From: a virus
Reading direction: 5' to 3' (one strand)
Length of the DNA: 64,000 bases
IMG/VR virus record: IMGVR_UViG_3300017731_002846
Span: 1-64,000 of that record
The notes below the pieces were generated by a model. It was not told the origin of the DNA, ran no database searches, and saw nothing but the letters and a program-made list of their open reading frames with translations. Of this stretch, positions 1 to 64,000 are shown one piece after another. The first letter of the stretch is position 1; each line of letters begins with the position of its first letter. The translations under genes were made by a program, and so were the position numbers.

Positions 1-56
1 CATTGATAACCAATGCCTTTGTTGGTTTGAAAATATCTTATGCTTGTTACTTTCAT
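1..56 (-). CDS. partial hypothetical protein (N-terminus)
   Basis: An ATG at 56 opens a reading frame (MKVTSIRYFQTNKGIGYQ...) that runs off the left edge of the window. The ATG overlaps the TGA of the upstream gene (ATGA), the usual coupling in this genome. Too little is visible to name it. Confidence 0.6.
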   Translation of the reverse strand, partial: MKVTSIRYFQTNKGIGYQ

Positions 57-280
57 GCTATTTCCAATCTATAATAACCATTTTCAATTAATTCATCATC
101 CGTTAAAGAATCAAGACCATTATAATCTTCATAGACTTCACGAATATATGAAAGTGGTTTGCCAACATAAAAAGTAAGACTATAATCTTCTTCTTTGTGC
201 AAACCATTTGATCTGTCTACCTCAAGGATATAATCTAACATTTTTTGTGGTTCAATATTCCATGTTTTTTGTGCTTTCAT
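53..280 (-). CDS. hypothetical protein (75 aa)
   Basis: Small acidic protein with no motif I recognise. It starts 4 nt inside the preceding gene and ends with an ATGA overlap with the following one, so it sits in a tight three-gene unit read from the promoter at 487-515. Existence is well supported by coupling; function unknown. Confidence 0.7.
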   Translation of the reverse strand: MKAQKTWNIEPQKMLDYILEVDRSNGLHKEEDYSLTFYVGKPLSYIREVYEDYNGLDSLTDDELIENGYYRLEIA

Positions 281-480
281 TTTATATATTCTCTTTCTCT
301 TAAATATTCTTCAAACTCTACGCGGAAATGATTAAGCCAATTAGGGCAATCTTCAGCAATTTCTGCGACAATCTCCCAAGGATCACCTGTAAAATTGTCG
401 ATGTCAACATCATAATAGAATTTAATTTGTTCTACTAATGGCATATCTTTTATATATTGTTCGTATGTTGGTAATTTCAT
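277..480 (-). CDS. hypothetical protein (67 aa)
   Basis: Acidic small protein (MKLPTYEQYIKDMPLVEQ...), function unknown. First gene of a three-gene unit. Its ATG lies only 7 nt after the -10 of the promoter at 487-515, so the message is probably leaderless. Confidence 0.7.
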   Translation of the reverse strand: MKLPTYEQYIKDMPLVEQIKFYYDVDIDNFTGDPWEIVAEIAEDCPNWLNHFRVEFEEYLREREYIK

Positions 481-486
481 TTTTTT

Positions 487-515
487 AAACTAGGCTAATT
501 TGCATGATATGTCAA
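487..515 (-). promoter_or_regulatory. sigma70-type early promoter
   Basis: Minus strand TTGACA (515-510), 17-nt spacer, TAGTTT (492-487). The expected +1 is at or next to the ATG at 480. Confidence 0.6.
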
Positions 516-590
516 GCATTTTGATGTGTTTTGGGTAAAAAGTTTGTATTTAAGTGTGAAAACTATTATTCTGCATCTTTTATCATGCAA

Positions 591-824
591 TTATTGTAAT
601 CTGCCCCCTGCATCTAATACATTGCGAAGGCAACTAGATTGACCTGCTCGTGCAGTAACTTTCTTGGCATGGGCGAATGCACTAGGATCATTAAATGTTT
701 GCATGACCATAGTCGATTTGTCAAGATAAACGTTAAGACCCTTCTTGGGGATCGAGTTGGCAACCTTGGTTGCATTGGTGATTGATTTTTGTATATCTGC
801 TAAGAATGCTTGTGCGGTATCCAT
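591..824 (-). CDS. hypothetical protein (77 aa)
   Basis: I take the ATG at 824 (MDTAQAFLADIQKSITNATK...) because the sequence upstream of it holds the promoter and only weak in-frame starts. Mixed helical protein with a basic middle; no recognised family. Monocistronic from the promoter at 859-887. Confidence 0.65.
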   Translation of the reverse strand: MDTAQAFLADIQKSITNATKVANSIPKKGLNVYLDKSTMVMQTFNDPSAFAHAKKVTARAGQSSCLRNVLDAGGRLQ

Positions 825-858
825 AATTTTTCTTTTGTTAGTGTGATTAATAAGAAAG

Positions 859-887
859 ACAATAAATGAAGTGATTGGTATTGTCAA
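859..887 (-). promoter_or_regulatory. sigma70-type early promoter
   Basis: TTGACA (887-882), 17-nt spacer, TATTGT (864-859). It drives the gene starting at 824 with a leader of about 28 nt, one of the few early genes here with a real leader. Confidence 0.6.
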
Positions 888-889
888 TA

Positions 890-1147
890 CTATTTTACAT
901 ATTTTTTAATTTCACCATTTTTTAAACTCAATTCACTTTCTATATTTTCCGCCATATTTTGACCGACAGATATTTCGTGATCTTTAGACAGGGTATTTAA
1001 TAATTGAGCTAAATTTTTACCTGTTTTAATTCTATAATCTTGTCCTGCAAGAAATAAATTTTCAGTAGTCATCAAAGTAAGATCATCTATCTTAATTAAA
1101 ATGTAATTTACTGAATCTGTGCTACCTCGTACTCCTAGTTTTATCAT
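890..1147 (-). CDS. hypothetical protein (85 aa)
   Basis: MIKLGVRGSTDSVNYILIK... , no family recognised. Its 3' end abuts the promoter at 859-887. The 145 bases upstream hold inverted repeats but no clear promoter. Confidence 0.6.
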   Translation of the reverse strand: MIKLGVRGSTDSVNYILIKIDDLTLMTTENLFLAGQDYRIKTGKNLAQLLNTLSKDHEISVGQNMAENIESELSLKNGEIKKYVK

Positions 1148-1292
1148 AATTTATTTTAAATATTTGCATGGAGAGTATCCATGACTAACTCCGATATAGT
1201 AGTAATCGAATTACTTGCTAGTCTTTTTTAGTTGATCAGACAGGGTAGTTCCGTAGGAATAGGATCAGAAAGAGGTGAACCCACGATTAAAA
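1148..1292. other. gene-free stretch with two hairpins
   Basis: Between two minus-strand genes I see two short perfect hairpins close together: CATGGA-gagta-TCCATG near 1167-1183 and AGTAAT-cga-ATTACT near 1200-1214, followed by TCTTTTTTAG. They could be a terminator pair or part of a small structured RNA. No tRNA fold is evident on either strand. Confidence 0.3.
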
Positions 1293-1724
1293 TCAATACC
1301 AACAACTATAATAAACGCGCCACTTATTGTCAAGCTTTTTTCTTGCTTCTTCAACGAACATCAAGTCATTCTTTTTGTACCAATATTCGTTTTCGGGATA
1401 TGGTTCATCATTTTCATCATGCCAAAAATAAGAATCACTACCCCAAAAGAATCCATTTGCTTCGGGGAATTCAAAATTATTGATGGCATATTCAAGTTCA
1501 TCTATATCAGTAGAAGTTAATGGCAATTCAACACAATTAAATGCACTCCCCATTGATTCATCTTCATTGAAATCTTCGGGGTAGTTTGGGCAACCCTTGT
1601 TTTCCCAAAGAGATTGCATCCAACCTTGCAAGCGATTGTGTTTACGCCATTCCATTATTTGAATATCGTCCTCACTATTCCTCTTGCGAGGTGGACGAGC
1701 ATAACCATATTGATCTAATCCCAT
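1293..1724 (-). CDS. MGLDQY-family conserved phage protein
   Basis: 143 aa. The start MGLDQYGYARPP, the WRKHNRLQGWMQSLW segment and the Trp/Tyr-rich GFFWGSDSYF region match a widespread phage/bacterial protein family of unknown function that typically begins MGLDQYAY. Length is normal for that family. Function unknown; family assignment fairly sure from the ends and the W-R-K-H-N-R-L-Q-G-W core. Confidence 0.8.
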   Translation of the reverse strand: MGLDQYGYARPPRKRNSEDDIQIMEWRKHNRLQGWMQSLWENKGCPNYPEDFNEDESMGSAFNCVELPLTSTDIDELEYAINNFEFPEANGFFWGSDSYFWHDENDEPYPENEYWYKKNDLMFVEEARKKLDNKWRVYYSCWY

Positions 1725-1736
1725 AATAATTTTCTC

Positions 1737-1940
1737 CTATTTGTATCCTAATTGTTTTAAATTATATGCCATTTGCCCCATTTGTTTAGAAACTTTAAAA
1801 TTAATCTTAGTTTTTTCTTCTTCAATTAATTTATCAAAGTTTTTATATTGCTCTTTAGTCCATTCATTAAAGGCATCTTGCACTACTTTAGGCATTAAGT
1901 CTTTAGGCACTCTATCCATTCTGTTCCATATATAAGTCAT
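1737..1940 (-). CDS. hypothetical protein (67 aa)
   Basis: Lys-rich helical small protein (MTYIWNRMDRVPKDLMPK...), function unknown. Its promoter (1950-1978) lies over the 3' end of the SprT-like gene, giving a leader of about 3 nt. Confidence 0.65.
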   Translation of the reverse strand: MTYIWNRMDRVPKDLMPKVVQDAFNEWTKEQYKNFDKLIEEEKTKINFKVSKQMGQMAYNLKQLGYK

Positions 1941-1949
1941 AATGATTTT

Positions 1950-1978
1950 ACTTTAGTGTGTTGATGTTAATTTGTCAA
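1950..1978 (-). promoter_or_regulatory. sigma70-type early promoter
   Basis: TTGACA (1978-1973), 17-nt spacer, TAAAGT (1955-1950), placed over the last codons of the SprT-like gene and ending 10 nt before the ATG at 1940. Confidence 0.5.
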
Positions 1979-2462
1979 GAACTTTTTTACCATTTCTATA
2001 AATAACAATATTCTTTTTCTCTACGAATAAATTCTGACGACATTTTGGGCAACTATATGTTCTATTATTTCTAATGCGATGTTTTTTGTAAGTAATACCG
2101 CAACAACAAGTATCAACATACTTATAATGATTTTGAGGTTTATTTAAATGTTCTTTACTGCAAGCCTTTGGTACTGCACCAATTTCTCTGCAAACTTTTT
2201 TCCATAGTCTGCCATGACCTGTACCTTTTGAACCATAACGAATATAAGATAAAGCATGAGCAATCTCATGTAAAATAGTATCACGAACAGATATTAAATC
2301 ATTTAATTCAACATACCATTTAGATAACCTAATCTCTTTGTCCCTAAAACTACAAGTGCCTAATGCACCTTTTTTGTTTTGCCAACGAAAAAACCATTCA
2401 TTGGGCAAATCATGCTTTGCCATATACTTGTAAACTAAACTTTCTGCCTCTCTTGTATTCAT
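1953..2462 (-). CDS. SprT-like zinc metalloprotease
   Basis: About 169 aa from the ATG at 2462; a GTG three codons upstream overlaps the promoter -10. The HEIAHAL segment near residue 65 is the HExxH zinc-protease motif of the SprT/Spartan family. The C-terminal third has CCCG...CPKC, a zinc-ribbon as in SprT proteins. Family members act on DNA-protein crosslinks or are of unknown role in bacteria and phages. In a phage it could clear proteins from replicating DNA; that part is inference. The message is probably leaderless. Confidence 0.85.
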   Translation of the reverse strand: MNTREAESLVYKYMAKHDLPNEWFFRWQNKKGALGTCSFRDKEIRLSKWYVELNDLISVRDTILHEIAHALSYIRYGSKGTGHGRLWKKVCREIGAVPKACSKEHLNKPQNHYKYVDTCCCGITYKKHRIRNNRTYSCPKCRQNLFVEKKNIVIYRNGKKVLDKLTSTH

Positions 2463-2469
2463 AAGAACC

Positions 2470-2498
2470 ACAATAGAGTAAGAATTAAGTTATGTCAA
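2470..2498 (-). promoter_or_regulatory. sigma70-type early promoter
   Basis: TTGACA (2498-2493), 17-nt spacer, TATTGT (2475-2470), 8 nt before the ATG at 2462. The -35 lies inside the end of the upstream HNH gene. Confidence 0.6.
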
Positions 2499-2910
2499 AC
2501 TTTTTTTTTAAATTGTTTAAATTAAGGTCGGGGTGATGCAATTCATGGTGGCAATTATGACAAAGTAAATCGCATTTACCTAGTTCCTCTATAACTTTGT
2601 ACCAATGTTTTTGTGCAATATTATTTAAGTCTAAATTAAATGATTTTATTTTTGGATCAATATGATGAAATGTTAATACCGCCATATTTTTATCATAACC
2701 ACAAACTTTACAAGCATTATTTTTTAATTGAATTAATTTTAATTTACGTTTAATTCCTCTTTTTCTTTGTCTTTCATACGCACTTTCTTTGGTATGCCAA
2801 TTTCTATCTTTGCATTTACGAGAACAAAATTTTCTTTGTAAATTAATTAATTTCTTACCACAATTTAAACAATTATCATATTTAGGGATTGTATCACCCT
2901 TTTTAGTCAT
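2485..2910 (-). CDS. HNH endonuclease
   Basis: 141 aa. An N-terminal Cys pair region (CLNCGKKL...FCSRKCK) is followed by a classic HNH core: CKVCGYDK, FHHIDP, then CDLLCHNCHHELHH. Such free-standing HNH nucleases are common mobile elements or nicking nucleases in phages. The ATG overlaps the stop of a 34-aa membrane protein. A second HNH at 9811-10194 has the same core. Confidence 0.9.
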   Translation of the reverse strand: MTKKGDTIPKYDNCLNCGKKLINLQRKFCSRKCKDRNWHTKESAYERQRKRGIKRKLKLIQLKNNACKVCGYDKNMAVLTFHHIDPKIKSFNLDLNNIAQKHWYKVIEELGKCDLLCHNCHHELHHPDLNLNNLKKKFDIT

Positions 2911-3007
2911 TATCGCTAAACAATAAAATACAAAAGAAAAGAATTGTCAAACCTATCCCTGTAAATACTGAAATTAATTGTAATACTTCTGTTATACTTG
3001 TACTCAT
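2903..3007 (-). CDS. small membrane protein (34 aa)
   Basis: Short frame MSTSITEVLQLISVFTGIGL... with one strongly hydrophobic helix. Its ATG overlaps the TGA of the upstream gene (ATGA at 3007-3004), and its stop overlaps the HNH start. Unknown function; possibly a small inner-membrane peptide. Confidence 0.6.
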   Translation of the reverse strand: MSTSITEVLQLISVFTGIGLTILFFCILLFSDND

Positions 3008-3642
3008 ACTAGTTCGGGAATAGATTCCTTTTCAATCATTTCAACCATACCATAATCGTTGACTATGATCTCTTTGTTTTTAAATGGCACAACGCGATCC
3101 ATCAAGAAAGATTTGACTGCATTAGCTATTTGTAAAATTTCTGAGAATAATTCAAAAGACATGGCATTATCTTCACCTTGCCCACCATAAGCAATTCCGT
3201 AACCCTCTTCTAGTGGAGCAGTATTTGGATCGTAATCTCTTACATAATTCCCTTGAGTATCTTTTTTCCATTGCCAATGAGCATGGTTGGATCGAATATA
3301 CATAAGTATATCCATGCGAGTTAATTTGTGACCAACACTATTAGTCTTGGGTCGATAATCTAAAAAATCAATATTAGCATTAGGGAAAGGAGTGTTAAGG
3401 TCTGTGAGTTGCACAAAAACACCAAGTAAACCATCATTTTTATAATAAGTGCTATGACCCATTTGGACAGGTTGACCCCCCGAATTTTTCGCTACTTCGT
3501 AGTTGCGTTTTTGCTTACTAGACCAAGACATAGTATTTTCTTCGGGCAATAATGCTTTAGTAATCTTATTTCTTTTAAAGATAATGTCTTTTGGGCTAAA
3601 GTTGCTCCAATTTACGTGACTTGTTTCAAAATAATTTTTCAT
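3004..3642 (-). CDS. hypothetical protein (212 aa)
   Basis: Soluble protein without a motif I recognise. It has a basic N-terminus (KDIIFKRNKITKALLPEE) and a Gly/Tyr-rich middle. First gene of a three-gene unit with the membrane peptide and the HNH endonuclease. No convincing promoter close upstream. Confidence 0.75.
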   Translation of the reverse strand: MKNYFETSHVNWSNFSPKDIIFKRNKITKALLPEENTMSWSSKQKRNYEVAKNSGGQPVQMGHSTYYKNDGLLGVFVQLTDLNTPFPNANIDFLDYRPKTNSVGHKLTRMDILMYIRSNHAHWQWKKDTQGNYVRDYDPNTAPLEEGYGIAYGGQGEDNAMSFELFSEILQIANAVKSFLMDRVVPFKNKEIIVNDYGMVEMIEKESIPELV

Positions 3643-3670
3643 GTGATTGTTTTCCTTGTTTAATATTAAT

Positions 3671-3862
3671 TTATACTTCTACATTAACAGATTCTTCTGC
3701 ATTGTCAACAGAAAAGTTAGAAAATTGATGACCATACTCATCATAGAATGATTGCATAAGCTCGATTGCACCCAAAATCTTATCTTGAATACTACCACTC
3801 TCGCCAAGAGCAGATATTTCTGCTTCATTACATACAATGTTAAATGCTTCTTCTAAGTCCAT
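3671..3862 (-). CDS. hypothetical protein (63 aa)
   Basis: Starts at MDLEEAFNIVCNEAEISALG (ATG 3862), not at the upstream in-frame codons, which run through the neighbouring gene. Acidic, helical, function unknown. Follows the 3867-4061 gene after 4 nt. Confidence 0.65.
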   Translation of the reverse strand: MDLEEAFNIVCNEAEISALGESGSIQDKILGAIELMQSFYDEYGHQFSNFSVDNAEESVNVEV

Positions 3863-3866
3863 AATT

Positions 3867-4061
3867 TTATTCTCCAAAAAGTTGATTCCATTCATCTTTA
3901 ATTTCAATGGCAGGAATTTCATCCAAACCTTGAACGCCATTTAATAATAACTCTATTATTTGACCCACGTTCATATTCATTGCTTCTGCTTCAGCAAGAT
4001 CATAACGCATATCATCAATAGATGGTTCATTTTCTCTACATTGTCTTTCTGTTGTTCTCAT
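3867..4061 (-). CDS. hypothetical protein (64 aa)
   Basis: Acidic helical protein (MRTTERQCRENEPSIDDMRY...). No family recognised. Part of a run of eight small genes (3671-5118) that appear to be one transcription unit from the promoter at 5125-5153. Confidence 0.65.
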   Translation of the reverse strand: MRTTERQCRENEPSIDDMRYDLAEAEAMNMNVGQIIELLLNGVQGLDEIPAIEIKDEWNQLFGE

Positions 4062-4066
4062 AATTT

Positions 4067-4267
4067 TTATTCTGCTTCAGTTGTTCCAATAACCAACAAC
4101 TTAACATCTTCACCATCTCCTGTCAAGTTGAAAGTTTCACAAATTTCACCAAAAATTTTACCATCTTCGGGACGAATGCTAATCCAAGTGCAGTTGCCAC
4201 TATCGTTGTCCACTACATCCCAATCGTTTTCTTTTAATAATTCTTTTTGCTCTTCAGTTAATTTCAT
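4067..4267 (-). CDS. hypothetical protein (66 aa)
   Basis: Acidic small protein (MKLTEEQKELLKENDWDVVD...) overlapping the end of the upstream gene by 14 nt. Function unknown. Confidence 0.65.
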   Translation of the reverse strand: MKLTEEQKELLKENDWDVVDNDSGNCTWISIRPEDGKIFGEICETFNLTGDGEDVKLLVIGTTEAE

Positions 4268-4487
4268 TATCTAACTTTCTATATAATTGATCTAATTTTT
4301 CGTACAAATTATCTATGTGATTTTTAATACTAGCAATATATTTAACCTCATTTGGTTCTCTTGTCAAGAGAAATTCATATTCTCCTTCTAAATCTTTAAT
4401 GTGTTTACGAGTATCTTTTATTTGAGCTTTCATTTCTTCTTCTTCAATTAAGTATTTAAACTTTAAATTTTTCCCACTTATTTCCAT
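4254..4487 (-). CDS. coiled-coil protein (77 aa)
   Basis: Highly charged, with heptad-like spacing across most of its length (KAQIKDTRKHIKDLEGEYEF...IDNLYEKLDQLYRKLD), so a helical coiled coil. Linked by overlaps to both neighbours. Function unknown. Confidence 0.65.
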   Translation of the reverse strand: MEISGKNLKFKYLIEEEEMKAQIKDTRKHIKDLEGEYEFLLTREPNEVKYIASIKNHIDNLYEKLDQLYRKLDNEIN

Positions 4488-4711
4488 TAGTCGTGTTTGT
4501 TATGCAAATTATTCCAATTAACTTCGTCTGCTTTTATTTTCCATGCGATTTCTCCATTTGTGGGGTCGCAATATTCAATACTAAAATCGGAGTCAAGTAA
4601 AATTTCATCATTATCCATTTCTCTCACAATTAATTCTGCTTCTTCTCGATCTTCTGCCTCGACATAAAAACAATTAATTATTTTAACTCCTACCGCGTAT
4701 TCTTTTTTCAT
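4487..4711 (-). CDS. small YxVEAED...EEA protein, paralogue 1
   Basis: 74 aa. The segment KEYAVGVKIINCFYVEAEDREEAELIVREM has the strand-strand-helix pattern of small DpnD/PcfM-like phage proteins, where a Y-x-V-E-A-x-x-x-E-E-A motif follows two strands. Related in pattern to 5163-5363 and 6109-6345. Function unknown. Confidence 0.65.
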   Translation of the reverse strand: MKKEYAVGVKIINCFYVEAEDREEAELIVREMDNDEILLDSDFSIEYCDPTNGEIAWKIKADEVNWNNLHNKHD

Positions 4712-5118
4712 AAATCTTTATTTAAGTTGTCAAGTCGTGCATCTTCCATAACTTCACTACCCCATTCAAGTGGTGAGTCATCAGTTAAGTCGCAAGCAAT
4801 TTGTATGTTGGTCACATTGTGCCATGCTTGGTCTGCATAAACACTTCCATCAGCATTAAGACTTGGTTGCTTAAACCATTTGCGAGATTTTTTATAAGAA
4901 GCAATATGCCTTTCAATTATCTCTATATCATCAGCAATGCAAGCAAGTCGATGACGAAGCTCAAAGTTTTCTTTCATCAATCTCTCCAAGTTGTCTTTGT
5001 GAATTGTATTTTCAACTTCTTTTAAATAAGTATAAGCATCCTCTTGTTGCTTTTCCGCAAGAGTGGCATTTACTGAATCTTCGTAAGTTGGGTAATCATC
5101 TCCTATTATTTCTTTCAT
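4708..5118 (-). CDS. hypothetical protein (136 aa)
   Basis: Mostly helical, with a possible coiled coil in the middle (NLERLMKENFELRHRLACIA). First gene of the small-gene unit. The ATG is 7 nt after the -10 at 5125-5130, suggesting a leaderless start. Confidence 0.7.
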   Translation of the reverse strand: MKEIIGDDYPTYEDSVNATLAEKQQEDAYTYLKEVENTIHKDNLERLMKENFELRHRLACIADDIEIIERHIASYKKSRKWFKQPSLNADGSVYADQAWHNVTNIQIACDLTDDSPLEWGSEVMEDARLDNLNKDL

Positions 5119-5124
5119 TCTATA

Positions 5125-5153
5125 ACCCTATATGAATAATTTATTCTTGTCAA
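5125..5153 (-). promoter_or_regulatory. sigma70-type early promoter
   Basis: TTGACA (5153-5148), 17-nt spacer, TAGGGT (5130-5125), 7 nt before the ATG at 5118. The same unusual -10 TAGGGT occurs at 13019-13024. Confidence 0.5.
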
Positions 5154-5162
5154 CTATTTTTT

Positions 5163-5363
5163 TTACATTTCGTAAGTTTGCTCTAAATCTGCTTGAGCGT
5201 AATCTTCGCTTGTCATTTCGCATTGCTCGCCAAAAATACTTAGTCCACCTTCTTCGACTAATATTTCGCGTGCCTCTTCTTCTGTTTCTGCTTGTATTTC
5301 ATAAACGAAAGCAGTTGGCACAGAGAATACAAAGTATTTATCCTTCTTCTTTTTCGAGTTCAT
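5163..5363 (-). CDS. small YxIQAET...EEA protein, paralogue 2
   Basis: 66 aa; KYFVFSVPTAFVYEIQAETEEEAREILVEE repeats the pattern of the 4487-4711 protein. Overlaps the end of the AbrB-like gene by 26 nt. Function unknown. Confidence 0.65.
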   Translation of the reverse strand: MNSKKKKDKYFVFSVPTAFVYEIQAETEEEAREILVEEGGLSIFGEQCEMTSEDYAQADLEQTYEM

Positions 5364-5637
5364 CTAATTTTTCCTTTATTGCGTTTTGACATAGTTCATT
5401 GAATGTTACATTTCGCTCATGAGCAAACTTCATATACTTTAATAAATCTTCGTCATTAATGTCAAGCGAAATAGATTCATATTTAACTTTTGTCAATAAG
5501 AATCCACCGCATTCTTGTTCGGTAAATTTTATTTGATCGCCTTCTGTCCAATCTAACCTTTCAAGTATATCATCGGGGATAGTAAAAAATAATTCACCAT
5601 GAGAGGTTTCTTTAATTTCTAGTTGTGTAGCTTTCAT
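5338..5637 (-). CDS. AbrB/MazE-like DNA-binding protein
   Basis: 99 aa. The N-terminal half (GELFFTIPDDILERLDWTEG followed by DQIKFTE) has the swapped-hairpin AbrB/SpoVT pattern: strand, I-P-x-x-I/L-x-x-L-x-W-x-x-G-D, strand. The C-terminal part (VTFNELCQNAIKEKLDELEKEE) is a helix that could dimerise. Such proteins are antitoxins or transition-state regulators; no toxin gene is evident next to it. A regulatory role is inference. Confidence 0.65.
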   Translation of the reverse strand: MKATQLEIKETSHGELFFTIPDDILERLDWTEGDQIKFTEQECGGFLLTKVKYESISLDINDEDLLKYMKFAHERNVTFNELCQNAIKEKLDELEKEEG

Positions 5638-5644
5638 AATATTT

Positions 5645-5992
5645 TTAATAAATTAAATTGTTATTCTGCGCGAAATTTTTGGCAATAGAAACAAAGCTAC
5701 CTTCAGTTTTATCACACTCGTAATTGTTTGCATCTTGATACCAAGAATCATAAACACTAATATAGAATCGAAAATCACCTTCGTTAGCAACAGACTCTTG
5801 CAACCAACTTGGCAAACTTGTGTCTCCATGCTCTATGAGTTCCACACTATGATCTCTCCCACGCCATTTCATGTGAGATGTGACTTTTTTACTAGCAAAA
5901 ACTAAACCTTTAAACTCTTCAAGTAATTGTTGATTACTTTTTATAGTTTGTTTAGTTCTTTCAAAACTTACTGACTTTCCTTCTCCACTCAT
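5645..5992 (-). CDS. hypothetical protein (115 aa)
   Basis: The ATG at 5992 (MSGEGKSVSFERTKQTIKS...) overlaps the TGA of the upstream lipoprotein (ATGA), so I prefer it to the TTG four codons upstream. No family recognised. Confidence 0.7.
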   Translation of the reverse strand: MSGEGKSVSFERTKQTIKSNQQLLEEFKGLVFASKKVTSHMKWRGRDHSVELIEHGDTSLPSWLQESVANEGDFRFYISVYDSWYQDANNYECDKTEGSFVSIAKNFAQNNNLIY

Positions 5993-6105
5993 TCTTTTTC
6001 GCAATTAATACAACCATTATGATGGTATGGGCAAACTTTGTCAACACAATTATCTTGTGAACAACTCGACATAAAAATTAATGTAATTAAATATAATTTG
6101 TTCAT
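5989..6105 (-). CDS. small Cys-rich lipoprotein (38 aa)
   Basis: MNKLYLITLIFMSSCSQDNC... has a short hydrophobic stretch and a lipobox-like FMSSC at residues 11-15. The remaining 24 residues hold four more cysteines. Probably a tiny membrane-anchored lipoprotein. Start coupled by proximity to 6109-6345 and end by ATGA to the next gene. Confidence 0.6.
   Translation of the reverse strand: MNKLYLITLIFMSSCSQDNCVDKVCPYHHNGCINCEKE
6016..6044 (-). promoter_or_regulatory. possible sigma70-type promoter
   Basis: TTGACA (6044-6039), 17-nt spacer, CATAAT (6021-6016), inside the lipoprotein gene and 24 nt before the start at 5992. Could give a secondary transcript. Confidence 0.35.
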
Positions 6106-6108
6106 AAA

Positions 6109-6345
6109 CTATTCTCCTCTAATATATGCTCCAAATTCATCATCACTCATGCTAGATGTTCCACCAAGAGGTTCGCAGGAAGAAACTTCCGCATTTTCTT
6201 TCCATGCTTTACTGATCTCCCAATCAGCATCCATTTGAGAAAAAGCAATGTCTTGAGCTTTGGCAGGTGAATCAGCTTCAACTTCAAAAGTGCGATAAGT
6301 TGTGCTTGCCAATTCTACTTCAAATAATTTTTTTTCTTTTTTCAT
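6109..6345 (-). CDS. small YxFEVEADS...KA protein, paralogue 3
   Basis: 78 aa from ATG 6345 (MKKEKKLFEVELASTTYRTF...). Third protein in 2 kb with the two-strand plus V-E-A-x-S-x-x-K/E-A pattern. The C-terminal half is unique and acidic. Function unknown. Confidence 0.65.
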   Translation of the reverse strand: MKKEKKLFEVELASTTYRTFEVEADSPAKAQDIAFSQMDADWEISKAWKENAEVSSCEPLGGTSSMSDDEFGAYIRGE

Positions 6346-6349
6346 TGTG

Positions 6350-6607
6350 TTATTCCTCATACATATAGATTGGAGTGTATTCGCCAACATGAGCGCACTC
6401 AATATTAAAACCAAAATACTCTCGCGCTTCGTCATAGTCCATGCCATCACGATTCACAAGAGTATCAAGGATACTATTGACAGAATAAATAACTCTACCC
6501 TTAGTATCGTAACCAAGGATAGAGTTATCAAACCCATCTGCAAGTTTTGCTTCGGGATTAAATTCTGTAATACTTTCTAATAATTCTGATCTAGTTGTGT
6601 CTTTCAT
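6350..6607 (-). CDS. conserved DGFDxxILG protein, copy 1
   Basis: About 85 aa from ATG 6607. The pattern A-x-x-x-D-G-F-D-N-S-I-L-G-Y ... G-R-V-I-Y-S ... M-D-Y-D-E-A-R-E-Y-F-x-F-N ... VGEYTPIY matches a small family common in phages and bacteria, function unknown. The neighbour 6646-6987 is a paralogue. The start is 8 nt after the -10, so leaderless. Confidence 0.75.
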   Translation of the reverse strand: MKDTTRSELLESITEFNPEAKLADGFDNSILGYDTKGRVIYSVNSILDTLVNRDGMDYDEAREYFGFNIECAHVGEYTPIYMYEE

Positions 6608-6614
6608 AGTAATC

Positions 6615-6643
6615 ACGATAGACTACCCGAATAAACTTGTCAA
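6615..6643 (-). promoter_or_regulatory. sigma70-type early promoter
   Basis: TTGACA (6643-6638), 17-nt spacer, TATCGT (6620-6615), 8 nt before the ATG at 6607. Confidence 0.6.
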
Positions 6644-6645
6644 TA

Positions 6646-6987
6646 TTAAAATTCTGTTTTTTGAAAAATAGGGTCTTTGTTTCCTACATAAACTTCAATA
6701 AAGTCTTTATCAAACACTTCCAACGCATCCAAAAGGTTTAAGCCTTTATCTTCCATAAGAAGATCTATAATAACTGAAGAATCGTAAATAACTCTACCAT
6801 CAGCAGTTAGACCCAAAATAGCATTTTCAAAACCATCAATAAAAACAGCGTTGGGTGCATGATCAATAAAACTTTCTATCATTGTAGCTTTGGTTTTGCG
6901 AGCTTTCCAAAGTGCTTGCTGATATTTGCACTCTTTTTTCCATTCCTCTAAACTGCTAGAAGTTATAGGATATTCTAATTTTTTCAT
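6646..6987 (-). CDS. conserved DGFxxAILG protein, copy 2
   Basis: 113 aa. Residues from about 38 on (IDHAPNAVFIDGFENAILGL..GRVIYDSSVIIDLLMED...VYVGNKDPIF) align with the 6350-6607 protein. It has an extra basic N-terminal extension of about 35 residues. Tandem duplication; function unknown. Confidence 0.75.
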   Translation of the reverse strand: MKKLEYPITSSSLEEWKKECKYQQALWKARKTKATMIESFIDHAPNAVFIDGFENAILGLTADGRVIYDSSVIIDLLMEDKGLNLLDALEVFDKDFIEVYVGNKDPIFQKTEF

Positions 6988-6989
6988 AA

Positions 6990-7175
6990 TTAACTGTAGA
7001 TTTCGTTGTTTTGCGACTCTTGTTGGTTCAATAGATTATCCATTAAGTCAATAATCCCCCAAGCAACTTCTTCATCAATAGCTTGTGGTGGACATTTGGA
7101 ATCATGCCACACATGAGAGAGCAAATGCTCGCGTTGTTGTCTAATTGTATCAAAATCAATATTTAATTTATTCAT
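6990..7175 (-). CDS. hypothetical protein (61 aa)
   Basis: MNKLNIDFDTIRQQREHLLS... , helical and acidic, 2 nt from the next gene. No family recognised. Confidence 0.65.
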   Translation of the reverse strand: MNKLNIDFDTIRQQREHLLSHVWHDSKCPPQAIDEEVAWGIIDLMDNLLNQQESQNNEIYS

Positions 7176-7190
7176 ATTTTATTTTATTTA

Positions 7191-7415
7191 TTAAGAGTAA
7201 TTTTCAATAACCCATTGGATATGGTTTTTTAATTCGTAACCAAATCTAAATTGATTGTCTTGCTCTGCCCAAAAAGCTAATTGATCCATTAATGCAGACA
7301 TTTTTTCGTTTACTTCGTTCAAATCCTTTTCGGTAAAAGAATCGTTTTCCAATATATCTTCATGTAACATTTTGTTGCAATTAACTAGGTTTAATATGTA
7401 TTCGTTCATCTCCAT
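7191..7415 (-). CDS. hypothetical protein (74 aa)
   Basis: Starts at MEMNEYILNLVNCNKMLHED (ATG 7415; an ATG two codons in is also possible). Helical; no family recognised. It abuts the stop of the upstream gene. Confidence 0.65.
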   Translation of the reverse strand: MEMNEYILNLVNCNKMLHEDILENDSFTEKDLNEVNEKMSALMDQLAFWAEQDNQFRFGYELKNHIQWVIENYS

Positions 7416-7416
7416 A

Positions 7417-7608
7417 TTAACCCCCACAAACTGCTTGCTCAACAACTTCAACTAATTTTGCTTGAAATAAAGGATCGAGCCTTTGAGAGATTTTTTGAGC
7501 AATCATTTCTCGCGCGCTTTCTGATTGAAGGTTGATTTGACAAGTCCCTGTATTGCCACAAGCGACTTGCGACAAAACATCCAATATTATTTCTTTTGTA
7601 TTATTCAT
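7417..7608 (-). CDS. hypothetical protein (63 aa)
   Basis: ATG 7608 (MNNTKEIILDVLSQVACGNT...) is preceded by AGGGA, one of the few Shine-Dalgarno-like sites here. Starts inside the end of the upstream membrane peptide. Function unknown. Confidence 0.65.
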   Translation of the reverse strand: MNNTKEIILDVLSQVACGNTGTCQINLQSESAREMIAQKISQRLDPLFQAKLVEVVEQAVCGG

Positions 7609-7705
7609 TCCCTGTAAGTATGTACCATGTTTGTAAAGATAGCAAGACAAAAAACGTCCCAACACCTAAAAATATTTCTTTAATCTGTTTAAATTTGTTT
7701 TTCAT
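7601..7705 (-). CDS. small membrane protein (34 aa)
   Basis: MKNKFKQIKEIFLGVGTFFV... has a basic N-terminus followed by one hydrophobic helix. It overlaps both neighbours, as do the other microproteins here. Function unknown. Confidence 0.55.
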   Translation of the reverse strand: MKNKFKQIKEIFLGVGTFFVLLSLQTWYILTGNE

Positions 7706-8123
7706 TTTCTGCTTGTTGTATTCTTTTTCTTAATTCTGTACTAGAGAAGTTGTGCGGACGTTTATTGTAATAAATTTCTATGCCTTTTGTCAAGCAAATA
7801 TCTTTGCCCGAAAATTCAGTATTTTTATAATCCGCGCCAATAATTCTAACATCGATAGGATAAGTCAACAAAATATCATGCAAATCTTTTTCAAGATTAT
7901 ATGGAATTACTTCGTTAACATATTGTACAGAAGATAATTGAATATAACGCTCAACAACACTTTGTATAGGTTTATTTTTATTTGGTCGCTCAACTTGTGG
8001 ATCAACATGAAGTCCACATATTAAATAATCGCAAACAGATTTAGCTTCAGCCAACATAGCAATATGTCCTGTATGAAGTAAATCAAATGTACTAAATGTA
8101 ATTCCTGTTTTCATTTTATTCAT
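7689..8123 (-). CDS. TagD-like cytidylyltransferase
   Basis: 144 aa. GITFSTFDLLHTGHIAML near the N-terminus carries the HxGH nucleotide-binding motif. RPHNFSSTELRKRI at the C-terminus is the S-S-T-x-x-R/K motif of glycerol-3-phosphate cytidylyltransferase (TagD) and relatives. The family makes CDP-activated alcohols or sugars from CTP. With the second nucleotidyltransferase at 38157 and the glycosyltransferase island it may supply activated precursors; that link is inference. ATG 8123 or 8114 could be used. Confidence 0.85.
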   Translation of the reverse strand: MNKMKTGITFSTFDLLHTGHIAMLAEAKSVCDYLICGLHVDPQVERPNKNKPIQSVVERYIQLSSVQYVNEVIPYNLEKDLHDILLTYPIDVRIIGADYKNTEFSGKDICLTKGIEIYYNKRPHNFSSTELRKRIQQAENEKQI

Positions 8124-8834
8124 TTATTTGTAAATACTTTCTTTTCCTGTTCTTTTAGATGCTTTTAAAGCATACGATATAAATTGTGCTTCGGCAGTTG
8201 ATTTACTTACCTTTGAGTCTTGAGCATATGTATTATATAGTAATTCTTTAAACTTGTGTGGTATGATGAGATTTAAACCCGCACATTTGCGAAGAATAAG
8301 CATCGCATGACAATAAACTTCGTGACTTATATGACCCATTTTTTTATGACCTAAAACCATTTGAATGTACTTCTCTGCAAACGCATCACGATGAGCAGTT
8401 GGTGCTGAATCGATTGCCTTATTTATGTGTTGCTTGTGTGATTTTTCACTTTTTTTTTTGGGCTTCTTGAGGTAATTTAATTTTCCACCTTTTACATCAA
8501 AATATAATTTGTCAGTATTTATGAAATTAGGCAAAATATTTTCAAACAACTCAAACCCTACGAAAACTTTCGATTTATTTTCATCCAAGACATAGTAGTA
8601 TTTGCAAGGTTTGCATTTGAAATAACTAATAGCAGTCAAGCTATACTCGTAATATCTACCATTTGGTAGATGTTCATATTTGTGACGAGCAATATCTCTA
8701 GAAAAAAATTGTAGTGGTTTTTTGTCTTTTCTTTTTAAACCTTTTTTGTGCAATAAAGAACTGCGATCACAAAAGTACCAACTACCATATTTATCACCAT
8801 TAAATTTTTGAGTTTTTGTTTTATAGATTTTCAA
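8124..8834 (-). CDS. hypothetical protein (236 aa)
   Basis: Basic protein with a CxxC (KCKPCKYYY) in the first third and a helical C-terminal half. It appears to start at TTG 8834, whose sequence TTGA overlaps the TGA of the upstream membrane peptide; no ATG lies nearby. No family recognised. Confidence 0.7.
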   Translation of the reverse strand: MKIYKTKTQKFNGDKYGSWYFCDRSSLLHKKGLKRKDKKPLQFFSRDIARHKYEHLPNGRYYEYSLTAISYFKCKPCKYYYVLDENKSKVFVGFELFENILPNFINTDKLYFDVKGGKLNYLKKPKKKSEKSHKQHINKAIDSAPTAHRDAFAEKYIQMVLGHKKMGHISHEVYCHAMLILRKCAGLNLIIPHKFKELLYNTYAQDSKVSKSTAEAQFISYALKASKRTGKESIYK

Positions 8835-8950
8835 AATTTTTTATTATTGTTCCAAAGGTTAAAGATAGATACGGATAAGCAAACTACAAGCACTATACCT
8901 GCAATCACTCCATCCCATCTTAACCCTAAATTAAATAAATATTCAATCAT
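8831..8950 (-). CDS. small membrane protein (39 aa)
   Basis: MIEYLFNLGLRWDGVIAGIV... with one transmembrane helix and a basic C-terminus (NNNKKF). ATGA overlap with the upstream frame at 8950 and TTGA overlap with the next gene. Function unknown. Confidence 0.6.
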   Translation of the reverse strand: MIEYLFNLGLRWDGVIAGIVLVVCLSVSIFNLWNNNKKF

Positions 8951-9105
8951 AACCCTTTTAAGAGTTTAGGGTCAACTTCATAACCATCTTTTTTGCCTTC
9001 TGTATCTTCATTATCATTAAATATAGATGGAAAATCCCAAAAGCCAACAAGAAAGTTTTCTTTATACAAGTCCCAAATGCTTTTACCTTCAGTATCAAGA
9101 TTCAT
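8947..9105 (-). CDS. hypothetical protein (52 aa)
   Basis: MNLDTEGKSIWDLYKENFLV... , acidic, Trp- and Phe-rich N-terminal half. Overlaps the 3' end of the 9095-9460 gene by 11 nt and the next ATG by 4 nt. Function unknown. Confidence 0.6.
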   Translation of the reverse strand: MNLDTEGKSIWDLYKENFLVGFWDFPSIFNDNEDTEGKKDGYEVDPKLLKGL

Positions 9106-9460
9106 TATTAAATAATTTATCCCTAACTAATTTGAAGGCATACTCGTCTTGCATTCTGCAACCATCAATCATTTCATCTAATTGTTCTTTTAATATTTTA
9201 TGGCAATCTTTAATTCCTTGGTCGTACCCTGCATCATGGTCATCCATAATTGTTTTACTCATTTTACGAGCCAAACCTTCTTGAGCATCAGAGTAACCTT
9301 TTTGGTATCCTCTAGTAAAATATACATCTTGTGTTATTTCTTCATTCATTTCTTTTTGTTCCATGCAGTCTTTAAATGATCCACTATAAGAGACTTTTCC
9401 ATCTTTGTCAAGCAATTTATAAGTAGATGGTTTGGTTGAGTGATCCCATTTGCCGTTCAT
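9095..9460 (-). CDS. hypothetical protein (121 aa)
   Basis: Acidic helical protein with a GYxxGxxDA repeat-like middle (TRGYQKGYSDAQEG ... DAGYDQGIKDC). No family recognised. Confidence 0.7.
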   Translation of the reverse strand: MNGKWDHSTKPSTYKLLDKDGKVSYSGSFKDCMEQKEMNEEITQDVYFTRGYQKGYSDAQEGLARKMSKTIMDDHDAGYDQGIKDCHKILKEQLDEMIDGCRMQDEYAFKLVRDKLFNNES

Positions 9461-9475
9461 CTCTTAAAATTAATC

Positions 9476-9814
9476 TCATGTATTTTTATACATATTATTT
9501 TGAAAGTTTTCGATTTTATTTTTTCTTTCTATTTCGGCTCTTTTTTTTGAATAAGCATCAGATACTTTAAATGGGTCATCTTCATCACAACCCCTACCAA
9601 AAACATCATGACCTTGCATATTTCCTTGGTTTTCTTCATCGGTAAACCATTGATAATCTAAATTAAAAATACTATCAACATTAGATGGATGAAATCCCGC
9701 GCTGACGAGTAATCCTTTGAATTGTTCTGCGAGATCATAAACATTTGAACCATCAAAAGACTCTTCCGATTCAACGCTATAAGTTTTATTATGTAATCTA
9801 AGTGATAGTTTCAT
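9476..9814 (-). CDS. hypothetical protein (112 aa)
   Basis: MKLSLRLHNKTYSVESEESF... The N-terminal two thirds look like a small alpha/beta domain, the C-terminus is Lys/Asn-rich. ATGA overlap with the upstream HNH gene. No family recognised. Confidence 0.7.
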   Translation of the reverse strand: MKLSLRLHNKTYSVESEESFDGSNVYDLAEQFKGLLVSAGFHPSNVDSIFNLDYQWFTDEENQGNMQGHDVFGRGCDEDDPFKVSDAYSKKRAEIERKNKIENFQNNMYKNT

Positions 9815-10194
9815 TTTCTTTGGTATCCTTTATCTTTATCTAATTCGTTATGTAGTTCTTTATGGCAATTAGAGCATAATATTTGACATTTGTCAAGTTC
9901 ATTTTCAACTCTTTCGTTGAAAGACCAACTTTTAGCTTTAGAGATTTGAAAGTCTTTTTGACTTGGGTCACGATGATGAAATTCTAATGCTCCTTGAAAT
10001 TTATCATAACCGCAAATTTCGCATTTTCCACCTTTATACTCAATACATTTAGTTTTAAATTTTCTTTGCCTTAATAAGGCTTCTGCATTAGTACAAGGCT
10101 TGCAATAAGAACTAGCACCATCAATACCCCTTTTTTTATAAAAAGAGGATTTAGGCTTATTATCCTTGCAGTATGAACAATACTTTAATTCCAT
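9811..10194 (-). CDS. HNH endonuclease
   Basis: 127 aa. N-terminal CSYCKDNKPKSSF...YCKPCTNAEA zinc site, then CEICGYDK, FHHRDP and CQILCSNCHKELH, the HNH core. Close in design to the 2485-2910 protein. It overlaps the end of the 10185-10547 gene, and its own consensus promoter (TTGACA-N17-TATAAT) lies within that gene. Confidence 0.9.
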   Translation of the reverse strand: MELKYCSYCKDNKPKSSFYKKRGIDGASSYCKPCTNAEALLRQRKFKTKCIEYKGGKCEICGYDKFQGALEFHHRDPSQKDFQISKAKSWSFNERVENELDKCQILCSNCHKELHNELDKDKGYQRK

Positions 10195-10547
10195 TCAAAG
10201 TCAATATTATAACCTACTGCGCGACGCTTGTCAATGTTTTTTGATGGGCAAGTAACCTCAATACAAATATCACGCCCAAGAGAATCACCATCAATGATTG
10301 GCGCACCTTCCTTGTCCATTTCTTCTACCCAATCTATATTTAGGTCGCTAGATGGAAACAAATCATACTCTGATTCATCATCCAACCACATAATGGGTGC
10401 AGACATTACATCTTCATCATCTTCTTGTCTAATTGTTAGCCAACTATCTATTTGCACACTAGGCATTTCATTTAAACTTGAAATGTGTTGAGATGTCGGG
10501 CGGTTTCTATTATATTGATCCACTAAATATTCAGCATCTTTAATCAT
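10185..10547 (-). CDS. hypothetical protein (120 aa)
   Basis: Very acidic protein (QEDDEDVMSAPIMWLDDESE...), no family recognised. Predicted leaderless: ATG is 8 nt after the -10. Confidence 0.7.
   Translation of the reverse strand: MIKDAEYLVDQYNRNRPTSQHISSLNEMPSVQIDSWLTIRQEDDEDVMSAPIMWLDDESEYDLFPSSDLNIDWVEEMDKEGAPIIDGDSLGRDICIEVTCPSKNIDKRRAVGYNIDFEWN
10206..10234 (-). promoter_or_regulatory. internal sigma70 promoter for the HNH gene
   Basis: TTGACA (10234-10229), 17-nt spacer, TATAAT (10211-10206): a perfect consensus inside the 3' end of the 10185-10547 gene, 12 nt before the HNH ATG. Confidence 0.6.
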
Positions 10548-10554
10548 AGCTATA

Positions 10555-10583
10555 TATATAGCATAGAATTAATCATTTGTCAA
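10555..10583 (-). promoter_or_regulatory. sigma70-type early promoter
   Basis: TTGACA (10583-10578), 17-nt spacer, TATATA (10560-10555), 8 nt before ATG 10547. Confidence 0.6.
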
Positions 10584-11598
10584 CTTCAATTTGATCTAAT
10601 TGTTTGCAATTTTTGGGAGCTTTGCGAACTTTATAATGTTTTTTAGGTAAGTTGCCATGTTCATCTAAGCAAGGCTTAACGAGTATCCACTCGCCTTTCT
10701 TGTGAGTAAAACACTCGTCTTGCAAAAACCTCAGATGACCAACTCTGCCATTTTTTAACTTAGAACCTTTACTGCTAGATTTCTTCTGATGCTCTTTTCT
10801 TAGCTTGACCAATAAAGGCAGACTTGAAACGCGAAAAGATGGAGTATCCTTTTTGAAATAATTCCCCGAAATTTTTGAACGAGCTTTCTTTTTCATTTTA
10901 CCGCTCAATTTAGTTGGCTTTAAATACGGAACACTTGTAAATGCTAAAATTTTAAAACAAGTTTCAACAAATGTAAGGCTCTCTTCCCAATCCATAGTAT
11001 CACTCATCTCTTGATCTACATTTTGAATTCTTTCGCAAATTGAAGAAAGAGTGAAATTCGCTGAAAACAATCCACGAGCAACTTTTCCATCTTTAAAAAT
11101 AGAATAAATAAAGAAAGATGTATTTTGTTTTAAAATTTCCTTCCTAGCCACTTGCATATCAATATGATGATCGGGGGGAAAATGCCAAGTATCTATAAAA
11201 TTAAGTATTTCGGCGCGGTTACATTTTTGCAACATTAAAGAAGGATGGCTACTTCTTTCAAAATTAAAATATATTGAGTCGCTCATCATAAATGAAGAAC
11301 TTAAAGTATGATCCTTAACCTCAATAGAAGATAGAGCATCAAATATATTCACATCAACAGAATAAATCGAGCCTTTTTGTTCGTGAAACCATCTAGAAAT
11401 AGTGTCCACCCCATCACTTTTACAATCAAAAATTTCAGCGTCCGTTAACTCCCCTGTTAAATCCAAGCTATTTAATGGGATTGAGCGTTGAAAAGAAACA
11501 TCTACATAATCTCCATGCATTATTGTCTCGACTATATTAGTCTTAACATTTAGGCTATTAGGTAAAATATTATTAATTAATTCATCTGTTACATTCAT
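10573..11598 (-). CDS. hypothetical protein (341 aa)
   Basis: Two-part protein: an acidic N-terminal region of about 225 residues and a strongly basic C-terminal region with KMKKKARSKISGNYF, KLRKEHQKKSSSKGSK, GRVGHLRFL and KKGEWILVKPCLDEHG. The basic half with the R-x-G-H-x-R pattern suggests nucleic-acid binding, but I do not recognise the family. First gene after the promoter at 11605-11633, predicted leaderless. Confidence 0.75.
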   Translation of the reverse strand: MNVTDELINNILPNSLNVKTNIVETIMHGDYVDVSFQRSIPLNSLDLTGELTDAEIFDCKSDGVDTISRWFHEQKGSIYSVDVNIFDALSSIEVKDHTLSSSFMMSDSIYFNFERSSHPSLMLQKCNRAEILNFIDTWHFPPDHHIDMQVARKEILKQNTSFFIYSIFKDGKVARGLFSANFTLSSICERIQNVDQEMSDTMDWEESLTFVETCFKILAFTSVPYLKPTKLSGKMKKKARSKISGNYFKKDTPSFRVSSLPLLVKLRKEHQKKSSSKGSKLKNGRVGHLRFLQDECFTHKKGEWILVKPCLDEHGNLPKKHYKVRKAPKNCKQLDQIEVDK

Positions 11599-11600
11599 AG

Positions 11601-11726
11601 CTACAATATAGAATAAATAATCAACCCTGTCAACACCAAAAGAATAAAATACTCAACCAACAAATACTTATTATAAGCAAGAGTGTCAAGAAATCGGTCA
11701 TTAATCCAATACCACAACTTCTTCAT
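11601..11726 (-). CDS. small membrane protein (41 aa)
   Basis: Starts at MKKLWYWINDRFLDTLAYNK (ATG 11726), with a C-terminal hydrophobic helix. Overlaps the end of the lipoprotein gene by 26 nt. Function unknown. Confidence 0.6.
   Translation of the reverse strand: MKKLWYWINDRFLDTLAYNKYLLVEYFILLVLTGLIIYSIL
11605..11633 (-). promoter_or_regulatory. sigma70-type early promoter
   Basis: TTGACA (11633-11628), 17-nt spacer, TATATT (11610-11605), 7 nt before ATG 11598. Confidence 0.65.
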
Positions 11727-11901
11727 CATAATCATATTGACCATCAGTACAGATATGGCAAACTCCATGCCCTTGTTGGGGGCAAGTATGCACAACAACC
11801 TCTTCGTCACAATCCATGCACTCGATATGCTTGCAACTCATAAGCACCAAAAACCATATCACTAAAGCAGTTATAATTAAATATTTAATAAACCAACTCA
11901 T
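11701..11901 (-). CDS. small Cys-rich lipoprotein (66 aa)
   Basis: MSWFIKYLIITALVIWFLVLMSCKH: hydrophobic signal followed by a lipobox-like LVLMSC. The mature part has further Cys/His residues (ECMDCDEE, HTCPQQGHGVCHIC) that could bind a metal. Probably membrane-anchored. No family recognised. Confidence 0.65.
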   Translation of the reverse strand: MSWFIKYLIITALVIWFLVLMSCKHIECMDCDEEVVVHTCPQQGHGVCHICTDGQYDYDEEVVVLD

Positions 11902-12256
11902 CTTTATTTACATCGTGATATGTTATTTCTCCATTAATATAATCAAATATAAAAGCATAAGTGTTTGTGTCAATTTGATGATATGGATTGTCCTTTGTTG
12001 GCTCATCAACTGCATAAGCAGAGCAATGCCAATGATTGACGTAACCTTCTTGGTCTGAAGAGAAACCTAAGTCAGATTCATGTACATTGTAATCAATGAA
12101 AGTGCCATCGTCTAGCCCAACACTATTCCAATAATCGTAAGGATCAGCATTGTCTAGTTCCGCGTCGGGATTAGCCTCGATCTTTTTGATATGATCGAGT
12201 GCGAGTTTTACAATTAATTCTGTTGTCTCTTTTGAGAGTTCTAATAATGTAGCCAT
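11885..12256 (-). CDS. hypothetical protein (123 aa)
   Basis: Acidic protein with a helical N-terminus and a Tyr/Asp-rich remainder. 17-nt overlap with the lipoprotein start. No family recognised. Confidence 0.7.
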   Translation of the reverse strand: MATLLELSKETTELIVKLALDHIKKIEANPDAELDNADPYDYWNSVGLDDGTFIDYNVHESDLGFSSDQEGYVNHWHCSAYAVDEPTKDNPYHQIDTNTYAFIFDYINGEITYHDVNKDELVY

Positions 12257-12261
12257 AATGT

Positions 12262-12522
12262 TTATTCTCCTTGTTTTGTTTTCATGTAATTTTGATCAAA
12301 CATATCATCTTCATCGAAGAGTTTATTTTGGCATCGGTAGTTTTGATACTCTACCCACAACTTATCGTACAAAGTTTGATGTAGTTGGCTCATTCCGATC
12401 AACATATTTAATAACTCGTCTTCTGTATATTGACGAGGGGCATCTCCAATCGCATACATGAGAGTATTAATATCCTCGTGAATGTTGGACATATTAGCTA
12501 TTGCTTGTTCTAATTTATTCAT
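12262..12522 (-). CDS. hypothetical protein (86 aa)
   Basis: Helical acidic protein (MNKLEQAIANMSNIHEDINT...). Overlaps the 3' end of the macro-domain gene by 8 nt. Has its own predicted promoter at 12530-12558. Confidence 0.7.
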   Translation of the reverse strand: MNKLEQAIANMSNIHEDINTLMYAIGDAPRQYTEDELLNMLIGMSQLHQTLYDKLWVEYQNYRCQNKLFDEDDMFDQNYMKTKQGE

Positions 12523-13012
12523 GGTATCTAACTATATATGTTTTGAATGATCTGTCAACTAAAATATCGTGGATCATTGTATTGATGATTCTTTTGCTTC
12601 CACCCGCAAGACCGCAAGAAATGCCGTAGGGTAACCCTAAAACCTTCTCTTCGTCATCGTGCTTACTTTGCCATTCAATATGATCTGCGACATTTTCTAG
12701 GGCAACATAGAATGCCTCGTAATTAACTGCTCGTTTGCCCCCAATTTTATCTTGCGTATACATATTATATATGCCTTTCGTTTGGGTAGCATCAGTCCAT
12801 GCGAAACTAAAGTCTCCCAAAACATTTTCACCTTCCATCATTGCATGACAATCAGCAGAGTATGCTTCGGGGTAAGTGTGTTTAATGTCTCGCGCAATAC
12901 CTGCGCCCATCACATTATGAGTATTACAGGAATGAGCAATGTAATCAAACCCATGAAAGTGCATCTTTAGTAAGTTGCCATCAATAATTTCTATATTTTC
13001 AGTAGCGATCAT
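12515..13012 (-). CDS. macro-domain protein (ADP-ribose binding)
   Basis: 165 aa. IEIIDGNLLK at the N-terminus, IAHSCNTHNVMGAGIARDIK (residues about 25-44) and the glycine-rich LPYGISCGLAGG with a C-terminal T-Y-I-V-R-Y strand are the macro-domain fold. The N-x-x-x-x-M/G-A-G-I-A loop binds ADP-ribose. Relatives hydrolyse ADP-ribose-1''-phosphate or remove ADP-ribose from macromolecules. In a phage it could reverse host ADP-ribosylation defence or recycle NAD products; that is inference. Predicted leaderless. Confidence 0.85.
   Translation of the reverse strand: MIATENIEIIDGNLLKMHFHGFDYIAHSCNTHNVMGAGIARDIKHTYPEAYSADCHAMMEGENVLGDFSFAWTDATQTKGIYNMYTQDKIGGKRAVNYEAFYVALENVADHIEWQSKHDDEEKVLGLPYGISCGLAGGSKRIINTMIHDILVDRSFKTYIVRYHE
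12530..12558 (-). promoter_or_regulatory. sigma70-type promoter
   Basis: TTGACA (12558-12553), 17-nt spacer, ATAGTT (12535-12530), inside the end of the macro-domain gene and 8 nt before ATG 12522. Confidence 0.45.
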
Positions 13013-13018
13013 GTTAGT

Positions 13019-13047
13019 ACCCTAAACTGAACATTCAGATTTGTCAA
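13019..13047 (-). promoter_or_regulatory. sigma70-type early promoter
   Basis: TTGACA (13047-13042), 17-nt spacer, TAGGGT (13024-13019), 7 nt before ATG 13012 of the macro-domain gene, overlapping the end of the UvdE gene. Confidence 0.45.
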
Positions 13048-14041
13048 ATATATTTTTGAGCAACAATGCAATAGCTTTGTCTTTACCTTTCACTTCGCAT
13101 TCCCACTTTGCAGGTTTATCGGGTTCAATCGCAATATGTGGTGGAAAACTACCAAGAGCAAAATATTCTGCATGAGCGCGAGGCTTTTCGGGAGTACCTT
13201 CTGACCAATGAAAGACAGGAGCAATAAAATATCCTTCACTATCACCTTGAGCTATCCATGTGTGTGCACAACGTTCTGCTTGAAATCCAATACTGCGATC
13301 TTCTGATGGATTGCAAAAGTCATGTAGATTGTCATAACAAACAGGGATATTAACGCCATGCACCGCAAACAAATACTCGCTAAATTTAATACATTTATCT
13401 ACATTGAAGAAACCTTTGTCTTCGTTCTCGATAGTAAGACGATTGTAGACGCCACTATTGCACATGGAGAGGTTACGAAAGAATCTAGTAGCAACAATTT
13501 CTAAACTTTCATCCATCTTAGGGGTGTAATTAATATGGATGTTCATTGGAGCAGTATGATCTTGAGGCAACCCCATCTTATCAAGTACATAAGCTTGCAT
13601 ATTTAGTTCGCCAATAGTTCTACGAACCGCATCTTGATTCAAGGAAGCTAACACATTGAATTGATCGGGGTGAGAACCCATACTTATGTCGTTCTCCCTA
13701 GCAGTTTTACCTACTTGCTTTAATTCTTCTTTGATTTGCTCAATATCGGGCAACTCTTCAATATCAATACCCAAAGTTTCATCGGTAACGAGAGGAAAAA
13801 GAGCAGAGCTAACACGATAATGCCCGATATTTGACTTAGCACAATGACCGACAATAGATTCAGTAACAACAACATTATGCAAAATTCTATTAGACAACTC
13901 TTTAATTGCTTCATCTCTACCTTCTTTTACACATAGATCGTTAAACCTTTTACGTGTCATTGTGCGAAAGGAATATTCTTTCTTGTCTTTCTCTTTTAGT
14001 ATCTCGCTAATGCAAGTTAAGCCTAGTATTTGATCTGTCAT
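13022..14041 (-). CDS. uvsE: UV-damage endonuclease, UvdE/UvsE family
   Basis: 339 aa TIM-barrel endonuclease that nicks 5' of UV photoproducts and some other lesions. N-terminal LGLTCISEIL and GHYRVSSALFPLV are typical of the family. Likely metal ligands are all present: H124 (SHPDQF), H169 (NIHINY), E205 (TIENED), D237 and H240 (CYDNLHD), H278 (FHWSEG), H290 (PRAHAE) and E316 (CEVKGKD). So it should be active, unlike the paralogue at 46793-47917. Promoter at 14048-14076, predicted leaderless. Likely a repair enzyme for phage DNA in sunlit water. Confidence 0.92.
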   Translation of the reverse strand: MTDQILGLTCISEILKEKDKKEYSFRTMTRKRFNDLCVKEGRDEAIKELSNRILHNVVVTESIVGHCAKSNIGHYRVSSALFPLVTDETLGIDIEELPDIEQIKEELKQVGKTARENDISMGSHPDQFNVLASLNQDAVRRTIGELNMQAYVLDKMGLPQDHTAPMNIHINYTPKMDESLEIVATRFFRNLSMCNSGVYNRLTIENEDKGFFNVDKCIKFSEYLFAVHGVNIPVCYDNLHDFCNPSEDRSIGFQAERCAHTWIAQGDSEGYFIAPVFHWSEGTPEKPRAHAEYFALGSFPPHIAIEPDKPAKWECEVKGKDKAIALLLKNIFDKSECSV

Positions 14042-14047
14042 TGTTAC

Positions 14048-14076
14048 AATATGGCGAATATAGAATGGTTTGTCAA
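14048..14076 (-). promoter_or_regulatory. sigma70-type early promoter
   Basis: TTGACA (14076-14071), 17-nt spacer, CATATT (14053-14048), 7 nt before ATG 14041. Confidence 0.6.
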
Positions 14077-14092
14077 TAGCAAAATGAAAAAA

Positions 14093-14106
14093 GTGTACTC
14101 ATATAT
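14093..14106 (+). promoter_or_regulatory. GTGTA-class promoter-like element
   Basis: GTGTACTCATATAT directly before ATG 14107. Member of the recurring element described in the findings; divergent from the sigma70-type promoter of uvsE. Confidence 0.5.
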
Positions 14107-14292
14107 ATGAACAGATCACAAATTAGAAGAACAAATATAAAGTATTTAGAGAAATTTTTTAGTTCAATTATTTTATTTAAAGATTTCCCTGTCAAAAGAA
14201 CGTTACGTGCTGAATCTTGGGCACAAGATTTTTACGAACAATTAAGTGATGAAGACAAGCAAGCACTTTACGATCAAATAATCAAAGAATGA
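14107..14292 (+). CDS. hypothetical protein (61 aa)
   Basis: Basic N-terminus (MNRSQIRRTNIKYLEKFF...) and acidic C-terminus ending EDKQALYDQIIKE. First of three overlapping plus-strand genes, a rare orientation here. Function unknown. Confidence 0.65.
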   Translation: MNRSQIRRTNIKYLEKFFSSIILFKDFPVKRTLRAESWAQDFYEQLSDEDKQALYDQIIKE

Positions 14293-14531
14293 ATATATCT
14301 GTAACAGAAATAGTATTTGTAACTCTTGGAATCATGCTTTCAGTTGTAGCTTTCTTTTTAAAAAAAGAGAGCATGAAAGTTGACCGATTACAAAAACGAA
14401 TAACTGATATGGAAATCGAATTAGCTAGGAATTCAGCTAGAGATTCAGAAAGATGGCGACAAACAACTAAACTATTAGAAGATAGAAGAATTGATGTTCA
14501 TCAAATATTTGACCAAATAAATAAAAAATGA
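14289..14531 (+). CDS. membrane-anchored coiled-coil protein (80 aa)
   Basis: One N-terminal transmembrane helix (VTEIVFVTLGIMLSVVAFFL) followed by a charged coiled coil (MKVDRLQKRITDMEIELARN...). ATGA overlap with both neighbours. Topology resembles small spanin- or holin-accessory proteins, but there is no specific motif. Confidence 0.65.
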   Translation: MNISVTEIVFVTLGIMLSVVAFFLKKESMKVDRLQKRITDMEIELARNSARDSERWRQTTKLLEDRRIDVHQIFDQINKK

Positions 14532-14611
14532 ACTTTATTATGGAACTATGGGACTTGCTCCTGTTTCTGGCACTAGCGGGTTCACTAATGTCTGTTATTT
14601 TAAATAAATAA
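14528..14611 (+). CDS. small membrane peptide (27 aa)
   Basis: MNFIMELWDLLLFLALAGSL... is almost entirely one hydrophobic helix. Its ATG overlaps the TGA of the upstream gene. With 14289-14531 it may form a membrane complex. Existence is probable, function unknown. Confidence 0.5.
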   Translation: MNFIMELWDLLLFLALAGSLMSVILNK

Positions 14612-14615
14612 AAAA

Positions 14616-14633
14616 ATTATTCGCGCGAATAAT
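14616..14633. terminator. palindrome between convergent genes
   Basis: Perfect 18-bp palindrome ATTATTCGC/GCGAATAAT, preceded on the plus strand by A-runs, at the convergence of the plus-strand trio and the cupin gene. It could act as a bidirectional terminator; the absence of a loop makes this tentative. Confidence 0.4.
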
Positions 14634-14973
14634 CATCCTCGATGCGAACAATATCATCTTCACCAAAATAAGTACCTGTTTGAACTTCAACAAGCACCAT
14701 ATCTTCGGTTTCGCTTGGATTTGCCATGCGATGCTTGTCTCCCAAGCCAATCAATGCAGTTTCACCAACTTGGTAATCTTTATCAACGCCATTTTGTGTT
14801 ACTCTTGCCACACCTTGAACAATAGTCCATGCTTCTTGCCTGTGATGATGATATTGATAGCTTAATCTTTGTTGAGGCTTAACAACAATACGTTTAACTT
14901 TACAATACTCTGTGTCGAGTAAAATTTCATAATGCCCCCAAGGGCGAATTGATTCGTCTTCTTGTTTATTCAT
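14617..14973 (-). CDS. cupin, phosphomannose-isomerase type II C-terminal-like
   Basis: 118 aa. RPWGHYEILLDTEYCKVKRI, then KPQQRLSYQYHHHRQEAWTI with a His triplet, VQGVARVT, and GDKHRM match the C-terminal cupin (metal-binding isomerase) domain of ManC/type II mannose-6-phosphate isomerases, here without the guanylyltransferase domain. It probably isomerises a sugar phosphate, perhaps fructose-6-P to mannose-6-P. It would fit precursor supply for the glycosyltransferase island; that link is inference. Confidence 0.8.
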   Translation of the reverse strand: MNKQEDESIRPWGHYEILLDTEYCKVKRIVVKPQQRLSYQYHHHRQEAWTIVQGVARVTQNGVDKDYQVGETALIGLGDKHRMANPSETEDMVLVEVQTGTYFGEDDIVRIEDDYSRE

Positions 14974-15115
14974 ACTTAATATTATTATTAATAAATTCTT
15001 CTGCTTTTTCTATTATTTCGGGGTGATTATTTTTAACCCAATCAAGTAAAATTTTATCTTTATAATATTCAATCAAGTCTTGCTTGGTATAGTCTACTTT
15101 ATTGGTATTTGTCAT
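14966..15115 (-). CDS. hypothetical protein (49 aa)
   Basis: MTNTNKVDYTKQDLIEYYKD... , helical and acidic, overlapping the end of the DUF2452-like gene by 17 nt and the cupin start by 8 nt. Function unknown. Confidence 0.6.
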   Translation of the reverse strand: MTNTNKVDYTKQDLIEYYKDKILLDWVKNNHPEIIEKAEEFINNNIKYE

Positions 15116-15509
15116 TTATAGATATAATATCCCATCTATTGTCATAATTCAAGCGAAAAGTTCCTACGTTGGTTTCACCCCAAGAACATTCATTAGGAGC
15201 AAATAAACTCAAAAAATACTTACTATTATTTTTTATATAAAGATGGTATTCTTTACCAATGACAGGCTTGAACCGCATTTCAGCATTAAATATAACTTCG
15301 TTCCATTCTAACTCTTTACTTAATTGTTGATATTCAGATTTTAATTTGTCAAATCGCTCTTGATAATGTTGGTTGGCTCGATGAACCGCGCCAACTTTCC
15401 ACCCACCCAAACTATAGTTGGGCTTAATAACAGGAGCGCCCAAATCACTAGCATAAGGTAAAGACTGAGGGTTTGGCGCGACATTGTCGGGAACTTGTTT
15501 TTTAGGCAT
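15099..15509 (-). CDS. DUF2452-like conserved protein
   Basis: 136 aa. NPQSLPYASDLGAPVIKPN near the N-terminus, a helical middle and VIGKEYHLYIKNNSKYFLSL followed by APNEW-like APNECSW match the DUF2452 family found in bacteria and T4-like phages. Function of the family is unknown. Coupled to the coiled-coil protein upstream (TAATG-type overlap). Confidence 0.75.
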   Translation of the reverse strand: MPKKQVPDNVAPNPQSLPYASDLGAPVIKPNYSLGGWKVGAVHRANQHYQERFDKLKSEYQQLSKELEWNEVIFNAEMRFKPVIGKEYHLYIKNNSKYFLSLFAPNECSWGETNVGTFRLNYDNRWDIISINDKYQ

Positions 15510-15703
15510 TATTTTTCGTCACCCTGCCTCCAATTCATGCACCATTTATAACTTTGTACATTCACGACTTCTTTTTTATCGTCTTCGTTTAAATAGCTAG
15601 TAGCCGTTCTTAGGTTGGTTTGCAAAGTATCAATTAAAGCGTATAAATCTGCTATTTGTTTATCTTTGTTATGTATTTCTAGTTTGAGTTGTCTTTCGTT
15701 CAT
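15509..15703 (-). CDS. coiled-coil protein (64 aa)
   Basis: N-terminal heptads (LEIHNKDKQIADLYALIDTL) predict a coiled coil. The start codon lies inside the 18-bp palindrome at 15695-15712, a possible operator. Function unknown. Confidence 0.65.
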   Translation of the reverse strand: MNERQLKLEIHNKDKQIADLYALIDTLQTNLRTATSYLNEDDKKEVVNVQSYKWCMNWRQGDEK

Positions 15704-15712
15704 ATGAACGAA
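15695..15712. promoter_or_regulatory. palindromic operator candidate
   Basis: Perfect palindrome TTCGTTCATATGAACGAA covering the start codon of 15509-15703. The GTTC-ATAT-GAAC core could bind a dimeric repressor or be an RNA hairpin over the start. Confidence 0.35.
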
Positions 15713-15726
15713 TAATTACACTAAAA

Positions 15727-15978
15727 TTAAGCATAAGGCTTTACATCTCCATTCTGTAAAATTTTCCTGTCTTCATACGGAGCAACCGACCTACGATACA
15801 ACTCCATCTTGGCACATTCTAAAGCACCCACTATATCATTGCAAGTTTGATAGTTAAAATCATTTTGCTCAATATAAATTGAAATTAATTGGTGCAAGGC
15901 ATAATTAAATTGCCCTGCATTTACGATTAAATTATCTTGATCTACTTTCTTTTTTTCTGATTTTGGTATGTACGGCAT
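15727..15978 (-). CDS. MPYI...NGDV conserved protein (DUF6899-like)
   Basis: 83 aa. The start MPYIPKSEKKK, the middle G-x-F/L-N-Y-x-L-x-x-L and the C-terminal YRRSVAPYEDRKILQNGDVKPY match a widespread phage/bacterial family (start MPYI, end PYED-K---NGDV) of unknown function. Complete by length. Promoter at 15989-16017. Confidence 0.8.
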   Translation of the reverse strand: MPYIPKSEKKKVDQDNLIVNAGQFNYALHQLISIYIEQNDFNYQTCNDIVGALECAKMELYRRSVAPYEDRKILQNGDVKPYA

Positions 15979-15988
15979 AATAGTATAT

Positions 15989-16017
15989 AATATAGTATAT
16001 TGTTAATGAAAAGTCAA
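15989..16017 (-). promoter_or_regulatory. sigma70-type early promoter
   Basis: TTGACT (16017-16012), 17-nt spacer, TATATT (15994-15989), 11 nt before ATG 15978. Back-to-back with the GTGTA element of the next plus-strand gene. Confidence 0.6.
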
Positions 16018-16024
16018 GTATATT

Positions 16025-16038
16025 GTGTAATATAATTT
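16025..16038 (+). promoter_or_regulatory. GTGTA-class promoter-like element
   Basis: GTGTAATATAATTT immediately before the GTG start at 16039; one of the best matches to the recurring element. Confidence 0.55.
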
Positions 16039-16863
16039 GTGAGTAATAAACATTACCCAAATACTGCACCTTTCGCACATGAAAGAAACACTAATGTTAA
16101 TTTCAATTATGTGTGGGATCAGTCTACTGAACATTGGATTCCGCAAACTCAATCAAGCATAAATTTAGATTATATTTTACAAAATGCAAAAGACTTTGTT
16201 CACAAATTTGGAAGTAATCCAAATATAAGCCAAAATGTTTCATTAACCAACCCCGAAGCAATATGGGATGGATCAAGTCCATATCCTTTTCCAAGCGATG
16301 CAGGAGCATCAATAGAAATTGTATCAACAGATAATGGCGATAATCAAGAAATTTTTATACAAGGATTAGATCAAAATTTTGATTTACAAGAAGCAACCGC
16401 CACTTTAAATGGAGTAACCCCTGTATCAGTATCGGGAACATGGACGAGAGTTTTTAGATCATATAATACAGGTAATACAGATATTATAGGTAGTGTCTCT
16501 ATAAGAGATTCAGTAACAACCACACAATCATATGCTCAAATATTAGACGGCAATAATCAAACTTTGATGTCTATTTATACCATACCTGCTGATTGCACAG
16601 GATACTTAATTAAATATAAAGCAAGTGCTTTTAACCCTCAGAGTTCTTCTAATATTGGATATACGTTACAATTAAAAACAAGAGAGTTTGATAAAGTTTT
16701 TAGAGTGCAATCAATTACGTCAGTAGGCACAAATCACGAAAGTGTTCACAATTTTCCATTTCCACTTAAATTAGAGCCAAAAACAGATGTTATATTTAAT
16801 GTAGTTAGCGCTAACGGAAATAATGGTGCAGTAAATGTAGATTTTGATATAGCATTACTTTAA
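16039..16863 (+). CDS. putative virion structural protein (274 aa)
   Basis: Starts at GTG 16039. N-terminal HYPNTAPFAHERNTNVNFNY, then beta-rich sequence with AGASIEIVSTDNGDNQEIF and a C-terminal half (YTIPADCTGYLIKYKASAFN...) of the type seen in marine T4-like phage structural proteins. Isolated plus-strand gene with its own GTGTA element. Role in the particle (decoration or receptor-binding) cannot be told from sequence. Confidence 0.65.
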   Translation: MSNKHYPNTAPFAHERNTNVNFNYVWDQSTEHWIPQTQSSINLDYILQNAKDFVHKFGSNPNISQNVSLTNPEAIWDGSSPYPFPSDAGASIEIVSTDNGDNQEIFIQGLDQNFDLQEATATLNGVTPVSVSGTWTRVFRSYNTGNTDIIGSVSIRDSVTTTQSYAQILDGNNQTLMSIYTIPADCTGYLIKYKASAFNPQSSSNIGYTLQLKTREFDKVFRVQSITSVGTNHESVHNFPFPLKLEPKTDVIFNVVSANGNNGAVNVDFDIALL

Positions 16864-17040
16864 TTAAATAGGGTCTTTATTTATTTCATCAATAAATTCT
16901 TTTAATTTAAATTCTAAATGTTTAGTATAATTCGCTAACTCAAGGATGCCATTATAATATCTTTGACGATCTTCTTCGTGATGCAAGGAAGACTCAATCA
17001 AAGTTTGTTTAATAATATATTCAATTTCTTGTGGTTTCAT
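16864..17040 (-). CDS. hypothetical protein (58 aa)
   Basis: Start chosen at ATG 17040 (MKPQEIEYIIKQTLIESSLH...). Helical; downstream of the RuvB-like gene by 2 nt, so probably cotranscribed. Function unknown. Confidence 0.65.
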   Translation of the reverse strand: MKPQEIEYIIKQTLIESSLHHEEDRQRYYNGILELANYTKHLEFKLKEFIDEINKDPI

Positions 17041-17042
17041 AT

Positions 17043-17969
17043 TTATAATGCCTCGCATAATTGACGACCAAACCTAGTAATCTTTCGCTTGCCATCTATT
17101 TCCATTAAGTTTTTGTTCAAAAGATAGAGTTCGTGATCTCTTTGTAATGCGGTCTTACTTAATCCAATCCTTGCGGAAATCCCTGTTAATGTAGCCTCAC
17201 CAACTTTTTTAAGAAACTGCAATATTTGTTTCTCTGTATGTGTTAATCCATGAGGTAAGATGCCAACTTTATCAGATAAGTCTCTGAAGTTCGCAAGACT
17301 AAAACTATAGTCTTCTTCCGCCCCGCAATAAAGGACGATTTCTTTTGCTCTTTTAACCGCGCTACGAGCATTACCCCTAATAGTAGAAGCTACTTCAACT
17401 AAGCAGTCATCGTCAATTTCAACTTCGGGCGCACATAGCTTTACGATTTCGGACAACTCCTCTTCATTGTAAGCCTCAAAATCAATAGTAGTCAACCTAT
17501 CTTTAAGAGGTGGAAAGATTTTATCAGTCTCGGTTGTGGCGAAAATAAAGGTTTGTTGCTTAAAATTAAACTCAAAATTCTGACCATTCCATTCGAAATT
17601 CTTACGACTATTTGCCTCTGCATTAAATATGGTCAAAAATGCCATTGTTAAATCTTTTGGCAGAGCATGGCACTCATCGAACAAAATAGTTACTTCGTTG
17701 TCAGCGATGATTGGCATAAAAATTTGCTCAAAAAATTGCTCGTTGTTTTTAATAGTGGAGCAGTTTAACTCAAGGAATGCTCTTTTGTCACCATCTTTAT
17801 TACAAAGGTTTTGCGCAAATGCTTTTGCGAACTCAGTCTTGCCAAGACCTTTTGCCCCCGCCATAAGTAAAAATGGGGATTGAGAGGTTTTATGAAATGC
17901 ATCTAAATAAAAAGATAATTTTTTCTTAACTGCTTGTTGCCCAATAAGATCGGGGAAATAATTGCTCAT
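17043..17969 (-). CDS. RuvB-like Holliday-junction helicase
   Basis: 308 aa AAA+ ATPase. IGQQAVKKKL and Walker A GAKGLGKT (38-45), Walker B FDECH (96-100), sensor ATTETD (143-148), PLKDRL arginine-finger region, sensor-2-like RGNARSAVKRAKE, and a C-terminal winged helix (GLSKTALQRDHELYLLNKNL...RFGRQL) in the same order as RuvB. It would drive branch migration of recombination intermediates, with the resolvase-like nuclease at 43284 as a possible partner. No RuvA was seen. A clamp-loader subunit is the main alternative. Confidence 0.8.
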   Translation of the reverse strand: MSNYFPDLIGQQAVKKKLSFYLDAFHKTSQSPFLLMAGAKGLGKTEFAKAFAQNLCNKDGDKRAFLELNCSTIKNNEQFFEQIFMPIIADNEVTILFDECHALPKDLTMAFLTIFNAEANSRKNFEWNGQNFEFNFKQQTFIFATTETDKIFPPLKDRLTTIDFEAYNEEELSEIVKLCAPEVEIDDDCLVEVASTIRGNARSAVKRAKEIVLYCGAEEDYSFSLANFRDLSDKVGILPHGLTHTEKQILQFLKKVGEATLTGISARIGLSKTALQRDHELYLLNKNLMEIDGKRKITRFGRQLCEAL

Positions 17970-17971
17970 AA

Positions 17972-18196
17972 TTAGAATTGTGTTAATGTGTATTCAATTT
18001 TAGGAATCTCTTCCTCACTAATAACTTTTGAGCCACTAGGCTCTTGTTGTATAGGGCTAATATAGTCGTGATCTGTAATGCTGTCAAGCCATTTCTTGCA
18101 GACAACAACTTTGCTTTTTCGCCCGACCCAATCGCCTAGCTCTTCATAACTAATTTCTACATATGGGCTATAGCCCTTTGGTCTTCCTCTACTCAT
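17972..18196 (-). CDS. hypothetical protein (74 aa)
   Basis: MSRGRPKGYSPYVEISYEEL... begins with an AT-hook-like GRPKGY, followed by a small Trp-containing domain. It may bind DNA. 2 nt upstream of the RuvB-like gene, so the same transcript. Confidence 0.65.
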   Translation of the reverse strand: MSRGRPKGYSPYVEISYEELGDWVGRKSKVVVCKKWLDSITDHDYISPIQQEPSGSKVISEEEIPKIEYTLTQF

Positions 18197-18205
18197 AATG
18201 ACAAT

Positions 18206-18234
18206 ACATTAGCAGAAGACATATGAGTAGTCAA
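18206..18234 (-). promoter_or_regulatory. sigma70-type early promoter
   Basis: TTGACT (18234-18229), 17-nt spacer, TAATGT (18211-18206), 10 nt before ATG 18196; drives the RuvB-like unit. Confidence 0.55.
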
Positions 18235-18243
18235 ACAAAAACT

Positions 18244-18774
18244 TTAACTTGAGGATTTTTTAATGTCGCAGACAATGATTACATTGTAACCATCACTTGG
18301 CTCGTCCCTAGTATAAATGTATTCTACATGATGACCAAACCTAGAAGTAAGTTCGGATAATTTATTCTTCATGAACTCTAAGCCCATATCCAAGTGCTTG
18401 TGAGCTTTATTCCAAACATGAGGTTGATCTTTATTATATTCCCTATACCTCTGTTCATCAGGAAAGAATAATATTAATCTTCCATTATCTTTTAAAACTC
18501 TAACCATTTCGTTCAAAATGGGAGCGGTATCAACAAAGTCCTCAATTAAATGAGAAGAAAATACAATATCAAATTTACCATCTTCGACAGGTATTCCCTT
18601 TGTGATGTCGGCAGGTATGTCATTTAAGTCTTCACCAACTTTAGTATAAGGTCTAGGAAGATCAGATCCAACCGCATGAGGAACAACTTTACTGCCCCCG
18701 AATCCAATATCAATGATATTATTTGAGTTTAAGTAATTTAAAATATGCTTTTTATGAGCTTGTGTTTCTGACAT
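18244..18774 (-). CDS. SAM-dependent methyltransferase, class I
   Basis: 176 aa. NIIDIGFGGSKVVPHAVGSD is motif I with the acidic strand end, FDIVFSSHLIEDF is motif II/IV, and MVRVLKDNGRLILFFPDEQR is motif VI. This is the Methyltransf_11 type usually acting on small molecules or sugars. Substrate unknown. Its start is preceded by a (TTTA)n tract. Confidence 0.85.
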   Translation of the reverse strand: MSETQAHKKHILNYLNSNNIIDIGFGGSKVVPHAVGSDLPRPYTKVGEDLNDIPADITKGIPVEDGKFDIVFSSHLIEDFVDTAPILNEMVRVLKDNGRLILFFPDEQRYREYNKDQPHVWNKAHKHLDMGLEFMKNKLSELTSRFGHHVEYIYTRDEPSDGYNVIIVCDIKKSSS

Positions 18775-18776
18775 TT

Positions 18777-18797
18777 TATTTATTTATTTATTTATTT
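18777..18797. repeat. (TTTA)n microsatellite
   Basis: About five tandem TTTA units lie between the methyltransferase start and the next gene. Length variation here could alter the leader of the methyltransferase mRNA. Confidence 0.6.
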
Positions 18798-18803
18798 AGG
18801 ATA

Positions 18804-19175
18804 CTATCCTAGTAAATCTTTTATTTCGCTTTGATGCGTTTGCATTTCTTCAATCAATGCGATAGTAATATCTTTAAGTGCTACTAGACTCATTGTGTCA
18901 ATCTCTTTTTCGGGCGGGATGTCATCATAGCTTTCATTTAATTCAATCAAATCATAAATAGCATCCATTTGTTTTTTATACAAAGTCAGCAAAATATTAA
19001 TGCACTTATTTGACTTTTTAAGAAATCGTTTCCTTTGATCTTTTTGAGGGAAATTGCCATTATTTAATAAATTATCAAGAGTTTTTGAGTTATTTAAATG
19101 TTCAGCTTCATAACTCGATATTTCTTCGGTATAAAAGTCAAATGTATCCCAAGCCAAGTTTAATTTATTTATCAT
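18804..19175 (-). CDS. hypothetical helical protein (123 aa)
   Basis: Long helices throughout (NLAWDTFDFYTEEISSYEAE...), ending in an acidic helix. ATGA overlap with the upstream 57-aa gene. No family recognised. Confidence 0.65.
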   Translation of the reverse strand: MINKLNLAWDTFDFYTEEISSYEAEHLNNSKTLDNLLNNGNFPQKDQRKRFLKKSNKCINILLTLYKKQMDAIYDLIELNESYDDIPPEKEIDTMSLVALKDITIALIEEMQTHQSEIKDLLG

Positions 19176-19345
19176 AAAAATTTATGCAATATTTCAAGCT
19201 CCCTTAAACCCAAATGCTTGGCAAAATAAAAACAAAAATCAGCCACTCGGCTTGCAGACCAAGACTCTTTATTTATAATACTTCCCACTTCGTTGTATTT
19301 ACCGCTATACCAAAGGTCAGTCAGTTTAATGTATTCAGTTTTCAT
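19172..19345 (-). CDS. hypothetical protein (57 aa)
   Basis: MKTEYIKLTDLWYSGKYNEV... resembles the small 'VGSIINKESWSASRVADFC' type found in phages, where a protein of this size measures tens of residues and lacks known motifs. First gene after the promoter at 19361-19389. Confidence 0.6.
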   Translation of the reverse strand: MKTEYIKLTDLWYSGKYNEVGSIINKESWSASRVADFCFYFAKHLGLRELEILHKFL

Positions 19346-19360
19346 AATTATTCAAAATCT

Positions 19361-19389
19361 ATTAAACCATAATTTATTTAAAATGTCAA
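19361..19389 (-). promoter_or_regulatory. sigma70-type early promoter
   Basis: TTGACA (19389-19384), 17-nt spacer, TTTAAT (19366-19361), 16 nt before ATG 19345. Confidence 0.5.
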
Positions 19390-19403
19390 GGAGTAAAAAC
19401 AAA

Positions 19404-19417
19404 GTGTACATAATGTA
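19404..19417 (+). promoter_or_regulatory. GTGTA-class promoter-like element
   Basis: GTGTACATAATGTA directly before ATG 19418. Confidence 0.5.
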
Positions 19418-20041
19418 ATGGCAAAAAGATATAAAATATGTTGGTCGTGCATTGGGTTATTTGCCCTAACCATGCTAATACTTTGGAGCACGATATCATG
19501 CAAGAACCCTACTTTTAAAGAATTAAAAGAAATTCCGACAATTCAGCAAAAAGATTATCAAAAATATAAACTTTACAAAAGACAAGATATTGGAAGAAGG
19601 TTCGGGCACCAAATAGGTCATAATTCAATAAAAATAGATGTGCCGACAAATGTATCTATAATGATGCTTGATACGGCATTTAGAGATGTGGATTATTTTT
19701 TCTTCCGCAAGTTTAATAATTGGTTCGAAGATGTTAAGTTTCAAAATGGAATAATGGCAATGAACCAAAAAGAAAACTTAGATTGCGACAATTTTGCAAT
19801 GTTATATAAATCATTAATGAGTGTCGCAAGTTACAAAAGCGGTGCTGACCATGAACCTGCAGTAGCTTTAGTTGTAGTTGAACAAAGATACCCTTTCGGG
19901 GGGATTCCTGAAGGAGCTCTTCATATGTTAAATTTAATATTTACAAGTAAAGCATGGTATATATTTGAACCTCAAACAGGCGAATATATTGAGCTTGAAA
20001 ATTACCCAAACCAAAAGTATATTAGGACAATAATTATTTAA
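19418..20041 (+). CDS. lipoprotein with transglutaminase-like/Cys-protease-like domain
   Basis: 207 aa. N-terminal membrane segment (IGLFALTMLILWSTISC) ends in a Cys, so possibly a lipoprotein. LDCDNFAMLYKSLM (near residue 125), GALHMLNLIF and WYIFEPQTGEYIEL place Cys, His and Asp/Glu in the order of transglutaminase-like cysteine peptidases. Might modify the cell envelope or act in lysis or superinfection exclusion. Family assignment is tentative. Confidence 0.55.
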   Translation: MAKRYKICWSCIGLFALTMLILWSTISCKNPTFKELKEIPTIQQKDYQKYKLYKRQDIGRRFGHQIGHNSIKIDVPTNVSIMMLDTAFRDVDYFFFRKFNNWFEDVKFQNGIMAMNQKENLDCDNFAMLYKSLMSVASYKSGADHEPAVALVVVEQRYPFGGIPEGALHMLNLIFTSKAWYIFEPQTGEYIELENYPNQKYIRTIII

Positions 20042-20459
20042 GTTTCCTTTTCGCCCAAGCTATTTTCATAGCTTCGCTCTGCTTATTCTTGTATTTATTT
20101 GAAGAGTGCTTGTTCGAGTTTTTGTTTCCCCGCATGGATTTCGAGATTTTTTTTCTTGTTATTTCGGGCAAACTCTTTCTTTTTTTTGAGTTAGCTAAAG
20201 AGATTTTTCTTTTATGCTCTTCACTTTTAGGTTTACCTTTATTATTTAATCCGCCAATACTAGAAGTTTGAATAAATATTTGCTCTTTACCTATTTGTTT
20301 TAATAAACTTTTCCATGCGACATAATCCTCTATTTTCCCATGATTTAAATATAATTTGCGGTGAGCTTCAGCATGATCCTTGACTGATAAATAAACAAGG
20401 TTGGGGGGTTCATCAGTCCCACCCATGTGCTTTGGTATGATATGATGCTTATGCTTCAT
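20034..20459 (-). CDS. HNH homing endonuclease with NUMOD-like tail
   Basis: 141 aa. HHIIPKHMGGTDEPPNLVYL followed by DHAEAHRKLY is the HNH core seen in phage homing endonucleases. The C-terminal half has repeated KISxxxR/K motifs (HKRKISLANSKKRKSLPEITRKKISKS) like NUMOD3 DNA-binding repeats. Overlaps the end of the convergent plus-strand lipoprotein gene by 8 nt. Confidence 0.88.
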   Translation of the reverse strand: MKHKHHIIPKHMGGTDEPPNLVYLSVKDHAEAHRKLYLNHGKIEDYVAWKSLLKQIGKEQIFIQTSSIGGLNNKGKPKSEEHKRKISLANSKKRKSLPEITRKKISKSMRGNKNSNKHSSNKYKNKQSEAMKIAWAKRKLK

Positions 20460-20472
20460 GTGTGGGAATATA

Positions 20473-20706
20473 TTATTCAGAAACCGTTTTTTTTGAGGCT
20501 TTTAATTTATTCTCATATCTCGCTTTTAAATAAAGCGGCCAAAAAAAATAGTAAGCCAAGTCGTCTTCATGTAGCAATGCATTTGATAATTCGCGAGCAT
20601 AAAGAAATTCCCAATCCTTTTCTTGCTTGAAGATTGTATCAGTAGGGTTTGGTGGGCTTTTATTTGTGCAACCACAAAGAATAACAATCAAAAATAAGAC
20701 CTTCAT
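20473..20706 (-). CDS. lipoprotein (77 aa)
   Basis: From ATG 20706: MKVLFLIVILCGCTNKSPPN is a canonical signal with lipobox ILCGC. The mature part is helical, rich in aromatic residues. Follows 20708-21139 after 1 nt. Function unknown. Confidence 0.75.
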   Translation of the reverse strand: MKVLFLIVILCGCTNKSPPNPTDTIFKQEKDWEFLYARELSNALLHEDDLAYYFFWPLYLKARYENKLKASKKTVSE

Positions 20707-20707
20707 G

Positions 20708-21139
20708 CTAGTTGAGCCAGAAATCATTTATTTCGGATAAAGTGGAGGCATTTAATGAGTGAACTTGATAAGATGTTAATTTAAAAAAATCAGGTTCCGT
20801 AAAAAACTCAGTCATATACAACCCCTTCACCTCTCCATCTAAATACATATCGTGAATTGTGCAGCTAGTATTTATTGATTTATTAATATAAAAATCAATC
20901 GTAATCGAAGGTATGGACGATATGATATAATCAAAAATCTTTTTATAAAAAGATTGAGGCAAATTTTCATCATGAATAATTTCCATATCACCGGCAATTA
21001 ACCCATTACTAGACTCAGAATGAACAATTGTCGCCCCAATGAATTCAGAGCAAAATTTATCGAACTTATGCAAGAAAACATCTGCAACTTCATCGGGCCC
21101 TGAAGAGAAGTATATATAACGTTCAGTCCCTAACAACAT
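20708..21139 (-). CDS. hypothetical protein (143 aa)
   Basis: Alpha/beta protein (MLLGTERYIYFSSGPDEVAD...) with no recognised motif. Lies between the sigma-factor unit and the lipoprotein, with spacings of 4 and 1 nt. Confidence 0.7.
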   Translation of the reverse strand: MLLGTERYIYFSSGPDEVADVFLHKFDKFCSEFIGATIVHSESSNGLIAGDMEIIHDENLPQSFYKKIFDYIISSIPSITIDFYINKSINTSCTIHDMYLDGEVKGLYMTEFFTEPDFFKLTSYQVHSLNASTLSEINDFWLN

Positions 21140-21143
21140 CAGT

Positions 21144-21335
21144 TTAAGACTTTTTGCTTTTGATTGAAGCTATGATGCATTTAGCTCCATGCTCGTTAGA
21201 AGTCATTATAACTTCTCCATTTACTAGCAATATTTTAAAAAGCAGTTTATTTAAATGAACGCGCTCTTTAACATATATAACTTGCTTAGGATTAATGTGA
21301 TATTTTTCGTTATTTGAATCTTCTATTTGTATCAT
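21144..21335 (-). CDS. hypothetical small beta protein (63 aa)
   Basis: Predicted strands (QVIYVKERVHLNKLLFKILL, GEVIMTSNEHGAKCIIASIK) resemble a small LytTR- or FlbD-like beta fold. 2 nt after the sigma factor; a role in its regulation is possible but unproven. Confidence 0.6.
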   Translation of the reverse strand: MIQIEDSNNEKYHINPKQVIYVKERVHLNKLLFKILLVNGEVIMTSNEHGAKCIIASIKSKKS

Positions 21336-21337
21336 AA

Positions 21338-21874
21338 TTAGTATCTATAAAATTCTTTTTCAGCTTCTATATATGCATTATTAATGCACTTTTTGATATT
21401 TTCTCGAATCCTATACAATGTACCAGAAACTGCACCTATCGGTCTATTTATAGAGCGACTTATATCCTTGATACTCATGTCTTGTTTGAATCTGAGCTCG
21501 GCTATTTCTACCATATGCTTTGGTAGTTTTTTATAACACTTATTTAGCGCATTCCGCTTAATTTCAAGGGTATTATAATCCACTGCTTCAATAGAGAAAA
21601 TATCAGTTAATTCATTAGAGAAGCAGACCTTGCTTCTGGCGACATTAGTCCGATGAGCCATAGCTTGAAATTTAGCTATAGTTAAAGCCCAACTTTTAAA
21701 GGAACCCAACTCTACGTTGAATGTTTTTTGTTTTTTTAATAATATTAAATTGGTTTTCTGCAAAACATCTTCAGCGTCTTGCCTGTGAGATAAGATACTA
21801 AAAATAAAGTAAAACAAATCTGACTGAACATCTTTTAAAGATGAATTGAAGTTATTTGTCGATATAGTGTTCAT
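21338..21874 (-). CDS. ECF-type RNA polymerase sigma factor
   Basis: 178 aa. Region 2: DLFYFIFSILSHRQDAEDVLQKTN (residues 19-42) and SFKSWALTIAKFQAMAHR (58-75). Region 4: LPKHMVEIAELRFKQDMSIK with a helix-turn-helix (ISRSINRPIGAVSGTLYRIR). The DAEDVLQ-TN-ILLKK and FKSWA-IAKFQ-MAHR patterns are those of the Rhodopirellula/Verrucomicrobium ECF subfamily, a host clue. It may redirect host RNA polymerase to phage promoters, for instance the GTGTA class; that pairing is inference. The gene directly upstream (21875-22105) ends right at its start. Confidence 0.88.
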   Translation of the reverse strand: MNTISTNNFNSSLKDVQSDLFYFIFSILSHRQDAEDVLQKTNLILLKKQKTFNVELGSFKSWALTIAKFQAMAHRTNVARSKVCFSNELTDIFSIEAVDYNTLEIKRNALNKCYKKLPKHMVEIAELRFKQDMSIKDISRSINRPIGAVSGTLYRIRENIKKCINNAYIEAEKEFYRY

Positions 21875-22105
21875 TTATTTAATCAAATCAACTGTTAAGT
21901 CTAAGCTATTATTTGGGTTTTTTTCGATTATAATATGTATTGAGTCATTGTCTTGTTTAAATAAAACTTGGTCAACACAATCAATTAATTCAGTAAGGTC
22001 AGAATTTTTATGGAAAGAGCCGGGATAATATTTGGGGTTATTCGCTACAATATCATGAAGTTTTTTGTAGTTAATATCTTCTTGGAATTTATTTATTCTA
22101 TTCAT
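21875..22105 (-). CDS. hypothetical protein (76 aa)
   Basis: Immediately upstream of the sigma factor without a gap. MNRINKFQEDINYKKLHDIV... has no recognised motif. An anti-sigma role cannot be excluded from position alone. Confidence 0.65.
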   Translation of the reverse strand: MNRINKFQEDINYKKLHDIVANNPKYYPGSFHKNSDLTELIDCVDQVLFKQDNDSIHIIIEKNPNNSLDLTVDLIK

Positions 22106-22353
22106 GGTAATACTATTCTATCAATGTCGTGCTCTAATTCATAATTGTCCCAATAATCATGGTTATGTTTACTATATTTTATATCTTCAAAAAGAACTAA
22201 TGAGCTTATTGGGCCAGCAAGATCGTGATCTTCTTGTTCATAGCCGATGGCGACCCCTTCGGGAACTCGACCACGACCATCAGTGTATTCAAAACATTCG
22301 TCATGCCCATGCTCGGAATAAATTATATCAGAAGAATTAATTTTCATCGCCAT
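22102..22353 (-). CDS. hypothetical protein (83 aa)
   Basis: His/Asp-rich (HGHDECFEYTDGRG, KHNHDYWDNYELEHD), which might bind a metal. ATG 22353 or 22347. Coupled by ATGA to the next gene. Confidence 0.65.
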   Translation of the reverse strand: MAMKINSSDIIYSEHGHDECFEYTDGRGRVPEGVAIGYEQEDHDLAGPISSLVLFEDIKYSKHNHDYWDNYELEHDIDRIVLP

Positions 22354-22603
22354 GGTAAAAACATCTTTGTTGTATTATTTGGCTCTCGTCCTCCCATTTT
22401 TGGGAGTAAATATTATATCTTTCAACTGATAAATTTTGAGCGTTCGCATTTTTGCGGTTAAGAGTGTCATTGTGGAAGTCAAGAGCTGATTGGGCATCGT
22501 AAGCCATATAGTAGTGGTAATTATTTAATACAGAATGGTATTCTCCGGCATTATATTTAATCCTAAACTCGGAAATTTTTTCCTCTTTAACTCTCTTCTT
22601 CAT
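22337..22603 (-). CDS. hypothetical protein (88 aa)
   Basis: Basic N-terminus (MKKRVKEEKISEFRIKYNAG) then a Tyr-rich stretch with SALDFHNDTLNRKN, similar in pattern to the small DpnD-like proteins (strand, Y-x-x-x-A-x-S-x-x-x-A). Function unknown. Confidence 0.6.
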   Translation of the reverse strand: MKKRVKEEKISEFRIKYNAGEYHSVLNNYHYYMAYDAQSALDFHNDTLNRKNANAQNLSVERYNIYSQKWEDESQIIQQRCFYHGDEN

Positions 22604-22760
22604 CGCTCAAGCTCCAATAAACATCACCGAATAAAATAAATTCAATTTCATTACCTCTGTCAATTTCAACCCCTACAGGGTTACCCTCTGATACAGGCAA
22701 GTTGTCCTCGCAATAAAAAAATTCTTCAAAATCTGAAGCATATATAAGTTCGCAATTCAT
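22587..22760 (-). CDS. hypothetical protein (57 aa)
   Basis: Acidic small protein (MNCELIYASDFEEFFYCEDN...), overlapping the next gene by 17 nt. It follows cysQ by 5 nt, so likely on the same message. Confidence 0.6.
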   Translation of the reverse strand: MNCELIYASDFEEFFYCEDNLPVSEGNPVGVEIDRGNEIEFILFGDVYWSLSDEEES

Positions 22761-22765
22761 AACAA

Positions 22766-23548
22766 TTAATAATTAACAGTTTGGGCGGATACAACAAAAA
22801 ATGGATTTAATAAATTCTCTTTGTTATATAATAGAGACTCTTTAGTGTTAGCGACGACAACTTTAGCCCCGCTTTCTTCAGCGATTATTTGAGGAGCACA
22901 AGTATCCCATTCCATGGTTGGGCCAAATCTAGGGTAAATGTCAGCCTGACCCTCTGCCACCAAGCAAAACTTTAAGGAGCTTCCAACATTTATTGTCTTA
23001 ACTTCATAATTTTCTTTTAATTTATTAATAAAACTTTCAGTCTCTTTATTTGAATGAGACTTACTCGCAACCACATTTATCTTTTTATCTTGAAAGTTGT
23101 GTGAATAATTAGAATAAATCCTGTCGTCATTTTTAAATGAACCAACCCCTTGAATTCCGTAATAATGATCTTGTTTTTTTGGACAAGCGACATAACCAAA
23201 GACAGGCTCGTCACCTTTACAAAGAGCAATATTAATACAAAAATCATCACCACCTTTCACGAATTCTTTTGTGCCATCTATCGGATCAATAAGCCAATAA
23301 TAATCCCAATCTTTTCGATCTTTATAATCTATATGCTTATCCTCTTCAGATATAATATTTGACACTTTCGTGTTAGCAAATAGAAATTCTCTTATCCTTT
23401 CGTTGGAAAGAAGGTCGGCTTCGGTTAATGGGCTTTTATCGTCTTTTTGCAGGGTCTCAAAGCCGCTTGATTGTATCTCTACGACTTCCTTAGAAAGCTC
23501 GGTGCCAAAAGATAATAGCGAGTCGATAAATTTTTTATTTATTTGCAT
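22766..23548 (-). CDS. cysQ: CysQ: 3'(2'),5'-bisphosphate nucleotidase
   Basis: 260 aa, full length. Hydrolyses PAP, the by-product of PAPS-dependent sulfotransferases, to AMP and phosphate. Metal-site motifs are intact: D45 (LTEAD), E69 (ISEED), DPIDGTKEF at 88-96, and EWDT at 213-216. GSSLKFCLVAEGQADIYPR at 189-207 is typical of CysQ and separates it from plain inositol monophosphatases. In this genome its natural partners are the sulfotransferases at 27-37 kb, which PAP would inhibit. Lies in the operon that starts at 23800. Confidence 0.93.
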   Translation of the reverse strand: MQINKKFIDSLLSFGTELSKEVVEIQSSGFETLQKDDKSPLTEADLLSNERIREFLFANTKVSNIISEEDKHIDYKDRKDWDYYWLIDPIDGTKEFVKGGDDFCINIALCKGDEPVFGYVACPKKQDHYYGIQGVGSFKNDDRIYSNYSHNFQDKKINVVASKSHSNKETESFINKLKENYEVKTINVGSSLKFCLVAEGQADIYPRFGPTMEWDTCAPQIIAEESGAKVVVANTKESLLYNKENLLNPFFVVSAQTVNY

Positions 23549-23551
23549 GAT

Positions 23552-23800
23552 TTACAGTAAGTTCATTTGATCGGGGTGATTAACATGCTCTGATTCTAGC
23601 ATATTTTCAGTAACCTTGTCAATATTTTTTTTGCCCCTCAACCAATTTCTTTGAGCCATGCGAACTACAAAGCGCATAAAAGCAAAAGCATAAACTTTAT
23701 TTAAAGATATAACTGCACCTGTATTATCAATAACTTTAAAAACCTTAGAGTCTTCGTCATACTCAAAGGAGGCATTCTTTAGTTCTTTTTTAATTATCAT
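23552..23800 (-). CDS. hypothetical protein (82 aa)
   Basis: MIIKKELKNASFEYDEDSKV... then VISLNKVYAFAFMRFVVRMA, resembling a small conserved marine-phage protein type; function unknown. First gene of the unit that includes cysQ; ATG 8 nt after the -10. Confidence 0.65.
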   Translation of the reverse strand: MIIKKELKNASFEYDEDSKVFKVIDNTGAVISLNKVYAFAFMRFVVRMAQRNWLRGKKNIDKVTENMLESEHVNHPDQMNLL

Positions 23801-23807
23801 CTTTAAC

Positions 23808-23836
23808 AGTATAGAGAATAATTAAATAAAAGTCAA
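23808..23836 (-). promoter_or_regulatory. sigma70-type early promoter (cysQ unit)
   Basis: TTGACT (23836-23831), 17-nt spacer, TATACT (23813-23808), 8 nt before ATG 23800. Confidence 0.6.
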
Positions 23837-23854
23837 TAAAAAAAACCAAACAAC

Positions 23855-23883
23855 AAAAAACCCCTTCGAATGAAGGGGTTTTG
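23855..23883 (-). terminator. rho-independent terminator
   Basis: Stem CCCCTTC/GAAGGGG extended by A/T pairs with loop GAAT (or ATTC on the minus strand), followed on the minus strand by TTTTTTG. It closes the large fibre gene that ends at 23919. Confidence 0.85.
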
Positions 23884-23918
23884 AGTTAGGTGAAATTTTT
23901 AACAAACAATCAAGGTTT

Positions 23919-26879
23919 CTAGCATGCCGCCCCCCAATTTGGCAACTCGCTTGACGAAATATTGACGGCATTTGTTGCAAAACCATTTGGTGCAGAAGTA
24001 ACCCCGCTTACACACCATTGACTTAAATCTCCAGGTGAGGCCCCCTCGTAGTTTTGGAACATATTTGCAAAAGCCCAGCCCTCTTGGTGAGCGCCTGAAA
24101 GATCCCAATTGGATATGTCTCCAATAGTCGAAAAGTCGGAAGATTGAAACACTTCTACGAAAGCCTCCGTATCAGATGTGTCCCAATTGGTCAAATCTAT
24201 GCTAGGTAGAGATGAAGATTTTTGACCAACATAAGCAAACATCTTAGCAAAAGAAGAAATCGCACTTAAGTTAGTCCATCCACTACCACTAAGATCTAGG
24301 GTTTCTAAATTTTCTAACCCCCAAAACATATAACTCATATATTTAAGTGATGTAGAAAATGTCCAATCACTCAAATTAATAGATTTTAATGTTGCCTTCA
24401 TTGAATTCCTTCGAGCGGTGTTGGAGGAATTGTGACCAACGTCAAACATCCCCCCAAAACTACTGCAACTAGAAACATCCCAACCACTTAAATTGATAGA
24501 TGAAAACCATCTACAATTTTTAAACATGGAAGCCATGGTTGTAACATTGCTTACGTCCCAATTACTTAAATCAAGATCGATGGTATTGGCGGTTGATCTA
24601 CCATTAAATAACTCCGCCATATTAGTTATAGCACTTACGTTCCACGATCCGATTTCTCCATAAGTTTCATCTGCGGCAGTTTTGTTAGCTACCCATGCAT
24701 CAATCGCCGTAATTAGTTGACTTTTGGATGTAAAGGCATAACTGGATTCATTTGGAAGCTCCTCGGGAGCATCTTGTCCGTCCTCTGATACTAAGTTTTC
24801 TGACTCCCAAGTCGCACGATAACTTTCATAGACATCACTCTTAAGCTCATCCGGCATAGCGCTGTCATCCGTACAAAACATCAAAGGAAACCCTATGGCA
24901 TCTTTAACAGTATCTCCGTAAGTTGTTAATACATTTTTAATTGAGTCAGGGGTAGATACAGATTGAACTGCGGCAGATAGTGAGGTTGTACCGCAAAGAA
25001 AATTGGTGACATTTTCGCATTTCGCGCTTTGGATTATCGTGCCAGGAAACAACTCACTATTAAATTCAGTATTATCCTTAAACATGTTTTTTATAGATAT
25101 CGCATTGCTTACGTCCCAATCCTTAACTGATTGGTTGTATACAGATGACTCAAACATGCCAGTAAAATCTATATTCTTTTCACTTTGAGTGAGGCCTTTA
25201 CCGAAATTACCAGCCCATTTAGGTAATGGTTTGTTAAAAGCGGTGCTCTTTTTAAACATGTTTTTGAACGATTTTGCTTTGCGAATATTCCAGCTATTGC
25301 TAGATTTGCTAAGAGCGCTGCCCTCAAACATGCTTTCGAAACTTTCTACATTAGAAGTGTTCCATCTTTGAGTTCCTGGCTTAGCCCAAACAGCTTGATC
25401 AAATAAAGAAGCATTACAAAACATTCCTTTCATGGTTGTTGCAGAGCTAGTGCTCCATTTACTAACTGATTTATTGAAAGAGCTCGCACCGCGAAACATA
25501 TTCTTAAATGAAACAACATTAGAAACGTTCCAGCCATTAACCCCGCTATTGAGTTTTTTTGCATTATGGAACATTCCCTCCATGTTTTGTGCGCTAGATA
25601 CATCAATTCCACCAAGGAATTGTTCGTAATCCGCATTGTTTTTAAACATGTTCTTGAAATTAGTAACACTAGAAGTGTCCCATTTTTCGGTTATGCCGGG
25701 TTTATTGAAAACAGTACCCTCTAGAAAGCTTTCGAGACTAGTAACTTGACTGACATCCCAATGCTTGAGCTTGCCCGGCTTGTAGGAAGAGTATTCAAGA
25801 CATCCAGTTAAGTCAGTTAAAGTCCCCCCAGTGGCTGCATTTAGCTTAAAAAAATGAACATAAGAAGAACAGCCAGACATAAAGCCAAGCATGTTTGTGA
25901 TTCCATTCAAGTCCATATTTGAAATAACACTACTAAACTTAAGCCTAGTGCATCCTGCAAACATATGGTCAATTGCACCAGAAAAAGACTGAGTGTGGCC
26001 AGTCATATTTTCGATTCGCCGCACACTATAATTTGCAAAATCTCCAACCCCATGAAATCCAAAATCATCGCCCAAATTGATCCTAAATGCTTTACGTTTA
26101 TTCATTGGATTGATACTATCTCCATTAAAGGTGAAAATATCATACGCAGATTCATCGACACTATAACGTTGGGTTAACATGCCGTCCCATTCATTTAGGG
26201 TAGGTGCAATGCTTGTGTCAACAGAATCGACAATTTCAAACTCAGAACTATGCGTAACCCCATCGATGTCATAAAAATATTGCAAAAACCCTGTTTGCGT
26301 CTTTGTGTCTAGCTCTCCGTCAGAGTAAACTGCATCTAAATGAGAATTAGATTCCAGCCGAAAATTAAAATCGTTAGATGAGATGCTGTATTTCTCACCT
26401 TTAACAAGTTTAATTCCATCAGAGCTGCGAAGCCCAATATAATCTCCGTTAAATTTAAATACTAAGTCAGTTTGATCCGTTGACATGCTCAGATCGCCTT
26501 TTTGATTATTCAAGAATACATTCGAGCCGTATCGAGAAACACTTTGCTTCGGTAACGCTAAATACGAATCATTATCATTCAATTCATTTTTCCATCCACC
26601 TGTTATTGAAACTGTTTTATTCCCTGTGGAGCTGTAATACTGAATTGTTTGTGAAGCATTATCTGTGTGGATGAGATTTACTTTTTTGTCCGAAATAACA
26701 ATGCCGTTATTGCTGTTGCTTGAATATGTAATGTTCTGTTGTCCGCCATCGCCCCAATTCACGGTCGCACTAAATACAGGATTACTATTAGTAATCCCAG
26801 GAGTGTCTGCTGCGCCAGCAACTACGAATGATACAATATCTTGTGGTGTGTAATAACCTTTGAATTCTAATTTAGCCAT
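23919..26879 (-). CDS. DUF285/BspA-repeat protein, probable fibre or adhesin
   Basis: 986 aa, no signal peptide. The N-terminal about 270 residues are beta-rich (MAKLEFKGYYTPQDIVSFVV..., a PKD-like VNWGDGG). From about residue 290 to the end there are some 20 repeats of the DUF285 type: W-D-V/T-S-x-V-T/S-x-M/F-x-x-M-F-x-x-x-x-x-F-N. They form extended solenoids in bacterial surface adhesins such as BspA. Here, with a GTGTA element upstream and a terminator downstream, it is a monocistronic virion-type gene, most simply a receptor-binding fibre. Not membrane-bound by sequence. Confidence 0.8.
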   Translation of the reverse strand: MAKLEFKGYYTPQDIVSFVVAGAADTPGITNSNPVFSATVNWGDGGQQNITYSSNSNNGIVISDKKVNLIHTDNASQTIQYYSSTGNKTVSITGGWKNELNDNDSYLALPKQSVSRYGSNVFLNNQKGDLSMSTDQTDLVFKFNGDYIGLRSSDGIKLVKGEKYSISSNDFNFRLESNSHLDAVYSDGELDTKTQTGFLQYFYDIDGVTHSSEFEIVDSVDTSIAPTLNEWDGMLTQRYSVDESAYDIFTFNGDSINPMNKRKAFRINLGDDFGFHGVGDFANYSVRRIENMTGHTQSFSGAIDHMFAGCTRLKFSSVISNMDLNGITNMLGFMSGCSSYVHFFKLNAATGGTLTDLTGCLEYSSYKPGKLKHWDVSQVTSLESFLEGTVFNKPGITEKWDTSSVTNFKNMFKNNADYEQFLGGIDVSSAQNMEGMFHNAKKLNSGVNGWNVSNVVSFKNMFRGASSFNKSVSKWSTSSATTMKGMFCNASLFDQAVWAKPGTQRWNTSNVESFESMFEGSALSKSSNSWNIRKAKSFKNMFKKSTAFNKPLPKWAGNFGKGLTQSEKNIDFTGMFESSVYNQSVKDWDVSNAISIKNMFKDNTEFNSELFPGTIIQSAKCENVTNFLCGTTSLSAAVQSVSTPDSIKNVLTTYGDTVKDAIGFPLMFCTDDSAMPDELKSDVYESYRATWESENLVSEDGQDAPEELPNESSYAFTSKSQLITAIDAWVANKTAADETYGEIGSWNVSAITNMAELFNGRSTANTIDLDLSNWDVSNVTTMASMFKNCRWFSSINLSGWDVSSCSSFGGMFDVGHNSSNTARRNSMKATLKSINLSDWTFSTSLKYMSYMFWGLENLETLDLSGSGWTNLSAISSFAKMFAYVGQKSSSLPSIDLTNWDTSDTEAFVEVFQSSDFSTIGDISNWDLSGAHQEGWAFANMFQNYEGASPGDLSQWCVSGVTSAPNGFATNAVNISSSELPNWGAAC

Positions 26880-26902
26880 AATATTTATTTTGTGTGGTTG
26901 AT

Positions 26903-26916
26903 AAATTCATGTACAC
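26903..26916 (-). promoter_or_regulatory. GTGTA-class promoter-like element
   Basis: Minus strand GTGTACATGAATTT, 37 nt before ATG 26879 of the DUF285 gene; this member has a leader of about 20 nt. Confidence 0.45.
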
Positions 26917-26962
26917 ACACTTTTTTAAAAAAAATTTTTTTTTGAGCCAACAGAAATCATCA

Positions 26963-26995
26963 ACCCCGTGAGATGACACAGGGGGTATTTTTTTT
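26963..26995 (+). terminator. terminator-like hairpin facing the plus strand
   Basis: ACCCCGTG-agatga-CACaGGGGGT followed on the plus strand by eight T. On the minus strand it stands between the sulfotransferase at 27001 and the DUF285 promoter but lacks the T-run. It may terminate antisense transcripts or both directions. Confidence 0.5.
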
Positions 26996-27000
26996 AAAAA

Positions 27001-27124
27001 TTAAGCAGGTTTTTCGAATTTATAACCAAACCTGATTATATCTGCGCGGTATTTTTGCGCAACTATTTCCATAGTTTCTTCGTCATAGTATTCGCTATAA
27101 TGTTTATGAGAAGTTCGATTTTTT
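27001..27124. repeat. repeat A, copy 1 (sulfotransferase 3' ends)
   Basis: About 124 bp nearly identical to 28996-29119, with one difference that I can see. Covers the conserved C-terminal codons of sulfotransferases 1 and 4. Confidence 0.85.
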
Positions 27125-27651
27125 ATTGGAAGGGGTTTCCTGACAATCCCTAGTTTTTGGCACACTAGATCAAAGTCAGCTTGCAAGGTTTCGAACCTGC
27201 CGATGAAATCACAGCCAACTACTTGAGATGTTTGATCTGAAAACCAAACGCCATCTTCAGCAGTATGATTAATTAAATTGATAGACACAAATTCTTTAAA
27301 ATTACTTGGAATGACAAAATTCTCTGAGCATTTTATGCCATCGTGTTGCTGCATATATTTATATATAGACACTACTCGATCAAAAGGATTACGTACAAAT
27401 GCAAACTTAAAAAAAGAATTTATTAATTTTCTATCACCCTCACATGTATTATTCTTTAATACTTCGTAGCTTACATGATTAGGGTCGTCACCGTAATTTT
27501 CATACAAAAATTGAGGTTTTAAAGCATCAAAAACTTTGTTGAACTGGTGTTCTGCACATTCATCAGAGCAATCTAGTAATGAATATAGTATAGATGTAGA
27601 GCCCGTTTTAGGGACTCTAATAAAAACAGATTGTGTATTCCAAAAGATCAT
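27001..27651 (-). CDS. sulfotransferase 1 (Sulfotransfer_2-like)
   Basis: 216 aa PAPS-dependent sulfotransferase. VPKTGSTS at 13-20 is the 5'-phosphosulfate loop and FVRNPFDR at 85-92 the 3'-phosphate-binding motif. The C-terminal HKHYSEYYDEET...DIIRFGYKF is shared by five proteins of this island. It transfers sulfate from PAPS to a hydroxyl of a glycan acceptor. Last gene of the island's transcript. Its two ends are nearly identical in DNA to 28996-29625, while the middle differs, indicating duplication with divergence. No signal peptide, so cytoplasmic. Confidence 0.9.
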   Translation of the reverse strand: MIFWNTQSVFIRVPKTGSTSILYSLLDCSDECAEHQFNKVFDALKPQFLYENYGDDPNHVSYEVLKNNTCEGDRKLINSFFKFAFVRNPFDRVVSIYKYMQQHDGIKCSENFVIPSNFKEFVSINLINHTAEDGVWFSDQTSQVVGCDFIGRFETLQADFDLVCQKLGIVRKPLPIKNRTSHKHYSEYYDEETMEIVAQKYRADIIRFGYKFEKPA

Positions 27652-27657
27652 GATTTA
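27564..27657. repeat. repeat B, copy 1 (sulfotransferase 5' ends)
   Basis: 94 bp identical to 29538-29631, covering the first 29 codons (including the PAPS loop) and six bases upstream of the ATG. Confidence 0.88.
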
Positions 27658-28347
27658 GTCTACAAATTTGTATCCAAAATACTCAATGTCTTTTGCATAT
27701 TTTTGAGCAACGATTTTACGTGTTTCATCATCATAATATTCAGTATAATGCCCATGCTTGTGTTTGTTTTTGTGTGGAAGTTGTTGTTTTGGAATTCCGA
27801 TTTTGTCGCAGACAACACCAAAGTCTTGTTGAAGGTTTTCGACTCGACCAACGAAGTCGAGTTTTTTGTGCGGAAACAGAGAGACTAAAGAAGCATAGTG
27901 GGAATTTGTTTTATCATCAGATACATCGCAATTAGCGATAACATTTTTGACAAAACTTTTAAAAGACATTGCTTCATCACCATGTGAGATATATTGTTCA
28001 ACACCGTATGTGCATGTTAATTTATCATAACTATCATGCCGACCAAATTTACTCCACCAGCAAGAATAAAGCCTTTCGTATGGATTCCTAACAAATGAAA
28101 ATTTAAATTGATTGTCACATTTAACATCATACATTTTAATATCCAATTTTTTAACACCATCAATATATTTCTTGGAAAGGGAATTGAGGGATTTATCTCC
28201 ACTGTGATGCTGCACAAAAGGATACGATGTGTCTTCTGTTATTTGGGTATGTTTGACTAACTGACTAAGAATTGTTGTGGTTGCGCACTTGGCAGTACGA
28301 AACCAAGTATAATTATTAATGTTAGATCGTGTGATTTTGTAACCCAT
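27655..28347 (-). CDS. sulfotransferase 2
   Basis: 230 aa. FRTAKCATTTIL (16-27) is a variant 5'-PSB loop (A-K-C-A-T-T in place of P-K-T/C-G-T-S). FSFVRNPYERLYS (83-95) is the 3'-PB motif. The C-terminus has GHYTEYYDDETRKIVAQKYA and EYFGYKF. A GGAG Shine-Dalgarno-like site precedes the ATG. Acceptor unknown. Confidence 0.9.
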   Translation of the reverse strand: MGYKITRSNINNYTWFRTAKCATTTILSQLVKHTQITEDTSYPFVQHHSGDKSLNSLSKKYIDGVKKLDIKMYDVKCDNQFKFSFVRNPYERLYSCWWSKFGRHDSYDKLTCTYGVEQYISHGDEAMSFKSFVKNVIANCDVSDDKTNSHYASLVSLFPHKKLDFVGRVENLQQDFGVVCDKIGIPKQQLPHKNKHKHGHYTEYYDDETRKIVAQKYAKDIEYFGYKFVD

Positions 28348-28350
28348 TTT

Positions 28351-28974
28351 TTATTCTCCAAATTTATAATTAAATCTTTCAATTGATTCTTTATACTTGT
28401 TGTATACAAGGTCAATTGTTTCGTCATCGTAATATTCTGTATAGTGTTTATGTTTAGTAGTATTTTGGATAAGTAAAGGTTTATACTTAATGCCTATCTC
28501 CCTGCATGCATGCATGTAATCATGCGGAAGATTTTCTACTTTACCAACAAAATTAAAATCTTCGGTTAGCCATGTTAGTTGAGACACTTGGTGCGTCCCG
28601 TGAAACCCAGGTTTAATTAAAAAATCTTTAAATGATTGAGTGCCCGCCTTAACCCTTAGGCAGTACTTATAATAATCAGGGGCACATAATTTAATTTTTT
28701 GACTATCAGCACATTTAAGCGCATAAAAATATTGAGAGACAATCCTTGAAAAAGGATTACGAACAAATGCAAACTTATAATATTCATTCCAGGCTAAACC
28801 TTCCTGGTTGAAATATTCCTCAATTTTATTGCCAGTGACATGATGATAAAAATAAGATTTTCGGTCACCAACGGCTTTTACATCAGCCCACTTCCATAAA
28901 CGGTGTCGCATGGCGGTAGTGGCATTTTTTGGTATCGAGATAAAAAGAAATTTTTTTCTGTGAGATAATATCAT
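28351..28974 (-). CDS. sulfotransferase 3
   Basis: 207 aa. SIPKNATTAM (13-22) is the 5'-PSB loop and FAFVRNPFSRIVS (68-80) the 3'-PB motif. VGKVENLPHDY and HKHYTEYYDDETIDLVYNKY follow in the usual order. The start MILSHRKKFLFISIPK resembles those at 34998-35090 and 35106-35753, which suggests a sub-group within the island. Confidence 0.9.
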   Translation of the reverse strand: MILSHRKKFLFISIPKNATTAMRHRLWKWADVKAVGDRKSYFYHHVTGNKIEEYFNQEGLAWNEYYKFAFVRNPFSRIVSQYFYALKCADSQKIKLCAPDYYKYCLRVKAGTQSFKDFLIKPGFHGTHQVSQLTWLTEDFNFVGKVENLPHDYMHACREIGIKYKPLLIQNTTKHKHYTEYYDDETIDLVYNKYKESIERFNYKFGE

Positions 28975-28995
28975 TTTTATAAAGGATTTTAAAAA

Positions 28996-29119
28996 TTAAG
29001 CAGGTTTTTCGAATTTATAACCAAACCTGATTATATCTGCGCGGTATTTTTGCGCAACTATTTCTATAGTTTCTTCGTCATAGTATTCGCTATAATGTTT
29101 ATGAGAAGTTCGATTTTTT
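28996..29119. repeat. repeat A, copy 2
   Basis: Second copy of the 3'-end repeat; see 27001-27124. Confidence 0.85.
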
Positions 29120-29625
29120 ACAAGTAAAGGATTCCGTTTAATTCCAATTTTTTGACACACAAGATCAAAGTCTGCCTGTAAATTTTCGAACCTGCCGATG
29201 AAATCGCAGTCAACGACTTGAGATGCTTGGTCTGCAAGCCATATACCATTGCACTCTTTTTTTGTAAAGTTATATTTAGCAAAATTTTTAAAATTTGAAA
29301 TTTGAGCGCTAGAATCTATTTTTGCTATATATTTAAAAATGGAAACAGCTCGATCAAATGGGTTTCGAACAAATGCGAACTTAAAATAAGAATCTATTAA
29401 ATCCCTATTTTCGGGGGGGGCAGTATTTTTTAATGCCTCGTAAGTAACATGATTGGGGTCATCATGACTTTTTAGGTCCAGAAATTGAGGTTTTAAAGCG
29501 TCAAAAACTTTGTTGAACTCATTTCCAGAGCATTTTTCAGAGCAATCTAGTAATGAATATAGTATAGATGTAGAGCCCGTTTTAGGGACTCTAATAAAAA
29601 CAGATTGTGTATTCCAAAAGATCAT
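28996..29625 (-). CDS. sulfotransferase 4 (paralogue of 1)
   Basis: 209 aa. Same 5'-PSB (VPKTGSTS, 13-20) and 3'-PB (FVRNPFDR, 85-92) and same C-terminal 30 residues as sulfotransferase 1. The middle (about 95-150, the acceptor side) is different. A tandem copy separated by two other sulfotransferases. Confidence 0.9.
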   Translation of the reverse strand: MIFWNTQSVFIRVPKTGSTSILYSLLDCSEKCSGNEFNKVFDALKPQFLDLKSHDDPNHVTYEALKNTAPPENRDLIDSYFKFAFVRNPFDRAVSIFKYIAKIDSSAQISNFKNFAKYNFTKKECNGIWLADQASQVVDCDFIGRFENLQADFDLVCQKIGIKRNPLLVKNRTSHKHYSEYYDEETIEIVAQKYRADIIRFGYKFEKPA

Positions 29626-29631
29626 GATTTA
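29538..29631. repeat. repeat B, copy 2
   Basis: Second copy of the 5'-end repeat; see 27564-27657. Confidence 0.88.
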
Positions 29632-30681
29632 TGATAAGAAATTCGATATAGTTTTATACAGTTTTTTGGCTCTTAATTTTATTTCAAAATCCAACTTGTC
29701 GGGCCAATCAGTAAAAAATTCAGAAGCAATAGAATAATTATGATTCAAGATATTTGACACATCTAAAGAATTCACAGAATCTAAGCAAAATTTATTAACT
29801 TCGCATTGATTATTAGGCTCAAGCTCCGCAATGTTAATTCCAAGAAAATCATGACTATTATTTGAGTCGTAAAAAATAGGCACAGAGAGAGAAAACACTG
29901 AATCGAATATCTTCTCTGTAAGATAATTATTCTCGATTGTGTTTTCAAGCGCAAGAAGAAATTTAGCATTTTTAAGGCACCAATCTAGTTTATTTCTATG
30001 AAAAGAATTTCCAGTATAAACAGTTTCTTCTGTCAAAGAGCCAAGTTCTTTGTTTCCTCTTCCGAAAAAATCGCAATTCAACTCTGGTATAGTAACAAGA
30101 TAGTCTGCTAATTTATCTTTTAATTCATTTAAACACAAGCCTGTAGGATTCTTAGAAAAGTCGAATTGATTTGGCTCAGGTGGGGTTTTACGATAATATA
30201 ATCCCGTAACATCATATGTTTTGTTTTTATAAATTTTATTAAAATTAATACGATTTAAAAGATTTAAGTAAAACTGATAATTTTTTAAGTAAACTTGGTC
30301 GGTAGTTAAAAAATAAGGTATATATTTATATTCAAAAATGTTAGTAAATTTATGATTGATAATATGGTAATGAAAATATAAACTATCATCATCTTTATCT
30401 CTGAAAATATAATCATCTTTGTCAGATCGAATAAAATTAGACCAGCTATTGTCCCAAACCGGTTCTTCGCTAACCAATATAGCCGGCTTATCTTGTTTTA
30501 CCGATAAAAATCCAGAACAATCTTTACGAATATCATTGATATAGGAAAACAAAATAAAATCCGCATCATCAGGGCAATCGACTTCACAAAAGAACTTACT
30601 TAATTCCCCTTGGTATGAAGCATAAGAAAATGGGCAAATTTTTGTACTATAGCCGTATTTATAATATTTAATTAAGCTCAT
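29629..30681 (-). CDS. GT10-like fucosyltransferase
   Basis: 350 aa from ATG 30681 (MSLIKYYKYGYSTKICPFSY...); the longer upstream frame runs through the preceding gene. The C-terminal half has FFGRGNKELG, WCLKNAKFLLALENTIENNY and YLTEKIFDSV, the nucleotide-sugar motif region of the alpha-1,3-fucosyltransferase family (GT10). ILVSEEPVWDNSW lies in the N-terminal half. Probably transfers a deoxy-sugar to a glycan. No membrane anchor. Confidence 0.8.
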   Translation of the reverse strand: MSLIKYYKYGYSTKICPFSYASYQGELSKFFCEVDCPDDADFILFSYINDIRKDCSGFLSVKQDKPAILVSEEPVWDNSWSNFIRSDKDDYIFRDKDDDSLYFHYHIINHKFTNIFEYKYIPYFLTTDQVYLKNYQFYLNLLNRINFNKIYKNKTYDVTGLYYRKTPPEPNQFDFSKNPTGLCLNELKDKLADYLVTIPELNCDFFGRGNKELGSLTEETVYTGNSFHRNKLDWCLKNAKFLLALENTIENNYLTEKIFDSVFSLSVPIFYDSNNSHDFLGINIAELEPNNQCEVNKFCLDSVNSLDVSNILNHNYSIASEFFTDWPDKLDFEIKLRAKKLYKTISNFLS

Positions 30682-31513
30682 GAATAGTATAAGTGTGCGC
30701 AGAATCCCGAACAATATCCCAAGACTTTCTTTTGGAGTCAAGTTGCCAAGGGTTTAATTCAGACCATATTCTATTCCTCTGTATCTCGTAAAACAAACGA
30801 ATATCAGGGCAATTTTCTGGTGGGCTCATTTTATTTAAATGCTCAACAATTTTCATGGCGTCAAATTTACCCTTGCCAGAAAGAGAAGAAAGGTCAGGAT
30901 TTAATAAGTCATCCAAATCTAATAATGATTGATTGGTATAACGAGCTTCTTGGGTAGACTCTATATGATTAAATAAATCATAATTAAAGTCTAAGCCTTC
31001 CAATTCAAGAGCTGATAAGCGGTTGTACAAATCAGAGTCATCCCAGCCATAAGTTGTGATTCCTTCATGATAGCCATTGACCCGCCAAAAATCTTCAGTC
31101 TTGCAGTAAAGTTGTCCATTTAGATGGAGTTCATTTTCATTTCTGGCAATTTTCCAGTTGCCACGAAAAAAAGAAAATTCAGGCAAAATGTGAAAACTCA
31201 AAAAAGTTGGGTCAAGTAGGATGTCTGCATCTAATTTCAAAAGATGGCCGTATTTAACGAAAGAAATTGCCAGATTAAATGCATGACTTAAAATCCATTT
31301 TGGCTGATTGTTAACTCTCAGTAATTTAATATTTTTTGATGCGCAATTGCGGCATAAATCAGAATATTGAATTGGCACATCAGAAGACCAATCAAGTACA
31401 ATGATTTCACTCACTTCATCTAATTGGCTCCATGACTTGATCGAGAGTAGAAGATTGTCAGTTCGATTCATCGAACAGGTTACAAGAGAACATCCTTTCT
31501 TAAAGTTTTGCAT
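30668..31513 (-). CDS. GT2/GT7C-like glycosyltransferase
   Basis: 281 aa. SLVTCSMNRTDNLLLSIKSW starts a GT-A fold, LLKLDADILLDP holds the metal-binding DxD, and GYHEGITTYGWDDSDLYNRL is the C-terminal galactosyltransferase-type (GT7C) acceptor motif. Such enzymes add GlcNAc, GalNAc or Gal in chondroitin-like polymers. First gene after the GTGTA element at 31514-31529. Confidence 0.82.
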   Translation of the reverse strand: MQNFKKGCSLVTCSMNRTDNLLLSIKSWSQLDEVSEIIVLDWSSDVPIQYSDLCRNCASKNIKLLRVNNQPKWILSHAFNLAISFVKYGHLLKLDADILLDPTFLSFHILPEFSFFRGNWKIARNENELHLNGQLYCKTEDFWRVNGYHEGITTYGWDDSDLYNRLSALELEGLDFNYDLFNHIESTQEARYTNQSLLDLDDLLNPDLSSLSGKGKFDAMKIVEHLNKMSPPENCPDIRLFYEIQRNRIWSELNPWQLDSKRKSWDIVRDSAHTYTIHELN

Positions 31514-31529
31514 AAACTTATATGTACAC
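31514..31529 (-). promoter_or_regulatory. GTGTA-class promoter-like element
   Basis: Minus strand GTGTACATATAAGTTT ending directly at ATG 31513. A TATAAG lies within it. Confidence 0.55.
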
Positions 31530-32224
31530 TAAAATTTAGTGCCGCCCTTTAATAATGCATAGGTTTCATGCATACAACTTGGCGATAAATAGTGGGATGA
31601 AATTTTGCCATTCAACAGCTGTTTTTTTGCAAAATAATCAGATTGATGAGCCCAATTCAAATCTGCATTTCGATCTGCAAACGGAATCCATAAACCTTCG
31701 TTTAACTGAATGTTGTCTATTATTTGAATTTCCGCATCTCTCATAGATGCAGCAACTCCAATATCTTCTCCACCTTCTTTATGTAAATAAAAATCAAGAT
31801 GATTCCAGGCTTTTTGAATTGCAGATCGCGATAAAATGTAACCCGAACCACCTTGAGCATAAGGCAAGCCTTTGAAATTTTTTTTCTTTCCTATGTACAA
31901 GTCATCTTGGGGGTTAAAACTTTTTAGGTACTCTTTGAGAAGTTTGAAATTAACAAAAGTGTCATCATCGCATTTAAATAAAAAGTCCCAATCGTGAGAC
32001 AAGGACTGTTTTAACATTTTGTAAGTTTTTTCAGGAAGCCTACTACGATCCTCGCCCAAATCGGGAGAGCAATCCCGGGTATTTTTCATTGATTTAGACT
32101 GAGCTAAGTCACCATAAAAAAAATATTCATGAGGGCTTTCAATATCTTTTATCCAAGTATTTAAGCAAGCATCGGCCTGCTCTTGTGTTTCGCTGCAAGT
32201 CAATATATAAACTAGTATTTTCAA
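31529..32224 (-). CDS. GT31/Fringe-like glycosyltransferase
   Basis: 231 aa, start TTG 32224 after AGGTAA; no nearby ATG fits. LVYILTCSETQEQADACLNT, LFKCDDDTFVNF (DDD metal motif), YAQGGSGYILSR and EGGEDIGVAASM are in the order of beta-1,3-galactosyl/N-acetylglucosaminyl-transferases (Fringe-like, GT31), a family rare in bacteria and phages. No membrane anchor. Confidence 0.85.
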   Translation of the reverse strand: MKILVYILTCSETQEQADACLNTWIKDIESPHEYFFYGDLAQSKSMKNTRDCSPDLGEDRSRLPEKTYKMLKQSLSHDWDFLFKCDDDTFVNFKLLKEYLKSFNPQDDLYIGKKKNFKGLPYAQGGSGYILSRSAIQKAWNHLDFYLHKEGGEDIGVAASMRDAEIQIIDNIQLNEGLWIPFADRNADLNWAHQSDYFAKKQLLNGKISSHYLSPSCMHETYALLKGGTKF

Positions 32225-32263
32225 TTACCTTTTCCTTATATGTTTTACAAATATTATAAAACT

Positions 32264-32851
32264 TTATCCTCCAAACTTATACCCAAAAATCTCAATATCC
32301 TTTGCATATTTTCGCGCGACAATATCACGAGTTTCGTCATCGTAGTATTCAGTGTAATGTTTGTGTTTTGACACATGTTTTTGTGGAAGTTCTTTATGAG
32401 GAATTCCAATGTTGTCACAGACGATGTTAAAGTCTTCTTGAAGGTTTTCAAAGCGACCTATGTAATTAATTTTATCTAATGGTTCTAAAATATTATATTG
32501 ACTGTAAAGGTGGCACGGATCACCTGGGGACTGGGCCGGGTGTAAAGTTGTGAATTTAATTACAAATGTTTTAAAATCTACACCTCTATAATATTCTCTG
32601 CAATGAGGGAGATTCCATTCATTTAATTGATCTGTAAACCATTTAAACTCTGACACCATTTTGTCATATGGATTTCTAACGAAAGAAAATTTATAATAAT
32701 TTTTATACTTACTATTCTGTAGTAAATTTCGATGGGTTGCGTGATAATGACCTTCAATATGAAATTCAAAATTTTCCAAATATGCCTCTATGCTTGTGCC
32801 AGCGCATTTAGGTACATGTATAAAAACAACTCTATGTTTATTACTTATCAT
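32264..32851 (-). CDS. sulfotransferase 5
   Basis: 195 aa from ATG 32851 (MISNKHRVVFIHVPKCAGTS). HVPKCAGTS (12-20) is the 5'-PSB loop and FSFVRNPYDKMVS (55-67) the 3'-PB motif. IGRFENLQEDF and HKHYTEYYDDETRDIVARKY complete the family pattern. Its start overlaps the upstream glycosyltransferase by 11 nt. Confidence 0.9.
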   Translation of the reverse strand: MISNKHRVVFIHVPKCAGTSIEAYLENFEFHIEGHYHATHRNLLQNSKYKNYYKFSFVRNPYDKMVSEFKWFTDQLNEWNLPHCREYYRGVDFKTFVIKFTTLHPAQSPGDPCHLYSQYNILEPLDKINYIGRFENLQEDFNIVCDNIGIPHKELPQKHVSKHKHYTEYYDDETRDIVARKYAKDIEIFGYKFGG

Positions 32852-33623
32852 ACAGGTCATTGAAGTAGGCTTGTTCTTTTCTACCATGTGGACCTAATCC
32901 ACATTCTATATTTTGCTTGAAATATTTGCAATGATCTATATTAAGAACACTAGTCCACTTTTTTTTAGATAAATCAGCTTTATTATATACATCATGATGC
33001 CCGTGGCAGTGCTCTAAGTGACCGCGCGTTATGATAACTTTCTGCGTAGCGCGCTTCGCTAAACCCTTTGTAATATCAACTGTCTTATTTAACTGCTCAA
33101 AAATATCTACTTGTTTGTTTAAGGTGGCAAGATTTCCATTAGATCCTCCAATTCTATCTCTTAAAACACCTTTACAAAACTGAATTTCGCTGCTCTCTAT
33201 TAATTTTAATTCGGTTGAAGATAGTTCAACAAACTCATCCAGATCAAGTATGAAACACAATTCATTTTCAGTTATATATTGTTTTTTTAAATCGTTCTGT
33301 ATAATCCACAGAGGGCATGTGTTTGGATTAGGAGGAGGGTGCTGATATTCTTTTAACCTTTTGGTATCTTTTAAAGTATTGTGCATGCTCCAGTCACGAT
33401 TTTTGTATTCGTAAAACTTTTCACTACATATAGGGATAAATTTTATATTGTATCTGCTACTGTAGGTTGGTTTGATTGTATTAATTACTTCGTTGTTACC
33501 ATGTAGTATAAATTCTGTAACCCCAATATCATCATAATGCTTTAAGAAATGATGCAGTAAAATATCAGTCACATCAATTTTGATTAATTCTGGATTTGTT
33601 CCTATGTCTGCTATTAATTTCAT
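32841..33623 (-). CDS. GT92/GT2-like glycosyltransferase
   Basis: 260 aa. LIADIGTNPELIKID at the start, FILDLDEFVEL (DxD near residue 130) and a late His-rich HLEHCHGHHDVY...NIDHCKYF resemble the GT92 / Glyco_tranf_2_4 group. Acts on an unknown glycan. Overlaps sulfotransferase 5. Confidence 0.7.
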   Translation of the reverse strand: MKLIADIGTNPELIKIDVTDILLHHFLKHYDDIGVTEFILHGNNEVINTIKPTYSSRYNIKFIPICSEKFYEYKNRDWSMHNTLKDTKRLKEYQHPPPNPNTCPLWIIQNDLKKQYITENELCFILDLDEFVELSSTELKLIESSEIQFCKGVLRDRIGGSNGNLATLNKQVDIFEQLNKTVDITKGLAKRATQKVIITRGHLEHCHGHHDVYNKADLSKKKWTSVLNIDHCKYFKQNIECGLGPHGRKEQAYFNDLYDK

Positions 33624-33624
33624 T

Positions 33625-34383
33625 TTATATTCCTAATAAAATTTTTACTACATCAATTCTTAACTGGCTTGCGCCACACTGTTTATATTGACTGTATTTT
33701 TCTTGTAAAATTCCGATATTTTCATGCGACACATGAAGCACACCATATTTTTCGTTTTCAATATAGCTGATACTAGGACCTGCTAATATTTTGTTTTTCA
33801 CGGGATCGATATATCCACCAAATTCATACCTATTCCTTGTCATTAAAATATTATATTGGTTTCTTAGTTGCATATACGAATCATTGTATTTTGGCACAAA
33901 ATTATATGTAAAAAATTCCTGGTCATGGTAATGATCAGCTTGCTGTTTTAAAATTTCGATTCGCTCGTTGCTTACATTTACAAATGCTTTGCACAAATTT
34001 TCAAATTGCTTTCGTGTTCCGCTTGCAAGAAAAGGACAATCAGCATCCATCAAATGAAGCTTGTCACCCGGTTCTGTAATCGGAAAATTAAGATTAATTG
34101 CATCATAATCCGAAACATAAAATTTTTCTTCTGCTTGAGTTGCATATGCCAGCCAACGAAACCAACAACTCATGCCGTATTCTGTAATTTGTTTACTCGT
34201 TATCTCATTGAAAATTCTACGCATTTCTGAGTTTAAAGTTGCAAAATACGGATGCTTTTTTGCATCTTCTAAGTTCAAGACAATAGGTTGGTATCCGTGT
34301 CGTAACCAGCTAATTTTCCACAAGTCAATAAGTTCGTTTTGGGAAGAGTGGTTGATATTCTGGTAGTATGTGTAGATTTTCAT
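33625..34383 (-). CDS. GT-A-like putative glycosyltransferase
   Basis: 252 aa. MKIYTYYQNINHSSQNELID, W-x-x-S-W-L-R-H-G-Y-Q-P, MSCWFRWLAYATQ and FYVSDYDAINLNF with a DxD-type motif form the pattern of capsule-locus glycosyltransferase-like proteins. Donor and acceptor unknown. ATGA-type overlap with the WcbI-like gene upstream. Confidence 0.65.
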   Translation of the reverse strand: MKIYTYYQNINHSSQNELIDLWKISWLRHGYQPIVLNLEDAKKHPYFATLNSEMRRIFNEITSKQITEYGMSCWFRWLAYATQAEEKFYVSDYDAINLNFPITEPGDKLHLMDADCPFLASGTRKQFENLCKAFVNVSNERIEILKQQADHYHDQEFFTYNFVPKYNDSYMQLRNQYNILMTRNRYEFGGYIDPVKNKILAGPSISYIENEKYGVLHVSHENIGILQEKYSQYKQCGASQLRIDVVKILLGI

Positions 34384-34991
34384 GCTGAATTTACCCCGTG
34401 CGGAAATCCTACTTTTAAAAACATATCATGATCTTCTTTTGAAAAATATTCCCAGTCAAAATGCTCGCAAATTAACTCGAGCAATTTCAAGAAATAATTA
34501 GATGGTGGGTGGTTAGGTTCGCCTTTTCTTAAAGGCAGCATATCGTTTTTATTGTGTTGGTTTATGATTTGATCGATTTTGATTTTTATATTTTCCTCTT
34601 TGTCTTTATGCTGTGTTCTCTTGAGAGTTTTATCATAATTATTAATATCAATGTAATAGTTTGTCACTGTTAATAGCTTACAATGCTCATTTACGATCAA
34701 CTTGATTTTATCGATAGAGTATTCAGGTGAAGCATCAGGATGCATGTCTAGGCATATTATATAGTCACAAGAATTTATATAGTCTTTATCGTCGTGAGGA
34801 CACCTTACATTATCTATAAAGTCTTTGGTGAATAATTCGAGGTTTACTTCATTCAATTTTCCTTTGAAATCATATCCTCCATATCTTTCGTTATTAAAAG
34901 ATATCCACCAACATTCATCATTTGGCGATAAATATTTAATATACCAGCAAAGCGACTCTAGTTGACAATTTCCTATGCAAGCAATTTTCAT
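34380..34991 (-). CDS. WcbI-like polysaccharide biosynthesis protein
   Basis: 203 aa. MKIACIGNCQLESLCWYIKY: the G-N-C-Q-x-x-x-L near the N-terminus with later IICLDMHPD, and a C-terminal H-P-S/P-N-Y-F segment (NHPPSNYFLKL) match the WcbI domain, a capsule-biosynthesis protein thought to be an acyltransferase. It suggests that the glycan may be acylated as well as sulfated. No sugar-binding residues can be assigned. Confidence 0.78.
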   Translation of the reverse strand: MKIACIGNCQLESLCWYIKYLSPNDECWWISFNNERYGGYDFKGKLNEVNLELFTKDFIDNVRCPHDDKDYINSCDYIICLDMHPDASPEYSIDKIKLIVNEHCKLLTVTNYYIDINNYDKTLKRTQHKDKEENIKIKIDQIINQHNKNDMLPLRKGEPNHPPSNYFLKLLELICEHFDWEYFSKEDHDMFLKVGFPHGVNSA

Positions 34992-34997
34992 AGTTAG

Positions 34998-35090
34998 TTA
35001 TGTATATTCTTTTAGCATTTTTTCTCTAAACCCTGATCCAGTTTTTGGCGGATTTAGGCATACGAATTTATATTTGTGCGATAATATCAT
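34998..35090 (-). pseudogene. truncated sulfotransferase remnant (30 aa)
   Basis: MILSHKYKFVCLNPPKTGSG then 10 more residues and a stop. It matches only the first about 25 residues of a sulfotransferase, including the PAPS loop (PPKTGSG), and aligns with the starts of 28351 and 35106. The remaining catalytic parts are missing, so it is a decayed copy, not an active enzyme. Confidence 0.75.
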
Positions 35091-35105
35091 TTAATCAAGT
35101 AATTT

Positions 35106-35753
35106 TCATATAGTATAACCTTTTAACTCTATTACATGCTTTTCTTTTTGCGCTACAAGATCAATTAGTTGTTGATTGTAAATTTCATGCATATTTTGCA
35201 AGTTTAGGCTTTTGTTCCCGTGCTCCAAGGCCGGGGGGGTTATGTCAACTTGATCACATAATAAAGTGAATTCATTCTGAAGATTTTCAAACTCGGCGAT
35301 ATGATTAATTACAGCCTCATTGTTAATAATATAATATTCGTGTTGAGGTTTGTTGTTTTTGATTAAATTTCTCATTATTGTTTTTTTATCTTGATTTTCA
35401 AACATTTTAAGGCACATTTTACCTTGATTTATTTCAGGAGCATTCCATTTTATACTTGCGTCTTTGTTTTTGTATTTTTCCGCATATTCTTTAAAATATT
35501 TGAAGAAACTATAATAACGATCCCACGGATTACGAACAATAGTGAATGAAAAATACTCTGAGAAGTTTTTGTTTAGTTTCTGCAACGAATCACGACATTG
35601 TCTTGCAGTTCCGTGTTGATAAAAATCAGCATTTAAGTTTGGTTCACCAACAATATCAATAACACCCAATGGCAACAAGCTTTCACGAAATGATCTTGTT
35701 CCAGTTTTTGGAATGTCAATTGTTATAAATTTATGTTTATGTGATATTAGCAT
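35106..35753 (-). CDS. sulfotransferase 6
   Basis: 215 aa. DIPKTGTRSF (13-22) is the 5'-PSB loop and FTIVRNPWDRYYS (70-82) the 3'-PB motif. IAEFENLQNEF follows. It lacks the HYxEYYDDET tail and ends differently, so it belongs to another branch than the first five. Overlaps the upstream sulfotransferase-like gene by 17 nt. Confidence 0.88.
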   Translation of the reverse strand: MLISHKHKFITIDIPKTGTRSFRESLLPLGVIDIVGEPNLNADFYQHGTARQCRDSLQKLNKNFSEYFSFTIVRNPWDRYYSFFKYFKEYAEKYKNKDASIKWNAPEINQGKMCLKMFENQDKKTIMRNLIKNNKPQHEYYIINNEAVINHIAEFENLQNEFTLLCDQVDITPPALEHGNKSLNLQNMHEIYNQQLIDLVAQKEKHVIELKGYTI

Positions 35754-36651
35754 TTTTACAATATCTCTCCCATAATTTTCTATCCCAATATGTACGATCT
35801 AGAAATTTTTGTTGAATAGTTAGGTCTAAGTCAGAAAGTTTGCGCTTCAATTTTTTGCTAGTTTGGTTCTTGTTAATGTGAGTAGCTACAACCTCGGGCT
35901 CAATATCTGACTGAAGAATACCATAAGCACCGTGAAATACATTATTAATTAATCCATCTACTTCGCTCATATCAGATATTCTGAAATACTGAAGGTATTC
36001 ATTTGCTAATGTAAAATGCCTGGGCTCAATCACTTGAGAGTCTTGCATGTCAAGCAAATGCCTTATTAGCCAACTATCTTCTAATTCGCTAGATTGAATA
36101 TACTCAAGAAAATTATCAGAACTAATCGAATTGTGAGTCGGTTCATGCTTGCTTTTGTCGCTCTTTATATAATGATATATCGAGATAGATCTTGCAAAAG
36201 GATCCCGTAAAACTGTAAAGTTCAATACATGATTTCTTTTTGAGGCATGTTTAATCTTTTCTACAGCATCTCTTTGTATTGATGCTCCGGGAACAGTAGG
36301 ATCGACACTAATCGAAAAAACTTCAACATCTCCATTATTAATAGAATCAATAAAAGGTTCTAAATCAACATAATCCGTTACTTCATCGCTAAATTTATCT
36401 TTTTTGAAATTATTATTTATTGTTGCAACATCTGTTGGAGTATGAATACAGCAGGTCAGTTGTTTTCCTTCTTTTAATAAAACAATAGATCTCCTTATCC
36501 TCTTAGAGGTCCACCCTGGTATTTGATGATTGTCTAAATACAGATTGTATTTTCTGCACAACATCATCATCCAGCTTAAAACATAAGTCCCTGCATTCTT
36601 AGCTATATGATAAAAAACAGGAATATGTTCAGGCTCTTTAATAATACTCAT
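35737..36651 (-). CDS. sulfotransferase 7 (longer, divergent)
   Basis: 304 aa. YHIAKNAGTYV (14-24) is a variant 5'-PSB loop and FTVLRDPFARSIS (145-157) the 3'-PB motif, so the spacing between them is about twice that of the others. IHTPTDV and DSWLIRHLLDM lie between and after. The most divergent member of the island. First gene after the GTGTA element at 36652-36668. Confidence 0.78.
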   Translation of the reverse strand: MSIIKEPEHIPVFYHIAKNAGTYVLSWMMMLCRKYNLYLDNHQIPGWTSKRIRRSIVLLKEGKQLTCCIHTPTDVATINNNFKKDKFSDEVTDYVDLEPFIDSINNGDVEVFSISVDPTVPGASIQRDAVEKIKHASKRNHVLNFTVLRDPFARSISIYHYIKSDKSKHEPTHNSISSDNFLEYIQSSELEDSWLIRHLLDMQDSQVIEPRHFTLANEYLQYFRISDMSEVDGLINNVFHGAYGILQSDIEPEVVATHINKNQTSKKLKRKLSDLDLTIQQKFLDRTYWDRKLWERYCKNANIT

Positions 36652-36668
36652 TGCCTTACTAATTACAC
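36652..36668 (-). promoter_or_regulatory. GTGTA-class promoter-like element
   Basis: GTGTAATTAGTAAGGCA directly before ATG 36651. Also contains an AAGG that could serve as ribosome-binding site. Confidence 0.45.
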
Positions 36669-36688
36669 TTTATTAAAATGAATCCTAC

Positions 36689-37522
36689 TTAAGATGAGAA
36701 TCTATTTTTTTGATGTAAAATTACTAAATCTCTATTTTTTTGGCAAATATAACTTTCTTTTAGCTTGCTATCTACACCCATAGACATATTAGAAATTAAT
36801 TTTATATCTTTATAACCAGGTTTATATTTATTTATGTTTTCTTCTGAGGATTCGATGGTATAATAGATACCAATGTCGTAATTAACGAAATGGTCATGAA
36901 CACCTTCTTTAACCAGCCGTTTTACTTTAGACAGAGATTCGTTAAGTAATTCTTTGGATAAATCACAGTTTTTATAAATAGCCACCCCATTTAAATGATC
37001 TTTCCATTCGCAATTTTCTGGAAGCTCAACGATGCCTTCATAGCAACTTCCAGCTATCAAAAAATCTTCTTGCTCACAATACTTATACAAACGATCAAAC
37101 CAGTGATATTTGACGGGTCTAGTGTCAGACTCTAAGATCAAAAAGTTTTCATAATCATTCTGAAAAAGAAAGTCTAAGCCTTGAAAAAAAGAATTATTGG
37201 GCCCAGAAGATAGCCCCAAAATAGGAAATCCATGCTCTTCGTATAATTCATAAGAATGGTCAGCTCGAAAATAAAGATTTTCTTGCTCGCTAAGATCTAA
37301 AGAATGTATGTAGATTTTATTTATATATTTTAAAGATTCATATTTTAATAAATCTTCATATCCTGTAGGATCACCTTGATCAAAAACAAAAAATAAATCA
37401 AATTTATATTTTGCCGAAGCTCCTAGCCCAATATAACCCTTTAAACAATTATGGATATATCCTTCTTGGTATTCTTTTTGGGAAGATAGGAATGCTATAG
37501 CTAATTTATTTGTATACTGCAT
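36689..37522 (-). CDS. putative glycosyltransferase (GT-A-like)
   Basis: 277 aa. KLAIAFLSSQKEYQEGYIHN, LFFVFDQGD, then FLILESDTRPVKYHWFDRLY with an ExD-type motif and AGSCYEGIVEL suggest a GT-A enzyme. No closer family recognised. Gap of 37 nt to sulfotransferase 7. Confidence 0.6.
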   Translation of the reverse strand: MQYTNKLAIAFLSSQKEYQEGYIHNCLKGYIGLGASAKYKFDLFFVFDQGDPTGYEDLLKYESLKYINKIYIHSLDLSEQENLYFRADHSYELYEEHGFPILGLSSGPNNSFFQGLDFLFQNDYENFLILESDTRPVKYHWFDRLYKYCEQEDFLIAGSCYEGIVELPENCEWKDHLNGVAIYKNCDLSKELLNESLSKVKRLVKEGVHDHFVNYDIGIYYTIESSEENINKYKPGYKDIKLISNMSMGVDSKLKESYICQKNRDLVILHQKNRFSS

Positions 37523-37591
37523 ATCGTAAAATTATTTACCTTTAAATAATTCTAATATTATAATATATATATAGAGTTTAATCTATATTAA

Positions 37592-37657
37592 TTACCACTT
37601 GTATTTTTCCCAAATACAAAAAGTATATAAAACGGTCAATATAGCTATAGTTATCAT
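37592..37657 (-). CDS. possible membrane micropeptide (21 aa)
   Basis: MITIAILTVLYTFCIWEKYK... overlaps the pyrophosphatase stop as TAATG. One short hydrophobic helix. Too short to be sure; coupling is the only support. Confidence 0.35.
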   Translation of the reverse strand: MITIAILTVLYTFCIWEKYKW

Positions 37658-38160
37658 TAAACAAGTCTGTCGGTTATAATTTGATGGGCAAATTTTTTAT
37701 CATGCCAATCATGGACTTGAACTTTGTCGCCTGACATAGATAAGTCTTTATAATGGGCAAAGAAATTTTTTGAAATCTGAAGGAAACTCTCTTCTAGGTC
37801 TTTTAAATTAGAATATTTTCTTGTATAAAAGCTTGGGACACCTACCAATTTATAATCTTTTTCTCCCTCGTCATCCATGTCTAATACCCCTAAAATTTTG
37901 GCCTCTACAACAGTAGCTCTTTTGATTGGCTCGGGGCTGATAACTAAAATATCAAGAGGATCTCCATCTTCGCATAAAGTACCAGGAACGAAGCCGTAAC
38001 TTGCTGGGTAAACCATTGCGGAGTTTAGGCACCTATCATACATGAAAACCCCAAGTTCTCCATCGTACTCATACTTATTTTTTGAGCCTTCCTCAATCTC
38101 AATAACAGCATTAACTATTTGGGGCGATTTTTTGTGTGTTGGTAATTTATATAAGTTCAT
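37657..38160 (-). CDS. ppa: inorganic pyrophosphatase, family I
   Basis: 167 aa. SKNKYEYD (26-33), YPASYGFVPGTLCEDGDPLD (51-70) and LDMDDEGEKDYKLVGVP (93-109) are the substrate and Mg2+ site motifs of soluble PPase. Hydrolyses PPi to phosphate. Here it would pull forward the PPi-releasing nucleotidyltransferases encoded nearby and DNA synthesis. Operon with the nucleotidyltransferase (ATGA-type overlap). Confidence 0.93.
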   Translation of the reverse strand: MNLYKLPTHKKSPQIVNAVIEIEEGSKNKYEYDGELGVFMYDRCLNSAMVYPASYGFVPGTLCEDGDPLDILVISPEPIKRATVVEAKILGVLDMDDEGEKDYKLVGVPSFYTRKYSNLKDLEESFLQISKNFFAHYKDLSMSGDKVQVHDWHDKKFAHQIITDRLV

Positions 38161-38555
38161 TTTATTCCAGTTAAATCAGATGAAGAGCGAATTTTGTCGC
38201 CAAGCCCGTCAATAACTTGCGTTCCGTTTTCTTTGCAAATTTTGTATTCAGGTATTTCTCCGTTACTACGGTCACCACCATTGGCGAAAATATCGGGTTT
38301 AAGTAAATCAAGGGTCTTGCATACAGTTTTGTCGTCGTCAATAGACATAACAGCTTCATCAACGCCTTTAATTTGAGAGACAATCATTAAACGATCATCT
38401 TCGCACATAAAAGACCTTCCCTTTTTTAGGGCGGCCTGCCTGTCATTATTTACAATAACAATTAAATAATCGCCAAGCTCTCTCGCCATTTTAATATATT
38501 CCAAATGCCCGATATGTATCGGGTCAAAGTACCCACTAATTGCAATTTTTTTCAT
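38157..38555 (-). CDS. RfaE/HldE-type nucleotidyltransferase
   Basis: 132 aa. AISGYFDPIHIGHLEYIKMA at the N-terminus has the HxGH motif. IVNNDRQAALKKGRSFM, GGDRSNGEIPEYKICK and the C-terminal KIRSSSDLTG (S-S-x-L/T) match the cytidylyl/adenylyltransferase domain of HldE-like enzymes. It likely makes an NDP-heptose- or NDP-alcohol-type precursor; substrate unproven. Releases PPi, for which the overlapping pyrophosphatase fits well. Confidence 0.85.
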   Translation of the reverse strand: MKKIAISGYFDPIHIGHLEYIKMARELGDYLIVIVNNDRQAALKKGRSFMCEDDRLMIVSQIKGVDEAVMSIDDDKTVCKTLDLLKPDIFANGGDRSNGEIPEYKICKENGTQVIDGLGDKIRSSSDLTGIK

Positions 38556-38929
38556 ATAATGCTTTTTTGAATTTGTCTAAATATATAAGCCATGCATTCA
38601 CTATCCGTCATCTTTAATGCCCTGTAAATTTCTAAATCTATAACTTGCTCGACATCCAATTCATTGAAAGAGATTAACTCATCTTTTTTATCTTCATACA
38701 GACATACATGAATGATCTCGTTTGTTCCAGCAGGTTGAGTTACATAAATTTTATATATATCCATGTAACTTTTAGGGAATTTTAATAGTTTTTTATATAA
38801 TTTACCATGAGCAATAGTTAATTCAATAACTTCAGACTCTGTAAGCCCTTCATCTTTATAGTAGTTTTTATACAAATGATTAAACATTGATTTAAATGTA
38901 ACTTTCTGAACTAGATCTCTTAATGTCAT
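38552..38929 (-). CDS. hypothetical protein (125 aa)
   Basis: MTLRDLVQKVTFKSMFNHLY... alpha/beta protein with a C-terminal helix ending ECMAYIFRQIQKSII. It resembles a small uncharacterised bacterial family, not identified. ATGA overlap with the nucleotidyltransferase. Confidence 0.65.
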   Translation of the reverse strand: MTLRDLVQKVTFKSMFNHLYKNYYKDEGLTESEVIELTIAHGKLYKKLLKFPKSYMDIYKIYVTQPAGTNEIIHVCLYEDKKDELISFNELDVEQVIDLEIYRALKMTDSECMAYIFRQIQKSII

Positions 38930-38935
38930 AACTTT

Positions 38936-39154
38936 TTATAGGAAATTCGGGCGAATTGGTCGGTGTTTCCCGTAGCTCATAGAGTGAATCCGTGTTGCCT
39001 GTATATCAATCAATAATTTCTGCTTCAGGATAGCTTCGTGTTGAATATCGAGGGTCTCGTAAAGAGAATCAAGCCTCTGCTTCTGATTATAAGCAATAAA
39101 GGATAATGCTATTATCAGTAAAACGAGAATTACTTCTATGAAAGAAAACTTCAT
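38936..39154 (-). CDS. membrane-anchored coiled-coil protein (72 aa)
   Basis: N-terminal transmembrane helix (FIEVILVLLIIALSFIAYNQ) then a coiled coil (KQRLDSLYETLDIQHEAILK). Starts right after a GTGTA element. Topology like an inner-membrane spanin or holin accessory, but unproven. Confidence 0.6.
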   Translation of the reverse strand: MKFSFIEVILVLLIIALSFIAYNQKQRLDSLYETLDIQHEAILKQKLLIDIQATRIHSMSYGKHRPIRPNFL

Positions 39155-39168
39155 AAGAATGATTACAC
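39155..39168 (-). promoter_or_regulatory. GTGTA-class promoter-like element
   Basis: GTGTAATCATTCTT immediately before ATG 39154, at exactly the 14-nt spacing seen elsewhere. Confidence 0.5.
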
Positions 39169-39201
39169 AAGACTATATTAACTTGCAAAAAAAAAGAATA
39201 G

Positions 39202-39345
39202 CTATTTTTTCTTTTTAGTCCAATTAATTTGGTCGTAATTCTTTTTGAATTTCTTTGAATGATTATTTCTTGGCGCATCCCCTTTGCCATTGCCAGAAGA
39301 TTTATTAATATTACATTTTCCTGTTTTGCAATTCTTTTTATTCAT
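39202..39345 (-). CDS. small basic protein (47 aa)
   Basis: MNKKNCKTGKCNINKSSGNG... , Lys/Asn-rich, likely nucleic-acid binding. ATGA overlap with the upstream gene. Function unknown. Confidence 0.55.
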   Translation of the reverse strand: MNKKNCKTGKCNINKSSGNGKGDAPRNNHSKKFKKNYDQINWTKKKK

Positions 39346-39506
39346 TTCCATTTACAATAATTTGGGTTTTCAGATCTTTTCCTGCGCATATATTCTTTTT
39401 TTTGCTCTCTGCGCTTATCTAAATTTTCATTATCATATTTTTCTTGAGCTTTTTTTTGTGCAGCCTTGCCCTTTTCTGATTTCCTGTATTTTGACTGAGA
39501 GTCCAT
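39342..39506 (-). CDS. small basic protein (54 aa)
   Basis: MDSQSKYRKSEKGKAAQKKA... then KRREQKKEYMRRKRS. The S-x-Y-R-x-S-x-K-G-K-A-A-x-K-K-A pattern is one I associate with small phage proteins near HNH nucleases. Highly charged helix. Function unknown. Confidence 0.55.
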   Translation of the reverse strand: MDSQSKYRKSEKGKAAQKKAQEKYDNENLDKRREQKKEYMRRKRSENPNYCKWK

Positions 39507-39510
39507 AATG

Positions 39511-39523
39511 TATATAGTCCACT
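39511..39523 (-). promoter_or_regulatory. shared 13-mer, copy 1
   Basis: AGTGGACTATATA on the minus strand, 5 nt upstream of ATG 39506; the same 13-mer occurs at 40306-40318 inside a promoter. Candidate operator. Confidence 0.35.
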
Positions 39524-39527
39524 GCGG

Positions 39528-40115
39528 TCAAGCTGTCGCATGTAAATTTTTTTTAATTTGAAGATTTTCGACCAAACCAGAATTTAATATACAATCATTG
39601 CAATGGTCAAGATAATTTTCTTGGAATGTAGGCCAAGAAATTTTGTGATCAATTAAATGTTTAAGCAGTTCGTATTGCTCTTTCTCATCTTTATTGGCAG
39701 GGCCGACACCTTCTCGGTTGACATTAATTAATATGCCCCCCTTGTTCTTGATCCATTTAGCCTCGTTAAGAAAGCGAACATCCGTAATGAAGACATGTTT
39801 ATTAAGACCCAAGTCAAGATCTATGCCGTCAGAAATTTTTTCGATCCAGCAGTTTTCATTTAACTTGCGCCTAACATCAGTGCCGTAAGTGACTAGTAAT
39901 GGGCGAACAATTTCTTTCTCTTGATTGTTTTCGGTAAAAGCAGAAATGCCAGTATATTTAACAAGCAATTCATCAAGCTCGTTTTTTAATGCATCTGCGA
40001 AAGAGTAGCGCTTTGACTCTTCGCCAACTGAAGACAAGATTTGCTTGCAGCGTTCATAGAAAGTATCTTTGCCTGAACGGGCAAAGCCGGATATTCCAAT
40101 TAATTTATTATTCAT
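39528..40115 (-). CDS. deoxynucleoside monophosphate kinase
   Basis: 195 aa (ATG 40115; ATG 40118 also possible). P-loop ISGFARSGKDTFYER near residue 9, SFADALKNELDEL (a dNMP-kinase D-x-L-K segment), VTYGTDVRRKLNENCWI and FITDVRFLNEA match the phage T4 gp1-type dNMP kinase group. Phosphorylates dNMPs for DNA synthesis. Fits with the dUTPase at 44323. Confidence 0.85.
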   Translation of the reverse strand: MNNKLIGISGFARSGKDTFYERCKQILSSVGEESKRYSFADALKNELDELLVKYTGISAFTENNQEKEIVRPLLVTYGTDVRRKLNENCWIEKISDGIDLDLGLNKHVFITDVRFLNEAKWIKNKGGILINVNREGVGPANKDEKEQYELLKHLIDHKISWPTFQENYLDHCNDCILNSGLVENLQIKKNLHATA

Positions 40116-40287
40116 CATCTAAAAGAATGTCGTCAGATTCAAAATTACCATCATTAGTTAATTCTATAATCTTCTCTTGTAAAGCCCCTATCATGGTTAT
40201 TGTGTTGATATCAAATTCATGTAAGTATCTCTCGACTAAATTGTCGATATCAAATCTAAATGCATCTGTTTGTTCGTCGTAATCCAT
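40108..40287 (-). CDS. hypothetical acidic protein (59 aa)
   Basis: MDYDEQTDAFRFDIDNLVER... Acidic throughout; overlaps the dNMP kinase start by about 8 nt. Driven by the promoter at 40299-40327. Function unknown. Confidence 0.6.
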   Translation of the reverse strand: MDYDEQTDAFRFDIDNLVERYLHEFDINTITMIGALQEKIIELTNDGNFESDDILLDDE

Positions 40288-40298
40288 GACCTTGTTAT

Positions 40299-40327
40299 AT
40301 TATAATATATAGTCCACTATAATTCAA
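40299..40327 (-). promoter_or_regulatory. sigma70-type promoter (dNMP kinase unit)
   Basis: TTGAAT (40327-40322), 17-nt spacer, TATAAT (40304-40299), 12 nt before ATG 40287. The spacer contains the 13-mer shared with 39511-39523. Confidence 0.6.
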
Positions 40328-40348
40328 TTGATCTGTTGGAAAATTTTT

Positions 40349-41119
40349 TCAATTCACAACTTTGCTATACTGTATATACTCAAAAGAGCTTTGTAGGTTT
40401 GTTTTATTTAATTCAAAAGCAGGGAGATTGTCCCAATTTTTAAATTCTGTACCGCCAACCTTTTGATATCTACTGAATGCTTTAATTTCTTCGACAGGGT
40501 TAATGTCAAGCCTGCCTGCATACTCATAAGCATGGTATAAATAATATTTCATATGGTTCGGGCAAAGAATAAATAAAAACATTTCCTCTTCAAGAATGCG
40601 ATCCCATTTGCCATACCTTAGATGAAATACATCTCGTTCCAGAGAGTAGCCTAAGTTGTCTACTGCAAGCTCAATAGAAGCATTACCAAGGGTGAAGTCG
40701 GCCCCAGAGTTAATAGACTTGCCCTTCTCTAACATATAATCATAGTCACATCCAGATTTCTCAAGCCCGAAATTTTTAAAAATAATTAATTCAAATATCC
40801 ATCCAATAATTAAATCAAAAGCAAAATCTTGCTTGTTTCTTCCTTGTAGATTTCTGTTATGATTGAATAAATTGTCTATATATTGCTGGCTTTTTTTTGT
40901 GTGACATTTAAAGAAGATAGAGGCGAAAAGATAAGGGACAAATTTGCAATCCCCTTCTCTGCATAAAAATATCTTTAGGTCTTGTTCAAAATTAAATGCA
41001 TCAACCAAAGCCCAAACTGACCTGAATTTTTTAATACTTGAGTGGTTTGTAAGCCGAGAACTACGAGTGGAAAATAACTCGCCCAGAGTATTCTTTAAAT
41101 TAACTTCGTCAATTATCAT
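40349..41119 (-). CDS. unknown protein coupled to the DNA methyltransferase
   Basis: 256 aa, translationally coupled (4-nt overlap) to the cytosine methyltransferase. GADFTLGNASIELAVDN around residue 140 has D-x-n-E-x-x spacing like a PD-(D/E)xK nuclease, but with Ala/Val where Lys is expected. The position is that of a restriction endonuclease partner; the sequence alone does not show activity. Alternative: an accessory or inactivated nuclease. Confidence 0.6.
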   Translation of the reverse strand: MIIDEVNLKNTLGELFSTRSSRLTNHSSIKKFRSVWALVDAFNFEQDLKIFLCREGDCKFVPYLFASIFFKCHTKKSQQYIDNLFNHNRNLQGRNKQDFAFDLIIGWIFELIIFKNFGLEKSGCDYDYMLEKGKSINSGADFTLGNASIELAVDNLGYSLERDVFHLRYGKWDRILEEEMFLFILCPNHMKYYLYHAYEYAGRLDINPVEEIKAFSRYQKVGGTEFKNWDNLPAFELNKTNLQSSFEYIQYSKVVN

Positions 41120-42264
41120 AAGAAGTGAAATTCAAGCTGAGAATTATCTAAAGAAGGAGAAGGTTGCAAAGGAATTGACATTACCATGGCCAAAGCCATC
41201 TTTGGCAAGAACAGTTCGCCAAGAACCTTTCGTATAAAATTAGGAGAGTATTTATAACTAAATGTTCCGTCAGAATTTATACTGCAAAATTTATCAAGGC
41301 AATCGGTTGGTAGCCCGCAAAGAGCTAGTATTTCTCGAACCGAAAGCACTCGAGCGTCAGACTGAGTACCATCCGAAAGCTTGTGGCCGGGATGCACATT
41401 GTTTTGACTTGAGATAGACCCATTGGTCATAGTAACTGTTGGAGCAGGGTCATTCCAACTCATTCTTTTATAGGTGGTTTTAAAGCCAGATATAACTCTT
41501 TTTTGCCCATCCTCTACAACATGCGGGAAATGTACTGGATTGTTAAATGCAGTTTCGCCTTCTGACGTATGCTTCATCCAATCAATATGATTTTTATTAT
41601 GCTTGGATGCAAAATGCCAAGGCATGTTAGAATGCTGACCACTCTCTAAACTTGGAAATTCTGATGAGTCACCTATAACGTCTTTAAGCGTTAATAGATC
41701 GTCTTCTGCCCCTGGGTGCTCCCATTCTCCGTTTTCGGAGATTAAGCATATAGATCTACTACGAGATTGAGCCGTGCCAAAATGCTTGCCGTTCAAAACT
41801 TTTGATTTGCACTTGTGATTATTTGGAATCTTTGAATTTATAAAATCAATAATTCTTACAGGCTCATCTTCGTAATTAATATATGTATTAAGCATTGCAG
41901 GAACATTCTCAATCATCATATATTTAGGCTTGAGGGACTCATAGATTTCCATAGCATAAACAATAAGTTTATTTCTGATGTCATCTGATGACCTCTGTGC
42001 ATTTGCTATGCTCATGCCTTGACAAGGGGGAGTGGCAATAATTAAATCTATTGGCCCGGCTTCTTCGCATGCTTGAATAATCGATGCCCTAGTCGATGCC
42101 TTGCATATATCCCCGCAAATAACATGAGAAGTATCAGGGTATAATTCTTTATAAAAATCAACACGATCTTGTAGTAGTTCATTCGCAACCACTACATTAA
42201 ATCCGTGCTCTTTTAAATAGAACTCACCGAAACCTACATTAGCAAATAAAGATAAAACTTTCAT
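41116..42264 (-). CDS. DNA cytosine-C5 methyltransferase
   Basis: 382 aa; ATG 42264 (MKVLSLFANVGFGEFYLKEH) chosen since upstream codons lie in the terminator. Motif I LSLFANVGFGE, motif IV TPPCQGMS with catalytic Cys81, motif VI MIENV (118-121), motif VIII AQSRSRS (165-171), a target-recognition region and motif IX/X near the end (SVREILALCGLP). Methylates cytosine in a specific DNA site to protect phage DNA or as half of an R-M pair with 40349-41119. Transcribed from the promoter nested in a terminator at 42277-42318. Confidence 0.93.
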   Translation of the reverse strand: MKVLSLFANVGFGEFYLKEHGFNVVVANELLQDRVDFYKELYPDTSHVICGDICKASTRASIIQACEEAGPIDLIIATPPCQGMSIANAQRSSDDIRNKLIVYAMEIYESLKPKYMMIENVPAMLNTYINYEDEPVRIIDFINSKIPNNHKCKSKVLNGKHFGTAQSRSRSICLISENGEWEHPGAEDDLLTLKDVIGDSSEFPSLESGQHSNMPWHFASKHNKNHIDWMKHTSEGETAFNNPVHFPHVVEDGQKRVISGFKTTYKRMSWNDPAPTVTMTNGSISSQNNVHPGHKLSDGTQSDARVLSVREILALCGLPTDCLDKFCSINSDGTFSYKYSPNFIRKVLGELFLPKMALAMVMSIPLQPSPSLDNSQLEFHFL

Positions 42265-42276
42265 ATAAATAAAAAA

Positions 42277-42307
42277 AAGAGGATCAGCCATTATAGCTGA
42301 TCCTCTT
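42277..42307 (-). terminator. 12-bp terminator with embedded promoter
   Basis: Perfect 12-bp stem AAGAGGATCAGC/GCTGATCCTCTT, 7-nt loop, then eight T on the minus strand. It ends the 42332-42592 unit. The loop carries TATAAT, the -10 of the methyltransferase promoter. Confidence 0.85.
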
Positions 42308-42318
42308 AGAGAAGTCAA
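42290..42318 (-). promoter_or_regulatory. sigma70 promoter nested in the terminator
   Basis: TTGACT (42318-42313), 17-nt spacer, TATAAT (42295-42290). The spacer includes the first arm of the hairpin, and the start point falls in the second arm, so transcripts from this promoter cannot form the terminator. Confidence 0.65.
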
Positions 42319-42331
42319 GAGTAAATATTAT

Positions 42332-42592
42332 TTATTTACTCTTTGAGCATTGCCCTTCGGTGCAGCTAAGTTTGCTAACCAAGGCAACTACAAGGATTAA
42401 GGTCACAAAAGAAGTGAACCCAGCTCCAGCTCCCACGAAACCGCCAAGCAAAGCTTCGAGATTACCGATAACATTAACAGGAGCAGCAGCTCCGAATACA
42501 GCTTGAACTACAATCAAGAGCCCAAGAACACTAAGAAGTGTTGCGGCAATTCCTTTTACCGCACATGTGATATTACTTAATACGTCTTTCAT
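42332..42592 (-). CDS. holin-like small membrane protein (86 aa)
   Basis: Two hydrophobic helices (about 15-36, GIAATLLSVLGLLIVVQAVF, and about 55-73, GFTSFVTLILVVALVSKL) joined by a Gly/Ala-rich loop, with a charged tail. Two-helix topology and position fit a phage holin, but no holin family motif is visible. Shares the 15-mer leader with the barrel protein upstream. Confidence 0.55.
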   Translation of the reverse strand: MKDVLSNITCAVKGIAATLLSVLGLLIVVQAVFGAAAPVNVIGNLEALLGGFVGAGAGFTSFVTLILVVALVSKLSCTEGQCSKSK

Positions 42593-42605
42593 ATTTTTAT
42601 TTTTA

Positions 42606-42620
42606 TTTTAGGGTTAAATT
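42606..42620 (-). promoter_or_regulatory. shared 15-mer leader, copy 1
   Basis: AATTTAACCCTAAAA on the minus strand before the holin-like gene; identical 15-mer at 43270-43284. Confidence 0.4.
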
Positions 42621-43266
42621 AGAATTGAAATGTAAGTGCGCCAGCAAATACAAACTCACGATCAATGTCGTCGGAATCAACCAGGTCGACACCTAAAGAT
42701 GCGACAGCAGAACCAATCGAGCGAGATAGTTCAGCTCCTACAGAATAGTAGTCACGAGAATTAGACTCTGTCACTTCGGTATTACCAATGCTTGCATCAA
42801 GGCCTAGATCAGCAATCTTTAAATCAATGTCGTGAGAGACCGAACCTTCAAATGTATAAAGCTCGTCATCAATATTGCGGAAAACAGCCAAAGATGGATC
42901 GAGCAAAGAATCAACAGAGATCTTTACTGCCACTTCAGACAAGGCAGATCCTGGAACATCTTCAAAGTGATTGAATCCTACATAGGTAGATAGGAGTCCA
43001 TCGAGAACACTTGTTCCAAGTCCGGCAGCTAATCCATAACTGTCGACACCAGAATCAACCGATTGGTTGGTGCATGCATGAATCGATGCATCTAGACCTG
43101 CGACTTGTGCCCCGACATCAATCGATGATTGAAAGGACTCAAGGGCTTTTTGCTCTCCACGATAGAAGAAGTCAGAGGCATACCCAACCTTTGCAGAATT
43201 GCCAAGAACGGCGACGTTAGTAAGAAGCCCGAGGGCTGTGAACAATGATACGATTTTAATTTTCAT
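42619..43266 (-). CDS. putative outer-membrane beta-barrel protein
   Basis: 215 aa. N-terminal signal peptide (MKIKIVSLFTALGLLTNVAV) cleaved near ALG/NS. VGYASDFFYRG is the S/D-F/Y-x-F/Y-R-G start motif of a bacterial outer-membrane barrel family (TIGR02001-like). Alternating hydrophobic strands follow, and the chain ends in LTFQF, with a C-terminal Phe typical for barrel insertion. A phage-encoded OMP could block superinfection or alter the host surface. Base composition is less AT-rich than the neighbours, which hints at acquisition from a host. Confidence 0.7.
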   Translation of the reverse strand: MKIKIVSLFTALGLLTNVAVLGNSAKVGYASDFFYRGEQKALESFQSSIDVGAQVAGLDASIHACTNQSVDSGVDSYGLAAGLGTSVLDGLLSTYVGFNHFEDVPGSALSEVAVKISVDSLLDPSLAVFRNIDDELYTFEGSVSHDIDLKIADLGLDASIGNTEVTESNSRDYYSVGAELSRSIGSAVASLGVDLVDSDDIDREFVFAGALTFQF

Positions 43267-43269
43267 ATA

Positions 43270-43284
43270 TTTTAGGGTTAAATT
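43270..43284 (-). promoter_or_regulatory. shared 15-mer leader, copy 2
   Basis: AATTTAACCCTAAAA just before ATG 43266 of the barrel protein; see 42606-42620. Confidence 0.4.
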
Positions 43285-43874
43285 TATTTTATTCTAACTT
43301 CTTTCCAAGCGATTAGTTTGCCTTTTACAAGATCCCTAATATGCCTTTGCTTTTTATTAAGCTGGCTATTACCACTTTTAATTTCGATGAATGTGATTTC
43401 ATCATCTCCGAATGATATATAATCAATCGGCTTGCCAAGGAATGTACAGTTTTCGGGGTCAAAATCAAATTGATCTAGGAATGGAGCCAGCGTTTCAGCT
43501 ATGTGGCCTAATCGAACTTCACTGCTTTTCTTTTGAGAAGTAACTTTGCGGCGAGCCTCAGTTTCTTCTGACAGTTGTTTCTCTAGATCAGAAAATTCTT
43601 GTAAAAGTTTTTGTTCTTTTAATTGTATTTCAAGCTTGCGTTCTTTGATTGACTCCTGTTCTTTATCGAAACTAGATTGTAAATTTTGTATAGTTTGATT
43701 AAGTTGAGATTCGCGCTCTTGAAATTCAGAATGATTTTGGGTTAATTGATTCTTTAAAAATTCGTTTTCTCGATTTAAAGATTCAGCATTAAATTGTTTT
43801 TGTTTTAAATAATATATTTTATAACTTGTAAATATTATACAACCTACGAGGAAGATTTCTATAAAAAAATTCAA
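43284..43874 (-). CDS. Holliday-junction-resolvase-like nuclease (PF10107-like)
   Basis: 196 aa, TTG start at 43874 (no ATG in the N-terminal part). N-terminal transmembrane helix (FFIEIFLVGCIIFTSYKIYY), a long coiled coil (about 30-120), then VRLGHIAETLAPFLDQF, KPIDYISFGDDEITFIEIKS (PD-(D/E)xK site) and QRHIRDLVKGKLIAW. This matches the 'endonuclease related to archaeal Holliday junction resolvase' family. Membrane tether is odd for a DNA nuclease but is known in the family. May act with the RuvB-like protein. Confidence 0.8.
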   Translation of the reverse strand: MNFFIEIFLVGCIIFTSYKIYYLKQKQFNAESLNRENEFLKNQLTQNHSEFQERESQLNQTIQNLQSSFDKEQESIKERKLEIQLKEQKLLQEFSDLEKQLSEETEARRKVTSQKKSSEVRLGHIAETLAPFLDQFDFDPENCTFLGKPIDYISFGDDEITFIEIKSGNSQLNKKQRHIRDLVKGKLIAWKEVRIK

Positions 43875-43877
43875 AAC

Positions 43878-44123
43878 TCACTTTTTAGCCAAAGAAATAA
43901 TTCTGTCATGCCTAAATGATCTAACAGATTTTCTGGCAAAACAATAAGCCCTAAAGCCTGCATTGTCTCTTTGTTCTCCCTTATTACCGAAGGATTTGTA
44001 TAAATTAATATCACCTATTAAATAAGTTTTAATTTTATCATTATGGTTTCTGTATACTACATAGTATTTGTCACCAATAAGACTGCTTTTAATTTTTTTT
44101 AATTTATTAAGAAATGTTCTCAT
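43878..44123 (-). CDS. WYL-like small protein (81 aa)
   Basis: YYVVYRNHNDKIKTYLIG... AYCFARKSVRSFRHDRIISL has the C-terminal R-x-F-R-x-D-R-I pattern of WYL-type ligand-binding/regulatory domains. Here it lacks an HTH domain. TAATG overlap downstream gene. Regulatory role is inference. Confidence 0.55.
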   Translation of the reverse strand: MRTFLNKLKKIKSSLIGDKYYVVYRNHNDKIKTYLIGDINLYKSFGNKGEQRDNAGFRAYCFARKSVRSFRHDRIISLAKK

Positions 44124-44323
44124 TATTTTAATTTAATATTGTTGTTTTCACAAAAAGATACCGCATAACCAGTTTTAAAAGAGAACTTATCAATAAAAAT
44201 ACAAGCTCCAATGATTAACGTTGACCTGAGGATATCTAAATTAGACTCATAGAATAATAAAAAAAATATTATTATGTATGGGCAAAATTTATTTAAGGAG
44301 TAATTCACTATTATATTATTCAT
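44123..44323 (-). CDS. small membrane protein (66 aa)
   Basis: Two hydrophobic segments (FCPYIIIFFLLFYE and STLIIGACIFI). TAATG overlaps on both sides. Function unknown. Confidence 0.6.
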   Translation of the reverse strand: MNNIIVNYSLNKFCPYIIIFFLLFYESNLDILRSTLIIGACIFIDKFSFKTGYAVSFCENNNIKLK

Positions 44324-44751
44324 TATCTTCCTGAACTACCAAAGCCACCTTGGCCACGAGTGCTAAAACTTAATACATCAGTTTCGATTAATTGAACCGC
44401 CGGCATGCGGATGAAGACAATTTGACCAACCCTGTCCCCTATTTTATAACAAGTATTGCTCTCGTCTAAAGAAAAACGTAACTTAAGTTCTCCCCTATAA
44501 CCGCAATCTATAACACCAACAGAGTTTCTTAAGAAGTGTTTTGTTCCACTAATACTAGAGCGTGGAAAAATAAATCCGGCATATCCTTTGGGTATTTCCA
44601 ATGAAATACCTGTGCAGATTTCCACGAACACACCAGCAGACCCAGAAGGGTGAGTAACCGCAGTTGCATATAAGTCAAAGCCAGCGTCCTTAGGGTTGGC
44701 TTGAGTAGGAACCTTAGCCGCAGGGTTTAATCTTTGAAATTTTACTTTCAT
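44323..44751 (-). CDS. dut: dUTP pyrophosphatase
   Basis: 142 aa. Motifs in order: DAGFDLYA (I), PRSSIS (II), GVIDCGYRGELK (III), GDRVGQIVF (IV) and STRGQGGFGSSG (V, C-terminal). A complete trimeric dUTPase that converts dUTP to dUMP and PPi. Part of the nucleotide-metabolism group. Couples with TAATG to both neighbours. Confidence 0.96.
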   Translation of the reverse strand: MKVKFQRLNPAAKVPTQANPKDAGFDLYATAVTHPSGSAGVFVEICTGISLEIPKGYAGFIFPRSSISGTKHFLRNSVGVIDCGYRGELKLRFSLDESNTCYKIGDRVGQIVFIRMPAVQLIETDVLSFSTRGQGGFGSSGR

Positions 44752-44963
44752 TAATAAACTTTATGTGGGGAGTTGGTCTGGATTATTGCGACTTTATTAA
44801 GAGTGGTCTTGTCCCACCTCTTTAACATGTCGCAAAGCCTCAAAGCACGGCTTTCTGCCTCTGATTTAACACGATAATTAGTGTCTTCAATTCTGCGACC
44901 ATCTCTGGTTACAACATAAAAGCTATCACTATCTTTTGATACATTTCTTCGGATTAATTTCAT
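44751..44963 (-). CDS. hypothetical protein (70 aa)
   Basis: Basic small protein (MKLIRRNVSKDSDSFYVVTR...), first gene of the dUTPase unit. Function unknown. Confidence 0.65.
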   Translation of the reverse strand: MKLIRRNVSKDSDSFYVVTRDGRRIEDTNYRVKSEAESRALRLCDMLKRWDKTTLNKVAIIQTNSPHKVY

Positions 44964-44972
44964 ATGGAGAAC

Positions 44973-45001
44973 AGTTTACCAGAAAAACTAAGAACTGTCA
45001 A
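44973..45001 (-). promoter_or_regulatory. sigma70-type promoter (dut unit)
   Basis: TTGACA (45001-44996), 17-nt spacer, TAAACT (44978-44973), 10 nt before ATG 44963. Divergent from the plus-strand CysC-like operon. Confidence 0.6.
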
Positions 45002-45038
45002 GTTTTTAAAAAAAAAAATTCGATTTATAGGATAAATA

Positions 45039-45053
45039 CTGTAATATAAAAAT
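45039..45053 (+). promoter_or_regulatory. GTGTA-class promoter-like element (variant)
   Basis: CTGTAATATAAAAAT directly before ATG 45054; differs from the others by C for the first G. Confidence 0.4.
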
Positions 45054-45860
45054 ATGACAAAGAGAAAAATTCTTATTATGGGCTTACCAGGATCAGGCAA
45101 AACTACTTTAGCTGAAATCTTAGTAAGAAAATTAAATGCCGCATGGTTTAATGCAGATGCAGTAAGACAAGAGATCCACAAGGACTTAGGTTTCACTGCA
45201 GAAGACAGGCTCGAGCATTCAACTCGCATGGGCAAACTATGTGATTGGGCAAAACTCGGGGGGTCTTATGTAATCGCAGACTTTGTATGCCCAACTAAAG
45301 AAGCAAGGGAAGCTTTTAATCCTGACTTCGTCATCTGGGTAGATAGAATTCAAGAAGGTAGATATGCAGATACAAACAAAATGTTTGAAAAACCAGAAAA
45401 TGCTGACGTTATATTAAAAGAAGGAACTCCTGACGAATGGGCAGAGCAAGCACTCGAAGGTTTATATAAAACAGAAGCATGGGACGATCAAGCCCCAACC
45501 GCATTACTCATAGGCCGGTATCAACCTTTTCATATCGGACACAAAACATTAGTAGCAGAGTCTGTTAAAAGAACAGGTCAATGCTGTATAGCTCTAAGAA
45601 ACGTGGCAGGTATAGATGAGAAAAATCCATACAATTTCGAGCAAGTTAAAAAAGAAATCGAAGCCGCTTGTGTTGAGTTTGGAGATAAAATAAAAATCGT
45701 TGAACTGCCAAACATTACAGATATATTTTATGGACGCGGAGTTGGTTACAATATCGAGCAACTTGAATTAAGCAAAGAACTGCAAGCAGTTTCGGCAACT
45801 AAAATCCGTGCAGGAGAAATCGGACAAGATGGTAAACCATTAGGCAAGAGGCCCGAATAA
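45054..45860 (+). CDS. APS kinase / adenylyltransferase-type fusion (candidate PAPS supply)
   Basis: 268 aa, two domains. Residues 5-140: Walker A GLPGSGKTT (10-18), then NADAVRQEIHKDLGFTAEDR (33-52) matches the DGDxVR-x-x-L-x-x-DLGFS-x-x-DR segment of CysC APS kinases. Residues 148-255: GRYQPFHIGHKTLV with the HxGH motif (160-163) and VSATKIR (246-252), an NMNAT/cytidylyltransferase-like domain. In animal PAPS synthases the kinase is also N-terminal and the ATP-sulfurylase C-terminal, but the true sulfurylase differs in motif. The C-domain could form APS or act on another substrate such as NMN; not resolvable by eye. Overlaps the ferredoxin (TAATG). Confidence 0.8.
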   Translation: MTKRKILIMGLPGSGKTTLAEILVRKLNAAWFNADAVRQEIHKDLGFTAEDRLEHSTRMGKLCDWAKLGGSYVIADFVCPTKEAREAFNPDFVIWVDRIQEGRYADTNKMFEKPENADVILKEGTPDEWAEQALEGLYKTEAWDDQAPTALLIGRYQPFHIGHKTLVAESVKRTGQCCIALRNVAGIDEKNPYNFEQVKKEIEAACVEFGDKIKIVELPNITDIFYGRGVGYNIEQLELSKELQAVSATKIRAGEIGQDGKPLGKRPE

Positions 45861-46162
45861 TGGCATACGTAGTAACTGAAAAATGCGTGGACTGTAAGTT
45901 TACTAGCTGCGTTTCGGTATGCCCTGTAGATGCTTTTCACGAAACCCCAGATCGTTTATACATCAATCCAGAGTCCTGCATTGACTGCAATGCCTGTATG
46001 GATGAATGCCCTGTCGAAGCCATATACCCAGACATGGATGTGCCTGAGGAATTACAAGATTGGATCGAGCTAAACGAGCAAGCAGAGGAATACCCTCAAT
46101 TGTTTGGGGAGAAAGAGCCTCTCAAGGGCCCTAAATGCGTTGACCCACAAGCGGACGAATAA
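45860..46162 (+). CDS. fdxA: 7Fe ferredoxin, FdxA type
   Basis: 100 aa. Cys 9, 12, 17, 21 and Cys 40, 43, 46, 50 are spaced C-x2-C-x4-C-x3-C-P and C-x2-C-x2-C-x3-C-P as in Azotobacter ferredoxin I. The sequence VPEELQDWIELNEQAEEYPQ and the Asp/Pro-rich tail are typical. It would carry one 3Fe-4S and one 4Fe-4S cluster and donate electrons to a reductase. No reductase gene is in this window. Probably cotranscribed with the CysC-like fusion. Confidence 0.93.
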   Translation: MAYVVTEKCVDCKFTSCVSVCPVDAFHETPDRLYINPESCIDCNACMDECPVEAIYPDMDVPEELQDWIELNEQAEEYPQLFGEKEPLKGPKCVDPQADE

Positions 46163-46172
46163 ATTATTACCC

Positions 46173-46226
46173 GTTAGCAAAAGCTAACTCTTCAAGAGAA
46201 AAAGCCCCCTAGCAATAGGGGGCTTT
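46173..46226. terminator. bidirectional terminator
   Basis: A GTTAGC/GCTAAC hairpin (46173-46188) then a strong AGCCCCCTA-gcaa-TAGGGGGCT stem (46202-46225) with A/T-runs on both sides. It ends the plus-strand fdxA operon and the minus-strand gene at 46228. Confidence 0.85.
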
Positions 46227-46227
46227 A

Positions 46228-46380
46228 TTATTTAGATTTTTTCTTAGTCTTTTTAGACTGCATACAGACAGCGATCCTCTGCTTTACATCAGGATACTCT
46301 TTTCGCATGACCTTGTCAGCAATACATCTTGACATAAATCCAGAATCTGTTTCTGTTTTTGTTTTCTTTGGGATAGGCAT
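46228..46380 (-). CDS. small FMSRC-family protein (50 aa)
   Basis: MPIPKKTKTETDSGFMSRCI...; the pattern F-M-S-R-C-x-x-D-x-x-M-x-x-E-Y/F-P-D-x-x-Q-R-x-A-V-C is often found at the N-terminus of phage structural or prohead proteins. Here it stands alone and is followed by a Lys-rich tail. Between the tmRNA and the terminator, so possibly cotranscribed with the tmRNA. Function unknown. Confidence 0.65.
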   Translation of the reverse strand: MPIPKKTKTETDSGFMSRCIADKVMRKEYPDVKQRIAVCMQSKKTKKKSK

Positions 46381-46392
46381 AATAAATTAAAA

Positions 46393-46756
46393 TGGTGGAC
46401 GTGGCGGTAGTCGAAACCGCGTCTTTAAATCTTCAAGAAATATACATCTACAAGTTTAGTTTATTTTTTTTATAGTTATGATATAAACATCTAACTACTC
46501 GTTTCAGTTATTTACAGTTTGTGGAACAAGTAAACTTTTTCTGTTTTGCAGATACATAACCCCGCAATCTCAATATCTGCGTCAAGAGTTACGAGGTAGC
46601 GGATACTAGGCCGCTAAAGCAAGCTCTTCGCTTTTAGGCGAGTAAGCTTTGATACGTGACTTATTGCCATGTAAACTTTTGTGCCTTTTTAAGGAGCCAG
46701 ACACACTCCTACTTGCAGTATACCAATTCAATTTAAATCAAATCCAGTACACGCCC
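46393..46756 (-). ncRNA. ssrA: transfer-messenger RNA
   Basis: 364 nt. The 5' end GGGCGTG pairs with CACGTCC near the 3' end, which finishes CCA. The T-arm is GCGGT-TTCGACT-ACCGC (about 46402-46418). Pseudoknot 1 is seen upstream of the tag: AGGAG pairs with CTCCT, and TGTG in the loop pairs with CACA. The resume codon GGC (46668-46666) lies 11 nt after PK1. The reading frame runs 20 codons to TAG (46608-46606) and ends ...SEELALAA. The RNA would rescue stalled ribosomes and tag peptides for ClpP-type proteases. The 3' CCA is encoded. A GTGTA element lies upstream. Confidence 0.9.
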
Positions 46757-46773
46757 ATAAAATATTAAAGAAC

Positions 46774-46789
46774 TAAATAATAATTACAC
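46774..46789 (-). promoter_or_regulatory. GTGTA-class promoter-like element (ssrA)
   Basis: GTGTAATTATTATTTA beginning 33 nt before the mature tmRNA 5' end, so transcription would start some 15-20 nt upstream, leaving a short leader for RNase P. Confidence 0.45.
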
Positions 46790-46792
46790 TAG

Positions 46793-47917
46793 CTATTGCC
46801 CCTTAGTAATTTCTTGTTCGCCATCTTGGCTCACAATACTTGTTTGAGATCTAGCGGCTTCATATAATGCATTATAGTTTTTTGTAACCTTCTTGTATCT
46901 CCCGCGAGTGATTTCACGAAGAGATTCTTCAGTGATCCTACTAGGGCCTTCATCCTCAAACAACTTAAGTATTGCAAGATCTTTAAGAGTTACATCAACT
47001 TCCCATTTAATTTGATACCCAAAATCAGGAATAGCCTGAGAGAGTTCGGGGGCAAATGCCCTTGGCTGATCTGCACTTTTAGACTCTGTCCAAGTAAATA
47101 CAGGTACAACCCCATGCCAAGTTTCATGAAAAGCTCCAATATTAATTTTTTGCTCGACTATAGAGCCGTCAATCTTAGATGGATTGAGAGCATCAAATAA
47201 ATTATTATAAGCCAATGGAAAACCAAAGTCATGTTCTTCGTAACAATAAATATGCAAGTATTTAAACAAATTAAATGCTGACCAAGAACCATGATCTGCA
47301 TTTTTTAATACAAGCCTCCTTTGAGCCGAAGGGTCAAGCTCTTTAAAGTTACCATAAAAACGATCAGTAAAATCGCAATAAGCATCGTGATCCTCTTTGC
47401 TAGGTTGGGAATTTAAATGCAAAGATATTGGCGCGGAAATATTTTCTTGAGCGCCTATTTCATCAAGGAACCAGGAATAAAAATTAATCTCTTTGATCGA
47501 TTTTTCAACCACCGAGTCGTCGTCGTCAATTAATTTACAGAATTTATCAGGCTGAATAGACAAAGAAACCCCTTTGGTTACAGCCGTCCTGCCGATCTCT
47601 TTAATTGCATTTAAAAGTTCACCATGTTCTGGCAAATCTGTGATAGATAAATCAGATGAAGGATCAGAAAGAATACCAAATACGGATGTATTTAATCGAT
47701 AATGATCGATTCCACTATCTCGGCAGAAATCAATAATCTTAACAGTAAGATTTAAATTACTTAAAATCTCGTCTTTTAATTTCTTGAGGGCAGCTTGATC
47801 ACCCTGCTGCGAAGACAGCTCGGTGTAAGCTTTGCGGGTCATGCCCACAAAAGTGTTTGCCGGATCCTCTTGCTCGAGGATTTTTGAAGTGCAGACTAGT
47901 CCGTATTTGGTATTCAT
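46793..47917 (-). CDS. UvdE-family protein with lost metal ligands
   Basis: 374 aa. Clear homologue of the 13022-14041 UvdE: MTRKAYTELSSQQGDQAALK, HYRLNTSVFGIL, PISLHLNSQ, and NNLFDAL..., PVFTWTES align. Of the putative metal ligands of the active copy, H124 is Q122, E205 is K205, D237 is N238, H240 is F241, H278 is T275, H290 is F288 and E316 is D308; only H169 is kept as H167. Probably cannot bind the metal cluster. It may bind DNA or damage without cutting, or have another function. It has about 60 extra C-terminal residues. Confidence 0.8.
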   Translation of the reverse strand: MNTKYGLVCTSKILEQEDPANTFVGMTRKAYTELSSQQGDQAALKKLKDEILSNLNLTVKIIDFCRDSGIDHYRLNTSVFGILSDPSSDLSITDLPEHGELLNAIKEIGRTAVTKGVSLSIQPDKFCKLIDDDDSVVEKSIKEINFYSWFLDEIGAQENISAPISLHLNSQPSKEDHDAYCDFTDRFYGNFKELDPSAQRRLVLKNADHGSWSAFNLFKYLHIYCYEEHDFGFPLAYNNLFDALNPSKIDGSIVEQKINIGAFHETWHGVVPVFTWTESKSADQPRAFAPELSQAIPDFGYQIKWEVDVTLKDLAILKLFEDEGPSRITEESLREITRGRYKKVTKNYNALYEAARSQTSIVSQDGEQEITKGQ

Positions 47918-47931
47918 TAAATCCTTATATA

Positions 47932-48201
47932 TTAGATAAGATCAACTTCTTCGACTTCTTCAACTTCTTCAGCAACCTTGCCAGAAGACTTAGATCCACC
48001 TTGATCCTGATCTTTTTGCTTATAGATCCGAAAGTCAGGAGCCTTAGGATTATCATCCTTAAACTTATTCTTAAAAAGAATAACTTTCTCTCCATTAACT
48101 TGACCGGTCAGGTACTTCTCATTGGAACCCTGCTTGACGTTTACCCAAAGTGCACCCATTTCTCGGTTGCTCCACTCTTTATTTTCAGTATTTTCACTCA
48201 T
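47932..48201 (-). CDS. DUF736-like protein with acidic tail (89 aa)
   Basis: EMGALWVNVKQGSNEKYLTG then KVILFKNKFKDDNPKAPDFR has the I/M-G-A-L-W...K-Y-L-x-G...F-x-N-x-x-x-x-NPKAPD-x-R/V pattern of a small single-strand-binding-like family (DUF736-like). It ends in an acidic EEVEEVEEVDLI tail as in SSB proteins, which often recruit partners. Position directly upstream of the UvdE-like gene. Confidence 0.6.
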   Translation of the reverse strand: MSENTENKEWSNREMGALWVNVKQGSNEKYLTGQVNGEKVILFKNKFKDDNPKAPDFRIYKQKDQDQGGSKSSGKVAEEVEEVEEVDLI

Positions 48202-48231
48202 AATTTATTATATAGTATATTAATATTTAAT

Positions 48232-48312
48232 TTAAAATTTTCTAAGTTCACCAGTATTTTTACAAAGTATATATGCCGCAAATAGCATAATTATTATTTT
48301 GATTATTATCAT
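48232..48312 (-). CDS. possible membrane micropeptide (26 aa)
   Basis: MIIIKIIIMLFAAYILCKNT..., one hydrophobic helix, 4 nt after the end of the next gene. Low certainty. Confidence 0.4.
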   Translation of the reverse strand: MIIIKIIIMLFAAYILCKNTGELRKF

Positions 48313-48316
48313 GTCT

Positions 48317-48853
48317 TTATCTGTATTGTTTTCTTAGTAGTCGCCAGCGATCAGAATCTATAGGTTTGCTGCCATTATCTATAGCATACAACATATCTAT
48401 GATTTCGTCAAGCGAATTATAAATATATTTATGTGGCATCATACCAAGCATCCATAGTGGGGTCTTTGCTTTGCCGCCTTCCATGCTAATAAAGATTGGC
48501 TTTTTCATGCGTACTGCCGTTACAATTTCTTCACCGCTACCCCAACTTGCAACCTCTGGAACAAGATGAGCAATAATAAAGTCACTGCGATCAACAAGGT
48601 TCAAATCATATGAACGAACGGTCTTCATTTTCTCCGCAACACGATCATATTGCTTGGTCTTCATCCAAGTTTCCATCTCGATGCGAGAAGCTTCATCCTC
48701 TTCTACATCCTTAATAAAAGGTTTTTCGTAGGGATTAAAGCAAGTAATATTAAGGTCCGAAAGTTTTTCGGTTACTTCTTGCCGCCAATCTCGGCCACTC
48801 AAATACTGCATGTGGCCAACTAAATATGTTTTTGTTTTATATAAGAGATTCAT
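48317..48853 (-). CDS. nucleoside 2-deoxyribosyltransferase-like protein
   Basis: 178 aa. TYLVGHMQYLSGRDWRQEVT, FNPYEKPF, and the segment LVDRSDFIIAHLVPEVASWG then SGEEIVTAVRMKKPIFI match a phage/bacterial family with the nucleoside 2-deoxyribosyltransferase fold. D (DRSDF) and E (GSGEE) fit the catalytic positions. Might salvage bases or process a nucleotide signal. Promoter 48864-48892. Confidence 0.75.
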   Translation of the reverse strand: MNLLYKTKTYLVGHMQYLSGRDWRQEVTEKLSDLNITCFNPYEKPFIKDVEEDEASRIEMETWMKTKQYDRVAEKMKTVRSYDLNLVDRSDFIIAHLVPEVASWGSGEEIVTAVRMKKPIFISMEGGKAKTPLWMLGMMPHKYIYNSLDEIIDMLYAIDNGSKPIDSDRWRLLRKQYR

Positions 48854-48863
48854 CTTGCCATAT

Positions 48864-48892
48864 AATATAGCAAAAATGAATTAAGTTGTCAA
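48864..48892 (-). promoter_or_regulatory. sigma70-type promoter
   Basis: TTGACA (48892-48887), 17-nt spacer, TATATT (48869-48864), 11 nt before ATG 48853. It is the rightmost sigma70-type promoter; none is seen in the tail region after it. Confidence 0.6.
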
Positions 48893-48895
48893 GTA

Positions 48896-49141
48896 TTAAT
48901 TATTATTTAAACTTTCTAATATAACTTTTAAATCATCTGCATCAGAGCAAGCATCAATGTCCTCTTGGATTTTATTATATTTAACACGAATTTCTGCACG
49001 AGATTTTTCCGCTTCAGCCGCATCATTCCCGGGAATTTGCTTCATAATGATAGCATCATATGGTTCGAATTCTTTTTCCCTTTCCACACGTCGAGAAGAG
49101 TGAACAATTTCTTTCGCTTTGTTTAAATTAATTTTTATCAT
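48896..49141 (-). CDS. tail-fibre-associated helical protein (81 aa)
   Basis: Starts at ATG 49141 (MIKINLNKAKEIVHSSRRVE); the longer frame lies in the upstream gene. AKEIVHxxRRxxREKEF and IxKQIPG are a pattern found in phages right after tail-fibre genes, where related proteins are thought to help assembly. Overlaps the end of 49128-49949 by 14 nt. Confidence 0.65.
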   Translation of the reverse strand: MIKINLNKAKEIVHSSRRVEREKEFEPYDAIIMKQIPGNDAAEAEKSRAEIRVKYNKIQEDIDACSDADDLKVILESLNNN

Positions 49142-49949
49142 CGGTAACCTCCTCAGTTTCTGCCACAACATGTCCCCTTCGGCTTTCTGGGGGTAATTTA
49201 TTAAATAATTGAAGTAATTTTTGCTGGTGTGTGCTGACCGCAGCCTGTGATTCAGCAACTAAAGAATTTGCATCAACAATAGAAAATTTAACTTGATTTA
49301 TTTTATTATTCTGATTGTTTAATTTTTCAACGAATTGATCGGATTCTAACCTGGCATTTGCTGCCTCTGTTTTATTATTAAATAATTTATCTTGGGCTTT
49401 GAATGCATTTTTTGAGATCTTTCGAAGGTCAACGGCGGATTGTTTTTCCTCTTCGCTAGCTTCCTCTCCTTTATCTGCTACAATTTTCTCTGCATTTTCG
49501 GCGGCCAACTTTTTCTCTTTCCAATCAGACTTAGCAGCAAAAGCAGAATCCTTGGTGCCTGCCCATACTTTTTCTTTTTCGGTGGCTAAATTATTTAAGC
49601 TGGCATGTTCAGCAGAAAGCTCTTCTAGTTCTGTCTCTAAGGCTTTTAAATTATTTTCAAAAGATTCTAATTGTTCTTGGCGGCTAGATAAAAGTTGTTT
49701 ACTATTAGATAGTAATTGTTTTGCGTTCGTTTCTCCACCGATGCCGTCATTTAAGTCGGATTCTTCAATGTCCCAAGCCGCACGGAATACACGATCCTGC
49801 GGAAGCTCCTCGGTTGTACCGACCCTGTATAGCACACCAAATGGCAACATTTTTTGAGCTTGTTCATGCACCCCTTCAACATCCAAAGAATCAACAAAAT
49901 GAGTGATATGTAAATTGCCTTCTTGTTTATATATTAAAATGTTTTTCAT
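49128..49949 (-). CDS. tail-fibre assembly-like protein with long coiled coil (273 aa)
   Basis: The N-terminal 70 residues (ILIYKQEGNLHITHFVDSLD...LPQDRVFRAAWDI) match the short tail-fibre-assembly/DUF-type domain with P-x-D-R-x-F-R-x-A-W. The rest is a coiled coil (about 85-250). Follows the tail fibre (gap 12 nt) and precedes the small assembly gene, so a structural or chaperone role is likely. Confidence 0.7.
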   Translation of the reverse strand: MKNILIYKQEGNLHITHFVDSLDVEGVHEQAQKMLPFGVLYRVGTTEELPQDRVFRAAWDIEESDLNDGIGGETNAKQLLSNSKQLLSSRQEQLESFENNLKALETELEELSAEHASLNNLATEKEKVWAGTKDSAFAAKSDWKEKKLAAENAEKIVADKGEEASEEEKQSAVDLRKISKNAFKAQDKLFNNKTEAANARLESDQFVEKLNNQNNKINQVKFSIVDANSLVAESQAAVSTHQQKLLQLFNKLPPESRRGHVVAETEEVTDDKN

Positions 49950-49961
49950 GACTCTTGAGCG

Positions 49962-52900
49962 TTAATGAATGACTACAGAAACTTTCTGATCAGCTGCTTG
50001 ATTCGGGAACGTTCCGGCATCTCTACCCACTAGTATATCAACCTTTGTGGATGTGGCATTTCTATAACATGGATCGAACGGGGCAGTGGCCAATTCAATA
50101 CCAATAGTTACCACAGGGTTTGGGGTTGAGTTCGTATAGTTGACAGTATAATCGCCTGTGCCATTATCCGTTATACTTGCTACATTATAACTATTTGTTA
50201 TGCTTGCAGTTAAATCTGCGCTGGCTCCATCAAATGCCACATAGGCACGTGGCCCGCCGCCAGTGCTATCGAAGTACCCATCTAGCCGGACCGCAGCCAC
50301 GTTATTAAAGCTCAAGTATATCCCTCTATCGCCAGCATTATTTGTAAATACCGGAGCAATTAATTGTTTAGAATTTGGATGACGAGGGCGGTTATATGTA
50401 GTTGAAGCTTGGTCCTCGACTAATTGAAGGGAGCCTAGATATGAACCGTCTAACTCTTGTTTTTGTGATGCATAAAGAGATGCAGTGGTCCAGGAATCGT
50501 TGGTTCTAGCCCAAAAGACCACCGACGATGCAGTGTCAGGTATACCCATGGCGGTCGTGGTGGTAAACCCGGAGCTAAGTGTTACCTGACTATCTAGGAA
50601 AATTGGCCCGCCGCCGGAACCTCCTCCGCCATTTGTTTGCACCCAACCAGTTCCATCTATATAAACATAAAGCTTGCCGACCGATTCATTGAACCACAAA
50701 TCTCCATCTGATGGGTTAGTTGGAGCCACCGTACCTGTTGAGACATTTGTGCCGCCGCTACCGCCGCTGACAGCTTTCATATGACCGATAATTCTTAACC
50801 AATTTTTATTGAGTGTTGAAATAAATATACCTCTCGTTCCAGCGCCTGTTTCTTGCACCGGAACCAGATATTCTGAAGTCTCATATACATTGCCACCCCC
50901 GTCGCCAGCACCTCTTCCAGAATAATGAACCAATTGATCAGTCCAACCAGTTGCCGTATCTGAACCTGTATGTGTTTTGTGTGTTTTAAAATGTGCATAT
51001 TCCTGCCAGCCCAAAGAAAGATGCTGAAAAGATATATGCAAATATTCAATGTCTGAATCCGTTACTTCGTAAAATCCATCTGCTAAATCTTCATGAGGCC
51101 AGACTTGCGTTAATTCAGTGCCGCCGCCAGTGCCGCCGCCAGTGCCGCCGCCATTGGTTTGAACCCATCCAGTGCCACTTATATAAACATAGAGCTCACC
51201 TGTTGTTTCATTGAACCATAAATCGCCCTCCGATGCCCCAGTTGGAGCAGGCTCTGTTGAGACTATTACACTTGAGCCGCCACCTGGAACAGGCGCCCAG
51301 TTTCCGTCGGCACGTAAATATTCGCCGCCAGAAACTTCAAGAGCAGTTGGGCCAGGAACCAATCCTTTTGTGTCTTGAGAAAAAACCTCAGTCTTTACTT
51401 TAATGGCCAGCTCATTAATTTTATTGCGAATATCCTCTAATGTGATTTCAAGACCCGGGCCTGGAATAGTACCAACTCCGCCAGGAGAAGCAGGAGAGCC
51501 ATCATCAACATCCTCGCCAAAAACAATTATAGAGCCAGTCATCGCATTTGGATGATTGTCGCATTGATATGTATAGTTGCCAGCACCAACACCAGCCAGT
51601 TTGATGATATGCCGACCCTCTCCTCGTCCGTGGTTTAGGTAATGGTCTGCTCCCCATACACCTTTTGTGTCGGTTCCTCCGCCGCTAAGATAAGCTGCAT
51701 AAGCAGCAGTTAAATCTGCATGATTATCGACATATGAATCATAATTATCCGAACGTAATACTGCAGTAAATAAATCGTTGTCATTATAAATATAAATCGG
51801 ATGATTAATGATCGAGTCCGTATGATTGATGTATTCTGCAGTGCCATCAACAAAATCAGCAACATCATTCATTGTAGGATATGTCCCTGGATCGTTTAAG
51901 AAAAAGTCTTCTTGGCCAGTAGTTGCGCCACGTAGAAGCAAAACTCCATAAAGTTCCTGAATTTTAGAAGCATCAGGAGTGGATGCTAAAAATGTACTAG
52001 TAAAAGCTGCCTTGCTTCGATAATCAGCTATATAAAAATCATCGCCTGTGCGAAGATAAAGAGTCGAGTCGCTTGCAGCTGAAGGGCTATCTACTTCAGT
52101 CAGCAACTTCGACCAATCGTTTGGATCAAGCGTCACATCTTTATACCATAAATAGGCACCAAAAGAAGGGTCGTTGGTAATCAAATAAGCACCTTCAGTA
52201 TCATGAGAAGAAATAGAAAGACCTTCATCCCTCCATGCAGGAGCCCCAGCACCATCAGTCTTCCATACCTTGTTAAGATTACCAGCACCAGCCGCTACCA
52301 CCCCATGTTTGTCGACTGAATTTGGAAAACTAGAGAGAGGGTAAAAATTGTTGTCGGCCGCTAACAGTTCAAGGTCGGTAATTTCTTGCGAATCAGGAGC
52401 ACGAACGAGGCCAGATACTCCTACTGAGAATAAATTAGCACCGCCGGGTAAAACTGCCCAGTTGCCGTCTGCAGCAAGATATCGATCATCCGCTGTGGTG
52501 GAGGCTGGTACAAGACCAGAAGCTGTAGTGCTAAATAGATCGTATGTCGCATTTTCATCATCTCTCCATGCAGGAGCCCCAGCACCATCAGTCTTCCATA
52601 CCTTGTTAAGATTACCAGCACCAGCCGCTACCACCCCATGTTTATCGACTGAATTTGGAAAACTGGAGAGAGGGTAAAAATTGTTGTCGGCCGCTAACAG
52701 TTCAAGGCCGGTACTTTCTTGCGAATCAGGAGCACGAACGAGGCCAGATACTCCTACTGAGAATAAATTATTTACTGTATCTTCATCTTCTCTCCAGCCG
52801 GGTACTCCAGCATTATCAGTCTTCCATACTTTATTAACTTGTCCAGCGCTAGAGGGTACAATGCCTGAGACAGTATCAGTGTTAACTGGCAATAAATCAA

Positions 52901-53027
52901 ACAAATTAGAAATACTAAACCTATATGTGTCCCCACCATCAAAATCGCAAACAGCTAACACATCGTTTGTTGTTATTGTGCTTATAGGATCTGGAAGATC
53001 TATCTCTCTAATTGTTTTAAATGACAT
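49962..53027 (-). CDS. tail fibre protein with repeated modules (1021 aa)
   Basis: Modular: repeats of the type VSGLVRAPDSQE ... LELLAADNNFYPLSSFPNSV ... GAGNLNKVWKTDGAGAPAWR in the first 300 residues. Then come a YTYQCDNHPNAMTGSIIVFG copper-protein-like segment (about residue 490), two copies of GDLWFNE-x-x-G-x-L-Y-V-Y-I-x-G-T-GW-VQTNGGG and beta-rich C-terminal domains. Typical of long fibres of marine myoviruses. Includes a 207-bp DNA repeat, which favours domain shuffling. Confidence 0.8.
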   Translation of the reverse strand: MSFKTIREIDLPDPISTITTNDVLAVCDFDGGDTYRFSISNLFDLLPVNTDTVSGIVPSSAGQVNKVWKTDNAGVPGWREDEDTVNNLFSVGVSGLVRAPDSQESTGLELLAADNNFYPLSSFPNSVDKHGVVAAGAGNLNKVWKTDGAGAPAWRDDENATYDLFSTTASGLVPASTTADDRYLAADGNWAVLPGGANLFSVGVSGLVRAPDSQEITDLELLAADNNFYPLSSFPNSVDKHGVVAAGAGNLNKVWKTDGAGAPAWRDEGLSISSHDTEGAYLITNDPSFGAYLWYKDVTLDPNDWSKLLTEVDSPSAASDSTLYLRTGDDFYIADYRSKAAFTSTFLASTPDASKIQELYGVLLLRGATTGQEDFFLNDPGTYPTMNDVADFVDGTAEYINHTDSIINHPIYIYNDNDLFTAVLRSDNYDSYVDNHADLTAAYAAYLSGGGTDTKGVWGADHYLNHGRGEGRHIIKLAGVGAGNYTYQCDNHPNAMTGSIIVFGEDVDDGSPASPGGVGTIPGPGLEITLEDIRNKINELAIKVKTEVFSQDTKGLVPGPTALEVSGGEYLRADGNWAPVPGGGSSVIVSTEPAPTGASEGDLWFNETTGELYVYISGTGWVQTNGGGTGGGTGGGTELTQVWPHEDLADGFYEVTDSDIEYLHISFQHLSLGWQEYAHFKTHKTHTGSDTATGWTDQLVHYSGRGAGDGGGNVYETSEYLVPVQETGAGTRGIFISTLNKNWLRIIGHMKAVSGGSGGTNVSTGTVAPTNPSDGDLWFNESVGKLYVYIDGTGWVQTNGGGGSGGGPIFLDSQVTLSSGFTTTTAMGIPDTASSVVFWARTNDSWTTASLYASQKQELDGSYLGSLQLVEDQASTTYNRPRHPNSKQLIAPVFTNNAGDRGIYLSFNNVAAVRLDGYFDSTGGGPRAYVAFDGASADLTASITNSYNVASITDNGTGDYTVNYTNSTPNPVVTIGIELATAPFDPCYRNATSTKVDILVGRDAGTFPNQAADQKVSVVIH
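52231..52437. repeat. fibre module repeat, copy 2
   Basis: About 207 bp, nearly identical to 52564-52770 (offset 333) with only a handful of differences. Encodes a VRAPDSQE ... APAWRD module. Confidence 0.85.
52564..52770. repeat. fibre module repeat, copy 1
   Basis: Nearer the 5' end of the fibre gene on the minus strand; pair of 52231-52437. Confidence 0.85.
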
Positions 53028-53046
53028 TATGTTTATTGTTCTTCGG

Positions 53047-53061
53047 TATATTTATATACAC
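53047..53061 (-). promoter_or_regulatory. GTGTA-class promoter-like element
   Basis: GTGTATATAAATATA; contains TATAAATA, identical to the T4 late promoter core. 34 nt before ATG 53027. Confidence 0.55.
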
Positions 53062-53069
53062 ATGAATAG

Positions 53070-53846
53070 TTACAGTTCATAGATTAAAATAGTTACTATA
53101 CCTGTGTCGACATTGGTTCCATCTGTTAGTTTAATATTTAAGTCCAACTTATTGGCTGATTTTGTTATATGTAGATTTGCGAAATCACTAGTATTACAAA
53201 TAGATGCAATAACCTGATAGTCATTAATTGAAGCGAAAGCGCTGAAATTAAATCCTACTCTATAAAAACCGCTACTGATCTTATTTACAGCGAAACCCGA
53301 GCTACCCCTTACAGTAGGTGATGCAGATAAGGTAAAATCTATTCCATACTTTGGGGATAAAGAATTACTAATTTGTCCATCTATATTTACATCTCCATGG
53401 ATATCGACCACTCCGTTATCCATCTCAACAAAAGTGTCGTTTTGCAGTTCACCAACAATCAGTTCATCTGTTAAGTGGCCAGATATTCCATCAATATCTT
53501 GATAGTATCCACTAACACCGCTAACCAGTTGTTGATTATAATCATAAATAAAATTTTCAGAACCAACAAGAGATGAACCGCTGACGAACTGAATATATTG
53601 ATCCCCAACAAGATTAGATGCCGCCCCTCCACGAGGCTCACCAAGTTCAGCTATTTTAGACCAATCAGTGTTGTTATTCTCTCCGGTTTTTTCGTATAAA
53701 AAATTAGTAGAAAGATCTAAAAACTTAGAACCCCGCATGCCGGCCGCTTTTAAACTCTTACCTTGACCAGTAGGCGGAGCAAAGTCAGAAATAAAAGGTT
53801 GACGTATACCTAAATTTGAGTTTACAAAATCTTCAAAAGCTCCCAT
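53070..53846 (-). CDS. virion structural protein (258 aa)
   Basis: The start MGAFEDFVNSNLGIRQPFIS, a NTDWSKIAELGEPRGG-type middle and beta-rich C-terminal domain resemble marine-phage tail proteins that open with 'GAFEDFVN-ELP/LGIR-P'. Adjacent genes 53849 and 56555 share GYF/GHL...DIDGIDG-type repeats. Probably a baseplate or fibre-hinge protein. Confidence 0.65.
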   Translation of the reverse strand: MGAFEDFVNSNLGIRQPFISDFAPPTGQGKSLKAAGMRGSKFLDLSTNFLYEKTGENNNTDWSKIAELGEPRGGAASNLVGDQYIQFVSGSSLVGSENFIYDYNQQLVSGVSGYYQDIDGISGHLTDELIVGELQNDTFVEMDNGVVDIHGDVNIDGQISNSLSPKYGIDFTLSASPTVRGSSGFAVNKISSGFYRVGFNFSAFASINDYQVIASICNTSDFANLHITKSANKLDLNIKLTDGTNVDTGIVTILIYEL

Positions 53847-53848
53847 AA

Positions 53849-56545
53849 TTAATCCTCTTTTATGATATATTTAGCTGGATTGTTTACATCAGCATTGGCT
53901 GCTCTAGATAATGCATCTAAATTAAATACATGGTCTCCATCATTGTCAACTACTCCACTACTGTTACAAATACAAAATTTATTGTCATGGTTGAATGAAA
54001 AATCTAATTGAACCCCTTCCGACAACTGCAAGAAACTGTATATAGTACCGCCATTAGGACCAGAGCCGCCTTCACTGACGTTCTCAAAGAAAACATTACT
54101 AGGGTTTGTAACTGTCGTGCCGATAGATGCTAATCCAGCGGCGAGACTATTAGGTGAGGCCAGGATTTCTCTTTGATTAAACCCAGATATTAAATAATTG
54201 GGATTAGTGAAAACAGTATTTGTTTCAATATTCGCTAAATTAAATGCAGAAACTTCCCAAAGAAACTGTCCTTTTTGGTCAATATCTTTCACGGTAATTC
54301 TAAAAGAATTTGAGCTCAATCCAGTGCCGCTATTTGTTTGAACCAATTGAGAAGCTGGGTTTTGAGATGAGTCGGTAGACAGTAAAGGTAATGCATTATA
54401 CGATTGATCGCTCACTAAGTTGAACAAATCAGAAAGACCCGCACTTGAACTAGACAGGCTCGAGGCAAGGTTGGTTATCGACAATTTTAACGGCTCGTTC
54501 GCTATTTTAATAACCGTCGATGTGCTAACTTTTAATCCATTACTATCTTTTATAGCAACTATTTTAAAATTATCACTATTAATATTGTAAGTGCCACTAT
54601 TATAATTGCATGTTTTAACTGCTTCAAATGTTGATGGGCTATTAATAGAAATTTCTTTTGTGCCTAATGTCGGGTCGATGTACGAAATGGAATCGTAATT
54701 GGATGCGGTGTGATTAACTGTGGCAGATTCGTTAAGTTTAATAGCTTGCTGGCCGGACGGGTAAGACACTGAAGATATGTTAACTGACGGTCCGATGTTA
54801 TTATTTAAAACAGTGTTCGATAAAGCTTCGTTGCCATCAATAGAGTATTGATTTTGAGCCTGTAATTTTACAGAAAGATTACCGTTCCTTGAACTGGTGA
54901 CAACTACCGGTACAGTGTAGCTATAAATGTCCCCATTAACCAAAGTGGAGTTGTAGCTAGCAAAAGAGGTTTGGGAACCATCTGCGAGTCCCTCGTTAAA
55001 GACTTTGATTTTAATTGAATTGTTGGTTTCACCTTGGGTATCAATTAAAGCAGTAACATTAACGGTGTCACCTCCTTTTAATTCAGACAAACCAATGTTA
55101 TGCCCGGAAGCAGAAGAAATAGCAGGAGTTGCGACAGACACACTATTAATAATAGGGGCGTTGGCCACTTTAATTGTCAAATCTTTTGAATCTGTAGCTC
55201 CATTTGCGCCACGAACTACTTTTATGTTTAAATTATCTTGATCCGCATGCACCCCATTGACATAAGAAACAGTTTTAGAGCTTTCGAAAACAGAAGGCAA
55301 GTTGATAGATATAGTCGAATTATTAACTACAGAAGCGGTATAAGAAATAACGTCAATAGAGTCATCAAAATTAGATACAGTATTATTAAAATTGGTTGAC
55401 TCCGTTTCCCTCAAGCCATCAGTCCTGCCATTATAGGAAGACGGAGAAGATGCAGAGATAATGGGGTAATCTTGATCTAGTAACCTAGAGTCATTGCTTC
55501 CTGCGAAATCTATATCAGATGTTTGATATATCCCAGTAGAACCCATATTGTTTGTAGCCCTTAATTTTATTCCTTGTTCGCCAACTCTATCAGAAACTGT
55601 AATTGGGATAGTTGCTCTTTTAATGGAGCCTCCTACATCAATAAAACTATAACTTGAAAAGGGTATAGCATTTGAAATCCCATAATCATCAACTGCGATT
55701 TGACTAGGGCTAGTCAATTCAGTATCAAATAAACTAGAGTCATAATCAATAAAAATATTTATAGAATCCCCAGCTTTTAATGCTGAAGATCCTAATTCTT
55801 CACCGTTTTTTGGTGTTGCATTATTAATAGTATCTATAGATATATTAGAAGCTGATGGCCCTGAACCTATTGTGATTAAATCAACAAGCCCAGTAAAGCC
55901 ATTAACAACTCCAGTAAGTTGAGTTGAGTCCTGAGCATTAAAATTATCTATATAACCTTCGAACCTTCTTGTTCCGGGCCCTAATTCCTGTATATTTGAT
56001 TTAGGTATTTCAATATTGTTAATATATCCAGTACCCATATAATCGTTATTCGGGCCATCCCAGCGAAGAGAAACCCTTAAATTGCTTGAAGATTCAACGA
56101 AAGAACCAGAAAGATGAGTACTTGGGGTCGGGGTATCGTAATATGTGGATATTTCTGCCCCATTATTATTAATAATAGAATTAAAAAAAACAAAAGAGCT
56201 GTCCGTATTACCACCAATAATGTTGATATTATTTATACTTTGTTCGAAGTAACCGCTCACATCGTTTAATTGATCAGCGAGGTCTGCGCCATCAATGTCG
56301 TCGATTTCTCCTTGAAGGTGACCGCTGATATCATTTAATTGATCAGCGAGGCCTGCGCCATCAATGCCGTCAATTTGATCCTGGAAATAACCGCTGAAGC
56401 CATCAAGGTTAAGGTCAGCCGTAATGGCATTTGATAAATCAGGAAAAGTTACTCTATAATTCTCGTCTAATGTGGCTACTAAAAAATTGTACCCTTCTTT
56501 AGGGGAAACCTTTTCCAAGTCAGTAATTTTCTTGCTCTGGGCCAT
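53849..56545 (-). CDS. large tail/fibre protein (898 aa)
   Basis: N-terminal MAQSKKITDLEKVSPKEGYN is an attachment-type start (K-I-S/T-D-L) shared with the 56555-58039 protein (DRKISELP). Then come tandem SGYFQDQIDGIDGAGLADQL and SGHLQGEIDDIDGADLADQL repeats (about 50-100) and many Ig-like beta modules (VNHTASNYDSISY, ISINLPS...). A long fibre or adhesin-type rod. Confidence 0.7.
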   Translation of the reverse strand: MAQSKKITDLEKVSPKEGYNFLVATLDENYRVTFPDLSNAITADLNLDGFSGYFQDQIDGIDGAGLADQLNDISGHLQGEIDDIDGADLADQLNDVSGYFEQSINNINIIGGNTDSSFVFFNSIINNNGAEISTYYDTPTPSTHLSGSFVESSSNLRVSLRWDGPNNDYMGTGYINNIEIPKSNIQELGPGTRRFEGYIDNFNAQDSTQLTGVVNGFTGLVDLITIGSGPSASNISIDTINNATPKNGEELGSSALKAGDSINIFIDYDSSLFDTELTSPSQIAVDDYGISNAIPFSSYSFIDVGGSIKRATIPITVSDRVGEQGIKLRATNNMGSTGIYQTSDIDFAGSNDSRLLDQDYPIISASSPSSYNGRTDGLRETESTNFNNTVSNFDDSIDVISYTASVVNNSTISINLPSVFESSKTVSYVNGVHADQDNLNIKVVRGANGATDSKDLTIKVANAPIINSVSVATPAISSASGHNIGLSELKGGDTVNVTALIDTQGETNNSIKIKVFNEGLADGSQTSFASYNSTLVNGDIYSYTVPVVVTSSRNGNLSVKLQAQNQYSIDGNEALSNTVLNNNIGPSVNISSVSYPSGQQAIKLNESATVNHTASNYDSISYIDPTLGTKEISINSPSTFEAVKTCNYNSGTYNINSDNFKIVAIKDSNGLKVSTSTVIKIANEPLKLSITNLASSLSSSSAGLSDLFNLVSDQSYNALPLLSTDSSQNPASQLVQTNSGTGLSSNSFRITVKDIDQKGQFLWEVSAFNLANIETNTVFTNPNYLISGFNQREILASPNSLAAGLASIGTTVTNPSNVFFENVSEGGSGPNGGTIYSFLQLSEGVQLDFSFNHDNKFCICNSSGVVDNDGDHVFNLDALSRAANADVNNPAKYIIKED

Positions 56546-56554
56546 AAGGCGAAA

Positions 56555-58039
56555 TTACTGTTCAGACTCTAATCGGTCCATGCGAGATTTTAGCGACTTG
56601 TTTTCTTGAGATAATTCTTTTATCGATTCAATCAATACGGGTATCATTTTATGGTAATAAACCGCAAGGTTTCCGGCCGCATTTTCTGCAACTATTTCAG
56701 GCAAGACAGCTTGAACTTCTTGGGCTATAACACCAACATCTTTTTTGCCAACAAGAGAAGCATGTGCGGACTTATTCCAGGTAAAATAAATACCATTAAT
56801 TTGATTTAATTTTTCAGTGGCAGAATCAATTTTTATTTTGTCATCTTTTAAATTAATATCAGAGACCCAGAGAGCCGCCTCCGTAGCGGAAGACCAATCT
56901 GCTATTTTTAAATAGCCATTATCCATAATTAGGCCGCCATAGTTTGTCGTATCGATATCTAGAGCTATCTTAACTCCGCCAGATACAACGTCACTGGCAG
57001 CATTTATACCTTCAAGGAAAAAACCTTCACCGTAAACATGAAAATTTGTATTAATTGTCCATGCATCACAAGGTTTTAGCCATGAAATATTTTTGTTGAA
57101 ACCATCTTGGCCTTGGCCGTTTTCCAAAAACTTTCTGTAACAAGTATCAGCCAAGGGAGTATTGCGATCAGAGGCAACCGCGCTCACCAAGTGTCCGGCA
57201 TGGCAATTCAATAAGTCTGCAAAATCCCCTTGAGTTTTTTCTGATATTTCAGAATCGACTCCAAACATAATTGATATGTCTGTACGCTCCCACTTAGAAT
57301 CTCCATGTAAATTATTGGGGTCGGTAAGTATTACACCGTCTTCCAGAGAAAGCCCTGGCAAGGTAAGCATTGTTATCGATATATTATTGCCAAATGTACC
57401 GGCAACTTGAGAAGTGATAGTTACCCCCTCAATGACAACCGATGCAAAAGAATCATTATCATGAGTTTTTAAAGTAATACCGCCAAAGTTTGCTGTATCT
57501 TCTGTGGTTAATTCTTTATGGTCACCTATTTCAATATTGCTATCTTCAACAACCAGCCTCTCGGTGTCTACGGTTGTGGTATTGCCAAGAACAGTAAGGT
57601 CTCCGCTGATAGTCGTATCATGTTTAACAAAAGCATTTCCATGAACATAAAGATCAATGAAATCAGCATTTCCAGATGCACTAACGTCTCCAGTGATTGA
57701 CACATTTTGATCAAAAAAAGCATTACCGTTAACGTGCAAGTCGCTTTCAGTATATAAATCACCAAGAACATATACATCGTCTTGAAGCTCAACAGGTCGA
57801 TCATCTCCGGGCTCAATGGATCCGATTCTTATTTTTAACCCATTTGCATCTATAACACTAGCACCCCCTCCAAAATCCTTAAGAATATCAGAAGATAGAC
57901 CTGTAAAAGGAACTCTATAATTTGCAGCGTCTCTTGTTTCTGATGCTAGGCCACTAGCTACAACATAATAAACATCTGAATTTTGAGAAACTTCATGGTG
58001 CGGAAAGATTGGGAGTTCCGATATTTTACGATCTGCCAT
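56555..58039 (-). CDS. tail protein with S74 intramolecular chaperone
   Basis: 494 aa from ATG 58039 (MADRKISELPIFPHHEVSQN); the GTG farther upstream lies in the promoter element. Beta-helical middle with repeated GDL/GDV-x-V-x-G-N modules (about 80-170). The C-terminal about 105 residues (SDINLKDDKIKIDSATEKL, GVIAQEVQAVLPEIV, YYHKMIPVLIESIKEL) are the peptidase_S74/intramolecular chaperone auto-processing domain. It trimerises the fibre and is then cleaved off at the S of SDINLKDD. Receptor-binding fibre likely. Confidence 0.88.
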   Translation of the reverse strand: MADRKISELPIFPHHEVSQNSDVYYVVASGLASETRDAANYRVPFTGLSSDILKDFGGGASVIDANGLKIRIGSIEPGDDRPVELQDDVYVLGDLYTESDLHVNGNAFFDQNVSITGDVSASGNADFIDLYVHGNAFVKHDTTISGDLTVLGNTTTVDTERLVVEDSNIEIGDHKELTTEDTANFGGITLKTHDNDSFASVVIEGVTITSQVAGTFGNNISITMLTLPGLSLEDGVILTDPNNLHGDSKWERTDISIMFGVDSEISEKTQGDFADLLNCHAGHLVSAVASDRNTPLADTCYRKFLENGQGQDGFNKNISWLKPCDAWTINTNFHVYGEGFFLEGINAASDVVSGGVKIALDIDTTNYGGLIMDNGYLKIADWSSATEAALWVSDINLKDDKIKIDSATEKLNQINGIYFTWNKSAHASLVGKKDVGVIAQEVQAVLPEIVAENAAGNLAVYYHKMIPVLIESIKELSQENKSLKSRMDRLESEQ

Positions 58040-58041
58040 AA

Positions 58042-58054
58042 TATGTTTATACAC
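58042..58054 (-). promoter_or_regulatory. GTGTA-class promoter-like element
   Basis: GTGTATAAACATA, 15 nt before ATG 58039 of the S74 protein. Confidence 0.55.
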
Positions 58055-58077
58055 ATATAACAGATGAAATAATTAAT

Positions 58078-60486
58078 TTATTCTAATAATTCGAACTCTA
58101 TATCACCTTTTAATACATAGAAATTAAAATTTAACCCTTTTTGAATCTCTGCATTAAAATAATGATCAACTATTACATCTTCAATATACTGCTTAATTAA
58201 TCTTTTTAGGGGCCTCGCTCCCATTTTTTGCTCTGCAGCTAGACCACATACATGTTTAACTACATCTTGGGAGTAATTAATTTTAATCTTTTTCTTGCGG
58301 AGTTTCTTTTGCATGGATTGCAGCTCTTTTTTGAATATTTTATGAAGATCCTTATCTTTCAGGTGGCTAAAGACAACTATGTCGTCCAGCCTATTAATTA
58401 ATTCAGGACTAAGAACTTTCTTGGCAGAAGATATAATCTTTGGGCCATTATCTACGGGCTCAGGAGAAAAACCAAGAGTACTTTTCGTGGTAAGGTCGGC
58501 TCCGATATTGCTGGTCAAGATAATAATTGCGTCACTAAAATAAGACATTACCCCATTATTGTCCTTTAGCGACCCCTCATCCATTACTTGCAGTAATATT
58601 TGCTGAACAGATGGGTCAGCTTTTTCAATTTCATCAAAAAGCACAACAGAGTGAGGGTCTCGCTTTATCTTTTCGGTCAAAAGCCCTCCTTCTTCATAAC
58701 CCACATACCCTGGAGATGAGCCAATTAATTTATTCGCAGAAATCTTATCAGAGTATTCAGACATGTCAAACCTGATAATCTTCTTTTCGGAACCAAAATA
58801 ATGTTTGGCAAGCATTTTAGCCGTCCATGTCTTTCCGACGCCAGAAGCTCCCAGAAATAGAAATGAACCAATAGGCTTGTCAGCATCTTTAAGACCTATT
58901 TGCGACCTTAATATTGATTTACTGATAGCAGATGTAGCATCCGTTTGATTAACGACGTCTCGAGTTAAAAGTTTTAAAAGGCGGGATGCCCTGTCGCTCT
59001 CTTCATCAATTAAGTTATCAATAGGAATCTTAGATTTTCGAGAAATAATAGTCAATATATCATCTTTAGAAACATTCCTAATAGGAGCCTTTTTCCAATC
59101 ATTAGATAATTTTTCGTAACGTTTTAAAAGCATTTCCTCTTCGTTGGCAGAGCAAGTATTTAAACTAAAACAATCATACAGCTTATTCTCCAGATCTTTT
59201 ATCTCATCAGGAGCAGTAGAGTTTGCAATCTTAACCATCGCGCCGCATTCGTCAAGGACATCTATAGCTTTATCCGGAAACTTTTGAGCTGGCAAGTACA
59301 GGTCGCAAAGATTAACGATGTTTTTTAAGATTTTTTGATTGTATTTTGTTCCATGAAAATCCTCATAGTGACCTTTTATACCTTTCAGTATATCAAAACA
59401 TTCCAATGGTGTCGGCTCGCTAACAGCTATAGACTCAAACCTACGAACCAAGGCCGAATCTTTTTCAAAATTTTTCTTATACTCAGAAAAGGTAGTGGCT
59501 GCGATTAATTTAATTTTACCACGAGCCAATGCTGGCTTTAAGATGTTAGCAGCATCCATAGCTCCTTCAGCACTGCCAGCTCCAACCAAGGTGTGAGCTT
59601 CGTCTATAAATAAAATAACATTAGGCTTTTCTTTACACTCCTTTATTAAGGATTTAACTCTTTGCTCAAACTGACCACGGTATTTAGTTCCAGCTATCAT
59701 TGATGCTAAATCAATGGAATAAATTTCCTTATTAATTAAAAAATCAGGAACATCAGCTTTTGTTATTTTATAAGCAAGCCCTTCAACGATGGCAGTCTTA
59801 CCAACACCAGGATCTCCTAGTAATATAGGGTTGTTTTTATTTTTTCTGGCTAAAACCTCACAAATTCTTGAAATTTCAAAATGTTTACCAATGATCGGGT
59901 TGATTTTTTTATCACGACATTCAGTATTTAAATTAGTAGCAAATGAATCCAGGATACTTTCAGTAGTTTTGGTGGACGCAGGGCCTTGGGATTTAGAACC
60001 AAAAGGAAAGTCTGGGGACTCATTTTTATCATAAAGGTCGCCAGACTTCATCCTAACCAAGTATTCTTCAGCAGCTTTACGGGCATCTACCCCTTCGGAA
60101 GTAAAGAAATGATATATAGGGCCATTTTTAGAATTTAGAAAACAAAAGAATATGTGATCGATACTAACATAATCGTTACCTATTTGGGATGCTAATTGAT
60201 GCACCGCAGCAAGGAACTGTACGAGATCATCAGAATAAGAGCAATCCTCAAACTCATCAGGGTCCTGTTTTTCGAGAGAGAAAAAAGAATTAATAAACAA
60301 AACTAACGAATCAAGATCGATACCTAAGTCGGCCAAGAAATTATCTATATTAAAATCATTAGACTTTAACAAAATAAGTAAAACATGGCAAGGCTCTACC
60401 TCCTGATAGTTTAGCGCTTTAGCTAAAGTTTTAGCCTGTCGGATTATTTTTTGAGCTTGAGGTGTGAAATTAGGAGAGATTTCCAT
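58078..60486 (-). CDS. ClpC/ClpA-like AAA+ unfoldase
   Basis: 802 aa. N-terminal Clp-N repeats (1-145), then D1 with Walker A GDPGVGKTA (224-232), IDEAHTLVGAG Walker B, and D2 with GASGVGKTWTA and VVLFDEIEKADP. Near residue 660 a NIGADLTTKSTLGFSPEP loop holds an L-G-F, the ClpP-docking tripeptide type. The middle domain (KLSNDWKKAP...) is short as in ClpA/ClpC, not ClpB. A phage-encoded substrate selector for the host ClpP is the likely role; it may also serve the tmRNA tag. No ClpP in the window. Confidence 0.88.
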   Translation of the reverse strand: MEISPNFTPQAQKIIRQAKTLAKALNYQEVEPCHVLLILLKSNDFNIDNFLADLGIDLDSLVLFINSFFSLEKQDPDEFEDCSYSDDLVQFLAAVHQLASQIGNDYVSIDHIFFCFLNSKNGPIYHFFTSEGVDARKAAEEYLVRMKSGDLYDKNESPDFPFGSKSQGPASTKTTESILDSFATNLNTECRDKKINPIIGKHFEISRICEVLARKNKNNPILLGDPGVGKTAIVEGLAYKITKADVPDFLINKEIYSIDLASMIAGTKYRGQFEQRVKSLIKECKEKPNVILFIDEAHTLVGAGSAEGAMDAANILKPALARGKIKLIAATTFSEYKKNFEKDSALVRRFESIAVSEPTPLECFDILKGIKGHYEDFHGTKYNQKILKNIVNLCDLYLPAQKFPDKAIDVLDECGAMVKIANSTAPDEIKDLENKLYDCFSLNTCSANEEEMLLKRYEKLSNDWKKAPIRNVSKDDILTIISRKSKIPIDNLIDEESDRASRLLKLLTRDVVNQTDATSAISKSILRSQIGLKDADKPIGSFLFLGASGVGKTWTAKMLAKHYFGSEKKIIRFDMSEYSDKISANKLIGSSPGYVGYEEGGLLTEKIKRDPHSVVLFDEIEKADPSVQQILLQVMDEGSLKDNNGVMSYFSDAIIILTSNIGADLTTKSTLGFSPEPVDNGPKIISSAKKVLSPELINRLDDIVVFSHLKDKDLHKIFKKELQSMQKKLRKKKIKINYSQDVVKHVCGLAAEQKMGARPLKRLIKQYIEDVIVDHYFNAEIQKGLNFNFYVLKGDIEFELLE

Positions 60487-60489
60487 ATG

Positions 60490-60508
60490 TATATTATATA
60501 TATTACAC
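60490..60508 (-). promoter_or_regulatory. GTGTA-class promoter-like element
   Basis: GTGTAATATATATAATATA, 22 nt before ATG 60486 of the Clp gene. Confidence 0.55.
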
Positions 60509-63088
60509 TTAAGATTTTATATCTTTTAACTTCATGTAAATCATTTCGTCAATTATTTTCATGTTATTAACAAATATTGCATCTCCATCTCTAGTTTTTT
60601 CTCCGTTTATAGTTATAATACTTCCCTCTTTGGGGACAGGGTTCTTTTTTAAAAAGTTTGTGCACTTTCTTTCTCTAGCGGTATCGCAAAGAATTGCATC
60701 TACCGTACCAAACTCATCTTCCAACTCTAGCTTGATGTAGGTGTTGCCATTCCGGGACTTATCTTTCTTTGAAAATGCGACGCTAAATATATATTTAGCA
60801 GTAGAGCGAGGTTCCAGTGAATTAAAGTATATAGAGTTTTGAGGCGGATGATCTACATTGTGGAAAACTTTACACAACTCAGATGAATAACTAAAGCCTA
60901 ATAGCTGTTTTTCAAAATACCAATTAGCAAATTTTTGACTCTTACTATTTTTATAATATATCTTTTTATATGGATCGTATTTTTTCTTTAAAGTTTGGTA
61001 GCGAGATTCCTTTATCAAAGGCTTATTGTCATCCCCGACCGCTTTAAATTCAGAATCTGTTACATTTTTAAAAATAGTAAATAGGTCTTTACCTTCTTTT
61101 TCCGAGATAGATATGAAGTTTCTTTTTTCCCTATCAGTTAGGATATTAAATAATTGAGCCTCAAGTACAAGCTTGGATCGATCTTCGCTTGGATCGTCAC
61201 TGAGAGCCCCCGCCTGAATCAAAGCACTTAAGACCCCGATGTTTAATCCAGCCTGCTTTGCAGCTAAAAACAATTCAAACTTTGTGCTACTCTGCTCGTC
61301 TCTGAATTTACGAAGAGAATCAAGAGATTTCTCACTGATACCTTTAATACTGCTAAGGCCATAACGAATATTGTTGCCCTCAATTGAAAAATTCATTTTG
61401 GATTTCAATAAGCTCGGAGGTAATAATTTAATACCAAAAAATGGCAGCTCTTGACTAATCCTTGCAACTTCTGCCTGAGGTGTTGGCTCGAACTGGGTCA
61501 TCTTGAGTAGGGACAAAAAGAACTGCTTAGGGTGATTGAACTTTAGATATGTGGTCCATGCAGCCAAGGTGCTATAAGCGATAGAGTGAGATTTATTAAA
61601 AGAATAGTTAGCACTATCCTCGGCGACACTCCAAAGTACATCAGCAGCTTCAATCGGGAGTTGGTTTTCTATGATTTGTTTCTCAATTTTAGCTTTCCAT
61701 TTAGGCATTTGGTCTATCTTTTTCTTGCCAACAATTCTACGAAGTTGCTCGGCCTCATCCAGGGTGAACCCTACTTGAACCGCCATCTTCATAAGTTGCT
61801 CCTGATACAGCGGAATCCCGCCAGTATAAGATAGTACTTCGTCGTACAATTCATGCTGACTTTGAAAATCACCAGTGCGGACATAGTCTGCATATTGATC
61901 GGTAAAATCAAGTGCCCCGGGCCTTGCAATAGCAACAACCGCGCTTAATTGTTCTAAGTTTTTGGGTTTAATCTTTTTGCAAACACTAAAATTAGTATGA
62001 GCCTCAATCTGAAACAATCCGTGGGCATGCTCAAGCTCCTGAAGGGGTAGGTATGTTTTCTCGTCATCTAAGGGTATGGACATCGGGTCAATCTTAATAG
62101 CTTGACAGGCATCATGAATGACGCTTAGAGTCCTTAGACCTAAGATATCAAACTTAACCATGAGCTCAGCCACCCAGTTCATGTCGTATGCAGTTACTAA
62201 TGCCCCTTCATTTGTAGCCTGCAGGGGACAGATACTAGATATCTCATGGTGAGAAATTGCAATCCCAGAAGGATGCACCCCGCTGTTTTTATTTAGGCCT
62301 TCTATCTTTTGGGCAATACGAAAAACTTCTTGGTTTGTATCTACCCACTCTTTGAATTTTTCGCTATCATCTGCCGCATCACAAAGACCAACAACCTTCC
62401 CGAAGTTTTTCGGGATTAAAGCTGTCACCGCATTAATATCTGATTCATTATAACCCCCGACGATTTTACCGCACTCACGAATACAAAGCTTACTACTCAA
62501 TGTATTAAGGGTTAAGATCTTAGCGGTTCTTCCGGGGTACTTGTTCTCGATATACTCAATAACTTTATGGCGATGTTCGTAAGAAATATCGTTATCGACG
62601 TCTGCTAAAAGGCTCCCATCTAAATATGTAATACCATCTTTTTCGGTTTTCTTAGCCCTGCTCTTACTCACGAACCTTTCAAAGAACAAATCATACTTAA
62701 TTGGGTCAATTTTTGTGACATCAATTAAATAAAGAACCAAAGACCCAGCGGCACTACCGCGCCCCGGACCCGTGGGTATATCGTTTTCGTGACAAAAATT
62801 TAGGATATCCCAATTCAGCAATATATAATCAATGAACCCAAGCTCTTTTAATATAGTTAACTCTTCTTTTACTCTGTCGTAATATTCCTGCTTATTTTTT
62901 TGCTTATCAATTTTTTTATCCTTTACCCCACGAAGGCAAAGTTCACGCAGGAAATCATAGTTTGAAGTATCTGGAGATTTATTTAAGTCAGAATATTGTT
63001 CCGAGCTAATTTCAATCTCTGGAAGCTGCACCCCCGGGGGGACACAGTCTTCATAGGCAGTAAATTGTTCGATGAAACTTGTTGTCAT
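60509..63088 (-). CDS. dnaE: DNA polymerase III alpha, PHP-less
   Basis: 859 aa. C-family polymerase core: PTGPGRGSAAGSLVLY (105-120), catalytic DVDND (163-167), SGVHPSGIAIS (269-279), KFDILGLRTL (312-321, third catalytic Asp), and GIPLYQEQLM. Helix-hairpin-helix and OB-fold regions (YIFSVAFSKKDKSRNGNTYI, about 770-810) follow. The first about 270 residues of bacterial DnaE, the PHP domain, are missing. Proofreading may come from the separate exonuclease at 63309. Replicates phage DNA, and no beta clamp is visible in this window. Confidence 0.93.
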   Translation of the reverse strand: MTTSFIEQFTAYEDCVPPGVQLPEIEISSEQYSDLNKSPDTSNYDFLRELCLRGVKDKKIDKQKNKQEYYDRVKEELTILKELGFIDYILLNWDILNFCHENDIPTGPGRGSAAGSLVLYLIDVTKIDPIKYDLFFERFVSKSRAKKTEKDGITYLDGSLLADVDNDISYEHRHKVIEYIENKYPGRTAKILTLNTLSSKLCIRECGKIVGGYNESDINAVTALIPKNFGKVVGLCDAADDSEKFKEWVDTNQEVFRIAQKIEGLNKNSGVHPSGIAISHHEISSICPLQATNEGALVTAYDMNWVAELMVKFDILGLRTLSVIHDACQAIKIDPMSIPLDDEKTYLPLQELEHAHGLFQIEAHTNFSVCKKIKPKNLEQLSAVVAIARPGALDFTDQYADYVRTGDFQSQHELYDEVLSYTGGIPLYQEQLMKMAVQVGFTLDEAEQLRRIVGKKKIDQMPKWKAKIEKQIIENQLPIEAADVLWSVAEDSANYSFNKSHSIAYSTLAAWTTYLKFNHPKQFFLSLLKMTQFEPTPQAEVARISQELPFFGIKLLPPSLLKSKMNFSIEGNNIRYGLSSIKGISEKSLDSLRKFRDEQSSTKFELFLAAKQAGLNIGVLSALIQAGALSDDPSEDRSKLVLEAQLFNILTDREKRNFISISEKEGKDLFTIFKNVTDSEFKAVGDDNKPLIKESRYQTLKKKYDPYKKIYYKNSKSQKFANWYFEKQLLGFSYSSELCKVFHNVDHPPQNSIYFNSLEPRSTAKYIFSVAFSKKDKSRNGNTYIKLELEDEFGTVDAILCDTARERKCTNFLKKNPVPKEGSIITINGEKTRDGDAIFVNNMKIIDEMIYMKLKDIKS

Positions 63089-63312
63089 AAATTTTTAATG
63101 GAATCATTTTTGCACTGTTCCAGTGCATTTTTGCTCGATTCAATTGAGTTAATTTGATCAACTATAGAATTAAACTCAGATCTATTCTTAAACCAATAAT
63201 CATTAGGTTTGGATGTAATTGTATTATACAAGCAGTGAGCCTCATCTATCAGGATTGATAACTCATTAGTATATAAATCAAGGTGCATATTAATTTTATC
63301 TTTTAATTTCAT
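63085..63312 (-). CDS. hypothetical protein (75 aa)
   Basis: ATG 63312 (MKLKDKINMHLDLYTNELSI) overlaps the TGA of the exonuclease (ATGA); a GTG five codons upstream is less likely. Helical; tightly coupled between exonuclease and polymerase, so perhaps a replication accessory, but no motif shows this. Confidence 0.65.
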   Translation of the reverse strand: MKLKDKINMHLDLYTNELSILIDEAHCLYNTITSKPNDYWFKNRSEFNSIVDQINSIESSKNALEQCKNDSIKNL

Positions 63313-63950
63313 ATTTTTATTGTCCACATCATTTTTTTAAATACTTCATAGTTTTTTTGAATGTCATATAATGCATCATGCAGCTTTTCAGGGTCAAATT
63401 CAACATCATATGTTTTGCAGCATGCCCCCAAGTTTAATCTCATACCCCTTTCATATACCGAGTTCAACTTAAACTGCCAAGAAAGGAAATCAATTTCTTT
63501 GTCATATTCTATATCTTTATGAATCGCTTTAGCTATAGAGAGTGTGTCGATAGATTGTTTTAAATAAGAATAGTCAGTAGGGCGACCTAAAAGTTTTCGG
63601 AATATATTATGTATATAAATATCAAAACCAAGAATATTATGCCCTAAATTAATATAATCTTCATTATATAGGAATTTCTCAAAATGATCAAGAACTTTTT
63701 CCGCTGGTTGCGATAATTTTTTATACTTAGCATCATTGAACCCGGTAACCTTTCGAGCCCCGTCAGACATTCTAAGGTCATCCCAATGAATATGATAATC
63801 ATTAGACTCCACCAACTTGTCACCATGGTAAATCAAAAATGCAAGCTGCCAGGGCTTGTTATGCTCTGAGACTAAATTCAAATTGCAAGTTTCAAAGTCA
63901 AAAACAATATACTTTTGATTTTTTTTAAATCTTAATAAGTCTTCTATCAT
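63309..63950 (-). CDS. DnaQ-like 3'-5' exonuclease
   Basis: 213 aa. ExoI VFDFET (16-21), ExoII GHNILGFD (about 103-110) and ExoIII HDALYDI (about 191-197) form the DEDDh site. Proofreading exonuclease (epsilon-like), fitting the PHP-less DnaE two genes on. Complete by length. Confidence 0.9.
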   Translation of the reverse strand: MIEDLLRFKKNQKYIVFDFETCNLNLVSEHNKPWQLAFLIYHGDKLVESNDYHIHWDDLRMSDGARKVTGFNDAKYKKLSQPAEKVLDHFEKFLYNEDYINLGHNILGFDIYIHNIFRKLLGRPTDYSYLKQSIDTLSIAKAIHKDIEYDKEIDFLSWQFKLNSVYERGMRLNLGACCKTYDVEFDPEKLHDALYDIQKNYEVFKKMMWTIKI

Positions 63951-64000
63951 AATTTATGAACTTTTATTTTTTTCCAAGTAACTTTCCCAACAAAATTGAT
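63947..64000 (-). CDS. partial hypothetical protein (C-terminus)
   Basis: A frame entering from the right edge (...INFVGKVTWKKIKVHKL) ends in a TGA that overlaps the exonuclease ATG (ATGA). Too short to assign. Confidence 0.5.
   Translation of the reverse strand: MNFVGKVTWKKIKVHKL

What the first reader, a model, noticed from the sequence alone, without database searches (positions are those of the whole stretch)
46393..46756. Phage-encoded tmRNA with an unusually long 20-codon tag
Acceptor stem GGGCGTG/CACGTCC, encoded CCA, TTCGACT T-loop, an evident pseudoknot 1 and an ORF from GGC ending ELALAA-TAG. Resume-codon placement 11 nt after PK1 matches E. coli geometry. A tag of 20 residues (starting GNKSRIKAYS) is about twice the usual length. 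Phage tmRNAs are known but uncommon. With the ClpC-like unfoldase in the same genome, the phage may run its own tag-and-unfold route into host ClpP.
Basis: partly seen in the sequence, partly recalled or inferred. Interest (0 to 1): 0.75.

Follow-up and report, generated by a model that had tools for sequence, protein, structure and literature searches.

The report
Phage ribosome-rescue RNA, extra-long tag
A large environmental phage carries a complete ribosome-rescue RNA (tmRNA) of its own, and it belongs to a widespread, largely unannotated phage family in which the peptide stuck onto stalled proteins is always two to four times longer than the roughly 10-residue bacterial norm.

Summary
Window 46393-46756, minus strand, is a full-length one-piece tmRNA: Rfam RF00023, 114.9 bits, model 1-374, E 3.6e-44. 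ARAGORN misses it. The tag GNKSRIKAYSPKSEELALAA (20 codons, TAG stop) is real. Its resume codon lies four nucleotides after the invariant A that sets the frame in E. coli, and the frame is under purifying selection. It is not a one-off: I found 80 further IMG/VR contigs plus one MAG contig with the same family. These 82 copies hold 50 different tags, all 20-41 residues: basic GNK/GKN (20-21), extended basic (31-33), acidic GEGY...EELEMVA (34-41), and AK...LLDRFNPAKK (38). The longest exceed the quoted 8-35 range. A 27-sequence alignment shows strong covariation in the tRNA-like domain and four pseudoknots. No SmpB and no above-cut-off ClpP was found in 31 family records, so the RNA must borrow the host's. 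The ClpC-like unfoldase is genuine ([LIV]GF loop). It co-occurs with the tmRNA in 30 of 32 non-GKN contigs of at least 45 kb, and in four contigs lies 67-210 nt upstream of it. GKN-tag phages mostly lack it, so the tag-to-ClpC route is plausible but unproven. Host unassigned. Verdict: a real, new variant of a known kind.

The parts
46393..46756 (-). complete one-piece tmRNA (ssrA) gene, 364 nt, ACCA encoded
   Evidence: Rfam RF00023, 114.9 bits, model 1-374; covariation in 27 relatives
46750..46756 (-). 5' half of acceptor stem GGGCGTG; G3 pairs with U (alanine identity)
   Evidence: G3-U in 27 of 27 relatives
46393..46403 (-). 3' half of acceptor stem CACGTCC plus ACCA
46404..46420 (-). T-arm GCGGT-TTCGACT-ACCGC
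   Evidence: five pairs, all with two-sided changes and 100% paired in relatives
46680..46710 (-). pseudoknot 1
   Evidence: AGGAG/CTCCT and TGTGTC/GGCACA; two-sided changes in 6 of 11 pairs
46669..46673 (-). TACAT just upstream of the resume codon; A at -4 is the equivalent of E. coli A86
   Evidence: TA at -5/-4 in 80 of 80 family copies checked; A86-to-resume distance of 4 from PMC2481249
46606..46668 (-). tag reading frame: GGC resume codon, GNKSRIKAYSPKSEELALAA, TAG stop at 46606-46608
   Evidence: frame-specific purifying selection in relatives
46548..46596 (-). pseudoknot 2
   Evidence: CCTCG/CGGGG, CTC/GAG and GCAGATA/TATCTGC
46498..46543 (-). pseudoknot 3
   Evidence: CAG/CTG and CTTGT/ACGAG, the latter strongly covarying
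46459..46497 (-). pseudoknot 4
   Evidence: TAGTT/AACTA and GTTTAT/ATAAAC, four two-sided pairs in the second stem
46757..46773 (-). leader GTTCTTTAATATTTTAT directly upstream of the mature 5' end, recurring in most relatives; role unknown
   Evidence: upstream columns printed
46793..47917 (-). UvdE-like UV endonuclease, 36 nt upstream of the tmRNA
   Evidence: Pfam PF03851, 75.7 bits
58078..60486 (-). ClpC-like double-AAA unfoldase, 802 aa, LGF loop
   Evidence: Pfam Clp_N, AAA, AAA_lid_9, AAA_2, ClpB_D2-small; best PDB match B. subtilis ClpC, 552 bits

Best explanation
This is a phage-borne, functional one-piece tmRNA. Shown by sequence: it folds as a canonical tmRNA, keeps the alanine identity pair, CCA, the resume-frame determinant and a selected tag frame, and belongs to a phage-specific family with long tags. 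Inferred: during infection it is charged by host alanyl-tRNA synthetase, loaded with host SmpB onto ribosomes stalled on broken mRNAs, releases them, and appends Ala + GNKSRIKAYSPKSEELALAA. The LALAA end marks the product for Clp-type proteolysis by host ClpXP, and plausibly also by the phage's own ClpC-like unfoldase working with host ClpP, since the phage records show neither SmpB nor ClpP. The added tag residues probably serve as an extended handle that keeps recognition independent of host adaptors; this last step is the weakest and is not covered by the confidence given here, which is for a functional tmRNA that adds this tag.
For: Rfam hit at full model length. Covariation in acceptor, T-arm, P2 and four pseudoknots over 27 relatives, 249 two-sided cells against 84 shuffled. 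pN/pS in the tag frame is 0.28, 0.20, 0.15 and 0.46 in four tag groups; pS does not exceed pN appreciably in either other frame, with a weak excess in frame +1 of the most diverged group only. A at -4 in 80 of 80 copies, matching the E. coli A86 ruler. 82 copies, 50 different tags, all 20-41 aa. No SmpB in 31 records and no above-cut-off ClpP. ClpC-like gene in 19 of 31 and 20 of 38 records, 30 of 32 among non-GKN contigs of at least 45 kb, and 67-210 nt upstream of the tmRNA in L018, L026, L029 and L125.
Against: No expression, charging or tagging data. SmpB and ClpP may sit in missing parts of incomplete contigs. GKN-tag phages mostly lack the unfoldase (12 of 13 contigs of at least 45 kb), so ClpC is not a necessary partner. 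Most genes in these contigs seem to run in one direction, so same-strand placement (34 of 36) says little. Related contigs are not independent observations, and the family was collected by sequence patterns, so shared length may partly be shared descent.
Confidence: 0.85

Rival explanations
1. The long tag is passive: an ancestral length difference in an ordinary rescue RNA, with only the last residues (LALAA) doing any work. (This competes with the extended-handle part of the best explanation, not with the tmRNA itself.)
For: The LALAA-type end is kept in most classes while the middle varies widely in sequence, length and charge. Tag classes cluster by clade on the backbone tree. Bacterial tags up to about 35 residues are on record.
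Against: The N-terminal half is itself conserved (G-N-K-x-R-[VI]-K in the basic classes; EELLEAAREEY in the acidic class) and the tag frame as a whole is under purifying selection. No copy in the family has fallen below 20 residues. An acidic tag sits on a backbone of the other clade (L026, starred branch), suggesting exchange of whole tags.
Confidence: 0.4
2. It is a decoy that titrates SmpB or blocks host trans-translation, as suggested for the tRNA-like-only tmRNA of mycobacteriophage DS6A.
For: Phage tmRNAs reduced to the tRNA-like domain exist, and a similar molecule strongly inhibits tmRNA (PMC4131195). The phage records show no SmpB of their own.
Against: The whole mRNA-like domain, the frame-setting A and the tag frame are conserved and selected, which a decoy does not need.
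Confidence: 0.08
3. It is a host tmRNA gene picked up at an integration site or by misassembly.
For: tmRNA genes are known phage integration sites (PMC3029335). The closest bacterial 5' ends and resume regions are from Opitutaceae.
Against: The gene recurs in 80 further viral contigs, and close to the same UvdE gene in the near relatives. Its tag (20-41 aa) differs from the Opitutaceae tag G[TN]YE[EA]MPLAA (10 aa) and from the 9-16 aa tags of other Verrucomicrobiota. It is a complete gene, not a 3' fragment.
Confidence: 0.03

Closest known systems
Bacterial one-piece tmRNA (SsrA), Rfam RF00023
   Same: Full model match, tRNA-like domain with G3-U70, PK1 to PK4, A at -4, tag ending in hydrophobic residues (LALAA)
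   Different: Tag 20 residues here and up to 41 in relatives, against 9-16 in the Verrucomicrobiota sample; carried by phages in whose records no SmpB was found
tmRNAs of cultured phages (Bacillus phage G, Xanthomonas phage XacN1, mycobacteriophage Bxz1 and relatives)
   Same: Phage-encoded tmRNA, large genomes
   Different: Phage G and XacN1 tags measure 13 and 12 residues by ARAGORN. No nucleotide relative of this family in 50,697 phage records beyond a 31-nt 3' end. I could not retrieve the Bxz1 record, so its tag was not measured
tmRNA of OM43 methylophage Melnitz (PMC9004378)
   Same: Environmental phage with its own tmRNA; the authors also propose tagging of host proteins
   Different: Melnitz has a two-piece permuted tmRNA with a glutamine riboswitch; this one is one-piece
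Opitutaceae tmRNA (L041-L044, L046, L047)
   Same: Same 5' end GTGTTCTGGATTCGA and TTGGATT (some family members), and a similar TAAATGGC resume region
   Different: Tag G[TN]YE[EA]MPLAA of 10 residues; the rest of the mRNA-like domain differs

Membership tests
tmRNA (RF00023) | covariance-model score above the gathering threshold over the full model | tested here: met
   114.9 bits against 47, positions 1-374
tmRNA (RF00023) | alanine tRNA-like domain: 7-bp acceptor with G3-U70, T-arm, CCA end | tested here: met
   G-U in 27 of 27
tmRNA (RF00023) | pseudoknots 1-4 | tested here: met
   The count of structure pairs helices 5-13
tmRNA (RF00023) | resume codon 4 nt after the conserved A, followed by a stop-terminated tag frame with a hydrophobic end | tested here: met
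   ruler
tmRNA (RF00023) | alanylation, SmpB binding and ribosome rescue | not testable with these tools
   needs biochemistry
SsrA tags as catalogued (8-35 residues) | tag length within the quoted range | tested here: met
   Window 20 residues; relatives L103 (40), L025 (41) and L127/L133/L143 (38) are outside
ClpC unfoldase | Clp_N domain, two AAA modules, D2-small domain, no long ClpB coiled coil | tested here: met
   one continuous alignment to B. subtilis ClpC, residues 6-792; ClpB aligns only in two pieces
ClpC unfoldase | [LIV]GF ClpP-docking loop | tested here: met
   LGF in the window protein, aligned to ClpC VGF; [LIV]GF in 8 of 9 family proteins looked at, absent in L133
ClpC unfoldase | recognises this tag and delivers it to ClpP | not testable with these tools
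   needs a degradation assay

The most novel reading that the evidence does not exclude
These phages run a private tag-and-destroy line: a tmRNA whose extended, class-specific tag is the cognate degron of the phage's own ClpC-type unfoldase, so that stalled products are routed to host ClpP without host adaptors. Different phages have exchanged whole tag modules (basic against acidic) to change the recognition.
Probability: 0.25. Interest if true: 0.8.

Novelty: new variant of a known kind. Interest (0 to 1): 0.58.

Why it matters
Phage tmRNAs are usually treated as spare copies of a host part. Here is a large phage family in which the tag is two to four times the usual length, is under selection as a reading frame, comes in at least four classes, and in most classes travels with a ClpC-type unfoldase. 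That makes the question of what phages want from trans-translation testable with a two-gene reconstitution. It also shows a blind spot: ARAGORN missed 13 of 36 copies tried and gave another tag for 11 more, so ARAGORN-based censuses of phage tmRNA are likely undercounts.

Tried and rejected
ARAGORN as sole test: finds nothing here. Other reading frames of the tag (AISHVSKLTRLKAKSLL*): rejected by the A-to-resume distance and by frame-specific selection. Recoded stop codons: TAG ends 7 of 88 ORFs of 150 aa or more, so the standard code fits and the tag ends at TAG. Similarity of the 31-residue basic tag to a protein of known structure: none. Host assignment: the only MAG contig with the family sits in a Halobacteriovorax bin, whose 1.4-Mb contig carries a different tmRNA (tag ANNDFAPAMAA), so binning error is likely. 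The phage DUF1501 protein reaches 50% identity in a few Verrucomicrobiota genomes, but I had no control phylum, so it does not name a host. A full-length covariance model of this family exceeds the 400-column limit and was not built. Bxz1 and Wildcat records were not in the collection. No structure prediction was run, since it would not test tag recognition.

Full report
Check of the observation. cmscan places one tmRNA in the 64-kb window at 46756-46393 on the minus strand, complete and far above threshold. ARAGORN finds none, also when given the 364-nt gene alone with default settings. The record is a 105,904-base viral contig with a tail sheath match, tail fibre matches, a clamp loader, a DnaE-type polymerase, a DnaB-type helicase and a primase-like protein, so the carrier is a tailed phage.

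Is the frame right? The resume codon GGC follows TACAT. In E. coli A86 acts as a ruler that sets the resume codon four nucleotides downstream (PMC2481249). In 80 of 80 family copies checked an A lies exactly four nucleotides before the proposed codon. Within four groups of equal-length tags, synonymous change exceeds non-synonymous change clearly only in this frame: pN/pS 0.28, 0.20, 0.15 and 0.46. In the most diverged group (the window's own) the +1 frame shows a slight excess of pS as well (0.336 against 0.296).

A family. The UvdE gene directly upstream led to seven related IMG/VR contigs, all with a tmRNA close by. A 5'-end pattern gave 29 stretches and a PK4 pattern gave 81 stretches. After removing duplicates and unrelated matches there are 82 copies: the window, 80 further viral contigs and one MAG contig. 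They encode 50 different tags of 20 to 41 residues (lengths 20:21, 21:40, 31:7, 32:1, 33:1, 34:7, 38:3, 40:1, 41:1). For comparison, 28 readable Verrucomicrobiota tmRNAs have tags of 9-16 residues, Opitutaceae 10, phage G 13 and XacN1 12. Reviews quote 8-35 residues. So the window's 20 is long but not record-breaking; the 38-41 residue relatives are beyond the quoted range.

Structure. On 27 aligned members, 77 pairs in 14 helices are 95.4% paired. 42 pairs have two-sided changes (shuffled 23.6) and 249 cells are compensatory (shuffled 84; slid controls 19-34). Covariation is seen in the acceptor stem, P2, T-arm and pseudoknots; in PK3 it rests on the second stem only. The shuffles ignore relatedness, but the slid controls keep it.

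Tag evolution. A tree of the RNA without its tag groups the classes well, but needs 10 changes of class against a minimum of 5. The acidic tag appears on two backbones separated by a starred branch (L026 inside the GNK/GKN clade), which suggests that whole tags have been exchanged. This is a quick tree with single-method support, so I hold it loosely.

Partners. No SmpB at E <= 1 in 31 family records. No ClpP above its cut-off; three sub-threshold partial matches in other records (10-15 bits) were not pursued. The window does carry a ClpC-like unfoldase at 58078-60486, best matched by B. subtilis ClpC with its VGF loop aligned to LGF. Homologues occur in 19 of 31 and 20 of 38 records. In contigs of at least 45 kb the gene is found in 30 of 32 with GNK-like, extended or acidic tags, but in 1 of 13 with GKN tags (the window itself is not in that count). 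The tmRNA lies 67, 206, 210 and 169 nt downstream of it in L018, L026, L029 and L125, spanning three tag classes; in the window it is 11.3 kb downstream. Linkage is therefore suggestive, not obligatory.

Mechanism. The best reading is a working tmRNA that borrows host alanyl-tRNA synthetase, SmpB and ribosomes, releases stalled ribosomes during infection and tags the products. The -ALAA end fits ClpX/ClpA-type recognition (established for E. coli, PMC8012679). Whether the long N-terminal part is a handle for the phage unfoldase is the open and testable question.

Origin and host. An Opitutaceae-like source for the RNA is plausible; the host is not assigned.

Novelty. Phage tmRNAs are known (402 of 18,146 phage genomes in one ARAGORN survey, PMC9004378). 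I found no report of this family, of its long tags, or of the ClpC linkage in the papers searched, which is a limited library. I file it as a new variant of a known kind.

Noticed in passing
L002:2243-3550 (record 66243-67550); also L007:9550-10830: Phage-encoded DUF1501 protein (357 bits in the window's record); in L006-L008 a protein of this kind is encoded directly downstream of the tmRNA.
   Followed up: partly
window 13022-14041: A second UvdE-like endonuclease besides the one next to the tmRNA (46793-47917).
   Followed up: no
window 23919-26879: 986-aa protein with six DUF285 repeats (294 bits).
   Followed up: no
record 76-96 kb (L002/L003): Long same-strand run of about 20 ORFs whose starts look like glycosyltransferases, sulfotransferases and methyltransferases, seemingly a surface-sugar cluster; not searched against families.
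   Followed up: no
AP018399.1 37188-37293 and 355983-356088: Xanthomonas phage XacN1 carries two copies of an unannotated tmRNA-like gene, 318.8 kb apart; Rfam scores 33 bits, below threshold, while ARAGORN calls a permuted tmRNA with tag ANANTFDYALAA for the first.
   Followed up: partly
L121 record (G165), 3-53 kb: Viral contig with a different tmRNA with a very short tag (ADYAIAA by ARAGORN) and many weak tRNA-like hits, probably a dense tRNA array.
   Followed up: no
G008 (Halobacteriovorax MAG) contigs C14, C24, C25: Three different full-length tmRNAs in one MAG; at least C24 looks like a phage contig, so the bin is probably mixed.
   Followed up: partly
window 46757-46773: 17-nt leader GTTCTTTAATATTTTAT directly before the mature 5' end recurs in most family members; too close for an ordinary promoter, role unknown.
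   Followed up: partly
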